A DNA stretch of 64,000 nucleotides, taken from assembly GCF_032854445.1 (NCBI RefSeq), contig NC_088302.1, positions 24,193,788-24,257,787 of the forward strand. The letters are read 5' to 3'. Under the pieces are notes generated by a model. That model made no database searches, was not told the DNA's origin, and saw only the letters and a program-made list of their open reading frames with translations. Positions 1-64,000 of the stretch are shown in pieces. Numbering within the stretch: the first letter of the stretch is position 1; each line of letters starts with the position of its first letter. This DNA is from Liolophura sinensis (Eukaryota > Mollusca > Polyplacophora > Chitonida > Chitonidae). Both the position numbers and the translations under genes were made by a program.

Positions 1-485
1 GGCAGAGTTTAATCACCCCACACAGTTCAAGGTAAGTGTCAGGTGAACAGTACATGTAGCAATCAGGCAGCCATAAGATGGGCTGTGGTATCCAGGCTGA
101 GGAGGAAGAGTTGAGGGTACAGTTAGAGGCCATACAGGCAGAGTTTAATCACCCCACACAGTTCAAGGTAAGTGACAGGTGAACAGTACATGTAGCAATC
201 AGGCAGCCATAAGGTGGGCCGTGGTATCCAGGCTGAGGAGGAAGAGTTGAGGGTACAGTTAGAGGCCATACAGGCAGAGTTTAATCACCCCACACAGTTC
301 AAGGTAAGTGACAGGTGAACAGTACATGTAGCAATCTGGCAGCCATAAGGTGGGCCGTGGTATCCAGGCTGAGGAGGAAGAGTTGAGGGTACAGTTAGAG
401 GCCATACAGGCAGATCTTAATCACCCCACACAGTTCAAGGTAAGTGACAGGTGAACAGTACATGTAGCAATCTGGCAGCCATAAG

Positions 486-575
486 ATGGGCTGTGGTATC
501 CAGGCTGAGGAGGAAGAGTTGAGGGTACAGTTAGAGGCCATACAGGCAGAGTTTAATCACCCCACACAGTTCAAG
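486..575 (+). CDS. nup54: NUP54 C-terminal exon, copy 5 (last intact copy of the array)
   Basis: Ninety nucleotides between a CATAAG acceptor and a GTAAGT donor encode 30 residues, phase 0 at both ends. The peptide contains ELRVQLEAIQAEFNHPTQFK, closely matching the conserved C-terminal helical region of metazoan NUP54 just before GRLNELMSQIRM. NUP54 forms the central-channel trimer with NUP62 and NUP58 in the nuclear pore, and this helical region is part of the trimer interface. Copies at 78-167, 214-303 and 350-439 are equally intact. Because the exon length is a multiple of three, including extra copies would lengthen the helix by 30 residues each without shifting frame. An alternative acceptor 18 nt upstream (after GTAG) is also in frame. 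This copy is the most downstream one that joins in frame to the exon at 1245. Confidence 0.85.
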
Positions 576-621
576 GTAAGTGACAGGTGAACAGTACATG
601 TAGCAATCAGGCAGCCATAAG

Positions 622-716
622 ATGGGCTGTGATATCCAGGCTGTGGAGGAAGAGTTGAGGGTACAGTTAGAGGCCATACAGGCAGACCTAAATCACCCCA
701 CACAGTTCCCCACAAG
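622..716 (+). pseudogene. nup54: Frame-broken sixth copy of the NUP54 exon
   Basis: This copy has the same acceptor and donor as its neighbours but carries five extra bases (CCCAC) just before the donor, making 95 nt. Splicing it to the next exon at 1245 would give R-S-T-E followed by a stop. It also has one substitution changing AEEE to AVEE. A productive NUP54 message should therefore skip this copy and splice from donor 576 or an earlier one. The diverged 3' flank (after 737) shows that this is the array edge. Confidence 0.75.
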
Positions 717-737
717 GTAAGTGACAGGTGAACAGTA

Positions 738-1244
738 CGTGTAGGAATTAGACAGGTTACCAGTCTTGCTACAGGTATAGGTATATGTACATGTTGTATT
801 ATGGTTTATTGGTGCAGTATAAAGGGTTAGGCAAAGTACTGGTCTTCCCTGTGTCAGAATACAATAATAGGGTGGGGCATCTGATAAGTTTGTTGTCTTC
901 AACATGGTTTTCCAATGAAGCAGCATTTGGCTACCCTAAATCCTCAACAAAACTGACCAGTAAAGTATAACTTAAATTGGAATATGAAAACATAATTTCT
1001 AGAGTCAAATGTATTTTTGGGGTAAGGGGACGTTAGATGTTCATAGGAACTAGAAAATAACTTGTCCAAATCAGATAGCATTCCTCTAATATGACAAAAC
1101 ATGCAGTATGTGTGTGTTCGAGTTTGTTGAGAATTCAGGGTAGCTTTCTGTAGGGAGGAACCATTGTAATATGACCAAAATGCTGTTGAAACTGAAATCT
1201 TCAAAACAGACTACACAAATGTGTGATGCTTCATTGTTTATTAG
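738..1244 (+). other. NUP54 intron downstream of the exon array
   Basis: This AT-rich stretch shows no recognised repeat or exon. It ends at a TTTATTAG acceptor immediately before the 1245 exon. Short open frames here have no coding character. Confidence 0.6.
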
Positions 1245-1355
1245 GGTCGACTGAATGAACTGATGTCACAGATTCGGATGAGGAATCAGCTGGGTATTTC
1301 GAAGTCAGATGTCAGTTACCAAATGGACAGCAGTTTGCAGGATGAGATTAGACAG
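1245..1355 (+). CDS. nup54: NUP54 penultimate coding exon
   Basis: The exon has 111 nt, is phase 0 at both ends, and is bounded by TTATTAG and GTATGT. It encodes 37 residues starting GRLNELMSQIRMRNQLG and ending SSLQDEIRQ. GRLNELMSQIRM is a hallmark stretch of the NUP54 C terminus in animals, and it follows the PTQFK that ends the upstream array exon, exactly as in the vertebrate protein. The rest is the helical segment that leads into the final exon. Confidence 0.92.
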
Positions 1356-2818
1356 GTATGTGGGGCTACTCTAGTGTCACCTTCTGAGAATAATTGAGAG
1401 GGCAGGGGGTGGGGGGGTGTAGGGCGGGCAATTTATAAGAGGTACATGTACCTGGTAATGGTCAAGGGATTTTTACTCGATGCTGTCTGGTGACCATCCC
1501 ATTTGTACCTGACGTTCATGATGTAAATAAAAAAATTGTTGGGCTTGGCATTGTTCACGAATGAATCAGACCAAAGGCAGAGTGTTCAAGCAGAAGGTTG
1601 GGACCGGTTGATCCAGGATCAATCCTTGATCGAGTCACACCTAAGACTTTAAAAGAGGAAGTTGTAACTTCCTCGCTTGGCGTTCAGCATGAAGGGGATA
1701 GTGCAACGACTGGTTGACCCATATCCGTATAATGGCTCGGGCGGGGGGCAGCTTACTTGCCTTCGGTAAGGCGTCTCGGTGAAGCAGCACTAAATAAAAG
1801 AGCGGTGGAAATCCGTTCTGCACATTACACCTACATGTACCCTAAGGATTCCTTCGTCGTCATATGACTGAAAAATTGTTGAGTACGATGTTAAACCCCA
1901 AGCACTCACTCACTCACTCACTCACTCACTCAAGCAGAAGGAAGATATATTCTGAATAGTTAGACTCGTCCTATCTCTGGAGGGTCCTTTATAGCCAGGC
2001 TGTGCTATGGGTTTTCCTTCTGTCAGGTAACAGGTTCTCGAATCCAGCTCCTAATAATTTGGTCGAGCCTGGAAGCTTGTCATACCTGGGGATGTGAAAT
2101 CATTTGGCTTTGACTCTGTCCAGGTTCTTACACCCATAACCCTGATCGTTGTCATATAAATGATATAAATGACGATATACAACACCAACCAAATTGATAA
2201 AGATATAATTCCTTGTTTTCAACGTTTTCTGAAATAATTTATGAAGTGATTTGTTTGCTATTGTGTTTCTGTAAATAAGAATAACCTTTGATGGTGAATT
2301 GTTTGTGAGGCCTTGATAAAGAAATTAATCTGTCCAGGTTGCTTTTGGGACGGTTTGCTCAGTCTCATGTTTGATGAAAAGTGCTTGTTTTCCACCAATA
2401 TGGGAAAGTTTGTCAGTAGCTTAAGGTTGATGATTTACACCGTGCGCACTGGTTTCCTCGCCCATACTATTCTTGAAAAATTTTGTAAAATTCTTGAGTA
2501 TGGCGGATTTCAAACCAAGAAAGTGAAACTCCAGATAAATAAATAAATCCTCACTCTGGCAACCTTTTGTGATAAAAAAAATATATTACCGACTTTCTGT
2601 ACCCAAAGAGTATCTTTTGCTTGTAAGTGAGATATTTTTCTGATTAGGAATTAATCAAACTTCACAAAAAACCCTATTGAGGGGGCCTGGTAAGGTTTAT
2701 CATGCAATCAGAATCAAAAATATATCGCTTGAAAAATGCTAAAACTGAAATACTGTGGTCATCTTTTTCATTTGAAGACAAACCTGCTCTAAATTTGTTG
2801 AACATTTTCTCTTTTCAG
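1356..2818 (+). other. Last NUP54 intron
   Basis: The intron begins GTATGT and ends in CTCTTTTCAG. It contains a SINE (about 1576-1932), a G-rich run near 1404-1416 and no other recognisable element. No additional exon was found. Confidence 0.8.
1576..1932 (+). mobile_element. tRNA-derived SINE with CACT-repeat tail (family B)
   Basis: A box B-like GATCGAGTC lies in the 5' part. The body (AACTTCCTCGCTTGGCGTTC, GAAGCAGCAC, ATATGACTGAAAAATTG) is followed by GAGTACGATGTTAAAC and a (CACT)n tail. A second copy at 53674-54019 matches over the full body and keeps a clearer box A (AGTTGGTAGAGCG). It sits inside the NUP54 intron. Confidence 0.85.
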
Positions 2819-2932
2819 TTATTGGCGCATCAACAGGAGGGGTTACAACATTTAATGCACATCATCAAAGAAGATGTGGAGAATTTAAACCTTATAGAGC
2901 AGGGTTTAGCGGACAGTAGTCATTTGAGATAG
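2819..2932 (+). CDS. nup54: NUP54 terminal coding exon
   Basis: The exon opens after CTCTTTTCAG in phase 0 and ends at TAG (2930-2932), giving 37 residues. The peptide contains HQQEGLQHLMHIIKEDVENL and LIEQGLADSSHLR. This matches the QQQEGLSHLI-IIKDDLEDI-LIEHGL end of animal NUP54; the last few residues present in vertebrates are absent. With the exons upstream it supplies the NUP62/58-interacting C terminus. Confidence 0.92.
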   Translation, partial: LLAHQQEGLQHLMHIIKEDVENLNLIEQGLADSSHLR

Positions 2933-3183
2933 CTCGGATAACATCTACATTTTGTTTTCTTCATTTCATCTCAAATTTCATTCAAATGATTGCAGGCCTT
3001 TAAAAGGAATTTTGCAACACCATATGGGAAGTACAATGCCAGAAGATGTCTTCAACAAACACAAACACATTGTTCCTTTAAAACCACTTACCTGAAATTT
3101 TCCATAAAGTGTTCATTTTTATTGGTCAAATAAATGTCATTAAATATTAATTTTGGTGCTGAAATTGATCTTTTCTTAATAAA
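2933..3183 (+). terminator. NUP54 3' UTR and polyadenylation signals
   Basis: AATAAA occurs at 3129-3134 and 3178-3183, both in a suitable position about 200-250 nt after the stop codon. Which is used cannot be told from the sequence. Confidence 0.55.
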
Positions 3184-3552
3184 GTAAGACTTCCAAACAA
3201 ATTTCAAGACACTTTTCTGAGAACTCGCAGAATCAGGAAAATTGAGCAACTTAGTCATTGATAAACTTTCAGGTTATTTACGGTATTTGGAATTTGGTTG
3301 TTGGTTGTAAAATCCCTTCGTGGTACTGGTATGGTTAAATGCAGAGTGAAAGCACCATTCCACAGCATTCCGCACCAGGGAAAGTTCATTAGTAATGCGC
3401 CAAAGGTTTGCACCAAGTGGTCTGGTTTTATTTACCTATAAAACTGATCGCCATTGTATGAGGGAAAAATCCTAAGGGACTGGTTTTGTCAATCAGTCAT
3501 GCAGCATTCAACCAACTTAGTATGTGTAAACAGGCAGACAACAAAACAATCA

Positions 3553-3667
3553 GGGACCTCCGTGGCTCAGTTGGTTAGCGCGCTAGCGCAGCGTAATGAC
3601 CCAGGAGCCTCTCACCAATGCGGTCGCTGAGTACGGGGTAAAACACCAATCCAAAAAAAAAAAATAA
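3553..3667 (+). mobile_element. SINE family A, internally deleted
   Basis: The 5' tRNA-like part (CCTCCGTGGCTCAGTTGGTT, box A) runs to GCGGTCGCTGAGTACGG and joins directly to the TAAAACACCAATCC tail. The central body is missing, deleted at a shared GAGT word. Confidence 0.85.
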
Positions 3668-3989
3668 AACAAAACAATCAAATCAGTTTTCTGTATTATT
3701 TTACTTTAACCCTAATAATTGCCTTTCCCAAAATATAAGCCTCATCTGTGCACATGTTAGAGTTCAAAATTGTTGATAAATTTTGTAAAATTTATAATGT
3801 GGGTCAGTTTAGAACTTTTTCAAATTTTAAGATCAGGGGAACACTATTAATAGTGTTTTCTGAAAGGCATACATTTAAGCTATTATAGGTAAATAGAGAA
3901 AATTTGATTTGTTTTAGACTCTCAGTTGTAGTCCCTTTTATACTGAATATATGGTCAAGAGGAGTAATGGTTTATGCCAAATGTCTGTT

Positions 3990-4145
3990 AACGTTTGGCC
4001 AGTAAGGTCGCAAGTTCAAATCCAGCTTTGGTAGTACAGCTGTGTTTTTGGGCCAGTTTGTCGTGTACCTGGTAAAGTGGAGTGGTTGCTCCACCGTTCT
4101 CCTCCCATGAACCTGACAGCCCTCAGTGTGTGAAATATTCTTGAT
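3990..4145 (+). mobile_element. Divergent tRNA-derived SINE (family D)
   Basis: A box B-like AGTTCAAATCC is followed by a body unlike family A (GTGTACCTGGTAAAGTGGAG, TCTCCTCCCATGAACCTG), then GTGTGAAATATTCTTGATT. It therefore shares only the 3' end with family A. It abuts an inverted family A tail. Confidence 0.5.
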
Positions 4146-4232
4146 TATTTATTTATTTATTTATTTGATTGGTGTTTTACGCCGTACTCAAGAATATTTC
4201 ACTTATACGACGGCGGCCAGCATTATGGTGGG
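4145..4232 (-). mobile_element. SINE family A 3' fragment, inverted
   Basis: This is the reverse complement of the family A tail: the ATTTATTT run, GATTGGTGTTTTACGCCGTA, then the body words CGACGGCGGCCAGCATTATGG. Confidence 0.85.
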
Positions 4233-4420
4233 TGGATATTCTTGATTACTGTATGAAACACGAATCTGAACAATAAAATTAGTTTTAATGCCACAGAAGT
4301 TTACTGAGTCACTTTCATACTAGTAATTGCATGTGACGTCTTTTTTACTTATCCTGCACTCTGTACAGTTCATTTCTGTTACCTTGTACAAAGTATTTGA
4401 CAGGAGTTCTTGTAACTGTA

Positions 4421-4692
4421 GGGGCCTCTGTGGCTCAGTTGGTTAAGCACACTAGCGCAGTGTAATGGCTCAGGAGCCTTTCACCAATGTGGTCAATGTG
4501 AGTTCAAGTTCAGCTCATGCTGGCTTCCTCTCCAACTGTACATGCGAAGGTCTGCCAGCAACCTTCATGGGTGGTCATGGGTTTCCCCGGGGCTCTGCCC
4601 GGTTTCCTCCCACCATAGTGCTGGCCGCCCTCGTAAAAGTGAAATATTCTTGAGTACGGCGCAAAACACTAATCAAATCAAATAAATAAATG
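4421..4692 (+). mobile_element. SINE family A, near full length
   Basis: This is the most complete copy in the window. Box A region GGCTCAGTTGGTTAAGC, box B region GTGAGTTCAAGTTCAGC, body GGTCTGCCAGCAACC and GGCTCTGCCCGGTTTCCTCC, then GAAATATTCTTGAGTACGGC and the (AAAT)n tail. A 62-codon open frame inside it is not a gene. Confidence 0.92.
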
Positions 4693-5651
4693 TAGTAATT
4701 GTAAGTATTCTTTGTCGAGTCTGAAAATGATGAGCTAGAATGTGGGAAAATTTAGATGTTGGGAAAACATAAAAAATAATGTAAACTTCAGATGAAAGAA
4801 TGCCAAAAAATATGTTGTAAATGGGGTATTTAGTATTTTGTTCCGATTTTTCTTGAAGGAGAAAAGGACATTCTAAGCTGATTTTTTATGGTAGGTATTT
4901 GGGAAAATCTATCGGTATATGTGATCTGGATGTAAAGCATGTCTAATATATTTATTTTGGCTTGAACAAATGTGTTAAACCAGAATTTTAATCATATTTG
5001 TGTTTTTAATATATTTTAAAAATATCATAATTCAGATTTTAAGAATGTGTTTAGATATGAACAAATCTACAAATCATAGGTGCCACATCCTCATTTGAAA
5101 CGGTATTATCTTAAAACGATATATACCAAAAGCTGGTCCCAAACACCCACCAAACAAAAATTATTTTCAGATGTCCATTTCTCCTTGCAGCAAAATCCAA
5201 ATAAATAACCATGCATGACTCAGTGTGACGTAATAAACGTTTTTGGAATAGAATTTGTCTTGCCAATTTGCCAATAAATATTTCATTCAGACGTAATCTT
5301 GGCGTACAAGCCTTGGCGAAACTGCTACATCACTGGAATGGAAAGCGCTGAAAATTTCACTCCTACTCTAGACTTGAAAGTACATGTAGTGTGAAAATCA
5401 TTTTTCATATTCCATATAAATTACCCGTTGGTCATTCATCACAATTATTTAGGCTGTAATGACGATGTCAGGGTTTATTAGTGTAACCCAATCACAAATG
5501 TTTTATTTGTAATAAGCCTTGGTTTTTCTCCATGGATAACAACCACAATAATCGTGTCATAAGTTAAGCTTTGAAATCTGGACTTACCTGTGTCAGGAAC
5601 GAAAAGGGTAACACAGGAATGCAAGTGTGTTGCCATCCTGGAACTTGTGCC

Positions 5652-5747
5652 TGCCACCATCCTGGGACTCGTCGCTGGCTGCCTGCCACCATCCTGGGAC
5701 TCGTCGCTGGTTGCCTGCCACCATCCTGGGACTCGTCATTGGCTTTC
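5652..5747. repeat. 32-bp minisatellite, 3 copies (unit A)
   Basis: Three copies of a 32-bp unit beginning TGCCACCATCCTGGGACTCG. The paralogous site in unit B has four. On the minus strand the array lies inside an exon-like interval with a TCTCTTTTAG acceptor and an ACAG/GTAAGT donor (near 5587). Confidence 0.9.
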
Positions 5748-5830
5748 TGCAGCCAGTGTTTTCAACATTTCCTAAAAGAGAATGGGAGATTTCATAAAAC
5801 AATAATCTGACAAAGTATTGGTTACCTCAC

Positions 5831-5884
5831 AATCTCAACCTGACCATTGTCAGTTACAAGTAGTTTCTGGTCGACCTCTTCCAT
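5831..5884 (-). CDS. Candidate first coding exon, minus strand, unit A
   Basis: From an ATG at 5884 the minus strand reads MEEVDQKLLVTDNGQVEI for 18 codons and meets a GTGAGG donor. The unit B copy encodes the same 18 residues with one synonymous change (GGT to GGC). The next exon would follow a TCTCTTTTAG acceptor (5771) and contain the 32-bp minisatellite. No family is recognised. The peptide is short and the downstream frame soon reaches a stop (in phase 0, after 11 residues), so this may be a relic. Confidence 0.3.
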
Positions 5885-6048
5885 AATCTATTGTATTTTT
5901 ATTGCCTTCACTTCATTTAATGATATTAGGTATGTTTTTACATACACATTAAAAATGATTAAACATAATAATAATAATAATAAAATAAAACTATATGAGG
6001 CACGATGGCACATTATTATTTTTCGGTTAATTTGTTTACTTTACTCTA

Positions 6049-6117
6049 GACCCTGTGGCCACTGATAAGTTCTCTTTACCACGAACCATCCACAACAGGC
6101 TGACCACAAACCACAAG
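6049..6117 (+). CDS. Candidate internal exon, plus strand, unit A
   Basis: A pyrimidine tract and CTCTAG acceptor precede an open stretch reading PVATDKFSLPRTIHNRLTTN then HK, ending at a GTAAAC donor. The unit B counterpart (about 14046-14114) differs by one conservative change (F to L) and two synonymous changes, and keeps both splice sites. No homology is recognised. It is unclear how it joins to other exons. Confidence 0.25.
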
Positions 6118-8124
6118 GTAAACTCTCGGTAGAAAATCTCCACTCTTGCATTGTGGATGAATATAAATAGTAAACCCACTGGCGGAGAATGAGGTGAGGG
6201 TGGATGTGGGGTGGGTGGTATAATAGCTTCTTTAAACAGTACAAAACCACAAATGCTTGCTTACTTCCTGGACTGTTGCCAATATGACATATCTTACTAT
6301 CATTGCAATGTGCTTGTTGTGTTACCTATTGACACAATTGTTCGCCTTAATTGTTGCCGTCTTACCTTACTTCTGTAACTACACGATATTCGAGGATAAT
6401 TTGAATAAAAACTTGTTCATCATAGAAACTAAGCAATCTATTACAGGTGTGTCAAAAGTCAGTGATCATGAAATACGTCTTCGATCAGTGTTTTGGGCTA
6501 CAGGAGACAGTAGGCGAAATTTTGCTTAAGAAAGGTTCTATTGTCATCAACTTTAAAATAGATGACTCCTCTAAAATCGTTACCGTATAGGATTTTTTTA
6601 TTAATTAAGTTATTTTAATCTGTCTAAGTTTTCGAAATTGAAAGTTAACGTTTATGGCTCTTAAGTAACGATACTACTTACGACCACGTGTAAGTCTGGT
6701 CTAGTTTTAGAGACATTGACGCGGCATCGCCGTCTCGGAAGTCGCCTCTGATGAATTCATGCGCGGACGGTACACGTGAACGAGTGCTATGCATTTGTAG
6801 CCACTTCAGTTTGTGTTTATTCAAGAATCCAAATTCAGTTTCAGATCTATAGTGCGCACGCCGTCACGGACTAAGCAGGCTAACATTATATGATAACAGT
6901 ACTAACTGTATGACCTACATGTATGTATGCAAAATACAGCTGAACAATGACTAACAAAGTAACGAACCGGTGTGCACGCCTTTGTGTGTTGGTTAGCATG
7001 AAAAAACCACACCCAGAGTTCTGTGACAAAATTTGGTTTTTATAGAGACAAAAGACTTACGCTGTACAGTAACACTGTGCAACAAATCGAGTTCAGCACA
7101 CAGTGTAGACATTATTTGCTCTGAATGGAGTCCGTGCATGGCTTGATCCCTACGAAATTCACCGCCATTCTGTATATAGGCCTACTTCGGTTCCAATGGG
7201 ATTACCCTCTTGCGGAGGTGCAATATTAGATACTGTATTTCAAGTGCACTGTTACTAACCAAATCGTAAGTATTGGTGATTTACAAATGCCGTATTTGAA
7301 GTTTAGTCTAAGTTAAGTTAATTAAACCTGAAGTTAAGCTACTTAACGTTGGAATTAGCCTGTTGGCGAGAGTTCAACAGTCTCGACCATCTGATTGGAG
7401 TAACGAACCCTTGTGCTTTTGTGTGTAAGTTAGCATGACAAAACCACAACCAGAGTTCTGTGACAAAATTTGGTTTTTATAGAGACAAAAGACTACGCTG
7501 TACAGTAACAGTGTGCAACATATCGTGATCAGCACCGTGTAGACACCTACAACATTCACCGCCATTTTGTATATAGGCCTACTGCGGTTTCGGCGTGATT
7601 ACCCTCTTCTGGAGGTGCAATATTAGATATTTCAAGTGCACTGTTACTAACCAAATCGTAAGTATTCGTGTTTTGCTCCAGTTAATTTGTATTTTCTCGA
7701 ATCTTTAAACATTCGTGCACAGTCGTATTTCCCCGTGTGTCTTCCCGATCCAGTTTTTATGAATCTAACAAAAGTCGTATTTGAAGTTTAGTCTAAGTTA
7801 AGTTAATTAAACCTGAAGTTAAGCTACTTAACGTTGGAATTAGCCTGTTGGCGAGAGTTCAACAGTCTCCCCCATTTGATGGGGTTCCGCGCTATGCGAA
7901 AATCAGTACCCCCACCGGTCTATACCCTTGTCTTGTCCCATCAAGACGGGATTCACGGACTCATCAAGACGGAATTCTCACGTAAATATTTTACAGATGC
8001 AATTTATTTTTTCTTATACAAATATTGAAATTGACATGTCCCTCGCCATTTTGATTTGGGTAGAGGCCGGTCTTGTGGGAGTTTAATGGGTTACTCTTAC
8101 CTCTAATCTGGTTCCGTTGTATAC

Positions 8125-8540
8125 CATATACGGTAATAAAGGCGGATCGTTTCTGATTGATGCAATACGTCAGAGCATTTTGACCCTTGTGACAGAAGGC
8201 AGTGTTTCATGGTTGATTGGGATGTTGATTCTCCCCAGCGCCTTTGTCCATAAATAAGAAAACCTCCACATGGCATTTTCATGCCTTCTGACCTTTGCAA
8301 CCACTTCGGAAAGAACAACATGGAATCGTTTGGTTCCTTAGGTAAAAGCCTCAGACGCAGTGTAACAATGAACAGCTTTACTAACATGGCGTCGTTCTTC
8401 AACCCTGGATACGGAGGGAACTTCACTGAAGATTCTGTTGGCATTTTTTCTCTGGCGACGGAGTCCTTAAGAATTCGATCCACGCGACTAAACAGCGAAA
8501 TAAACTCCGATTTTTGTAGGTGTTATCCTTAGGGTAATCC
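8125..8540. other. Conserved module present three times in units A and B
   Basis: The segment recurs at 15840-16130 and 16565-17005. Both strands have open frames (for example 8281-8532 plus and 8103-8483 minus), so DNA conservation alone does not pick a coding strand. On the plus strand the start reads YGNKGGSFLIDAIRQSI, which loosely resembles the start of a caspase small subunit (Y-x-N-x-G-S-x-F-I-x-A-L), but no other caspase motif supports it. On the minus strand a GTAAGAG donor follows at 8102 and 15825. I assign no function. Confidence 0.4.
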
Positions 8541-8763
8541 AACTTCCACATGACATAAATGTGCCTAGTTCAGAAGCCCAGAGTTACAGGTCTATTATAG
8601 TAGACTGCATACTACAAGTAAATGTAGGTTGACGGTACAAAGTTTTTATTCTCTTTGACCAACTAAAAACGCCTCACAAAACATGTCAGGACTTGGTTGC
8701 ATACTTTGAAGTTAACCCTAACACACACGGATGTACTCGTAGTAGTATACTAATCTCATTCAA

Positions 8764-8850
8764 ATGCTGGCTTCCGCTTCGACCGCTGGTGGGAAGATCT
8801 GAGGATGGTCGGGGTTTTCCCCCGGGTTCAAAATGCAAATCAAATGCACT
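8764..8850 (+). mobile_element. SINE family A remnant (unit A)
   Basis: Only the body words GCTGGCTTCCGCTTCGACCG and GGATGGTCGGGGTTTTCCCC remain. The paralogous SINE at 17245-17451 in unit B still has its tail, so the insertion predates the duplication and unit A later lost the 3' half. Confidence 0.7.
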
Positions 8851-9378
8851 GGTTATAGACAATTCATTACTACCAAAAAGAAAACCATACTACTTTCTTG
8901 GTATTCTGTACAAAATGACCAAAAACTTTCTAGTCTACCTTGTTTCGTTCACTGTCAACATTATCTCTGTTGTACCATGAAATTTCTCTTAGTAGAAGGG
9001 CCAGTATGGTCATAAGGCATATTTAAATTATTGCCACACGTAAAGACCATGTCAAGCACACCAGGCATTTGGTAAATAGAATACAAGAATAGCTCTCCCT
9101 TCGTGTCTGATTAGTTTGTGATATCCAGATATGTTTTATCTTAAACTTCCAGTTTTATGCACAGGCACCTTGTTGAAACCATTTTTTCACAAATAAATTC
9201 CATAATTGACAATGATCGGAAAAAAAATAATAAAATAACGATAAGCTAATTTGCACATTTGTCATTTGAAAATGTTGAAGATGTGGCTATAACTCTCGCC
9301 ACATAGGCTCATGCTCTCTGTCCGACATGACACTATTCATTTTAAGCATGTACTTTTTCATTTGTTCTTTTTCTAATA

Positions 9379-10932
9379 AACTACCGGGCAAAAGAAACGT
9401 ATAACCTTGTTCAGCACCACAAGAAAGAAAGACAGACAGTATCAACGTGATAAGCATTATATTGCAATAAACCATTTTTCCAAGTTCTGTTCAAAAATTC
9501 AAAGCCATATGGATATTACACTTGCTGTCAGGCCGAGTAAAGAAGGCATGGGGTAAATCTGAAAAATTACACAAATGCAAGTAAAGGGACTCCCTTGAAA
9601 AGGTGTACCTAATGTCCTATCATGTCATAAGACAGATCGTTAGTAGCGTGTGTGAGCACCCATAGCACCAATTAAAGCCAAAATACGTCTCCTCATGGAA
9701 GTCGTCAGCCGCCGGATGACGTCATCAGGAATTCTGTCCTACTCCTCAAATAAAGCCTGTTCGAGCTGTTGCCTGTTTTGTGGGGGGGGGGGGGGGACGC
9801 GTTGTCTCAGACGTCGATCAAGATGATCCCACAAATGCTCTAGGGGATTCATGTCTGGCGATCGTGCTGGCCATGGCAGTACGTTGACATCAACGGTGTC
9901 CAGATAATTTAGTACAACTCTGGCGGTATGAGGTCGTGCATTGTCCTGCTGCAAAAGGATACCCCTTTGCTGTTGATGCACGAATGGCACCACAACAGGT
10001 TCCAATATTTCATCTCGGTATCTTTGGCCAGTCAGATTTCCCTGGATGATGACCAGTCTCGTTCTCACCTGTCCACAAATTCCGCCCCATACAAGCACCC
10101 CACCAGCGCCAAAAGGGTGGACATTCTGAATGTAGTTTTGTGCCAATCGCTCTCCCCTGCGTCGATACACACGAATTCGACCATCATATCTGAAGAGGTT
10201 ATATCGGCTTTCATCAGTGAACAGCACCATTTCCCAGTCTCGTGGCTGCCATCGACGTACAACTCTTGCCCAACGCAGCCTGTTTTGACGGTGTAGAGGA
10301 GTCAATGCCATTCCACGGAAGGGGCGATAGGCTCTGATACCACTCACGCGGAGTCGTCGTAAGACTGTGCGTCTGCTGATGGGGTGTCCCAGTGCCGTTT
10401 CCGCCGTTGACGTCGCCGTCACAAACCGGTTACGCAGGTGGATTTTGCGGATGTACCGCTCTTCGCCAGGCGTTGTAACACTTGGCCTGCCCGATCTTGG
10501 ACGATCTTGTGTCCTGCCTGTTAGGCGGTAACGACCCAACAGTCTGCTGATGGTGGCTTGACTGCAATTGAATGTTCTGGCAATGTGGTGTTGGCTGGCC
10601 CCCATGTTGGCCATTCCAGTGGCTCTGTCACGTTCTGCTTGAGTGAGTCTCGGCATCTCATAGATGTTTTTTATGGTATTGCACCCTTACCATGTGCTAC
10701 ATCGGTATTAATACGGCGGTCATTATCGAGAATTTTCAACAGGGCCCGAAGCTCCGATTTTTCCGATTTTTCATGATGTCTTACACCAATTTCAATGAAT
10801 CTCGTTAAAAAGTGACGTGTACACAGGGTGCTTATGTGCAAACGTATTCGCACAACGTTCAAACTCATTCAACTTATTTTTTCAAAGAAAAAACTGCATT
10901 TAAAAGTTATACGTTTCTTTTGCCCGGTAGTT
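9379..10932 (-). mobile_element. Tc1/mariner-type DNA transposon, 1554 bp
   Basis: Perfect 27-bp terminal inverted repeats begin AACTACCGGGCAAAAGAAAC at both ends and are flanked by TA target duplications (9377-9378 and 10933-10934). Unit B has the uninterrupted site CTAATATATCAT near 17975, directly proving insertion of this exact segment after units A and B separated, or its clean absence from B. The single transposase gene is on the minus strand. It carries a premature stop, so this copy is probably non-autonomous. Confidence 0.97.
9640..10656 (-). pseudogene. Tc1-like transposase (DD34E) with a premature stop
   Basis: The reading frame starts MPRLTQAERDRATGM. It has an N-terminal helix-turn-helix DNA-binding region (about residues 5-50), a GRPR-like linker (RSGRPSV), and a DDE catalytic domain: D148 in LFTDESRYN, D238 in LQQDNARPHT and E273 in SPDMNPLEHLWD. 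The 34 residues between the last two acidic residues are the Tc1 spacing. An in-frame TAG at 9739-9741 stops translation after 305 residues, where Tc1-family relatives usually have Trp. The same frame continues 32 more codons to a TAA at 9640-9642, so a single base change likely truncated a 338-residue protein. A run of 15 Gs (9782-9796) encodes five prolines and is a slippage risk. The catalytic residues precede the stop. Confidence 0.93.
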
Positions 10933-11012
10933 TATATCATTTTAGAAAAGATGGTGAAATTTTTATGAAGTGTGTCAAAAACGTTCATTAAATAATGATC
11001 GTGAAATAAAAT

Positions 11013-11272
11013 TTGTTTGTTTTAGTCTACTCACTAACGGACTACAGATCGCCAGTTAAAATCTGGGCTCGAAACAAAAGAAATTTTTGTCTCGAGTTTG
11101 ATACGAGTTGTAGATTCTCTTTATCCCATAAATGGAAAGTCGATAAGAAAGTTCAAAATTATACCTCAAACGAGATTATTTTGTCTTGTTTCTATGTTCA
11201 CAAAAGCGCGAGCATCAGTGCGGCCCCAGTGCAAGAAACTGTGCACCCGAAGAAGCAAAACTGACCATAGCG
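11013..11272 (+). CDS. Candidate exon, unit A, unidentified
   Basis: An open stretch contains RNKRNFCLEFDTSCRFSLSH and NEIILSCFYVHKSASIS, with a GTGAGT donor at 11273. Unit B (about 18150-18413) encodes a similar but diverged version (RLEFHTSCRFCLSLKS, FLSCFSVHASGSISA) that stays open by a different path. Reading frame relative to the VTES exons cannot be fixed. This is a low-confidence candidate. Confidence 0.2.
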
Positions 11273-12197
11273 GTGAGTAACACGTTGGTAAGGCAACCTC
11301 TTTTTTCAGTTCTGTTTCACTCTTCTTTTCCTGTTACATGGCAAGCATTCGACTTATAAAGCTCTCAACATACACAGAGGCGGTGTTCAGGTCATACAAT
11401 CGAAAAATGGTAGCATGCTCCAATTACACTGAAATATTTTTTTTTACATTAGACACCGTAGAGTGGGGAAAATCACCACACCATAAACACTCCAAAAAAA
11501 TCTTGAGCCCGCATTTATGCACAATGAATTAAATAAATATACAACAAATGTAACTTTCAGCCTTATACGTCTGCTACGCATAACGTGCTAATGTTAATGA
11601 TGTACTACTGAATGTGCTCACAACCAGGATTCACGTATGATTTCGCTTTAGTTGCTGCACTTTAAGTAATAACACTTGTTTAATGCATTGCGGGCTATAA
11701 AAGAGCACAGAGGTTCGAACTCTTTCTTAAGGTTGAGCCTGTTCTCCACAGTGACTTCGTTAGTACACAGTACTATGAAGGATGCTCGAAAGACTAAGGA
11801 AGAAATACGGATGTTAAATTTGCCAAAATATGACAAAACTGATCACATTAAGTTTATGTTTTACATATGCAGGCAAACGTTAGCCAAAACAAATCTTTGA
11901 TATCATGTAGAAATACACATATGGAAATTGCAGTAAAGATATTTTCTGGTTAACGTTGATTTTCATACTGTAAATTAAAAATACAGTGCCTCCTTTGGCG
12001 TATTGTATCGGGAGTACATCTATGGCGGGTTATTACTAAGCAACCATCTGTTTTATGGCATAAGTTTATATAACTTTTATGGATGATTGGCCAAATTTTA
12101 TACATCTGATTTAAGATTGTCAGAATTGTGTGGTATTTCGAAATTTGCACTTTCTTATCGTACAGGGCCCATTAAGGGGGTGACATAAGTCATTCGT

Positions 12198-12327
12198 CCT
12201 CAGATAACAAGAAAGATGTATCGGAATCCCTTTATCCAGTGTCCTGGGTCACATTTTTGTAATAAAAAGAAAGTCATACCTGCACAGCTGTATGAACCTC
12301 CGGCTTGGTGTAGTTGTCGAAACCATT
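12198..12327 (+). CDS. Candidate cysteine-rich exon, unit A
   Basis: After a CCTCAG, the plus strand reads RKMYRNPFIQCPGSHFC, then VIPAQLYEPPAWCSCRNHLA and TAG, giving four closely spaced cysteines. In unit B the same stretch has single-base indels that break this frame. The opposite strand is also open over part of it. No family is recognised. Confidence 0.2.
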
Positions 12328-12431
12328 TAGCATAGCAGTTATATATGCACTCCGATAAAAATACCTGTCTCTTGTGTGTATTGCTTGTTACTTTGTGGAA
12401 TTATTCGTACATGCTGCGTGTTCTTTGACAG

Positions 12432-12543
12432 AGGAATGGTGAGCCAAAGATGTACTTGGGGTCCAGTGACTGAATCTGATCCTGGGTGCACAAGTGAACT
12501 CGTTCCCAGCGGAACTTCCACCTCACGCCGATCGCTTAAAAAG
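12432..12543 (+). CDS. VTES-motif gene, exon 1 of the visible 3' end (unit A)
   Basis: The exon lies between a TTTGACAG acceptor and a GTAGGT donor. It carries one leading base, then GMVSQRCTWGPVTESDP and SELVPSGTSTSRRSLKK, ending in phase 0. The second exon repeats the same pattern (VTESEP, LVPTGAPIS, RSFIK), so the two exons look like an internal duplication. In unit B (about 19211-19322) an extra C (GGTCCCAG for GGTCCAG) shifts the frame to an early stop. Upstream exons are not identified. Confidence 0.4.
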
Positions 12544-12647
12544 GTAGGTAAAGTCATATTGTTTCACCCTTGAGTAACGGCCGTTAAAAGGAAATCGTTA
12601 TGTAGTTTCACCACTATGCCTAAGGGGCATGAAACTAAGAGATTTTA

Positions 12648-12703
12648 TATGTGAAATATTCTTGTGCTCTGCGTAAAACACCAATCAAACAAATGAATGA
12701 ATA
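12648..12703 (+). mobile_element. SINE family A tail (unit A)
   Basis: GTGAAATATTCTTGTGCTCT and TAAAACACCAATCAAACAAA. The same remnant is in unit B at about 19428-19485, so it predates the duplication. Confidence 0.7.
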
Positions 12704-12924
12704 ATTGGTTTAGTGAAGAGCGTGGACGGTGAACACACAAACACACATATATTATATAGAGATGTCCTTTCAAAATATATTTATCTTAAAAATAAAAAGA
12801 TTTTAATTAAAAATTGAACAGTTTTGAACTAAAACACACCTTTGGATGAAAAATTGAGCAATTTTGAGCTAAAGAAAACACTTTTGAATTTTGAACTATT
12901 TCAAAGGCCAGTTTATATTTTCAG

Positions 12925-13041
12925 GACAGTATGCAGGTGACTGAATCTGAACCCAGCGGGGCTCGCCCAAGTACTGATCCTGAGGACACAAGTAGACTCG
13001 TACCCACTGGGGCTCCCATTTCATGCAGATCCTTTATAAAG
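12925..13041 (+). CDS. VTES-motif gene, exon 2 (unit A)
   Basis: The exon is 117 nt, phase 0 at both ends, between ATTTTCAG and GTAGGC. It encodes 39 residues with DSMQVTESEPSGARPSTDP and SRLVPTGAPIS. Ser, Thr and Pro dominate, suggesting a disordered or extracellular linker-type segment. The unit B exon (19699-19815) has exactly the same length, splice sites and open frame. Paired compensating indels (one inserted, one deleted base) restore the frame there. No homologue is recognised. Confidence 0.45.
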
Positions 13042-13234
13042 GTAGGCCTCGTCTACTTTGAAGCTTTGAAAAGAGTACACTTTTTTTATTTCTAAAGGAG
13101 TAAGCAGGACTATTTCAAAGACCAGTTTTAATTTCAGAACTGGAACTTATTTCTAAATGGTTAATTTTTCATTTCCAATGTGCTTTCAAAATTGGTAATG
13201 GCTTCTATCTATGCATTTGTTTTCTCATCTACAG

Positions 13235-13288
13235 GTGCACGAAAATGGTGGTCCACAAGGTACACATGAGAGAGATGCCATTCACTAA
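13235..13288 (+). CDS. VTES-motif gene, terminal exon (unit A)
   Basis: After CATCTACAG, in phase 0 with exon 2, it reads VHENGGPQGTHERDAIH and TAA. The unit B version (20006-20047) lacks 12 bp, an in-frame loss of four codons, and ends with the same GTHERDAIH and stop. The agreement of phase across three exons and two paralogues is the main evidence that a real gene end is here. Confidence 0.45.
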   Translation: MHENGGPQGTHERDAIH

Positions 13289-13336
13289 CTGCCACGCCCA
13301 TTTTCCAAACCACAGTCAGGCTTAACAGGCTAGGCT

Positions 13337-13398
13337 TATACGACGTCGGTCATCATTATGGTGGGTGGAAACCGGGCAGAGCCCGGGGAAACCCACGA
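13337..13398 (-). mobile_element. Inverted SINE family A fragment at the unit A/B junction
   Basis: CTTATACGACGTCGGTCATC and CCGGGCAGAGCCCGGGGAAA match the reverse complement of the SINE body. It ends abruptly where unit B begins, so it marks the duplication breakpoint. Confidence 0.75.
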
Positions 13399-13618
13399 TC
13401 ATTCATCACAATTATTTAGGCTGTAATGACGATGTCGGGGTTTATTAGTGTAACCCAATCACAAATGTTTTATTTGTAATAAGCCTCGGTTTTTCTCCAT
13501 GGATAACAACCACAATAACCGTGTTATAAGTTAAGCTTTGAAATCTGGACTTACCTGTGTCAGGAACGAAAAGGGGAGCACAGGAATGCAAATGTGTTGC
13601 CATCCTGGAACTTGTGCC

Positions 13619-13746
13619 TGCCACCATCCTGGGACTCGTCGCTGGCTGCCTGCCACCATCCTGGGACTCGTCGCTGGTTGCCTGCCACCATCCTGGGACT
13701 CGTCGCTGGCTGCCTGCCGCAATCCTGGGACTCGTCACTGGCTTCC
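13619..13746. repeat. 32-bp minisatellite, 4 copies (unit B)
   Basis: Four copies of the same unit as 5652-5747. The extra copy exactly explains the change of paralogue offset from 7967 to 7999 across this site. The last copy is diverged (GCCGCAATCCTGG). Confidence 0.9.
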
Positions 13747-13829
13747 TGCAGCCAGTGTTTTCAACATTTCCTAAAAGAGAATGGGAGATTTCATAAAACA
13801 ATAATCTGACAAAGTATTGGTTAACTCAC

Positions 13830-13883
13830 AATCTCAACCTGGCCATTGTCAGTTACAAGTAGTTTCTGGTCGACCTCTTCCAT
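13830..13883 (-). CDS. Candidate first coding exon, minus strand, unit B
   Basis: This is the paralogue of 5831-5884, with identical translation and a consensus GTGAGT donor (GTGAGG in unit A). The downstream exon-like interval with four 32-bp repeats remains open in one frame for much of its length. Function unknown. Confidence 0.3.
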
Positions 13884-15839
13884 AATCTATTGTATTTTAT
13901 TGCCTTCACTTTATTTAATGATATTAGGTATGTTTTCACATACACATTAAAAATGATTAAACATAATAATAATAATAAAATAAAACTATATGAGGCACGA
14001 AGGCACATTATTATTTTTCGGTTAATTTGTTTACTTTACTCTAGACCCTGTGGCTACTGATAAGCTCTCTTTACCACGAACCATCCACAACAGGCTGACC
14101 ACAAATCACAAGGTAAACTCTCGGTAGAAAATCCCCACTCTTGCATTGTGGATGAATATAAATAGTAAACCCACTGGGGGAGAATGGGGTGAGAGTGGAT
14201 GTGGGGGGGGGGGTATAATAGCTTCTTTAAACAGTACAAAACCCCAAATGCTTGGTTAGTTCCTGGTCTGTTGCCAATATGACATATCTTACTATCATTG
14301 CAATGTGCTTGTTGTGTTACCTATTGACAATTGTTCGCCTTAATTGTTGCCGTCTTACTTTACTTCTGTAACTACACGATATTCGAGGATAATTTGAATA
14401 AAAACTTGTTCATCATACAAACTAAGCAATCTATTACAGGTGTGTCAAAAGTCAGTGATCATGAAATACGTGAAATTTAAGTATTCATCACTCATGTACT
14501 TACTGTCAAGCTATGTGCTTTTTTACGATTTCCTCTCTCTAATACAAAAGTCAGATAAATCTTGAAAGTATTTTTGAAATTAACAGTCTTTTGTCTTTCA
14601 GAATATACTCACACTTATGTCTTCAATCACTGTTTTGGGCTACAGGAGACAGTAGGCGAAATTTTGCTTAAGAAAGGTTCTGTTGTCATCAACTTTAAAA
14701 TAAATGACTCCTCTAAAATCGTTACCGTATAGGATTTTTTTTTATTAATTAAGTTATTTTAATCTGTCTAAGTTTTCGAAATTGAAAGTTAACGTTTATA
14801 GCTCTGAAGTAACGATACTACTTGCGACCACGTGTAAGTCTGGTCTAGTTTTAGAGACATTGACGCGGCATCGCCGTCTCGGAAGTCGCCTCTGATGAAT
14901 TCATGCGCGGACGGTACACGTGAGCGAGTGCTATGCATTTGTAGCCACTTCAGTTTGTGTTTATTTTATGTCAACTGTATCAAGAGTAAGTATTTGGCTT
15001 TTGGTTGAGACAATTTGATACCAAGAATCCAAATTCAGTTTCATATCTATAGTGCGCACGCCGTCACGGACTAAGCAGGCTAACATTGTGTGATAACATT
15101 GCTAACTGTATGACCCTACTTGTATATGCAAAACATTGCACAAAAGTGACTGACGAAGTAACGAACCCTTGTGCTTTTGTGTGTTAGCATGACAAAACCA
15201 CAGCCAGAGTTCTGTGACAAAATTTGGTTTTTATAGAGACAAAAGATTACGCTGTACAGTAACAGTGTGCAACAAATCGGGTTCAGCACACAGTGTAGAC
15301 ATTATTTGCTCTGAATGGAGTCCGTGCATGGCTCGATCCCTACATCATTCAACGCTATTCTGTATATAGGTCTACTTCGATTCCAGGGGGATTACCCTCT
15401 TGCGGAGGTGCAATATTAGATATTTCAAGTGCACTGTTACTAACCAAATCGTAAGTATTGGTGTTTTACAAATGCCGTATTTGAAGTTTAGTCTAAGTTA
15501 AGTTAATTAAACCTTAAGTTAAGCTACTTAACGTTGGAATTAGCCTGTTGGCGAGAGTTCAGCAGTCTCGACCATCTGATGGGGCTCCGCGTTATGTGGA
15601 CACCTACCGGCCTATGCCTTTGTCTGGGGATTCCGCTTTACCTATACATCAAGACGGAATTCACGGAGACAAGTTTTCTCTCTCACGTAAATATTTTGCA
15701 GATGCAATTTTTTTTTCTTATATATTTATTGAAATTGATAAAAATGCTCCTTCCAAAATAGCGAGCATTTTGTTTTGCGCATGTGCTGCTCTCTTCCTGC
15801 GCTGTAAAGTGTACACGTTACTCTTACCGCCAGTCTGGT

Positions 15840-16130
15840 ATACCATATACGGTAATAAAGGCGGAGCTTTTCTGATTGATGCAATACGTCAGAGCATTTA
15901 GGCCCTTGTGACAGAAGGCAGTGTTTCATGGTTGATTGGGATGTTGACTCTCCCCAGCGCCATTGTCCATAAATAGAAAACCTCTGCATGGCATTTTCAT
16001 GCCTTCTGACCTTTGCAATCACTTCAGAAACAACAACATGGAATCGTTTGACTCCTTAGGTAAAAGCCTCAGACGCAGTGTAACAATGAAGAGCGTTTCT
16101 AACATGGCGTCGTTCTTCAACCCTAGATAT
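15840..16130. other. Second copy of the conserved module (unit B)
   Basis: It begins TATACCATATACGGTAATAA like the unit A copy. The plus frame that is open in A has an in-frame TAG here after DAIRQSI, and the right end is truncated after CTTCAACCCTAGATAT. A copy of the complete right half follows at 16740-17005. Confidence 0.4.
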
Positions 16131-16403
16131 TTGCTCCCACCATTAATCTGGTCCACCAGCCTCACCTCCTTGTAAGGTACTGTAGTCATCGCACGTACAT
16201 GAATATAAGGTATTGCATAATATTATCGCTTCCACGAACAGTGCAGATGTTGCATTTAGAACTTTGTGCAAGCATGCAGACTATGTAGGCTACATCGATT
16301 TGAGTTGACAATTGTTTGCGTAGGTACATGCACGGGATATGCATATGTATTTCTTCTCGCGTGAGACTATATACAGATGGATATAATATACAGCAAAATG
16401 AGA

Positions 16404-16567
16404 CCACTTCGGCGGCCTAATGAGTAGAGCGTCCGACTCGAAGTCTGGAGGCCTGGGATTAAACCCGGGTTGGTCATATCAAAGACTTTAAAAAGACTCA
16501 GCACTGAGAGATTAGAGCATGGAAACATGACTGGTTGACAATCAGTATTGTGCCTGGATCGATTGTA
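16404..16567 (+). mobile_element. tRNA-derived SINE, family C
   Basis: The head is tRNA-like (CTTCGGCGGCCTAATGAGTA, GAGCGTCCGACTCGAAGTCT, box B-like GGGATTAAACCC). The body ends in CTGAGAGATTAGAGCATGGA and GACTGGTTGACAATCAGTAT. Related copies, both inverted, are at 32598-32690 (head) and about 55940-56030 (body). It lies between the two module copies of unit B. Confidence 0.75.
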
Positions 16568-17005
16568 TACCATATATATTAATAAAGGCGGAGCGTCTCT
16601 GGTTGATACCATACGTCAGAGCATTTTGGATCTTCGACCATACATTGTGACAGAAGGCGGTGTTTCATGGTTGATTGACATCTGGGATGTTGACTGTCTC
16701 CAGTGGCATCGTCGATAGTCTGTAAATAAGAAAACCACTGCATGGCATTTTCATGCCTTCTGACCTTTGCAACCACTTCGGAAACAACAACATGGAATCG
16801 TTTGGTGCCTTAGGTAAAAGCCTCAGACGCAGTGTAACAATGATCAACGTTTCTAACATGGCGTCGTTCTTCAACCCTAGATATGAAGCGAACTTCACTG
16901 AAATTTCTGTTGGCATTTTTTCTCTGGCGACGGAGTCCTTAAGAATTCGATCCACGGGACTAAATAGCGGAATAAACACCGATTTGTGTAGGTGTATATC
17001 CTAAG
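16565..17005. other. Third copy of the conserved module (unit B)
   Basis: It lies at an offset of 727 from the previous copy, with a family C SINE (16404-16567) between them. The right half matches unit A well on both strands. The left half is the most diverged of the three. Confidence 0.4.
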
Positions 17006-17244
17006 GGTAATCCAACTTCCACGTGACATAAATGCGCCTATTTCAGAAGCCCCGAGTTACAGGTCTACAACAGTATAAAATACACTGCATACTGCAAGTA
17101 AATGTAGGTTGACGGTACAAAGTTTTTGTTCTCTTTTACCAACGAACAAGACCTCACTAAATATGTCTGGACTTCCTTGCATACTTAGTTAACCCCAACA
17201 GAAACGAATATACCGGTAGTAGTATATTAATCTCAGTCAAATAC

Positions 17245-17451
17245 ATGGTCGTTGTGAGCTGAAGTCCAGCTTACACTGGCCTCCGCTCCGACCGTCGGTG
17301 GGAAGGACTGGCACCAATTTGCGGATGGTCGTTGTTTTCCCCGGGCTCTGCTCTGTTTCCTCCCACCATAAATCTGGTCATGATCAAAAATGTGAAATAT
17401 TCTTGATTACGGCTTGTAACACGAAAATAAATAAGTAAATAAATAAATATA
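17245..17451 (+). mobile_element. SINE family A, 5' truncated (unit B)
   Basis: It runs from GTCGTTGTGAGCTGAAGTCC through TTTCCTCCCACCATAA and GAAATATTCTTGATTACGGC to an (AAAT)n tail. It is the orthologous insertion of the unit A remnant. Confidence 0.8.
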
Positions 17452-19698
17452 AATCAAAGGCACTGGTTACGCACAATTCATTACTACCAAAAAGAAAACC
17501 ATACTACTTCCATAGTATTCTGTATAAAATGAGCAAGGATTTTCTCGTCTACCTTGTCTCGTTCACTGTCAACATTATCTCTGTTGTACCATGAAATTTC
17601 TCTTAGTAGAAGGACCAATATGTTCATAGGTCATATTTAAATTATTGCCACACGTAAAGACAATGTCAAGCACACCAGGCATTTGGTAAATAGAAAACAA
17701 GAATAGCTCTCTCTTCGTGTCGGATTGGTTTGTGATATATGTTTCGTCTTTAACTTCCAATTTTATGGGCAGTCACCTAGAAACCATTTTTTAACAAATG
17801 AATTCCGTTTTTGACAATGATTGGGGAAAAAATAATAAAATAACGATAAGCTAATTTGCACATTTGTCATTTGAAAATGTTGAAGATGTGGCTATCACTC
17901 TCGCCACATAGGCTAATGCTTTCTGTCCGACATAACACTTTTCATTTTAGCATGTACTTTTTCATTTGTTTTTTTTTCTTCTAATATATCATTTCACAAA
18001 TGATGGTGAAATTTTCATGAAGTGTGTCAAAAACGTTATATGGTAACTACAGTATAAGTCTACTCACTGACAGGCTACAGACGCATGTATAAATGGAGGG
18101 ACCGCCATCGAGTGACCCTGTAGTATCAAATTTATTACACGAGAGTTAAAAACTGGGCTTGAAACAAAGGAAATTTCGTCTCGAGTTTCATACGAGTTGT
18201 AGATTTTGTTTATCCCTTAAAAGTCGGATTCGAAAGCTCAAAATTATACCTCAAACTTGGCGAGGTTTATTTTTGTCTTGTTTCTCTGTTCACGCAAGCG
18301 GGAGCATCAGTGCGGATAAAGGACCTCGTATGGTAAAGCTGGAAATTGGTCCCAGTGCAATGTGCTCACAACCAGGATTCACGTATGATTTCGCTTTAGT
18401 TGCTGCACTTTAAGTAATACCTTAGCTTATCCGTTCTAAATCATGATAACACTTATTTAATGCATTGCGGGCTATAAAAAGCACAGAGGTTCGAACTCTT
18501 TCTTAAGGTTGAGCCTGTTCTCCACAGTGACTTCGTTAGTACACAGTACTATGAAGGATGCTTGAAAGACTAAGGAAGAAATGCGGATGTTAAATTTGCC
18601 AAAATATGACAAAACTGATCATATTAAGTTTATGTTTTACATATGCAGGCAAACGTTAGCCAAAACAAATCTTTTGATATCATGTAGAAATACACATATG
18701 GGAAATTGCAGTAAAAATATTTTCTGGTTAACGTTGATTTTCATACTGTAAATTAAAAATACAGTGCCTCCTTTGGCGTTTTTTATCGGGGAGTACATCT
18801 ATGGCGGGTTATTACTAAGCAACCATCTGTTTTATGGCCTAAGTTTATATAACTTTTTATGGATGATTGGCCAAATTTTGTACATCTGATTTAAGATTGT
18901 CAGAATTGTCTGTATTTCGAAATTTGCACTTTCTTATCGTACAGGGCCATTAAGGGGGTGACATCAGTCATTTGGTCCTCAGATACAAGAAAGATCTATC
19001 GGAATCCCTTTATCCAGTGTCCTGGGTCACATTTTTGTAAATAAAAAGAAAGTCATACCTGCACAGCTGTATGAACCTCCGGCTTGGTGTAGTTGTCGAA
19101 ACCATTTAGCATAGCAGTTATATATGCACTCCGATAAAAATACCTGTCTCTTATGTGTATTGCTTGTTACTTGTGGAATTATTCGTACATGCTGCGTGTT
19201 CGTTGACAGAGGAATGATGAGCCAAAGATGTACTTGGGGTCCCAGTGACTGAATCTGATCCTGAGTGCACAAGTGAACTCGTTCCCAGCGGAACTTCCAC
19301 CTCTCGCCGATCGCTAAAAAGGTAGGTAAAGTCATATTGTTTCACCCTTGAGTAACGGCGTTAAAAGGAAATCGTTATGCCAGTTTCACCACTATGCCTA
19401 AGGGGCATGAAACTAAGAGACTTTATATGTGAAATATTCTTGTGTTCTGCGTAAAAACACCATCAAACAAATGAATGAATAATTGGTTTAGTGAAGAGCG
19501 TGGACGGTGAACACACAAACACACATATATTATATAGAGATGTCCTTTCAAAATATTTTTATCTTAAAAATAAAAGATTTTAATTAAAAATTGAACAGTT
19601 TTGAACTGAACACACCTTTGGATGAAAAATTGAGCAATTTTGAGCTAAAGAAAACACTTTTGAATTTGAACTATTTCAAGGCCAGTTTATATTTTCAG

Positions 19699-19815
19699 GA
19701 CAGTATGCAGCTGACTGAATCTGAACCCAGCGGGGCTCGCCGAAGTACTGATCCTGAGGACACAAGCAGAGTTCGTACCCACGGGGCTCCCATTTCACAC
19801 AGATCCTTTATAAAG
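19699..19815 (+). CDS. VTES-motif gene, exon 2 (unit B)
   Basis: It encodes DSMQLTESEPSGARRSTDPE, then SRVRTHGAPISHRSFIK, and meets a GTAGAC donor. Relative to unit A the middle has a local frame change (LVPT to VRTH) caused by two opposite one-base indels within 15 bases. Exon 1 is frameshifted in this unit, so this copy may be a pseudogene whose remaining frame is fortuitous. Confidence 0.35.
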
Positions 19816-20005
19816 GTAGACTATGTCTACTTTGAAGCTTTGAAAAGAGTACACTGTTTTATTTCTAAAGGAGTAAGCAGACTATTTCAAAGACCAGTTT
19901 TAATTCAGAACTGGAACTTATTTCTAAATGGTTAATTTTTCATTTCTAATGTGCTTTCAAAATTGGTAATGGCTTCTATCTATGCCTTTGTTTTCTCATC
20001 TACAG

Positions 20006-20047
20006 GTGCGTCCACAAGGTACACATGAGAGAGATGCCATTCACTAA
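20006..20047 (+). CDS. VTES-motif gene, terminal exon (unit B)
   Basis: The acceptor CATCTACAG is followed by VRPQGTHERDAIH and TAA. It is 12 bp shorter than the unit A exon, with the frame kept. Confidence 0.35.
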   Translation: MRPQGTHERDAIH

Positions 20048-20112
20048 CTGCCACGCCCTTTTTCCAAACCACAGGCAGGTTTACCAGGCTAGGATTTACT
20101 CCTCTAATCGAT

Positions 20113-20936
20113 GTTGGTTGTGAAGCAGGCCAGACTCGCTGTTTTACTGAAGAACTTGGTGTTGGTTGTGAAACAGGCCGTACCCGCTGTTTTACTGAAG
20201 AACTTGTGTTGGTTATGAAACAGGCGTACCCACTGTTTTACTGAAGAACTTGGTGTCGGTTGTGAAACAGGCCGTACCGCTGTTTTACTGAAGACTTGGT
20301 GTCGGTTGTGAAACAGGCTGTACCCGCTGTTTTATTGAAGAACTTGGTGTTTGGTTGTGAAGCAAGGACCCGCTGTTTTACTGAAGAACTTGGTGTTGGT
20401 TGTGAAACAGGCCGTACCCGCTGTTTTACTGAAGAATTTGGTGTTGGTTGTGAAACAGGCCGTACCCACTGTTTTACTGAAGAGCGTGGTGTTGGTTGTG
20501 AAACGACCGTACCCGCTGTTTTACTGAAGAACTTGGTGTTGGTTGTGAAACAGACCGTACCCCGTGTTTTACTGAAGAACTTGGTGTTGGTTGTGAACAG
20601 GCCGTACCCGCTGTTTTACTGAAAAACTTGGTGTTGGTTATGAAACAGGCCAGACCCGCTGTTTTACTGAAGAACTTGGTGTTGGTTATGAAACAGGCCA
20701 GACCCGCTGTTTTACTGAAGAACTTGGTGTTGGTTATGAAACAGGCCAGACCCGCTGTTTTTACTGAAGAACTTGGTGTTGGTTATGAAACAGGCCGTAC
20801 CCGCTGTTTTACTGAAGAACTTGGTGTTGGTATATGAAACAGGCCGTACCGCTGTTTTACTGAAGAACTTGGTGTTGGTTGTGAAACAGGCCGTACCCGC
20901 TGTTTACTGAAGAACTTGGTGTTGGTTGTGAAACAG
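20113..20936 (+). repeat. 48-bp minisatellite, about 17 copies
   Basis: The unit reads roughly CTGTTTTACTGAAGAACTTG followed by GTGTTGGTTGTGAAACAGGC and CGTACCCG. Forty-eight is a multiple of three, so open frames run through several units (GVGCETGRTRCFTEEL), but frequent one-base indels switch frame. I regard it as non-coding. It starts immediately after unit B and has no counterpart after unit A. Confidence 0.93.
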
Positions 20937-21821
20937 TACTTTTAAGTATTTTTAAATGAAAGTATTTTCAGTTGTCTCTATGTTCAACCTTACTTCATAT
21001 GTTAGCTTTAACTTTTAGGCAGTGTTATGGTTAAACGATCACAACTGTAGCAGCTTGAATGAAGTCGGGAGGTACAACGGACCACTAGCTTATAAGTGAA
21101 ATATCACTATATTCTTATGGCAATGTGAACTCGGCCGAATCTTGTTGTTCATTAGGCTGATGATAACTGTGAAGGTAAAATATTTTTTTAAGAAGCTGTT
21201 TGGCCATAGTAGAGGACAAACAAGAAATACACATGACGCCTAGGCAGGGAGGCAACAATTTTATCATTACGTGCTTCGATGTTATAACAGAGTTGCGCCC
21301 CCTACTCCGTCAAGTCGGAAAATATCGGCCCGCTTAAATTCATTCAAATTTTCTTCTCATTCTAAGCTGTATTCAAATGAGAATGGTTGGTTTTACGGTT
21401 CGTATCTCCATATAAATTAGAAACTGTAAATGTGGAGTGAAGGAAAATAGTGAAATATCAAAAGAGTTCTAAAGCAAATCAGGTCTGGATTTATGTAAGC
21501 AATTCAAACAGACGGAAAGATCTTTGTGTCTCGAAATGAAGTTATAAAAATGTCGCTTCTGTCGTTGATACTAGATGGGATTATTATATATAGATACATG
21601 TTATATATAGATACATGAAATCGGCTCTCGACATCAAAGACATCATCATCCAGCTGCTTTGCCTAACATTACCACTCTCTCAATATAAATTTCGTGTTTT
21701 TCATTTCCAAAGATTCTTCAACTTCTTTATTATCTTTATAAACTTCTTCCCCTATGTCGTCTTTCGCTGAGATAAATCTGAGAATCCGAACCTGTTTTGG
21801 TGAATACTGATATAGAGGCCT
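20937..21821. other. Non-coding spacer between minisatellites
   Basis: AT-rich unique sequence. A short direct repeat (TATATATAGATACATG twice) lies near 21586-21617. No exon or known repeat is seen. Confidence 0.5.
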
Positions 21822-22540
21822 GTCCCGATCTCCAGACCTTTTTGTCCTGTCCCGATCTCCAGATCTTTTGGCCGGTACCGATCTCCAGACCTTTTTGTCC
21901 TGTCTCGATCTTCAGACCTTTTTGTTCTGTACCGATCTCCAGACCTTTTTGTCCTGTCCCGATCTGCAGACCTTTTCGTCTTGTCCCGATCTTCAGACCT
22001 TTTTGTCCTGTCCCGATCTCCAGACCTTTTTGTCATGTCCCGATCTCCAGACCTTTTCGTCCTGTCGCGATCTGCAGACCTTTTTGTCCTGTCCCGATCT
22101 GCAGACCTTTTCGTCTTGTCCCGATCTTCAGACCTTTTTGTCCTGTACCGATCTCCAGACCTTTTTGTCATGTCCCGATCTCCAGACCTTTTCGTCCTGT
22201 CCTGATCTCCAGACCTTTTTGTCCTGTCCCGATCTTCAGACCTTTTTGTCCGGTCCCGATCTCCAGACCTTTTTGTCCTGTACCGATCTGCAGACCTTTT
22301 TGTCCTGTCTTGATCTGCAGATCTTTTTGTCCTGTCCCGATTTGCAGACCTTTTGTCCTGTACCGATCTGCAGACCTTTTCGTCTGTCCCGATCTGCAGA
22401 CCTTTTTGTCCTGTCCCGATCTCCAGACCTTTTTGTCCTGTCCCGATCTCCAGATCTTTTGTACTGTACCGATCTCCAGACCTTTTTGTACTGTATCGAT
22501 CTCCAGACCCCTTTTTGTCCTGTCCCGATCTCCCGACCTT
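21822..22540. repeat. 27-bp minisatellite, about 27 copies
   Basis: The unit is CAGACCTTTTTGTCCTGTCC plus CGATCTC with variants at a few positions. A five-unit (135-bp) block is repeated (21961 and 22096 start the same variant order). Twenty-seven is a multiple of three and the unit lacks stops in several frames, so long open frames (up to about 250 codons) exist on both strands with 9-residue repeats such as SRSPDLFVL and DRDRTKRSG. These frames are a by-product of the repeat. Confidence 0.95.
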
Positions 22541-22732
22541 TTATTCTTTTAAGAATGATCAGTCTGATTCTGATATCAGTGGGTCAGGTGAAAAACTGCT
22601 GTCAAATTTATATTCGCATGTTTTAGTTGTGACCACAGTTATCCAACTGCATGAACGTAAATTGGCAACTGGATCTGTTATAGCAGGTTTGCACTTCAAT
22701 GTCTCATTTGGACAGATAAATCTTCTATTGTA

Positions 22733-23060
22733 GGCCACTTATATGGCAACATTATTCTTATATGACCACTTTTCTGACAGCTGTGTTTCAACACAGCCGC
22801 TTGAATGGCATCATTGATCAAACGTGACCCACTTGTATTGCAATAATCGCTTCAAACGGCCACTTGTTTGGCAATATTGTTCCAACTTGGTCACTTGTAT
22901 TGCAATACCTAAACCAACATGGCCACTTCTGACACTTCATTGCTCCAACAATGCCTTGTGGCACTTGTGTGACAAGATTACTGCGTGGTTAGTTGTATGG
23001 AAAATCACTTCAATATAGCTACGTGTATTTCAACATTGCCACAACGTTGCTGCGAACTTG
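22733..23060. repeat. Degenerate tandem repeat of about 31 bp
   Basis: CCACTT-type words followed by GTATTGCAAT or GTTTGGCAATATTG recur at about 22735, 22765, 22798, 22829, 22860, 22890 and 22923. Spacing is 30-33 bases with strong divergence, so this is an old array. Confidence 0.6.
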
Positions 23061-24907
23061 GAGCAACTTGAAGCAATAAGGAGCTATCTCTAGAATTGTG
23101 TACAGTGATGCGCTTTACCCTTTCAGCGTTCGATCCTATTGTACGAAACTATACTTAACCAGTACAATCCTCTCTAAACTGTATCTCGGAAGAGCTGAAT
23201 CTCTTCAACCCGAGTGATATGCTTTAAATAGAAGATAAATAGTTGCCTCCTTTTTTCAGTCTTGTCATCAAGTTGCTCTTGAATTATACGCCGTTGAGGC
23301 CATACTGGTAACACTTCTGACTTGTCCCGCCACCCATGCAAGCAAACTGATACGACGGTTATCAGCAGACTCCAAACAGATCAATTTGTTCTGTAGTGTT
23401 ACACACATTTATCTGGCCTAACCTCGGTACGAACGCAGTAATGAGCCAGAAAGATAAAGAGAAGTATGCCAAACACGTAATTAAACATGTTCAATCGATA
23501 ATTATTACGTAACACTGTTTAAGAGATGAAACAAGAATCACCTTACGTGGTCATAAAGCGACCCCAATGTCTGATCACATATCCCATTTGAATTGCTTTA
23601 TCGCTTTAATTTAATAATAGCGTTAAACCTTGCATGTACTGCCAGTGAGAAGTTTCCTTAACCATAAACTGAGCCATTATTTATTTATTATTTTTATATT
23701 GGTGTTGTTGGCCATATTCAAGATTTGCATGCGCAACAAAATGAAGAATGACACTTGTTCAAATGAATCAGACGATGATGTATTGTGTGCATATTTATGA
23801 AAATAAATGTTTTTTTCACGCTGATGTATCACCCGTGCCACAATAGATCTGAAGACAAGTGTATCCCTGCATTAATTTACTTAGAAAAATAGGCACGATG
23901 TCCTATGTACTAAGGCTAATTTCCCTCTGATACAATTGTACAACAAAACCATGGGCTGACAATCAAATATGAGAACCCAAAGAGGCCCCACACTGCAGCT
24001 CTGACTCAAAACATCTTACGTCATGGTTCATTGTTAAGTTACAGCCCATGCGGCGTTCTCTACGCTCGCTTTACGTCACCACTAGCAAGTTTTTGTACTG
24101 AAATCTTGAATAACGGCCAGGTCACTGGGGTTACGCTGATCAGGCAGAAAGTGATGTAAGCAAAAACATAAACTCGATGAACTTTTTTTTGGTAATACTG
24201 GATAGATTTTGCATTGTCTTTGTATGCACGATATGAACCCAATCGACATCTAAAGAATTGAACTGAAAAATGCCGATTATAGTTCCGCGCTAGGATATTA
24301 GTGGTTAGGATATCTGAACAAACCCATGTGTACCGCACGGGCAAGGGCTCCAAGGTCAACTTGTCGAGTGGTGGAAAGCGGCGCATGCGCTGTTAGGAGT
24401 GTGGCCTTCACGAACCCTCAGACACAACAGTACTCGCCAGCCTACATCCACGAGGGGAACGGAAGTACATCCACCAGGAGAACGGACATCCATGAGGAGG
24501 ACGGTGTAGTGCGCATGACCCACCCATATGGCGCGAAATGCAAAATAGTGGGATATAGTTACACATTTGTGTTCACTAAAAAGACATACGGATTATATCA
24601 CTGTATATCTCATACCATTAACTTAAATTTTATTTACTACACCGCTTCTCCAAATTATCGAACTATCGACAACAGATGATGAATAAGACAAGGTATGTTA
24701 TAAATTATCGGTATAAATTATCGAACTATCGCCGTTAGATGATGAATAAGGCAAGGTATTCTATATCATAAGGATACAGCAGCCCACGGCCTCTGCAGAC
24801 CCGATTTACCGACATGGGCTTCATAGGCCTATAGGACTATACAATATACAGGTACTTGGTATCCGGTGCAGAACGGTGGTTTTCCCCCCGGCATCTATGT
24901 AAAATGT
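23061..24907. other. Unique stretch before the large minisatellite
   Basis: No convincing exon. It includes a short inverted SINE tail (about 23685-23727) and, at 24444-24505, three closely packed copies of the motif that forms the core of the following 53-bp array. Confidence 0.5.
24444..24505 (+). repeat. Short triplicated core of the 53-bp satellite
   Basis: ACATCCACGAGGGGAACGG, ACATCCACCAGGAGAACGG and ACATCCATGAGGAGGACGG occur at 23- and 19-base spacing without the ATTTACCTTCCTGCAGGTAT part of the later monomer. Confidence 0.75.
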
Positions 24908-27900
24908 GCCTAATTACCTTCATATAGGTATAAAGTAAAACATCCACGTGGACGACGGTGGCTAATTTTACCTTCCTGCAGATATAAGGCACAACATCCA
25001 CGAGGAGGACGGTGGATAATTTACCTTCCTGCAGATATAAGGCACAACATCCACGAGGAGGACGGTGGCTAGTTTACCTTCCTGCAGGTATCAGGTACAT
25101 CCACGAGGACGGTGACTAATTTAACTTCCTGCAGGTATCAGGTACAACATCCACGAGGAGGACGGTGGCTAATTTACCTTCCTGCAGGTACCAGGTACAA
25201 AATCCAAGAGGAGGACGGTGACTAATTTACCTTCCTGCAGGTACAGGTACAACATCCACGAGGAGGATGGTTGCTGGTTTACCTCCCTATAGATATCAGG
25301 TACAACATCCATGAGGAGGGCGGTGGCTAATTTACCTATCAATAGCTGGACAGTACAACATCCAAGAGGAGGACGGTGACTAATTTACCTAACTGCAGGC
25401 ATCAGGTACAACATCCACGAGGAGGACGGTGACTAATTTACCTTCCTGCAGGTATCAGGTACAAAATCCACGAGGAGGATGGTGGCTAATTTACCTTCCT
25501 GTAGTTATAAGGTACAACGTCAACTAGGAGGACGGTGGCTAATTTACCTTCCTGCAGGTATCAGGTACAACATCCACGAGGAGGACGGTGACTAATTTAC
25601 CTTCCTGCAGGTATCAGGTACAAAATCCACGAGGAGGATGGTGGCTAATTTACCTTCCTGTTGTTATAAGGTACAACGTCAACTAGGAGGACGCTGGCTA
25701 ATTTACCTTCCTGTAGGTAGCCTATCAGGTACAACATCCACGAGGAGGACGGTGACTAATTTACCTTCCTGCAGGTATCAGGTACAACATCCACCAGGAG
25801 GATGGTGGCTGGTTTACCTTCCTATGGGTATAACGTACAACATCCATGAGGAGAACGGTGGCTAATTTAACTTCTTACAAGTATAAAGTACAACATCTAC
25901 GAGAAGGAAAGTGGCTAATTTACCTTCCTATTGGTATAAGGTACAACATCCACAAGGAGGACGGTGGCTAATGTAACTTCTTACTGGTATAAAGTACAAC
26001 ATCCACGAGGAGGACGGTGACTAATTTACCTTCCTGCAGGTATCAGGTACAACATCCACGAGGGGGACGGTGGCTAATTTACCTTCCTGCAGATATAAGG
26101 CACAACATCCATGAGGAGGACGGTGGGTAGTTTACCTTCCTGAAGGTATCAGGTACAACATCCACGAGGGGGACGGTGGCTAATTTACCTTCCTGCAGAT
26201 ATAAGGCACAACATCCATGAGGAGGACGGTGGCTAGTTTACCTTCCTGCAGGTATCAGGTACAACATCCACGAGGGGGACGGTGGCTAATTTACCTCCCT
26301 GTAGGTATAAGGTACAACATCCACGAGATGCACAGTGGCTAATTTACCTTCCTGCAGGTATAAGGTACAACATCCACAAGGTGGAAGGTTGCTGGTTTAC
26401 CTTCCTATAGGTATAACGTACAACATCCATGAGGAGAACGGTGGCTAATTTAACTTCTTACTAGTATAAAGTACAACATCCACGAGAAGGAAAGTGGCTA
26501 ATTTACCTTCCTATTGGTATAAGGTACAACACCCACGAAGAGGACGGTGACAAATTTACCTTTCTGCAGGTGTAAAGTACAACATCCACAAGAAGCATGG
26601 TGGCTAGTTTACCTTCCTGCACGTGTCAGGTACAACATCCACGAGGAGGATAGTGGCTAACTTACCTTCATATAGGTATAACGTACAACATACACGAGGA
26701 GGACGGTGACAAATTTACCTTCCTGCAAGTATCAGGTACAACATCCACGAGGAGGATGGTGGCTAATTTACCTTCCTGCAGGTATCAGGTACAACATCCA
26801 CGAGGAGGATGGTGGCTAATTTACCTTCCGGCAGGTATCAGGTACAACATCCACGAGGAGGATGGTGGCTAATTTACCTTCCGGCAGGTATCAGGTACAA
26901 CATCCACGAGGAGGATGGTGGCTAATTTACCTCCCTGTAGGTATAAGGTACAACATCCAAGTGGAGGACGGTGACTAATTTACCTTCCTGCAGGTATCAG
27001 AAACAACATCCATGAGGAGGATGGTGGCTGGTTGACCTTCCTATAGGTATCGCGTACAACATCCACGAGGAGGACGGTGGCTAATTTACCTATGAATAGC
27101 TATACAGTACCACATCTTAGAGGAGGACAGTGGCTAATCTAGCTTACTGCAGGTATAAGGTACAACATCCACGAGGAGGATGGTGGCTGGTTTACCTTCC
27201 TATAGGTATCGCGTACAACATCCACGAGGAGGACGGTGGCTAATTTACCTATGAATAGCTATACAGTACCACATCTTAGAGGAGGACAGTGGCTAATCTA
27301 GCTTACTGCAGGTATAAGGTACAACATCCACGAGGAGGATGGTGGCTGGTTTACCTTCCAATAAGTATAACGTACAACATCCACGAAGAGGACGGTGACT
27401 AATTTAACTTCTTACTAGTATAAAGTACAACATCCACGACGAGGAAAGTGGCTAATTTACCTTCCTACTGGTATAAGGTACAACATCCACAGAGAGGACG
27501 GTGACTAATTTACCTGTCTGCATGTGTAAAGTACAACATCCACCAGGAGCATGGTGGCTAGTTTACCTTCCTGCAGGTGTCAGGTACAACATCCACGAGG
27601 ATGACGGTGGCTAATTTTACTTCCTACTAGTATAAAGTACAATATCCACGAGAAGGAAAGTGGCTAATTTACCTTCCTGCAGGTATCAGGTACAACATTC
27701 ACGAGGAGGATGGGGGCTAACTTGCCTTCCTATAGGTTTAACGTACAACATACACGAGGAGGACGGTGACTAATTTACCTTCCTGCAGGTATCAGGTACA
27801 ACATCCACGAGGAGGACGATGGCTAGTTTACCTTCCGGCAGGTATCAGGTACAACATTCACGAGTTGGACGGTGGCTAATTTACCTTCCTGCAGGTATTA

Positions 27901-30880
27901 GGTACAAAATCCACGAGGAGGACGGTGGCTAGTTTACCTTCCGGCAGGTATTATGTACAACATCCACGAGGAGGATGGTGGCTAATTTACCTTCCGGCAG
28001 GTATTAGGTACAACATCCACGAGGAGGACGGTGGCTAATTTACCTTCCGGCAGGTATTAGGTACAACATCCACGAGGAGGACGGTGGCTAATTTACCTTC
28101 CGGCAGGTATTAGGTACAACATCCACGAGGAGGACGGTGGCTAATTTACCTTCCGGCAGGTATCAGGTACAACATCCACGAGGAGGACAGTGACAAATTT
28201 ACCTTTCTGCAGGTGTAAAGTACAACATCAACGAGAAGGATGGTGGCTAGTTTACCTTCCGGCAGGTATTACGTACAACATCCTCGAGGAGGATGGTGGC
28301 TAATTTACCTTCCTGCAGGTATCATTTACAACATCCACGAGGAGGATGGTGGCTAATTTACCTCCCTGCAGGTATCATTTACAACATCCACGAGGAGGAT
28401 GGTGGCTAATTTACCTTCCTGCAGGTATCATTTACAACATCCACGTGGAGGATGGTGGCTAATTTACCTTCCTGCAGGTATCAGAAACAACATCCACGAG
28501 GAGGATGGTGGCTGGTTGACCTTCCTATAGGTATCGCGTACAACATCCACGAGGAGGATGGTGGCTAATTTACCTATGAATAGCTATACAGTACCACATC
28601 TTAGAGGAGGACAGTGGCTAATCTAGCTTACTGCTGGTATAAGGTACAACATCCACGAGGAGGATGGTGGCTGGTTTACCTTCCTATAGGTATCGCGTAC
28701 AACATCCACGAGGAGGACGGTGGCTAATTTACCTATGAATAGCTATACAGTACCACATCTTAGAGGAGGACAGTGGCTAATCTAGCTTACAGCAGGTATA
28801 AGGTACAACATCCAGGAGGAGGATGGTGGCTGGTTTAACTTCCAATAAGTATAACGTACAACATCCACGAAGAGGACGGTGACTAATTTAACTTCTTACT
28901 TGTATAAAGTACAACATCCACAACGAGGAAAGTGGCTAATTTACCTTCCTACTGGTATAAGGTACAACATCCACAGAGAGGACGGTGACTAATTTACCTG
29001 TCTGCATGTGTAAAGTACAACATCCACCAGGAGCATGGTGGCTAGTTTACCTTCCTGCAGGTGTCAGGTACAACATCCACGAGGAGGACGGTGGCTAATT
29101 TTACTTCTTACTAGTATAAAGTACAATATCCACGAGAAGGAAAGTGGCTAATTTACCTTCCTGCAGGTATCAGGTACAACATTCACGAGGAGGATGGGGG
29201 CTAACTTGCCTTCCTATAGGTTTAACGTACAACATACACGAGGAGGACGGTGACTAATTTACCTTCCGGCAGGTATCAGGTACAACATCCGCGAAGAGGA
29301 CGGTGACAAATTTACCTTCCTGCAGGTATCAGGTACAACATCCACGAGGAGGACGGTGGCTAGTTTACCTTCCGGCAGGTATCAGGTACAACATTCACGA
29401 GTTGGACGGTGGCTAATTTACCTTCCTGCAGATATTAGGTACAAAATCCACGAGGAGGACGGTGGCTAGTTTACCTTCCGGCAGGTATTATGTACAACAT
29501 CCACGAGGAGGATGGTGGCTAATTTACCTTCCGGCAGGTATTAGGTACAACATCCACGAGGAGGACGGTGGCTAATTTACCTTCCGGCAGGTATTAGGTA
29601 CAACATCCACGAGGAGGACGGTGGCTAATTTACCTTCCGGCAGGTATCAGGTACAACATCCACGAGGAGGACGGTGGCTAGTTTACCTTCCGGCAGGTAT
29701 CAGGTACAACATTCACGAGGAGGATGGTGGCTAATTTACCTTACTGCATGTATTACGTACAACATCCACGAGGAGGATGGTGGCTAATTTACCTTCCTGC
29801 AGGTATCATTTACAACATCCACGAGGAGGATGGTGGGTAATTTACCTTCCTGTAGGTATAAGGTACAACATCCACGAGGAGGACGATGACTAATTTACCT
29901 TCCGGCAGGTATCAGGTACAACATCCGCGAAGAGGACGGTGACAAATTTACCTTTCTGCAGGTGTAAAGTACAACATCAACGAGAAGGATGGTGGCTAGT
30001 TTACCTTCCTGCAGGTATTACGTACAACATCCTCGAGGAGGACAGTGGCTAATTTACCTTCCTGCAGGTATCATTTACAACATCCACGAGGAGGATGGTG
30101 GCTAATTTACCTCCCTGCAGGTATCATTTACAACATCCACGAGGAGGATGGTGGCTAATTTACCTTCCTGCAGGTATCATTTACAACATCCACGTGGAGG
30201 ATGGTGGCTAATTTACCTTCCTGCAGGTATCATTTACAACATAAGGTACATAAGGTATAAGGTACAACATCCACGAGGAGGACGATGACTAATTTACCTT
30301 CCTGCATTTATCAGGTACAACACCCATGAGGAGGATGGTGGCTGGTTTACCTTCATATAGGTATCACGTACAACATCCACGAGGAGGACGGTGGCTAATT
30401 TACCTATGAATAGCTATACAGAACCACATCTAAGAGGAGGACAGTGGCTAATCTACCTTCCTGCAGGTATCAGGTACAACATCCATGAGGAGGATAGTGG
30501 CTAATTTACCTTTCTATAGGTATAACGTACAACATCAACGAGGAGGACGGTGGCTAATTTACCTCCCTGTAGGTATAAAGTACAACATCCACGAGGAGGA
30601 CGGTGGCTGATTTACCTATCAATAGCTATACAGTACAGCATCCAAGAGGAGAGTGGCTAATTTACCTTCCTGCAGGTATCACGTACAACATCCATGAGGC
30701 GGATGGTGGCTGATTTACCTTCCTGCAGATATCAGTTACAACATCCACGAGGATGACGGTGGCTAATTCACCTTCCTTTAGGTATAAGGTACAACATCCA
30801 CGAGATGCACAGTGGCTAATTTACCTTCCTGCAGGTATCAGGTACAACATCCACGAGGAGGACGGTGGCTAATTTACCAT
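24908..30880. repeat. 53-bp minisatellite, about 112 copies, with higher-order structure
   Basis: The consensus monomer joins GGTATCAGGTACAACATCCA, CGAGGAGGACGGTGGCTAAT and TTACCTTCCTGCA. Copy variants include CCGGCAGGTATTAG and TATGAATAGCTATACAGTACC. Variant order repeats at exactly 1484 bp (28 monomers): GACTAATTTAACTTCTTACT at 27397 and 28881, and CTTGCCTTCCTATAGG at 27721 and 29205. After about 27.8 kb the offset becomes 1537 (29 monomers). Each monomer contains a splice-like TTACCTTCCTGCAG/GTAT junction. Fifty-three is not a multiple of three and frames are short, so it is not coding. Confidence 0.97.
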
Positions 30881-32597
30881 CCTTTCCCCCAGCAGATGAG
30901 TAAAACCCAACATTAACGAGGAAAAACCCAGTTTGCCTTTCTCTACGCGTACGTATATGAGAAAGGATTCACAGTACATTAGAATATAATCCACGAATTA
31001 TCCAATATTGCAAATCCAGTGACCACCAATCTCGGACAGTTGAATAAAAAAGCCAACAACCACATACTAGTTTAAATATATGTATCTTAAGGAGCCCTGG
31101 CGCAGCGCCATAACCCACTGCCCATGGAGAGTTTGCAAACAGAAACTCTAATTAAACAAGTTCCATTCTCTAAAAATGTTACAGTATTGTATTCATCCGG
31201 TTTGCAAAAACCTTTACAGAAAGACTATTATAAACTGAAGAACGCATTACTGGGATGTACGGACAAAAGTTGTGCTTCAATACATTTGCTGCACTACCCT
31301 TAGCAAGTTCATTAGTGTATAAACTCTCTTGTACATTCTAAGATTCTATACATATGTAAGAGAAGCAATGAATGGTATGGAGGTGGAATGGAAAATACAT
31401 TATAGGTGTAGGCTATATGTACAAGGCATATAGCCATGATACAAAAGATAACAATGATATAAAATACACATTTTCAACCCATCAGTCATCTATTATTTAC
31501 ATACACAGCATGCCATTTACGATTCAGTACTGCTGATTAAGCGGTGTGTTCTTAATTGTTCACTTATTGTAAGTGCCGTGTGTAACGAGGAATGTTCAGT
31601 TTGACAGCATCTTCGCCTTGCTTCTGGTAAAGATATGTGCAGTTTGTTGGATACAAGTAGTACGACTACATCCCGAACCAAAGCTTCCTTACATCTCCTA
31701 CTCCTGACTGTCCCTTCGTACCTTCAAAGAAAAAATGTGAACCGAATGTAATCCTGTCAAAGGCCTTCTATTCATTTGTAAAAGACTGAAATCTGGAAAT
31801 GTATATAGATTGCTACTAATTAAATATATATGCCTGCCCACTTTTTAGCAAGTCATGCGCGGAACAAAATTATGAAATTATAATGATGAATAATTAAACA
31901 CACATCTAAATGTAAATGACTATTTGGTGACTTCAGTATTCTGAGTTACCTTCCTTGTGTTTTTATGGCTTTAGTCTTGTCGAATGTTTATACACATTTG
32001 AACAGTCTGTGTATAGACTACTTGATTATCAAGCTGGAAAGCCATTCCGATACTACTCCATGCATAACTGGAGCCATAATAGCCAAATCTAATTATACCA
32101 AAAAAAAAAAAAAAATAAAATAAAATAAAAACAAAGAGATAAAATACAAGGTAAATACAAATCCATCCACATTTAAAACCTTCTGAATTCGCTCGATTCC
32201 TGGTAGCTGGGCTAGCTTGTGTACAAATCCAGATGTGGCGGGGCGCCTGAAGCAATGGTTTACACAAGAATGTAATCACACAGAGGGGTCATGGTCAATT
32301 TCCAATCCACATATACAGACAAGGTATACAAAAGCATATACAGATTGTTTCACATAATTTAATCACGCTCCATGTAAGCAGCAATGAATCAGTCACTTTT
32401 TCCTTCACTCTTGAACCAAAATAAGCTGTGACAACAAACAAACAGAACATCCCAGTTCTGTCCTGTAACAAAAAACCCTATAGGCATGATTATTTGAAAC
32501 ATGCATGAAGTAGACCGCGATTACTGGTAACCATCCTACCTACATGTACCTATACGTAGCTTTTGTCCCTAAGCTTTAATAGCTTATTCCTTTTTTC
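30881..32597. other. Unique non-coding stretch
   Basis: AT-rich, with a poly-A run at 32100-32115. No exon is supported. The boundary with the 53-bp array is a degraded monomer. Confidence 0.5.
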
Positions 32598-32690
32598 ATT
32601 TTTAAACCCAACCCGGGTTTTCATCCCGGGTCTCCCGACTTCGAGACGGACATTCGAACCGCTCGGCCACCGAAGCGGTCTGAAAAACTT
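32598..32690 (-). mobile_element. SINE family C head, inverted
   Basis: Read on the minus strand: GACCGCTTCGGTGGCCGAGC, GGTTCGAATGTCCGTCTCGA, then GAGACCCGGGATG and AACCCGGGTTGGG. Leu/Ser-tRNA-like box A (TGGCCGAGCGGTT). It is not a functional tRNA gene because the anticodon arm and 3' half do not fold properly. Confidence 0.6.
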
Positions 32691-35600
32691 ACTCCTCGCC
32701 ACTTTAATTTCCCCAAACCTTGGTCTATCTCTGAAGCCATCAACTTGCATGAATTTAGCTGTAAGGAGCGTTCAACACAACAGCTTAATGCAAGTGCTTA
32801 ACATTTTTGCATGCAATCACATCAAAGTTTGTTTTTGAGAATGTTTCCGGCAAAAAAAGTCATATTAAAAGCTATACTACAATTAGACAGCTCCAATCTT
32901 GTACAGTCTGACGAGCCATGAAAGTAGATTGATTGAATTGTAAAGAAAGGCTGTTATGCAATTCATCATCGCAATTGCTTCTCAGCTTATCGATACAGGA
33001 TACGGCTCCTGGTTGATACAGTTCTCGGCAGGCAGTTGACGTATAAGTACGGTCAATTTACGTCGATAACTCTATCAATAACACAGAGAATAATTAAATG
33101 GTAGCATTACATGTATAATACGTGCTGCATCTTCCGTCTGAAATGATATATTCCATGGGCCAAGGCCCAAAATTTCACGCATTGGTTCCACCCAGGATGG
33201 CCAAAGCTATCTACTTTTAATTTAATACATGTGTTTAGTTCATGTTTTGATATGACAGCCCTCGCAGATGAGTAGCTTTGTATGGGTTACGCCCTCTTTG
33301 ATAAACATGTTCAATGTGTTAACTCATATATTTCCATCAGTCATACAATAACGGCGCTATTTGAACTACCAATCAACTCAGGAACAGAGTGTTTACCTTT
33401 AGGAATACCCTTAAGTTATCCAAACTAATCTTCTCAAACATAATGGCAGATTTGTTGATGGAGGATGACATTTTAGCCCACTCTGGGGTTGGAAGAGGGG
33501 TGAGCTATAGGGGAGAGAAGGACTGCATCAGCAGTTTTCTTTGCAGCCAGAAAATGACAGCGGACATAAAGTTTATGTTTTGCAACATTTTAGGGTATTC
33601 TATCGTAGTTGTGTTAACAATTAACTGTTGACCTCAGGTCTAAAAATCCGAATGGCAAATTCCATGGCCCCAAACAACAAAGGAAACTGCAATACTTCTG
33701 ATTCTTTCAAAGGGACACCCACACTCTCATTTGTCTGTCAGCGGATGCTATGGATGTTTAAACAACATCTTGCTCTTTAATTTGATGTCTTAATAACATA
33801 GTGGCTTTAATTATCCTGAGTGTTAGCAGTCATTGGTTCGTTGAACGGTCAAGCTGTCTGGATATAGGAGAAGATTTCTCTTCTCATCCGAAAAACAAAG
33901 TAAAGTGATTCATCCAACTAACTCTGAAACGTGATTGTTTTTGGACGTTTTGCCCTTGATGTTAAAACTGTCAGTCGTAAAACTGTCAAACTTTTTAATT
34001 TAGAACTAGAAAATTCTTTATAAGAAGAGCTTTTCTTTGTGCGTTTTCATTATCTCCTACAGTCTGTTTCTGTTCCTCCCCTGCATTACTTCTGGAGGAA
34101 TAAATTAATGATTATGGCTTATCGCGGCTATTTCTGGAAGAAGATCCCTGTATGTGTACAAATCGAGAGCTTCTAATGCACGACTGCAGCGCTGAGGTCC
34201 GTCTTGTGTAGGGCAAAGACTCTTTGGTCAAGTTTTTGGATTGCAGTTCTAAGTCTGCTCCCATCTGCATCAAACTCAGCAAAGTGGATAGGAGGCTAGT
34301 TTGTTTTCGTCCATTTGAGAACAGCTGCATCTGAATAATAATTTTTGAAAAATCTTTGCTTCACTGCTGTGAGAGAGTACGCGCACAATTTCATCTCTAA
34401 AGAGCGAATATCTTGAGATCTATCAAACAACGTTTTGGCTGAAACGTCCTGGAAGTATTTGGTGTATCCCAAGACAATATATACTAGTTACAGTAACAAG
34501 TTAATCAAAAGCACCTTTGATAGTCAAGTCTTTGTCGAAAATGTTACTGAGCTTGCAGTCGTGTTACATTTGTGAAATTTGTCTGTGTTCAAGTCCTGTT
34601 GCCTGATGTTCTCCATTCATTGTAGACGTTTCCACGAACCTAATCTACTCGAGATATCCAGGATTTAGAGTAACCGTCAACACAATGAATGATGCCTGGC
34701 TACTCAGTTTACATAGCAGTGTCTTCATCAACGAATGATATATCCAATTAGAAATAATTTGCTTTAGGGTCTCTTCCGTTAATGCATTTATGGCTCTGTA
34801 CAAGTATATCAGTGTATTTTGATGTAGTAGTTTAGCACATTGCATGTATCAAGTGTCAGAAAAGGCAACTCAAGTATCAAGTGTTTTAAAGACAATTTAC
34901 TACTTTGTAAGAATTTGAAAAAAAAGTATTTCGTCTGACATACACTTCATATCAGTGTATATATGGGGGGGAGATCTAACTTCAAAGTAGACATTTTCAC
35001 TCTGCAAAGAGTAATACGGAATAATTTAGTTCTCAGTCTTAGTGTTTGGCGGAACTTTCCATTACCAGTACTCTTGATGGAAAGTCATAAAATCTGACCA
35101 AAGGTTTGCTGTGACATTGTAGATCACATGTAAGGTAAATTCACGAACGTTTCGTATCTGAGCTAATCTACCTTAACTCACCGTGATAATTAGAGTCAAT
35201 AAAAGAAGGACACAGCTAGGCATACAAATTGTTGATAAACTGGTATCAGCCCAGCTGAAAGCCTTGGAAATCTTGCATGAAAATGTAGTGGTCAACTAAA
35301 TATTCAGCTAATAACATACATGAAATACAGACAAAATGTGGACTGCTAAGCTTTCTTTGCTTCATAAACAATACAAACCACCCTTTTAACTTATCGTCTT
35401 ATTATGTTATTAAGTGAGAGTCCACGATATAGTGACGTTCCTCTTGCTTGTTTTAATTTGCGCAACACCTTATAAGTTGATTTTTCATTTTATCAAAATG
35501 TGTGATAAAGCTACAATTGCAGAAAGGCTATCATGTCTTAATTTTCTTCTACCGACCCTATAAACCTGTGAGTGCCAATTAAGATTGGCCACGTCAGGTG

Positions 35601-36759
35601 GTACCAACATCAAGTGTGTCCCATGGGCTAAGATAAGATTTCCTGGGTAACGTAATTGCAAAGGTTTCTTTAAAGTGCAAAATTAATACACTCATCCACG
35701 TCGTTTGTTTAAACTACATCAGACAGCTTACTCACCCGATCGTAGTCAGCATCTCTATAGGCGACAACGTGAAAGTCAATGGAGATGTAAATGTATTCAT
35801 CAGTTTTTGTGAATGTTTTGTTTGAAGTATTTTGTTGACTAAACTTTCGTTCGCATTAAATAGTTTTAATTCAAACTTCAAACTGCTTAATAAAAGATTG
35901 GCTAATTTAAATAACTCAAACCATTGATTATTTCATCATTGTTTTCAGGCAATGCTCAAGACTTTTACACTAATAGAGTAGTGACTAGTTTTATAGACGG
36001 ATGCCCTGGTTAAACCACTGAACATTGGTAAGTTACTGACGAACTTTTACACGTGGATGACATATTTTCCACAGGTATGTTCAGATAGATATGAACGCGG
36101 TATTGATGGAAGACAGGTGGTGTTCAGCTAAAGTTGGACCGAGAAATCGACCGCATGAGTGTCATCGGTCTCCTATTGCCACAGTAATCCCACGATCACC
36201 TACACGGCGGGCGAATCTACGAATCATTTGAAGACCAGGGCAAATATGTATCCGACGGTTTAAGACTTAAGTCAAAAATTCCAACATAGCTACATAACTA
36301 GATGCTTTGCTCTAGAAAACTGATTCTTTACTTCTGCACAAGGCAGCAACAGCAATTTCAGGTGTTTCTAGCTCTGACATTGGCGATTTCAGCAGTTTAT
36401 GACTTATAAGTCTTATGTTGCTTGACAAAACCAGGCTCAAACTTTTACCATATATCCCAACCAAGATAAATGCAAGATACAGAGAAGCATTTTTGATATA
36501 AAATTGGCTAGAAGGCATTAAGCTTAGCAGAAAAGAAAAACAATATGTAATAACAGAATTACCAAGAATCAACTCGCCTGGGTTAACGGTGTAGCTAACG
36601 GGTATTTTATTCCGATATATATTTCATTTCCCGCAGCGTTTTATTATGATTAAGAAAATGGGTAATTATTTTCCTCTGCTTGTTTTGTTTTTTGGCTGAA
36701 TGGGAGAATTATCTGTTCTTTACTCCGCAGCAAATATCAGACAAAGTGAATTGGCGAAT
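32691..36759. other. Non-coding stretch
   Basis: No gene is recognised. A minus-strand frame at 34112-34330 follows an ATTATTATTCAG and could be a 72-codon terminal exon, but its peptide matches no family I know. Other frames are short. Confidence 0.4.
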
Positions 36760-37010
36760 AAACCCAATTTAATGTCAAAACACACTCTTAAACTCACGTC
36801 TCCGATAGAACTCGTATACGGGAATTAAAATAAAAGGCACCAGATACTGGCTTTCGGTTTAGGCTGTTCTATTGATTTTAACCGCTGGGAGATTACACAA
36901 TAGCTCCCATGAATGTGTAAAACTAGCCAAGCAGAAGAACGCCTGGAGACCTGTTAGGGGTTTATTGCATTTAAACAGCCACTTCAGCCATTAAACACGT
37001 GAGTAGAATT
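36760..37010 (-). repeat. Inverted fragment of the 44-51 kb duplicated sequence
   Basis: The reverse complement reads GAAGTGGCTGTTTAAATGCA, GTTCTTCTGCTTGGCTAG and CAGCGGTTAAAATCAATAGA. These words occur in the same order at 49690-49815 and, with more change, 44690-44800. Confidence 0.75.
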
Positions 37011-37324
37011 TGTGTATTTTCATGGAGCAAACTGCGAGTTTTAAAAATAAAATGACAAAAGTTCATCTTGGGAAATTGTTGTACACTACTATGTATAAGT
37101 TTGCTGTCACTTTAGAAGAGTTATGTATCAAGAGCTTGAGAGAAGTAAAATGAATTTATTCAAGACGTAACTGAAAATGGAGAGAATATGTTTTTTTAAA
37201 GAATCCTAATGGGTACTTGGCATCACTTGCAGCTGTTTCGAGGGAATTTGCAAAAATTCCGCCCCTTTTCATTGATTTTCATGTGAATGTTTCTTAAATG
37301 TGATGGTATCGTAGCATTTTGAGT

Positions 37325-37580
37325 AATTTTAGACCAGTAACGTAACATAAATTGCAGTTACATTACTGCATATTTTTGCCTAATTCTGCTTGAGTCCTAG
37401 TGTTAGGATGCCTTAAGCATTTACATAAACGGTTAGAATAAAACCCTAACTGGGGAAAATTGACAAGAAGCCGAATTTCCAGCGGTCCTATATGGTTAAC
37501 TACAAACTCACACACTGTCCTCGATTCTCTAGTTTTACTCTCCATACTGTGGTCATTTATATCGATTAGGTTTATCAATT
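37325..37580 (+). repeat. Unnamed dispersed repeat, copy 1
   Basis: The core is GGTTAGAATAAAACCCTAAC, then AATTGACAAGAAGCCGAATT, then TCACACACTGTC and CTCCATACTGTGGTC. It recurs at 45785-46060, 60335-60460, and inverted at 62935-63100 and 63575-63720. Confidence 0.75.
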
Positions 37581-38649
37581 TTCTGCAGCTAATAGCTTGT
37601 AAAACAGCTTTGATTGTTATTAATTGAATTACATTGTAAGATGGTTCCCGAATGGGGCTGAAATGGTTCTTTTCATGAACCTTTTGGTATTAATAAATGA
37701 AGTAAAAGATATTATATGTCTGTGTGTCGAGACAGGCATTCCTATATCAGTCGTCGACCCTCAGCTGATGTTCCGTGTCTGTAATCCCAAATCCCAAAAG
37801 CGACGTTTTAACATAAATCACGGAAAAACCTAAGAAAGAAAATAAAGCACGAAAAGTTTAGAGAAGAATGTTTACCTCCTAAATGAATCCATTTGCTTCG
37901 GAAATGGAGAGCGTTAATTTAAAAATAATGAAAACGATTTTTTGATGGCAAGCAAAACCAGAGTCTAATTTTGCAGTCTAAATGTGAGAAGTCCAATCGA
38001 TACAGCCGACATCTACGATTTCAACTCGATTCAAACAGCTTTTTCCTTATGGCGGGAAGTGGCACTGGTTTGAGAACGAGCTGTAGACCTTATACAAGCT
38101 GGCACTCCAGCCTCACTACTAGATTTTCGCTGATCGATCGGTGTGTTGCACTGACGTACTGAAGCATACCTTCAAGCTTAGCCTGCAAGTATACACCCAT
38201 ATCTCTGACAAAGAGTGGAAGTATCGATAGGAGCTTTGAAGTGTATATTTGTGCATGGAGAAGGTATTATTGCTTCTGTGGAAGCATGTCACAGAGAGGA
38301 CGATGTCAAGATGAAGTATGGAATACACGAATTCAAATGTAAGCAAATAAAGCGAGGAAAGAGTAAACCCGTTCGCCGCTGGTACCGTCCAAAAGGCAGA
38401 AAAACCACTGGATGAGTTTTCCTGTTGTGTATTGAGTCAACTCAAAGCACGCGTTTGCTTCAAACCTATTCCTAGAAGAATATGTCCCTTATCCTATGTG
38501 CAGCTGACGAGGACCTGGCCAGTGAAGTTGCATGGTGGAATACAGCTCTGTCTTGTATAGCTGCGGCTTTAAACCAGAAGGCTAACGATGTACCTGGGGA
38601 AGTGCGGTAGTTTAGTCCTTGCAGTCCTGTTCTTCTATCCATCAATTTT

Positions 38650-38665
38650 ACGTCATTAATGACGT
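38650..38665. other. Perfect 16-bp palindrome
   Basis: ACGTCATTAATGACGT is its own reverse complement and contains two CRE-like half sites, with a further GACGTCATTA nine bases on. A CREB/ATF-type site is possible but untested; no nearby gene start is recognised. Confidence 0.5.
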
Positions 38666-39454
38666 CTGGACGTCATTACAAGTAAAAATTCTTGAGTACA
38701 CCAAATAAAGGAATGAATAAAACAGTCAGTCAACTACCCTGTCAGTGCAATAAATGAACTCCTGTATCGTCGTCATTTTACTATTGGGTTATTCGCCTAG
38801 TCTGTCTGAAGAATTGCTTCATATAGACACACTTTAAGTTTTTCAAGTTACATTCTAAATCGATGAAACAAAAAAAAAACAGCCCCCAGGCCCCCACCCC
38901 CCAAAAAGAAAAGAAAACGAATCCCCTCGTCAAAAAATTATAAAACTACCTCGACATCTTAAAGGATACATGAAAACGAAAATTAGAGAAATGGACAAAG
39001 ATATATGATGCTTCCATTCTTAAGGCATAATTAATATTTCTAATGACTCCTCAAATGTATGCATATTTTCCGTCAATCGTCGGAAATATTCGAAACTGAC
39101 GTCATCGATGTTTTTTGTACTTATATATTTTGAGCCACCTCATATGTTTCGTAGTAATAAATAAAACCAAGCACTTCACGTATCCTTTAAATCGTGTGGA
39201 ATTATCACAGCACGGTTATGAACTAGAGAACCGTTTACTGTATATATTTTCATTATTTTCCATTCAGTTTACATGTAACCTCCATGTCTTTTAATACGGG
39301 ATAACATAACGCCCAATGGATTCGGTTCGTCAGAGAGCCTGATTTAAAATTGGTGATACAGCTTCTAAACCAGATGCATTTATAACATATAGGCTTAAGC
39401 GGCTAGTGTTATATCGAACAGTAGCTTATATACATGTATGACAAGTTGTATGAC

Positions 39455-39555
39455 CTCGGTGAAGTTTGCACAGGATTCCAACACAACACGATATTCGCCT
39501 GTCTGTGAATATGGACTTGAATGTTGTGTTGGAATCTTGCGCTAACTTCACCGAG
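39455..39555. ncRNA. Long imperfect hairpin (foldback or miRNA-like)
   Basis: Arms of 33 nt (39455-39487 and 39523-39555) pair at 30 of 33 positions plus one G-U, around a 35-nt loop. The left arm starts CTCGGTGAAGTTTGC and ends TTCCAACACAAC. Size and pairing would suit a pre-miRNA, but the near-perfect pairing and lack of bulges also fit a small foldback transposon. Transcription is unknown. Confidence 0.4.
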
Positions 39556-40616
39556 CTAAGTGTATGCCTGTTGTGCTACACAAATGGTTAGAAGACGACT
39601 TTGTTGCCATTGACATCGCGAGTGCATGGTTAATAATGATTCTAAGGTTCTGTCGTTGTTGTCGTTTTGTTTGTTGTCAGGATGACGAACTCTTTTTTTT
39701 CGTTCGTTGTGTCTGAAGTTCTTTATTTGTTACATTCTGAACTTGAATGGCCGCTATACTGCAAATCGGCTGTCCAGTGCATACATATTGATTTATACTG
39801 CACAGCCCTAAAGTAACAACCATTTACGACAGCCGCAAATTGATAAGCCGTGACTAGGGACTGTACCTGTGCATAGTTTGTTTTCGTACATGATTTCCAA
39901 TGGGACACCACCACGTGCATTTAAATTTATAGTCCGAGATTGCTCTGACATTAAGTTCGGCAAAATTGGTCCCAAACCAACGATCAATTAGTTTGAAAAA
40001 TTGATGCAATTATCTGGAGATGTACTTGATGGGTTATTTTTGTCTTATACGCCATGACAAACTGCCACAGCAAGTGCATCAGGTTTGATCGAACACAATA
40101 TTTGCCAAACCTAACAGCAGAGAAGTTTCGGACTATTAAATTTACGGATTGTCACTTCAGAAGACAGCTCGTCAGTAGATGGATGAAAAATACTGGCAAT
40201 CTGGCGTGAAACTCGTCTATTCAGTTCAAACTATAGTAAGTAATTGTGCTGACAGTTGATCAGGTTAACCTGTAATCGTTCGCTCTTTAACCCTTATTCT
40301 AACAGTTTACATATAGATTCTAACAGTATTCAGGTTATATGGCGCTATTCATTTATAGTCATCACTCGAAGCTTCCAGAAAGCTTATGGTGTTTTTGGTG
40401 GACATCTTGGTTGGATTATTCAACAGGTTTTTTGGTGGAGAAATATTCGAGACCGTCAATCAATAAAACTATGAAAATGTCAATTTCTTTTGATCTAAAC
40501 GCCTAAGGCAGTTTTTCAAATCGCATGCTGTAAGAGAAAACTCCACATGGAAAATTGTCCGTCAATTTTCTTAGATACGCAGTGTTAAGTTTAGAATTGA
40601 CTAATTAAATCCGGGA

Positions 40617-41161
40617 TCATGAGATTCTAATTGTAATGAATGGATATTTTGATGTTACGTCACAGAGAGTGACAATAAAACAGTAGTGATTCTCCTTTAA
40701 TTCCATTGATTCTGGATACATTTCTTTTTTGAACTGTTTCATGTAGGCGGAATATGTACGACCAAAGTTTGTTTTATACAACGTTTGATTGAACATAACG
40801 GAAATCCAATTCCCAAAACTTCTGGAATCGCATGAAGGGTAACCCGGATAAGATTTAGAATTAAAAATGCCTTGTGAGGTCGGACATTTGTGAAACACCG
40901 AAGCAATCAGCTTACTGAGGCGTTTGGTTAAGTCTTGATGAGTGATTGTACTGTAGATAGTCGAGAAGTCCCATGTGGGTGTTTACACCGCAGTGGACGT
41001 TTCAAATCTAATACTTCGGAAAGTGTCTTTGAATCGTTCAGTGTCAATATCTGAATTCTTTTTTCATAATAGTGAAAAGTATCTTTCCCAAAAGTGCATT
41101 TTCTGAATTCAGCTGAATGGTGCTTTATATGAAGTATCCAGTATAGCTTTGGTAAATCATT
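40617..41161 (-). pseudogene. Decayed reverse transcriptase fragment
   Basis: On the minus strand NDLPKLYWILHIKHHSAEFR resembles the LPTLYWLPKLHK-P-K-RFI block of a reverse transcriptase family common in marine invertebrate genomes. It is followed by NDSKTLSEVLDLKR, and after a frameshift near 40985 by TPTWDFSTIYSTITHQDLTK, matching the (T)FDFSTLYTSIPHDKL block. The catalytic YxDD region is not found, and the downstream part (to 40617) is open but not clearly alignable, so the element is internally deleted. The order of the two blocks agrees with the family. Not a working gene. Confidence 0.65.
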
Positions 41162-44100
41162 ATTGTCAGCTCTACGCGAAATACCCGCTCATTCAGAAAC
41201 ATGCGAATATCTTTTCCATAAACCGTGCTGACTAGCAGTCTGAAACTTTTAACAATTTGCACTGTATACCAACGAGTTCTCCGACACAGGCCTACATAGA
41301 TAGGAGCGAAGTTGCTAAATTAGCCTTATGTACAAAACGTGTGCTTTGTTTGTTTCACATACATCCTGATTGGAGCCAAATTGTCTAGCTAATTAAGCTA
41401 TCCTAATCATGGACGTGGCTGTACACTACCGAAAGCACACAAGGTGAATGCCTTCGCACTAGATGGATCATTACATACGAACTGGTTGTTATCTCGCATT
41501 CACAGGGGTAGTCATCTGACCCAGCGTAGTATACTACGCGGCTGATACATCCAATGCCATTTGTAATCAGCCTTGTATTCCCCAACAAAATCAGAGCAAA
41601 TCAATTTTTCAGGATCCGTCTGGCTTCAGCGTGTCGCCATAACGACGCACGAGACCACGTTTTCGCGATGGTCAGCAAATCCGTTGGGCCGTTTGTGTGA
41701 CGAATCAAGTATCATGGGATAGCTACTTTCGCTAGAGATCGTTTCCCGCGGGTTTCGTTTTATGGCCTTATTTTGTAAGGATAGCTTGAGAAAGTAGATC
41801 ATATCTTCACAAGTCTATCCCATCTTAACTATACTGTATACCAAAAGACACGCCAATCCATACTTTGTACAGACGAAATTTAGCTGCGGAAAGAGTCGCA
41901 CGTATTTGGTTTTACGCACCGTCTTGTCTATGTCTGAGTGCTGTGAAAACCAACGGACTGAAATGTAGCGAAGATGAGCCATTCTGCCGTATTTCACTGG
42001 TTAGGTGTGACCAACTGGTGCTTTGGATTACTCTCTATGCTGTTTATCTCATTGTACTCGAGTACATTGATTTTTATAATGACAAAATTACGAACAATCA
42101 GTCGATATTTTACTTTCACAAAGCATGGTCAAGCTGTTCACAAATGATGTAAGATCCAAATACGTTTAGGTTTGATTGTGCTCTTAATACGCATTACTTG
42201 CCAAATGGGGCTGTGCAGAAAATATTGTTGAACAATATCAGTTTATAAGAGCTTAAGCTTAAGACTGACTTAATGCGTTAATTGTTAATTAGAGCTAATT
42301 GGAATTTCACCAAATCATCGACTTTCCTAGCAATTAAAGGTCTAGTTTTTTTTATTACACAAAGTATTATAGTTCATCTGTAGATATCATGTGTTGGGCG
42401 TATGCTGGGGACTGAAATCAAAGCCGTGGTAAATGTATTTGGGCGTGACGAACTGTTAATTTAACCATCCAGCCTTTACTGTTTGAGAACATAGCAAAAT
42501 TAGCTGTTTAAATATTTGATGAAAGGTACTTTGCGACAAGGAAACAAAATGCCTTATGCAATAGTTTTGCGGGCTCGGAGATATTATGTCAAGTGGGCTG
42601 TCAACTAAAGCAATGTCAACTGTTTATAAATGTAAAGAAAGATGTTTTGCAACAGAACAATTCCTTCAGCAATGATTTTTAGCAGCAATACTTAAAGAAA
42701 TTCAGTAACATCGGGTTTTTAATTTAGATAGGCTGAAAAGTTTTCTCATGTGAGAACATTTTCTTTCCAAGCCAGAAATCTTTTACAACATCGGATTTGG
42801 GAAACAAAGATTATATAAGGTGGAATCTTGTAGTGTGTAAAAACTGTAATACTTTTACAACCCTAGCTATATTCAACTCAACTGAAAAAAGTAAACAGCT
42901 TGCAACTTGAATAAACTAAAAAAGAAGATTCGACAGATAATAAAGTTCATTCCAAAAGATTTCGTTTTTTTTCCGGTGATTTCGTCGCATGGAGGTGATT
43001 TCGTGTCAGGTGTAGCTTTCCGTAGGATAGCATTATTAGGGAAAATCTTTTGTCCCTTTTCTTAAGGCGATTATTATCAATGTAATTATACTTCGATTAC
43101 TTCGATTATAACAAATATTTGACAACATATAGGTTTCTAGTTCCGGTAATAATTCTTCTGACGCGATCTCGTCACTTTAACCCAGATGTGGAGATTCAGT
43201 GAGAATTAAGACGCGGCTGCACATTATATGTTCGATCGGTAATTATTCCACAACAATGCAATAATCTTATGAATTATTTATTTCAATGAAAAAAAGATAA
43301 TATTAGGTGTGAATAAATGAATAATTGCTGGTTTCAGTTTTTACTTATATAGGTTCCCGGCACATGCTTTCGGTTAAGCACATGACCCTACTTTGAAGTG
43401 TTTCTCCGTTACTTTTCAAGTAGAATTGGTTAACCTTTGGAAATCGTAGCATCATTAAGCAGAAACCGGGGATTTCAAATAAAAGTTTTTGAAACTTTAC
43501 CAGATGGTCTGGTAAGTTAAAAGTTTTGCAAGGAACACACGCTTAATCCCAGCCACAAATCATTACACCTGAGGTTTGTTAAGATTCGAATCGACATTTC
43601 GTTACCAAAAAGTTAGAACATATCCTTCAAAATACCTGAATACATGACTGAAATATTTTCCCCATCGTGCATCGTTGTTACGTTGATTAATTGCCAATGT
43701 TATTTAAGCAAACTTACTTTTGCTTAATTTGCGTATTGATTTGAAATCTTGCTTTCAGTTCTGTATATCGACGGTGTCCGTTTTGTAGCAAGCTTCGAAG
43801 GAAGCACTTGTCTCTTTCGTGTTGGGAGACAGAGACCCGTTTCTCAGTGGACAGCGGTACTTACAATTTAAGTCTGGGAAGTATATGAGCACTTCAAAAA
43901 TAAGACAGAAGGTACGTCAATAGAACTTGTGTGTCGCACATTAGTCAGTAAGCTTGTCTAATACTGAAAGATGGAGTACAAGGCCTGTAACTCGTTACAA
44001 CCATCTTCTAGTCAATGTATCGTGATATGGCAACCATTTACTATCAATCAATCAAAAATCCAGTAGTTCTTTAATACTACGTCTTCCTTAAAAAAACAGA

Positions 44101-44399
44101 CAAACAATGGTAAACAAATGTTGCCTGTAGAAGGTTCACAATGGATGAGGCTGACATGCAATGGTTCTTTTGCAAATTGAGACTGGATCTCAAATGAAAG
44201 TGGTTCAAACACACTCGTGAGCGGTCGGACTATGCCCTCTGCTAAAGGTCTTAATAAGAACCGTCCTTTTGAAGACCTAAATCTTTTAAGAACGTGTGTA
44301 CGATGTGATTCAAAAAAGAACCTTCTTCAGAAATGTTATTAAAGTGATTCAGGTGATTCAGAGCAACGTTAAACCAATCGAGAAGGAATTGTTCCTGTA
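41162..44399. other. Non-coding stretch
   Basis: AT-rich sequence with a local inverted repeat near 42738-42766 (TTCTCATGTGAGAA core). No exon is recognised. Confidence 0.5.
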
Positions 44400-45121
44400 C
44401 AGAATCCTTCTATAAAAACCTTAATATATTAAGAATTAATTTTAAAAGATGATCACTTCATTTTCTTTATGTCATGAATACACTTCTTCGTCTACCGTGG
44501 ACCAATTTTTAAAGAAAAGACCTCTAAGACACAACCAGATGCTCTTGATTCATGGACCTTCTTGACAAGCTGGGACCCTATTAATAGCAGTGTACAACGA
44601 TTTCCCGGAGACAGCTGATGTAATTTAACTTTTTCACTACACCAAGTTTGTGCCATTGAAATGCAGAAATTCCACTCACGTTTTCAATGATTGCAATGGC
44701 AAACCTTTGGCTGCTCTACAGGCGTTCTTTGGCCTGGCTAGTTTTACGTATTTATTTTAACTATTATGTAATCTCACAGCGGGTAAAATCAATAGAACAA
44801 CCTTATCGGAAAGCTAATATCTGGTACCTTTTATTTTAATTCACATGTACGGCTTTATAGGAGAAATAACAGATTTGGGGTCAATTTTGACATTGGTCTG
44901 TGTGACTTTCTATAATGTCTACTGCAAATTGTAGGGTAGTATTTCGCTGAGAGAACCAAATTAGACCAGCAAATAAAATTGCCCATCCTTTCGGTAAAAA
45001 CAAATGTTTGGAGAAATGATCCTTGAATAGGAATAGGAATCACGAGAGCTTCATTCTTACCTCAGGCGAGTCGATTCTTACGTCTATATAATAATATTAC
45101 AAAACATTCTCTTTTTTTTCC

Positions 45122-45290
45122 ACCTGAGTTCAAGTCCAGCTCATGCTCATTTATTAGTAAATTAATAATGCATTCCACCTTTAAAATTAGAATCCACTTT
45201 TTAACTGTATACTCAGAATTTCCACACACCATAATGGTGGCCGCCGTCGTAGAAGTGAAATATTTTTGAGCACGACACCTATCAAGTAAT
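45122..45290 (+). mobile_element. SINE family A, interrupted
   Basis: GAGTTCAAGTCCAGCTCATG is followed by foreign AT-rich sequence, then CATAATGGTGGCCGCCGTCG and GTGAAATATTTTTGAGCACG. The middle appears replaced or heavily diverged. Confidence 0.65.
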
Positions 45291-45784
45291 AAAAATATTA
45301 AGTAAGAATTACGAAATAACGAAAAAAGTTCCTATATAAGGCGTAAGCCTTGTCAATGCACCATCAACTGGCTGTTCGGAGTATGTTATAAAATGACGTA
45401 TAATGCCAAAAAAGGGCATACCTTAATTTGATATTAGGGCAATTATTAAGCATAACCTATTTCTATGTGCTAAGCACGATGTATGGAGCAACAGGAGTTC
45501 GCCCCAGTTGATAGATATTCAAATTCGACAGCATATATTTCTGTGATAGTAGAATTTGGCTTCAAACCAGCCTATTTGTAAAGATACGTTTGTAATTCGT
45601 ATAACTAGACGTTTAAATCTTATTTTCTTCTGTGAACAGAAGAGAACAGACTAGAAGAATGGTTTATTGATGTATTAATGAAAAAGTTCATTCATTTAAA
45701 GTCTTTGGTGACTTCGGTAAGTCTTCTATAAGGAAGGTGAAGACGAGGTCGGCAAGTTAGCAGGGAAGACAATTTTGATTAATT

Positions 45785-46060
45785 CTAGGCCAGTGACGTC
45801 TATTAATTTGTAAATAACAAAACTGCAGTTTTTGTTTACCTAGTTTTGCTTACCATGGTGCAAGGGGGCCTATGAATTCCTGCTATTTGTGCGTTTACAT
45901 GAACAGTTCGAATAAAACCCTGACTGAGGTAAACTGAAAAGAGGCCGTATTTCACTGTTTACATGTGACCATTTGCTAGCTGTCACACTGTCTTTGCTGC
46001 TCTGGTTTTTCTCTCTATGCTGTACGCATTTAATTATATCAACAAGCTTAGAGTGTAAAT
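45785..46060 (+). repeat. Unnamed dispersed repeat, copy 2
   Basis: Aligns with 37325-37580: GCCAGTGACGT, TTCGAATAAAACCCTGACTG, GAGGTAAACTGAAAAGAGGC, CACTGTTTACATGTGACCAT, then CTCTATGCTGT. Confidence 0.75.
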
Positions 46061-48020
46061 GATGAAGACAGGAGTAAGAACTTTGCACTTTAAATAAGCA
46101 ATTTTAATGACTTTACCCATTAAATCTTAGCTCATTTCAAACAGGAGATGTTGCATGGGTTATGCAAGTAATGCAAACATTTAAGCGTCTAGTGTGTTAC
46201 TGACAGCGTTATCGTGGTAAATGGACCGTACTTTTTTGTCCGTTGACGAGTTCTGTCCAAGCCAGGAGCCGTGTCCGGCAGTGATAAGCTGTGAATCAAT
46301 TTACATGATGGATTGCATAACCTTTTTGTACAATTCAGTAATTCTACTTTCACGCTTCGACAATCTGTAAATATCAGAGAATTATGTTGGATGAATATCA
46401 ACTCGTTATCCAATCCGTAATACATCAGTATCTCTTCATCTGCCTTATTTTATTCATTTATTTGATGTACGATTTCAACTATCTCAATACACAACTCTTG
46501 GGACAAGTTTTAACCAATACTGGTTTAGCCTCTGACAAAATTTTGTAAATGCAACAGATAAAGGAACAGAATTCAGTCATATAAAGACGCCTGAACCAAC
46601 AGAATCCTGGCCCTTTAATGGCTCATTGACAGAATTCACTCGGCCGAACACATATCAAAAGCCAAGACAAAGAGAAACCATGCAAACAAGTTTGAAAACA
46701 CAGTCATGATTTCCAGAAGAAAGAAAGCAAGGCTAATCTCGGCAAATGTTACGGACCTTAAATCTGCTTCCGTTTTCACATGGTTGTTGCTTGAATATGC
46801 AGATAATTTTTTTTTAAAGAGTTTCCTTGCGTACAGATTTCTCTAAGCAATACAGCATTCAAATGCAGCAAGTTGGTAATCGAAATTCTACTTGACGTTT
46901 CCATTTATCTGATAACGGTTGTTTTATCGAGTTTTTCTCATTTTCTGTTCCATTCCTCTTTCATGTCATCATAGCGTCTTGATATTTTTTTAGCATCTCT
47001 GGCAGCCGTTTTTAGTAAAATTTTTGATCGCAAAACGTGTTACCAGGTGAAAACAGCCGCTGGAATTTAACTGACTGGAATTTAACGTTTTTCAGTAGTT
47101 AACTTGCATGTTGTAAGAAACTGATTTCCTCTTCTGAAATGTAGAAGAATTGACATATGACAATAATCGGCATGGAACAATCACACTGTAGTAAAAAGGG
47201 GTTCTTGCAATTTTCATTTCTTGTACGCTGAAGAACTGTTGGTTGACTGGAAACTTGGATAACAGTTGTGTTAGGCTGCTGTGTTAAACGCTTCATAAAG
47301 TGAGAATATAGTGCACGAAGATCGGAATAATAGGTGAGCAAATTGCTTCTAGGTGGATCAAAGAGAATTCCCTAATTGGCATCAGAAATTCTGCCGCACA
47401 ACGAATAATGGCTCGAGGCCTTATAGTTTCACAACAATTTATGAAGGAAGAGAGACTGGGTGTAACTGAAATACACAAGTAGTTGGGTGGATTTTGTATG
47501 TCCGATTTCAATGTCTTTTCACGGTGCTATCTTTTCACTAAATGGGTGAATAATTTTGCATAAATACGCTGTCTTTGACTCCTGGAGATTGTTTTACTTT
47601 AGAGCCACAAAACGCTTTCTCCAATGAATCTTGGACCGAGAGATAAATGGTGTATAATCTTGGAATAAAAGTGCCCGTGCATTAACAACTTTGGTCCCGC
47701 TGATGGCCATCTTGCACCTAAGGGAAACAACTCTTACTGTACAGAGATATTGCTGGACGTTGGGGGAAATGGCAGCTAGCATGCTAAATGGCAGCTATAG
47801 GATGCTAGCATGCTGCCTTATTAGGCGGGGGGGGGGGGGGGTGTCTCTCTGGGAACAGAACAGGGACTAGCGGGTCGGACAGAACCAATTGGGTAATGTA
47901 AAGACTGACATCGGTGAGACTTGATCATACCAATATAATGGCTGATGGCAACTACATGGAGTATGTACTAAAACGAGATTGGCACAGTGTAAGGTTTCAG
48001 TGTAACCGGAGGATGCAGTT

Positions 48021-49389
48021 ATTACTCGGACAAGCCAGTAGCCCTAGCTGGAGAACTCACGACACAATATCCCATCATTAGATTTATGTGTGCATAGGGT
48101 AAGATCGCTCCGAGGTCGGGGTTTGTGTTTGGGCTGAGGAGATTCCGGAATCTAATAAAGGCGTGAGCTGTTGAGCCTATAAAGATGATGGCTTGACCGG
48201 AAACAAAGAGATGACTTTCAGACATATTGAGAAAGACGTAGTATTCTTATTATCCGTGATAGAAAATATAATAAAAGGAAAAAAAATATGTGTAGTTTGT
48301 ATGATGTGGGATTTAAATAAGTGTATTTTCTTTGCAGAAATATATTGTTCTGTATTGGTTTTGAGCGTTAGAGAGGTATAGTGTAACTTGTAAATAAAAT
48401 TTATTGACTAAGAGAAAAAAATGACTAAACGTCGGTTTTAAATGAATGAATGACTGGGATTTAACTCCACTCTGAGAGTATTTCAGATAATCGATTTCAG
48501 CTATGAAGACATATAGACAGATGAATTTCTTGGTTTATAAAAGCCTTTGTCAACATATATTTCATATTGTGGCAAACAGAGCAAAAGAGAAATAGCATCG
48601 GTTTTGGGGAACAAAGCGTGAGGTGAAAGACGGTAAAAATCGAAGAAAGCGTTTAGACTGCAACGCATTTTATTTCCATCCGATCTGAAAGACTGATTGT
48701 TTGGATATTCTTGTTAGATTCGGTAGAGTACTTAAAAAAGCGAATTGAAAAAGATTTTTGTTTGACTTTCCGGTGTTGCTCATGTCCCATATGGGCAGTG
48801 TGAGACTTACCACTCCATACGTGCGTGTATACATTGTACACCCTGTAGGCCTATAAATGCTTTGCAAATCTACACATAGATACCACTCCGGGGAAATAGG
48901 GCGTTAATGGAAAAAGTTATGAGTGTCTATTCTAAGGCAATGTATGTCAACGTAATCATACTTCCTTAACTGACATGTGCTTTTCACATTACCCATTGAG
49001 AAGACTGATTTTAAGACAAGGTGCCTCGGGTATTTCCTTATCGATAGTTTTACATGTGAAATACAGGCATATCGTTCTGACCAACTGCAGTCTGTCAACA
49101 ATGGGCTAAAATTTTGCTATTATAATCCAAGTCGGAATTGGAATTGGTGGAAATTTTACCCCCAAGGGCTTCTTTTATCCCGAAAATAAATATAATGGAG
49201 ATGCATGTATATGAATACAAGAAATACAAAGATGCAGATGATTGGTGACATTCGCATACGCTAACATTTTACAATGCAGATAGACACATGTGTACACATG
49301 TGTAAGTCTTTATTAAATATGTATCTAAACAAGTTTATTGCTGCAAAACTTGAAACAATGCAATGAAAATAATTTCTTTCATAGCAACC
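48021..49389. other. Spacer between the two duplication copies
   Basis: No recognisable exon, SINE or RNA gene. Several 60-70 codon open frames are present without coding character. Confidence 0.45.
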
Positions 49390-51665
49390 TTAAAAACAGT
49401 CGACAGGAAGTTTTTCCAAAGGAAACTTATGTAAAATCTTTAATGCATTAAGAAGTCTTTCAACAACATGATTTCTTTATTTTCTTATATGTCTTGAATA
49501 CACTTCTTTTGTTGCGAACGACGTCTGAAAGAAAAGAACAGGCAGGTGTCCTTGATATATTGGGTTTTTTTTTTGCATTCGCTTGAACCGTATTAATTGC
49601 AGTGAACAACTGCAATTTCAAGGAACTAGCTCTTGTCATCTTTTTTTCTTTAAAACTAGAGGTTTGTGCCAGATGCAGAAATTCCAGTCACGTGTTCAAT
49701 GATTGAAGTGGCTGTTTAAATGCAATACACAATGTCTCTGGTGTTCTTTTGCTAGGCTAGTTTCACGCATTCATTTGGACTATTATGTAAGCTCACAGCG
49801 GGTAAAATCAATAAATAAATTTTTAGTCTCATACACGACTTTCTTTCTGAAAAATCAGTTTAAGGGTCAGTTTTGATATTACACTGTGGTTAATTCACCA
49901 ATTTTAATGAAATGACTTTCTTTAATATCTGGTGAGCAAGGCAGAAAGTGGACTGTTATGTAATCTCACAGTTGGTACAGTTAATAAAACGGCCTTTAAT
50001 ACAAAGCCAATGTCTGCTACCTTTCATTTTGATTCCCATGTATGACCTTCTATGGGAAATGTCAGTTTTAGGGTCTATTTTGACATCAGGTTAATTGACA
50101 AGAATATTATTTATTCATTTGTTTGATAGGTATTTTACGCTGTACTCAAGAATAGTTCACTGACAAGACGTCTGCCACCTGGAAAGAAACCGGACAAAGC
50201 CCAGGGGAATATCCCGACAATTTGTAGGTTATTGGCAAACCTTTCCACGTTCGACCAGCATAAGCTGGGGTTGAACTCCCTGCGATCGCATTGGTGAGAA
50301 CTTTCAGAGTCACAGCGCTATGCATGTCGTTGTTCTCAAGAACAACAATTTTGTTCTTCACAGTAGGGCGTCAGGAGGACAATCACATCTCATTTCAATT
50401 GGCACTACTCACACATGTAATGCAAACATTTAATCATCCAGTGTGTTATTGACAGCGTTATCTTCGTAAATTTACCATGCATTTACGTCCACTGACGAGC
50501 TCTGTATCAGCCCAGAGGCACATCCTTTGGCGATAAGCTGTGAATCTGTTTCCCTGATGGATTGTCCAACGTTTTTGCTTACAAATCAGTAACTTTGCTT
50601 TCACGACTGAGGAATCTGTGAAAACCGGAGATTTACGCCGGTTCGTTGGTTAGGTGTGTTGACAGCTGATTGCAGAGTTACCAGCTCGCTGAATATCCAA
50701 ATCTAATTTGAATTTTTTTGGAAGAGTATAAATTCATTGTCAAACCAGTATTACGGCAGTATAAGTTCATCTTTATGATATGCAATTAAGCTTTCGTTTA
50801 TATCTTAATTCAAAAAATTTAAATTTAGATCACGAATGAACGTTGGATTTTGTGAAAAATGGGATTTTTTGAAAAAGTAGTGGAGCTGTAACAAATCTGA
50901 GGTGCAACATGATAAAAAAGACAATCGGAGTGAACTGAAACTAGGTTCCTACGATGTTCAGAAAACTGTACACCCAAGAACCACTGTAAAAAGAAGAAAA
51001 GTGTTTTGGCAGAAAGCATCTACAGCATTTGTGTTAAGCAGCTGCTTCAGACGTTTTTTAAAGAGTGAACGTAGTTCTTGAAGATCGCAATAATGTGTAA
51101 ACTGGAGCAAATTGCAATGAAGGAAATCAAACAGGGTGCGCTATTTGTCATCAGAATTTCTTCTACACAGTGATTAATCGCCCGAGGTCTTATAAATCCA
51201 CAAGAATTTAGAATGAAATCAAGGTAATGCGATTAAAACAGATAACATGTTTGAATTTTTTTGTTTGGCTGCATGTATTTTTCCCTCAGTACTTTCCACA
51301 ACCTGGGTGAATAATTTTGTATAAGTCAGCTGTTTTTTTCAGCCCATGTGTTCGTTGAGAAAAAAGATGGTGGATAATTGTGGACTGGACTTGACTGGCT
51401 TTTCTACAGCCGTGACTAGCGGCAACCACTCTAACTGTACAAAGACACTGTTGATGCTGGACAAATTGGGTGCCGTATAGAATATTATTATGCTGTTTTA
51501 ATCGGGAGATTTGCCGGAGATGTAAAGACTGACATCGGTGAGATTTAATCTGACCAATATAATGGCGGGTGGCAACTGCATCAGGGTTATTACTGGAATG
51601 CGATTGACACGGTGTACGGTTTCAAAGTGTAACCGGAGGGTTGCAGTTACAACAGGACTGAATGG
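49390..51665. repeat. Diverged segmental duplication, copy 2
   Basis: It has the same anchor order as 44400-48020. It carries its own inverted SINE insertion at 50113-50320 and ends with GTGTAACCGGAGGGTTGCAG, matching copy 1 near 48000. Confidence 0.8.
50113..50320 (-). mobile_element. SINE family A, inverted, near full length
   Basis: Read on the minus strand it has CTCACCAATGCGATCGCAGG, box B-like GAGTTCAACCCCAGC, AAAGGTTTGCCAATAACC, then TCTTGAGTACAGCGTAAAAT and an AAAT-rich tail. Confidence 0.85.
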
Positions 51666-53436
51666 TCCGGCGTCCGTGTAATATAACTTGGTTGAGTGTC
51701 ATGTCTGGTTGTATATTCGTTGAATTAGATAGCCACGCTGGACATATGAACAGTTGCAGTCAAAGCGCAACTGAGATATATATTTAATTTGATTATCGAC
51801 AGGTGATAAACTAACGTGGTGCACTATTTCGACACCCATTTCATTCTTTCGTCTAGAACATTCTTTTCGTCTTTCTAACATCAGTGAAAACTGTTGATTG
51901 CTTCACTATGTTTGAATCCGTCTTAATTTTGGTCTTTGTGTTGAACGTTGTTTTGGGAATTGGCCTTGCAATTATTGACCCGGAACGTCCATTTGGCTTG
52001 ACAGCCAGTTTGCGAATGTCTGTTTTGCCCTAGCAGTAAGCGTACTTCTGTTTGGAATGTTCCCTTAGAAACACATGATCGGTCGTCTTCTTCCGGACGA
52101 AAAATCTTGATCTGCAATCTGTTTATTCTTTCCAGCTTAGCTTTCACAAATACAGATCTGGCCCCGTATATGTTAAGCAACTTAAGACTTAGGTCATAAA
52201 TTGCAAGCCTTTAAAACGCAAAACTCAGAAGAGGAAAGAACCCAATTTGCAGATAGTACATTATCATGCAGTAAAGAATCAGTGTGGTCTACACATTTTT
52301 AACTTCCTAGTGTAAAGCATTTTACATCGTAGCTGTGTTCGAAGTTTTGACGTTTAATAAATTCGGGCCCTGAACTCGTGGAAGGTTTGGCTTTAAAGGA
52401 GAAGAAAACTTAAAAAAAGGACACTATGGGTAAAAAAGAGGCCTGCGGCATAATTTTGCAGTTTTTCCTCGCCATACACGTAAAGCCTGAAAACAGCAAA
52501 GCTGGCATAAATCGCTGAGTCCATCGCGTCCTCTATCTTTAACGCTACGTAATTTATTCTGGGGGTGTGTTACCTCTCAGCCAATGAGAGTCGTTAAAAC
52601 TGCCGGTTTGTTCGTGTAAACTCGGAACCTGCATGTACATCCAACATGCCAGTTTCCCGATCGTCAAGCTGAAAACGAACTGTACTGTTCACTACCTTCT
52701 GGGAAGAAGAGTTCTACCGGAAATGTACGAACTACACATCGGCGGTTTCCGACGGCAATTCTCCTCCGAACACAAAAGACTTCAGGAGTAGTTCTTAGGC
52801 AAAATGGAGTCGCCCAAAGCGGATTTTGGCGCTGACTTTATTTATAATTTATCAACTTGAGGTGCGTATTAGAAATTTTTTATGGCATGCACCTGCGAGA
52901 AAATGTATACTCTTTTAAATGGTATTTGATTAATACTTAAAATTTCTTCCCCTTTAAAATAAAAACATGTACATTGTTAACAGGGTGAATGACAACGTGT
53001 GGATTTAGTTTTACTCTAATAATGAACAGAAGAAATTAAGTCAATCTATCGTGAAAATTGAAGAGGGTCTAAATTTTGGGAAGAGCAGCCGAGTCTACCC
53101 TAGCAACAAAGTCACGTGATTCGAAAATGGCGGTTTGCGAATTTCTGATGCTGTCTCAGTGAATTTGTTGGTTATATCTGTGTTAATTGCGATGCTATGG
53201 CCTCTATTATTCCCATATAATGAGGTGACATGAATTTAGAATGATTTTAGGTTCGCATGAAACCTGTTCTCGTTGCACTTTGAGGACAGCACACGCAACA
53301 AGACAAGAGCCCCAGGTTAATGAATGTGGCGATTCAGAGGGGTTAAGGTGGAAGCTCAGCTGGGAACATGGCCAATCAATCTCAGAGCTAAGTAAAGACT
53401 ATGCCATTTTCACGCAAGTTTTTGGCTTTCAAGGTC
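51666..53436. other. Non-coding stretch, partly GC-richer
   Basis: Between about 52480 and 53180 CpG-containing words increase and the sequence TCACGTGATTCGAAAATGGC occurs at about 53112, a combination often seen at promoters. No first exon was found downstream. A minus-strand frame at 51923-52180 is open for 85 codons but unidentified. Confidence 0.35.
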
Positions 53437-53625
53437 TTCGGTGGCCTAGTGGCCAGCGTATTAGGGCAACACATGACCCAGCCTCTCATTAATGTTGTCG
53501 CTGTGAGTTCAAGTCCAACTCGTGCTGGCCTCCTCTATGGTCGGTATGTCAACATCATGTGGATGGTCGTGGATTTCAGGTTTTCTGTCACTATAATGCT
53601 GGCTGCCGTCTTATGTGTAAAATAC
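53437..53625 (+). mobile_element. SINE family A, diverged
   Basis: GGTGGCCTAGTGGCCAGCGT replaces the usual head. It is followed by GTCGCTGTGAGTTCAAGTCC, GTGGATGGTCGTGG and ATAATGCTGGCTGCCGTC. The tail is degraded. It lies directly upstream of a family B SINE. Confidence 0.8.
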
Positions 53626-53673
53626 AGCTTATTAAACACTGCAGACTTTGGCACTGAGTTTCCTTCTGGTAAT

Positions 53674-54019
53674 ACCGGCCTGGATAGCACAGTTGGTAGA
53701 GCGTCCGCTTCGGGACCGGTAGTTCCAGCATCAATCTGGGGGTCGAGTCACACCTAAAAGAGGACGTTGTAACTTCCTCGCTTGGCGTTCAGCATGAAGG
53801 GGCTAGTGCAACTACTGGTTGACCAGTATCAGTATAATGGCGGGGCGACTTACTTGCCTTCAGTAAGTCGTCTCAGTGAAGCAGCATTAGATAAAAGAGC
53901 GGTGGAAATCAGTCCTGCAACAAGGAGGCACATCCCTATACCCTAAGAATCCCTCTTCGTCATATGACTGAAAAATTGTTGAGTACGATGTTAAACACCA
54001 AGCACTCACTCATTCACTC
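53674..54019 (+). mobile_element. tRNA-derived SINE family B, full length
   Basis: Box A GATAGCACAGTTGGTAGAGC and box B-like GGGTCGAGTCACACC precede the body shared with 1576-1932 and the CACTCACTCATTCACTC tail. The better preserved head shows the tRNA origin of this family. Confidence 0.9.
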
Positions 54020-55939
54020 CTCCTGGTAGTCGCGAACAACAGAAACGACGGAAAACAAACAACTAAATCATAAGTCTTCATTCGAGGGTTTTTAAACAGT
54101 ACAGTTTACAATGGCATAAACATGCGTATGTGGCTTCACAACAAAACATAATAATGAACAAATGCTGGGTTTACAGGACTAAATTGTCTCAAAAGACCCT
54201 AGATACATGACTTACAGTAAATGACCTAACATTTCAGACATGACTAAGTTGAACAATTTACCACATACTGAGAGTTTTATGGATCTTAGAAAGTTACTTT
54301 GAAGGGTAGGATGATATTTTGGCGAATAAATGCGAGGCATGAAAAGTTCGAGGCATTGTCCAGCATGCCAGTTGCTTTTGGAATAATAAATGTGATCCGA
54401 GGCAGTGAATTCTTTGTGTGGAAACCAAGTTTATGGACTTTAACGATATGAATTAGAAGATTGGTCTCATAATGTATAATATATACTTGTACATGTAACA
54501 AATGATTTATTTGTTAAAAAGAAAGTGAAGAAAAACAATACATCCCTTAACTTTTTTGGTGTCACCTATGATGCTCACAGTACACTTTAATAGTCGAGTC
54601 TAGCCTGCTTTAACGATTTGCCGGGTATGTTTTACACCCTGTCAATACAAATACAATGGACTGTTTCAGAAACAGCCGTAATGTTACATGTACGATGAGT
54701 ATAGTCTTCTCTTCTTCTACAAATAAACTGGAGGCATCCACTGAACTGTAGCACTTTTCTATGTAGTCGAATGAGCTGTGTTGCAATTCCCGACGTCGTT
54801 CAAATGAGATGCTTGTTTATTTTAATAGGCTGGACGGTGTTGCACAACACCTGAAGTATAAACGAGAGTTTTGAATATGTCCGTGACCTTCTATTTTGTG
54901 TTATTAACGAATGGGTGCTCGTAATCAAGGAATGCAGAGTTCCTGAACTGGTATAGGAAGCAGATCTAAATGCCTTAATTAAAGAAAAAGAAGCAGGAAA
55001 ACTTTTGGAAGATGTTACATTGAATATTACAAATTCTGTTCACACTAATTAAGATCTGATCAAACGAACATAAAATCACTAAAGGGGATGAATTTATATA
55101 TTTTCGCGGTACTTGATAATATTACAGACAACTTAAGGAAACTTTGGAGTTTTGTAAAGAGAAAAGAGTAACAAACTGCTGTCGGTCTGTAAATGTACCA
55201 AATGACGGAACAGAAACTCTTGACCCAGGAAGAATGGTTGTATAGCCGGCTACTTGTTTGTTGTTTAATGTGGTAGTACTGGTTAATATCTTGGCATCAA
55301 TATGGCCAAACCCGTTAATGACGTTCTATGCACTCTCGTTTTATGATGCATTTGTTCAAACACATCAGAACCTTGATGACCTAAACCCTCAAACAGACTG
55401 TGGACATGATGATTTGTCCCGTTTGTTGTTTAGAGAGTGTATGCATACAAAATAATATGTTTTCCTTTAACCATTCTAACCTTCTGTCTTTAATCTGGCG
55501 TTTTCCCTCACTCTATTAAATGGACCCCCCCAAACACGTTCAACAACATAATCGATTTCATCGTAAATTGTCAGTTAGATTCCATTTTGTAATCTGATTT
55601 ATGCGAAAAAAGCCTGGGTTTATACATAACAGACCTGCAGTCACTAATATGGCCCGTAAAATACAGAAAATGTTAAACAGAAACGAGATTCGCGCAATAT
55701 AGGCAGGCTTAAACAAAGCATCTTGCCGTCAGGAGTTCCACATGGATCAATTTATGTATGAATATATCTATGCTTGAGGTTTAACGTCGTACTTAACAAT
55801 GTTTCACTCATATTACGAGGAGTCATTAAGTGTGTGTACACGTACTGCGTCTTCTTGTGGCAGGGGAAATCCGTGCCGAGAAAGTGCTGCCACTACTGAT
55901 GTATCATGCCGAAGACACCAGACCTAGTCACATTATACT
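54020..55939. other. Non-coding stretch
   Basis: No exon or known repeat is recognised; AT-rich unique sequence. Confidence 0.5.
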
Positions 55940-56030
55940 GACACCGAGCCAACCAGTCATGTTTCCTTGCTCCAACCTGTCAGTGCTGAGTGCCAAGCGA
56001 AGCCGCAACAAGTACCATTTTAAAGTCTTT
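55940..56030 (-). mobile_element. SINE family C body fragment, inverted
   Basis: CAACCAGTCATGTTTCCTTG and CTCCAACCTGTCAGTGCTGA correspond to the reverse complement of the family C body at 16500-16560. Confidence 0.65.
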
Positions 56031-56511
56031 GGTATTACCATTAAATTGGAAAAGGTAGAGTAGATTGTCTGAAGAGCTGATTGGCTCGTGTATTTGTAAC
56101 GGTCACGTTCCTCAGAGCTGCAATCTGACCCTTTCGTTTACACCAATGAAAGTATTATTTTTAATACTTTGTTGAACAGAATGAAATGCAGCGAAGTATC
56201 TGACTTGGACTAAAGTTTGCTTATTGGGCCATATTTTCATTGTTTGGACTTTTCCTACCTTCATAATGAGCGTTGTAAAAAATTCGTGAGAAGTGCATAA
56301 TATGCACTATTATGACAATAAATGCATGGTTAGAGTAACAAAGAGGACGCCTACCTTAATTTCCATTTATTACAATTCCAATCAGTGTAATAAAATAATG
56401 ATGGTATTTTATTTTTTACTTTCACTTTATAGTGAAAAGTGTTTACAGTTGCAAATACCCGAGATTGAATTACTCATGTAGTATCACATGCTATTTTGTG
56501 TTATCTGTGGT

Positions 56512-56606
56512 CACTGTTTCCTCCTGCCATAATGCTGGCAGCTGTCGTATAAGTGAAATATTCTCGAATGCGGCGTAAAACACCAATCAAATAAATAAAT
56601 AAAGTA
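56512..56606 (+). mobile_element. SINE family A 3' half
   Basis: GTTTCCTCCTGCCATAATGC, TGGCAGCTGTCGTATAAGTG and AAATATTCTCGAATGCGGCG lead to the CACCAATCAAATAAATAAAT tail. Confidence 0.85.
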
Positions 56607-59198
56607 TTCCCGGGGCCGAACGTTCAGCATGAAACAACAACGCTCGTTTTGTCGATATCATACCAACCGTTAATTCAAATTAGACTATTTTTTGTACAAT
56701 GTTAGCTTGTTTGTGGAAAAGGAAAGTGTTTCAGAGCTTGTTAAGTATAGGTCAATCACAATTTATATACTTCATGGCTTAGTTGTCTTATTTGTCGTTG
56801 GTGTTTTATACATCCTAACAGATTAAATATTCGGCTATCCGCGGGGCGCCAATGAAATGGTTTCCTGAGGTAACATTGGCAGGTATGGGGTCAAAGATGG
56901 ATGGGGACAGGGGTATATGGTATTTATAGCTACTGCGATAAGGAAATTGGACGGAGACAGAATCGATACCCGTCTCGTCTTCGTCAGGCGGTTTAGTATA
57001 CTATCCATAGAGTAGCAGTCTCTAATTACATAATGTAGACTGTCAGTGACGAGCACGCCAGCCTGCCAGGTCCGAGGCAACTCAAATCCAGACATGTTTT
57101 ATCAGACACGATGTGATCTGATATATCCTGTACTTACTCCTTTGATCGATCCCTACAGAGGGCCGGTCTGTAACGCTACCGTCTGAGCGGACATTAACTG
57201 TTGTATTAACCATAGTCTGTGACATCCATAAGGGAAGACGGCGTTCTGTGGTTGGTCTTTAAGGAAAAATACCCAACCTCTCCCAACAACGACTGACCGC
57301 TGACTAAGCCAATATGACAGACGAACAGACCACTCACTGAGCTAATATGACAGAATGAACTTCCTTCCCCTGGGACCTTGGGCAATAAATTAAGCTGTCA
57401 GGATGCTTAATCCGTCCTTGTCAAGTGGCATCTGTCTTCAAGAACAAAGGTTACTTTTTCCACATTACTGGACCTCGTTGTCTATGATTTAGGCAAATGT
57501 TGTAAACTATATTGTGGGCTCTTACTGGTTCATTCCTTTGATCGCCATTGACCGTGAGATCGCGCATTGGAATCCAGATTCGAACTATTGTTCTTTGCGT
57601 TCTGCGCATTTTTTCCACCCAAAATCCGGATTTCTGTCGCGCCACATGCCAATCATATAAATAAGGAAACAGATTTTATTGTCAGTGGTTTCACAATTTT
57701 ACTTCTAATTGTTACGACCCAAACTGTATGTATTATAAATAGATGGCTTGTTCTAAATACATGACAGTTTAGCCGCACAAAAAAGTAACCAAAACCAGCA
57801 GATTTTATTTTACAACAATTTATTAGGTTTAACAAGAACAGATAACAAGACTTTTACAAATACTGAAGTACTTAAGTTTAACAAGAAAGGATAGCAGTGT
57901 CTATACAAATACTAAAGTACATACATGTACAACGGTGTCAAGTCCAAACGGACGCATATTCTCCGCAATGCTCAAAAAATGCACAGAGGCAATATTCACA
58001 AGGGGGAAAATCCACAGTATAACTGAGTGTATGACGAAATATACACAAAATTCCATAGACAGGGCCTATGTTCTAATAAGCACTGTCTGTATACACAAGA
58101 GCACAAATTAAATATACAAGTTCAGACTGAACAAGTGCTCGGTGGAGATAGGATATAACAAAGCCAGAGGCTATAAAGACACCAAAAATCAGCACAAAAG
58201 GCTTACTAAAGTAACACACAGCGAAAACATCCAAAACTCTGACTAATTCTCCTTTCCACTCCTTTTAACCTGCTTTCATACATCTTATATAGACTGGTGG
58301 AATTTTCTAGAATAAGAAAATTCTTGAACACTTGTTGTAAACAAACAGGCCCCGAACTGAGCGTATTCTGGAACATTCTAAGGCAGAGGCAGACAGCAGG
58401 CCCTGAAGGCAAGCTAAATTTAGAAGCTGACGGCAGTTGTTCACATAACATAATTGAGGTGAATAGCGATATTGAAATAAATTTCTTTGGAAACAGATAC
58501 GTGTAACAAGTCTTAATTTTGCGTGCATACAGTATATATATATATATATATATATTAGGTATTCAATTAATGTATAGGAATAACGGAAGTTTGACATTTT
58601 AAGTAAGTATTTCATCAAAACCTTCTACTTACTCTTTGCTCCATTTCCTTCGAGCTACCAGACACGTGGGAACATCAGCAGGCGTATATACCAGGGAAGG
58701 AAATGTTAATTATAACCGAAAAAACAAATAAGAATCACCAATGTCATACTAATTTTGGTTAAACTCTCTTTCCTGAACGCTCTTGTATATTTTATGATCT
58801 ACGCAGAGAGAAATCTAGATTGTGTCTCACATATCACAGGGCTATGCTGACCTCGGGTATCTACATAGCAACAGAAGTATGTCATCAATCTGCTGTCAGC
58901 CTGTTTAAACATACATGTAGGCGGTGTCCTGGTGTCGAAGTTTTGTTTACCTCTAATAGTATTGCCCAGTTCATTTTTTTCATATCTGACGGAGTGGCTT
59001 TATGTGGGACAGATATCTGCTCACCTAAAAAGCCAAGCCTCAGCGGAACAGCTCTGTACGCTTTGAATTCATAGCCTACATTTTACTCTTTGCTTTGTGC
59101 TATTGACGGTTAGCTGCCATATTGTATCGAAAACGGAGCACTCTCTAAGGATTACCAGGTTATTTTCCGTCTGAGAACTTCTGTTTTCTCACCTGAAG
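56607..59198. other. Intergenic region upstream of the claudin-like gene
   Basis: It contains a tandem pair of about 50-bp units at 57826-57925 (GTTTAACAAGAA start) and a (TA)n microsatellite at 58532-58555. The last 100 bases before 59199 would be the 5' UTR; no TATA box is obvious. Confidence 0.5.
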
Positions 59199-59412
59199 AT
59201 GGCAATAAAAGGAGCATCAGTGGTGCATATGGTCGCTTTATGCATCTGCATAACAGCGTTCGTGATGAACTTCGTGTGTGTTTTTATTCCTAACTGGATG
59301 CACGGATTAGTTGTGGGTCGTGATGTCTACTTTGGGGTGTGGCAATTTTGCGAAGTACAACTGGGCATAGGCAACAGATACGCCTGCAAGTCTTTGTTGA
59401 ATATATCTGTGG
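59199..59412 (+). CDS. Claudin/PMP22-like four-TM protein, exon 1
   Basis: The exon starts at an ATG in good context (GAAGATGGC), with an in-frame TGA 27 bases upstream. It encodes residues 1-71 plus one base and ends at a GTATGT donor. The whole gene gives 185 residues, somewhat short of typical claudins (about 200-230). Residues 8-30 form TM1. The first extracellular loop carries the claudin-type signature W33...G46-V-W48-x2-C51-x11-C63, which in claudins forms a disulphide and builds the paracellular seal. Expected location is the plasma membrane, possibly septate or tight-junction-like contacts. Other members of the PMP22/EMP/claudin superfamily share this signature, so the exact subfamily is uncertain. 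Confidence 0.85.
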
Positions 59413-59893
59413 GTATGTCTGAGATTATGTCCGTATATACTTAATTCATCTTTTTGTCCACAGAATTTAAAAGAAATCGTCAAAGATCTGAGACTTATAA
59501 ATAAGGAGATGAAAATATTGTATGATAAACAGGTCAGAATGCTATATTTATTCGTTTAATTCATTGTTGTGCATACTCAAGCATTTATCACTTACACGAT
59601 GGAGGGAGAAGGAAACCGGGGTTGTCGACGTAAACCACCAACCTTGGACAAGATACTGAAGCACTTTCCCACGTCTGACGTATAGATATGCACATCATAC
59701 TGGTGGAAAGTGGTCTTCACCAAACGTTATATCGTGCAAAGAGCCACACGAGCATCATGGAGCATTTACCGTGATCAAGGCTCAGCGCACAGTGAGGGCG
59801 ACTAGAATACCATTTGATGCCTGCACTCAAGACACAAGTAATGCACCACTGAGTACTAAAAGGAGGCTAACGTGTTCATTTCTATTGCATTAG
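59413..59893 (+). other. Claudin-like gene, intron 1
   Basis: GTATGT...TTGCATTAG. It contains a degraded inverted family A SINE (about 59566-59682). Confidence 0.75.
59566..59682 (-). mobile_element. Degraded inverted SINE family A in intron 1
   Basis: CATACTCAAGCATTTATCAC, TTACACGATGGAGGGAG, GGAAACCGGGGTTG and GCACTTTCCCACGTCTGACG retain the reverse-complement order of the SINE tail and body. Confidence 0.6.
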
Positions 59894-60058
59894 GGGTGCT
59901 CTTCAGTTCAGACTGGATCCAAGCTGTACAAGCCATGATGGCGATGGGGGTGATCACGTCTCTGGTAGGCGTCATTCTGCATTTGCTGTACATCACCAAG
60001 GCCACCTGCAAAACCAGACCGGTGGCTATCTGCGGGTGTGCGGCAAACCTAGCCACAG
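59894..60058 (+). CDS. Claudin/PMP22-like protein, exon 2
   Basis: The acceptor TTGCATTAG joins in phase with exon 1 (G + GG), and the exon ends at a GTATGC donor, again phase 1. It covers residues 72-126 plus one base: TM2 is about 83-105 (AVQAMMAMGVITSLVGVILH), then a short basic cytoplasmic loop (KATCKTRP) and the start of TM3 (115 onward). The loop length and charge fit the claudin topology. Confidence 0.85.
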
Positions 60059-60334
60059 GTATGCCAATTTTGTTCGTCTAATTGGTTGTCCCCGAAGACG
60101 ACTTGCTCATTGCTTAATGATAATGTGCGTCCGAATTCAGTTTCGGACAGTTTCGGCTGCCGCTTTAAGTCTGGAGTTTGTCAGCTACCTAGCGAGGGGT
60201 GGTGGTGTCCATGGTTACCTCGATTGCTGTACACATCATGAATACAAAAAATAAATTTAAATTTAGTTATTTAAAAAATAATAAACACGTGTACATGACG
60301 TAAATGCATTTCCTTTGAAACACAACAATCTGCT

Positions 60335-60460
60335 AACAGACTTTAGGCACCTTGCATTGTATTTATATTAACGGTTGGAATAAGATAAAAACCTTGACTA
60401 AGGTAAGTATACAAGAGACTGGATTTTACCGGTGACGTGTGAACATTTTCCAACAACCAC
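60335..60460 (+). repeat. Unnamed dispersed repeat, copy 3
   Basis: TTAACGGTTGGAATAAGATA, AAAACCTTGACTAAGGTAAG and ACAAGAGACTGGATTTTACC align with the core of 37325-37580. Confidence 0.65.
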
Positions 60461-60640
60461 AATGTTGTCACTACTGATGTTTTTTTTCATACATCCATTA
60501 TTTAAAGAATGCAAATTTAGCAGCCGTCGGTTTTTGTTTTGTTTTCCATATTTTGGACCTGTTGATAAAGAGAAAGCTCTTGTGTAACGAAAAAAATATA
60601 GTCGTTGAGGACAAAAATCCAGAGCAGTTCATACAAGCCG

Positions 60641-62200
60641 TGTAAAACTTAATTTTATCATGTTTATTTGATAAACTTTGCAGGCAGAACGTAAAACTTA
60701 ATTTTATCATGTCTATTTGATAAATTTTGCAGGCAGAACGTAAAACTTAATTTTATCATGTTTATTTGATAAACTTTGCGGGCAGAACGTAAAACTTAAT
60801 TTTATCATGTCTATTTGATGAACTTTGCAGGCAGAACGTAAAACTTAATTTTATCATGTTTATTTGATAAACTTTGCAGGCATAACGTAAAACTTAATTT
60901 TATCATGTTTAACTGATAAACTTTGCAGGCAGAACGTAAAACTTAATTTTATCATGTTTAACTGATAAACTTTGCAGGCAGAACGTAAAACTTAATTTTA
61001 TCATAGTTATTTGATGAACTTTGCAGGCAGAACGTAAAACTTAATTTTATCATGTTTATTTGATAAACTTTGCAGGCAGCACGTAAAACTTAATTTTATC
61101 ATGTCTATTTGATAAACTTTGCAGGCAGAACGTAAAACTTAATTTTATCATGTTTAACTGATATACTTTGCAGGCATAACGTAAAACTTAATTTTATCAT
61201 GTTTAACTGATAAACTTTGCAGGCAGAACGTAAAACCTAATTTTATCATAGTTATTTGATGAACTTTGCAGGCAGAACGTAAAACTTAATTTTATCATGT
61301 CTATTTGATAAATTTTGCAGGCAGAACGTAAAACTTAATTTTATCATGTTTATTTGATAAACTTTGCGGGCAGAACGTAAAACTTAATTTTATCATGTCT
61401 ATTTGATGAACTTTGCAGGCAGAACGTAAAACTTAATTTTATCATGTTTATTTGATAAACTTTGCAGGAAGAACGTAAAACTTAATTTTATCATGTTTAA
61501 CTGATATACTTTGCAGGAAGAACGTAAAACTTAATTTTATCATGTTTAACTGATATACTTTGCAGGCATAACGTAAAACTTAATTTTATCATGTTTAACT
61601 GATAAACTTTGCAGGCAGAACGTAAAACCTAATTTTATCATAGTTATTTGATGAACTTTGCAGGCAGAACGTAAAACTTAATTTTATCATGTCTATTTGA
61701 TAAATTTTGCAGGCAGAACGTAAAACTTAATTTTATCATGTTTATTTGATAAACTTTGCGGGCAGAACGTAAAACTTAATTTTATCATGTCTATTTGATG
61801 AACTTTGCAGGCAGAACGTAAAACTTAATTTTATCATGTTTAACTGATAAACTTTGCAGGCATAACGTAAAACTTAATTTTATCATGTTTATTTGATAAA
61901 CTTTGCGGGCAGAACGTAAAACTTAATTTTATCATGTCTATTTGATGAACTTTGCAGGCAGAACGTAAAACTTAATTTTATCATGTTTAACTGATAAACT
62001 TTGCAGGCAGAACGTAAAACTTAATTTTATCATGTTTATTTGATAAACTTTGCAGGCAGAACGTAAAACTTAATTTTATCATGTCTATTTGATAAATTTT
62101 GTAGGCAGAACGTAAAACTTAGTTTTATTATGTCTATTTGATAAACTTTGCAGGTAGAACGTAAAACTTAATTTCATCACGTCTATTTGATAAACTTTGT
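60641..62200. repeat. 49-bp intronic minisatellite, about 32 copies
   Basis: The unit joins AACGTAAAACTTAATTTTAT, CATGTCTATTTGATAAATTT and TGCAGGCAG. Each unit contains the inverted pair TTTATCA...TGATAAA, so single-stranded DNA or RNA can form a small hairpin per unit. A GCGGGCAG variant occurs at 60778, 61366, 61758 and 61905, spaced by 12, 8 and 3 whole units, which shows multi-unit expansion. Each unit also presents a TTTGCAG/G acceptor-like word within the intron. Confidence 0.96.
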
Positions 62201-62600
62201 GTTAAGGTGAATTACATATGGCTAGTGCGTAAAATTGACTTAGGCTCATTATAGTACAAGTGATCTTGGGCCAAATACACGGTGAAAGTTAGAAAGAATG
62301 TGTCTCTACCACATATAACCCTACCTAATTGTGGCCCATGTTACAGTGCTCTTCATGTTCATTTCAAGTTGTAGGCTGTAGGATGTCTTTACTCAGGTTA
62401 TTATGGCAGATTTTATCAGCCCGGTCAGTGTTATCAGTGACTTATGTCGTATGCGTAAGTGTTATCTTTCGCTTATCTTAAGCCGAAATTTAAGGTCGTG
62501 TTTAGCGATATGACAACCATCGAGAAATTAATCTAATGTAAATATATTGCCATCCATCTAGCCATGCATACTTTTATGGTCCAAGCTTATGTGTTCGATT

Positions 62601-62850
62601 GGGGCCTCCGTGGCTCAACGTAATGACCCAGGAGCCTCTCATAAAAGCGGTCGCTGTGAGTTCAAGTCCAGCTCATGCTGGTTTCTTCTCCAGCTGTGCG
62701 TTCGGAGGCCTGCCACATGCGGATGGTCGTGGGTTTGGCCCGGGTTCTACCCGGTTTCCTTCTATCATAATGCTGACGTGAGTACAATATTCTTGAGTAA
62801 GGCGTAAAACACCATTATTTAACACCAAACATTTAACACTTAATAAATAA
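62601..62850 (+). mobile_element. SINE family A in intron 2
   Basis: GGGGCCTCCGTGGCTCAACG lacks part of the tRNA head (GTTGGTTAGCGCGCTAGCGC is deleted). The body is well kept: GTCGCTGTGAGTTCAAGTCC, GGATGGTCGTGGGTTTG, and a TATTCTTGAGTAAGGCGTAA tail. Confidence 0.9.
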
Positions 62851-62934
62851 ATCAAATAAATATCTGTTTGATGGGATGTCCAAACACACAGACATAGGTA
62901 CGAGGCTATGGACAATTTTTTATGCGATAAATAT

Positions 62935-63100
62935 CACATATAGAAGACAATAACATGGAGGATAAAATTACAGCGCTGGAGAATAAGTGATGAGTGACAA
63001 ATAATCACACGTTACGGGTGAAATCAGGTTTCTTGTCAATTCACCTCAGTTCGGGTAATATACTTTCCAATCATTCTACCTACCAGTAAGTAGAATTGTA
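62935..63100 (-). repeat. Unnamed dispersed repeat, copy 4, inverted
   Basis: The reverse complement reads CCCGAACTGAGGTGAATTGA, CAAGAAACCTGATTTCACCC, then GTAACGTGTGA. It ends about 100 bases before exon 3. Confidence 0.65.
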
Positions 63101-63207
63101 TCGGATGACGGTTGCAGTTTTTGTTTTCAAAGTGCCATTAAAAGTTTTGGTCGGCAGGTGAGATTTCAAATGAGCACAGATGAAAAGTTGGTGTTTCTTT
63201 TTTTCAG

Positions 63208-63386
63208 GTGTTTTTAGCCTGATTGGGATTAGTATCTATGCTGCGGAAATGAAACAGGGTCACAACTTTTACGGATACCAATGGTACTCACCTGCGTTTT
63301 ACTTCGAGTGGGTAGCCATCTTATTTTATGTGATTGGAGTCATTTTGGATATCATATGCCTAAGAAAGAGAGAGAGTCCTGCCTAG
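63208..63386 (+). CDS. Claudin/PMP22-like protein, exon 3 (terminal)
   Basis: A long T tract and TTCAG precede a phase-compatible exon (G + GT gives Gly127) that ends at TAG. It encodes residues 127-185: the end of TM3, a short second extracellular loop (KQGHNFYGYQWYSP), TM4 (about 158-178, FYFEWVAILFYVIGVILDII) and a very short basic tail (CLRKRESPA). The tail has no C-terminal PDZ-binding YV as in many vertebrate claudins. This completes a full four-TM protein. Confidence 0.85.
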
Positions 63387-63552
63387 ATATTTGCTACAGA
63401 GATTACTGCCTCGAGCCACCATGTTCTATTGCTACCAGGCTACGACCAACGTTGCCGCGGGTTTCGACATCATTCCAAGCAACGCCATGTTTCATGCAGA
63501 GTGGGTACTGTGAAGTCATCCTGGTTTCCCGGGCTTTGCGACAGCAAATGCT

Positions 63553-63558
63553 AATAAA
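63553..63558 (+). terminator. Polyadenylation signal of the claudin-like gene
   Basis: AATAAA lies 167 bases after the stop codon, the first in this 3' region. Confidence 0.6.
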
Positions 63559-63574
63559 ATGAAAAATAGATAAC

Positions 63575-63720
63575 AGCATGGAAAGTAAACTGAGAGATTA
63601 TGACAATGTGTTAGTTGGCAAACGGTCACTCGTAACAGGTGAAATTCGGCCTCTTATCAATTTACCTCAGTTTGAGTTTTATTCTAACTACTGACGTACA
63701 TTGTTAGATAGTCGACATTA
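63575..63720 (-). repeat. Unnamed dispersed repeat, copy 5, inverted
   Basis: The reverse complement reads GAATAAAACTCAAACTGAGG, TAAATTGATAAGAGGCCGAA, then TTTCACCTGTTACGAGTGAC. It is the closest match to copy 2 (45785-46060). Confidence 0.75.
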
Positions 63721-63847
63721 TACAGCCCCTAGCACCATGGATTAACTAGACTGCGGAAAAAATACAGTAATGTTAAAATGAATTTCAATAGATGTCACTG
63801 CTCTAGAACTAGGGAAATTGTGTGCATTTATGATTTGCTAAGTTTAT

Positions 63848-63912
63848 AGTGAGCTCATACCGGCTTCCTCTCCGGTCATATGTGGGAACGTCTGACAAGA
63901 ACCTACGGATGT
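63848..63912 (+). mobile_element. SINE family A fragment
   Basis: GTGAGCTCATACCGGCTTCC, TCTCCGGTCATATGTGGGAA and CGTCTGACAAGAACCTACGG match the SINE body; head and tail are missing. Confidence 0.6.
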
Positions 63913-64000
63913 ACCGTAGACCTATGTTTAGGCTGTAGCATTTACTGTTATGACGGAGTCTTGTCTGCTCGTCTGTGGAATGAAAAGTTTCAACACAAAA

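Follow-up and report, generated by a model that had tools for sequence, protein, structure and literature searches.

A tandem array spanning the exon 9 donor of NUP54 in the chiton Liolophura sinensis is probably an intronic minisatellite of decoy donors

Background

According to the AGGT model, tandem duplication of a segment containing AGGT yields a new intron. For variable repeats at existing exon-intron boundaries, the 31-bp VNTR of human CBS is reportedly associated with reduced activity, a link said to go back to Lievers in 2001. This VNTR, named c.1444_1467+7(16_21) (PMC2630376), has 16-21 copies, each containing the exon-intron boundary, and as read from the variant name its unit joins 24 nt of exon end to 7 nt of intron start. 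In the human ABCA7 intron-18 VNTR, the repeat starts at the 5' splice site of exon 18 and each 25-bp unit runs from the donor GT; retention of one unit causes a frameshift, kilobase-long alleles exist, and with longer arrays expression is reduced and the following exon is skipped more often (PMC5954066). A dual-specific splice site array is described for human UBC, where head-to-tail units of 228 nt can be kept or removed without a change of frame; the units are bounded by AG|GT, a sequence that could in theory function at either end of an intron, as 5' or as 3' splice site (PMC10809524).

The array described here lies in NUP54 and shares features with each of these systems. As in ABCA7, the repeated unit carries a donor, but it is 136 bp long and contains 97 nt of exon; the splicing and expression effects are those measured for ABCA7 (PMC5954066). 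It resembles the CBS VNTR in that each unit joins an exon end to an intron start, while the CBS unit is shorter and its copies are fewer (PMC2630376). Its units are also bounded by AG|GT like those of UBC; however, 136 is not a multiple of three, stops occur in the spacers, and as an acceptor the boundary AG has a score of about -7.3 (compared with PMC10809524). As in intron gain by duplication of an AGGT-containing segment (PMC4974935), the duplicated piece includes AG|GT, but the NUP54 donor pre-existed and the old intron was lengthened, with no new intron needed. From its anatomy and sequence, the array is most likely an exon-intron-boundary VNTR of the ABCA7/CBS kind. A search within one paper collection returned no report of a NUP54 array.

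Results and discussion

Extent and anatomy of the array

The stretch of DNA analysed (the window, 64,000 nt) corresponds to G000:C8:24193788-24257787 in a genome of 609 Mb, and unit coordinates within it were converted from contig positions via the window offset (Table 1). TRF detected a 136-bp tandem repeat at positions 1-755 with 5.5 copies and 95% matches, in agreement with the initial annotation, which had described at least six near-identical 136-bp units with GTAAGT donors. The array is real and larger than that description, since it starts upstream of the window and occupies G000:C8:24187588-24194535 (about 6.9 kb) with 47 donors, all of them near-consensus AAG|GTAAGT/G. The donors are separated by 46 steps, of which 43 are 136 nt, two are 415 nt and the last is 141 nt. 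In the two longer steps the spacer holds an element of 279 extra bp, labelled SINE-like by its appearance and bordered by a 14-nt repeat, ATGTAGCAATCTGG. The 5-bp insertion claimed for the final unit was found, and this last copy is indeed frame-broken, although it is copy 47 and not copy 6.

Table 1 Features of the NUP54 array and its downstream exons
Feature	Location	Strand
3' end of the 136-bp array (final part of unit 42, then units 43-47; 47 units in all)	window 1..755	+
Upstream remainder of the 136-bp array	G000:C8:24187588-24193787	
Unit 43 (donor at 168; 97 nt from the exon, 39 nt from the intron)	window 71..206	+
Unit 44 (donor at 304)	window 207..342	+
Unit 45 (donor at 440)	window 343..478	+
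Unit 46 (donor at 576)	window 479..614	+
Unit 47, last (141 bp; donor at 717, then remaining intron)	window 615..755	+
CCCAC, 5-nt insertion breaking the frame of the last copy	window 709..713	+
NUP54 exon 10 of this model (111 nt; GRLNELMSQIRM...EIRQ)	window 1245..1355	+
NUP54 exon 11, last coding exon (TAG stop)	window 2819..2932	+

Each unit other than copy 1 consists of the last 97 nt of exon 9 followed by the first 39 nt of the intron. The breakpoint of the duplication is thus 23 nt inside the exon and the native acceptor lies outside units 2-47; because the duplication broke inside the exon, these units have 5' splice sites without the native 3' splice site. Thirty-two distinct sequences occur among the 47 units. 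Among units 2-47, divergence is greatest in unit 47, which has the insertion and a further 7 differences from its nearest units; copy 1 differs from its nearest units at 8 positions. Furthermore, units 2-20 were later duplicated as a block to give units 23-42; whole units were gained or lost between the two blocks, and one pair matches poorly. The two SINE-like copies, 3,407 bp apart, are identical (0/293 nt differences). The gains and losses between the two halves suggest, from one assembly, that copy number varies between individuals.

Host gene and native exon

With human NUP54 as the tblastn query, 11 collinear exon-sized matches were obtained, the first with an ATG near 24177930 and the last ending in the stop at window 2932. 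When exons 8-11 are joined, the alignment with vertebrate NUP54 spans 150 residues and nothing is inserted where exon 9 meets exon 10, and the joined C-terminal exons match NUP54 structures (E 9e-47) with no gap at the position of the array. The initial annotation therefore named the gene and the helical region correctly. A profile search with Pfam PF13874 gave a single locus above cut-off in the genome, with weak matches on C1, C4 and C7 below it; no second NUP54 or spliced retrocopy was found above this cut-off, and thus no trace of earlier splicing in the genome.

Copy 1 is the native exon of 120 nt, with the acceptor TGTGTGATTGACAG|GTTGTTGG, and it encodes VVGKQEINRK plus 30 amino acids. 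It holds the complete exon, and the other NUP54 exons are present among the 11 matches, exons 1-3 with putative donors. The distance from its donor to exon 10 is 7,347 nt. The 90-nt exon earlier assigned to each unit does not correspond to this native exon, and would need an exon-derived AAG|ATG as its acceptor.

Joining native exon 9 to exon 10 gives conserved NUP54 sequence. An in-frame TGA stands at +13 to +15 after every donor (47/47), so that a later donor used with the native acceptor would end NUP54 early, at the fifth codon past the end of the native exon. In units 2-46 the 90-nt frame has a TAG 21 nt upstream in 45/45 cases. When the last copy is joined to exon 10 the product reads PTRVD-stop, a stop as had been predicted for this copy. 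Skipping of the 111-nt exon 10 would stay in frame.

Acceptor sites in the array

To score candidate 3' splice sites, a position matrix was built from the ten acceptors of NUP54 itself, a small training set that was scored by leave-one-out. The real acceptors reach 4.1 to 15.2. For the array 936 AG positions were scored, with boundary AGs counted twice and AGs deep in the SINE-like inserts left out, and none (0/936, last unit included) reaches 4.1, the score of the weakest real NUP54 acceptor, compared with 9.4% of 716 AGs elsewhere in the gene. The acceptor proposed in the initial annotation for every unit, ATAAG|ATG, is exon-derived and has a mean of -8.8, worse than 91% of the 716 ordinary AGs; its AAG reads ACG in 5/45 units, with loss of the AG, and the claim that each unit has an acceptor is not borne out. 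A 72-nt in-frame reading that begins at TCCAG|GCT is the better candidate by sequence. Its CAG is kept in 45/45 units and its mean of 2.5 lies at the 84th percentile of ordinary AGs, below all ten NUP54 acceptors, and rare, low-level cryptic use of this site is possible. No branch-point-like YTNAY motif was seen in the three spacers inspected, and pyrimidines make up 45% before the AG. A functional 3' splice site in every copy, as a tandem array of alternative exons should have, was thus not found by sequence.

Coding constraint on the units

Units 2-46 hold sixteen variants within the 90-nt frame. Of these, 12 are nonsynonymous and 4 synonymous, and the neutral expectation for N/(N+S) is 0.74-0.80. 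An omega of 0.2 was rejected (P=0.004), as was 0.3 (P=0.03), while for 0.5 P=0.19. The 12:4 ratio is consistent with neutral drift and an omega near 1 and shows none of the coding constraint expected of alternative exons, though weak constraint (omega 0.5) is possible. Diversity is similar in the exon-derived (0.0435) and intron-derived (0.0412) parts. Of 21 residues common to the native exon and two vertebrate NUP54s, at least one is altered in 43/45 units, most commonly by one Q to E change (38 units). No indel or stop was found within the frame in 45/45 units, but the lack of stops is uninformative, its probability with only 16 variants being about 0.43.

Proposed explanation and alternatives

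These facts point, with good confidence, to an intronic minisatellite of decoy donors, in which copy 1 is the used exon and the rest is spliced out. A tandem duplication would have taken the last 97 nt of exon 9 with the first 39 nt of the intron, and repeat-unit and block duplication would have expanded it to 47 copies. Copy 1, having both native acceptor and native donor, would be the exon in use; its donor would be spliced across the entire array to exon 10, producing ordinary NUP54. The other 46 units would be intronic, and since each has a strong 5' splice site but no usable 3' counterpart, each would be a decoy donor and not an exon; pairing of a later donor with the native acceptor would bring in the stop at the fifth codon. 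We infer this splice usage from the sequence: because acceptors are lacking and the variation looks neutral, the extra units are probably spliced-out DNA and not protein repeats. A repeat of this kind can mimic an exon array to an annotator and yet probably be spliced out, as a duplication that breaks inside the exon takes the donor along and leaves the acceptor behind.

It could be argued that the units are true alternative exons of 72 or 90 nt, adding 24 or 30 residues per copy or used singly, and the open frame in 45/45 units, the invariant CAG of the 72-nt site and the strong donors would fit with this. However, no acceptor is comparable to the gene's own, the N:S ratio is neutral, shared residues are altered in nearly all units, and 24 and 30 are not multiples of seven, so that the coiled-coil register would shift. 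A true exon array was rejected on the acceptors and the neutral variation, and we consider this reading very unlikely; the length variants or one-copy-at-a-time use suggested earlier are not supported, since the units lack the native 3' splice site, no scored AG of the array matches a real acceptor of the gene, and the codon variation is as in neutral sequence. Control through a poison exon, formed by the frame-broken last copy, was also suggested. The stop produced by joining this copy to exon 10 agrees with it, but no scored AG of the array, including those of the last unit, reaches the score of a real acceptor, and among units 2-47 divergence peaks in this last copy. Edge copies that go unused are often the most diverged in an array. 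Without a usable acceptor in the array the last-copy poison exon was rejected, its divergence being that of an unused edge copy, and we regard such regulation as exceedingly improbable. Dual-specific splicing of the UBC kind was likewise rejected, as 136 is not divisible by 3 and TGA follows all 47 donors at +13 to +15. An assembly error that inflated or invented the copy number would account for two array halves that closely match and share an identical SINE-like insert, but the 32 distinct unit sequences, the whole-unit gains and losses between the halves and the similar arrays elsewhere in the assembly make it highly improbable.

The decoy-donor minisatellite could in addition have a function, a proposal compatible with it. 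The 46 extra donors of the intronic array might compete with the first one or disturb its pairing with exon 10, and copy number would then set the NUP54 level, with output lowered through decayed, stop-containing transcripts or through in-frame skipping of exon 10. The near-consensus donors followed by an in-frame stop at the fifth codon (47/47) fit with this, and an analogy is given by the ABCA7 VNTR extending from the exon 18 donor, for which single units are retained and, as length increases, the following exon is skipped and expression falls, although the retention events themselves were unchanged with length (PMC5954066). Block doubling and the gain and loss of units, on the other hand, look unselected, and we consider such tuning rather unlikely. 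Decay-coupled tuning is possible, the more likely route being use of later donors and not inclusion of the last copy. If the ABCA7 analogy holds, exon 10 skipping is the effect to expect in NUP54, and a mild effect of the array on splicing is possible.

Similar arrays elsewhere in the genome

Three occurrences of AGGTAAGT at similar spacing gave 397 + 381 = 778 matches per 26,660 single sites (2.9%), compared with 1.3-1.7% for control 8-mers at the same spacing (TGAATGGA, 503/29,208; GATAGTGA, 180/14,217; AGTGATAG, 269/16,085), so match counts were 1.7-2.3 times higher than for the three control words. Separate clusters on C1, counted by eye among the matches listed (which for AGGTAAGT reach C1:95.72 Mb of 96.43 Mb), numbered at least 18 for AGGTAAGT and at least 9 for GATAGTGA, the two words covered by this count. 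Per genome-wide site the rates are equal (18 per 26,660 and 9 per 14,217; Fisher p=1.0), so that by clusters donors are hit no more often than this one control 8-mer. The evidence for donors as a hot spot of repeat birth is mixed, and none is claimed here.

In 11 of the 18 C1 clusters among the matches listed, a coding exon was seen by eye to run into or up to the array, and in 7/18 none was seen; locus L022 had no tandem array holding the donor motif. Seven of these 11 loci have homology support, namely NDUFS2, RPTOR, RPC1 (POLR3A), an IKK-beta-like gene, a Fer2_2 protein (which we take to be XDH/aldehyde-oxidase), an EGF protein and, more weakly, IFT57, whose Pfam match is below the curated cut-off and which has no PDB match to IFT57. 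A Pfam search with ten peptides gave a match at E<=0.01 for five; the IKK peptide had only a sub-cut-off TBK1_ULD match, and the RPTOR, RPC1, L014, L016 and L025 peptides had none (L011 was outside the ten).

Four of these arrays have the same anatomy as that of NUP54, each at a 5' splice site: NDUFS2 (L012, G000:C1:95718500-95722000; 68 bp, at least 30 copies), RPTOR (L013, G000:C1:2083500-2085800; 61 bp, about 9 copies), the IKK gene (L010, G000:C1:34951500-34955500; 65 bp, about 35 copies) and POLR3A (L018, G000:C1:14888000-14890800; 44 bp, at least 37 copies). The split of the unit at the boundary was computed for nine loci, with IFT57 unresolved and the L011 split unreliable, and intron sequence makes up about 5-16 nt of the unit in the IKK, NDUFS2, RPTOR, POLR3A, EGF and Fer2_2 genes and in L025. 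The minimum intron size exceeds this length, and therefore the units of those genes cannot be spliced one by one. A coiled-coil gene (L011, G000:C1:1902500-1906500, positions 1485-2760) has a 126-bp array with a 57-nt in-frame exon piece showing few changes; its spacer looks pyrimidine-richer, but its acceptor-like site still scores at most 2.5, mostly 0.6, compared with 8.9 for the native acceptor.

The most economical explanation is an abundance of tandem repeats in this genome (TRF gave 25 rows, some overlapping, in the window), with those spanning donors being tolerated since the gene still works from its first donor. If the other arrays are alike, repeats across 5' splice sites would be tolerated in core genes, and the genome would supply natural examples of how runs of near-identical donors are passed over, and of whether output depends on array length, as is reported for ABCA7. 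A bolder reading is that such arrays are frequent in housekeeping genes (NUP54, NDUFS2, RPTOR, an IKK, POLR3A and others) and that copy number acts as a heritable, fast-mutating expression dial through donor competition, exon skipping or decay; we think this unlikely.

Other repeats and the mitochondrial contig

Three further arrays were noted in the window. At 60642-62199 there are 32 copies of a 49-bp unit, GTAAAAC...ACTTTGCAG|GCAGAAC, which resembles a GT-AG intron of 42 nt with 7 nt added; by eye, no exon was recognised on either side. At 24906-30883, about 113 copies of a 53-bp unit have a consensus with CTGCAG|GTATCAG. The 27-bp array at 21819-22542 (27 copies) has several open frames (ORFs of 256-271 aa) and is possibly a coding repeat. 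Furthermore, mitochondrial COX1, whose frame holds 8 TGA, was found once on C632 and seven times on G000:C99 at steps of about 15.5 kb; because of this regular recurrence, C99 is probably a concatenated mitochondrial assembly.
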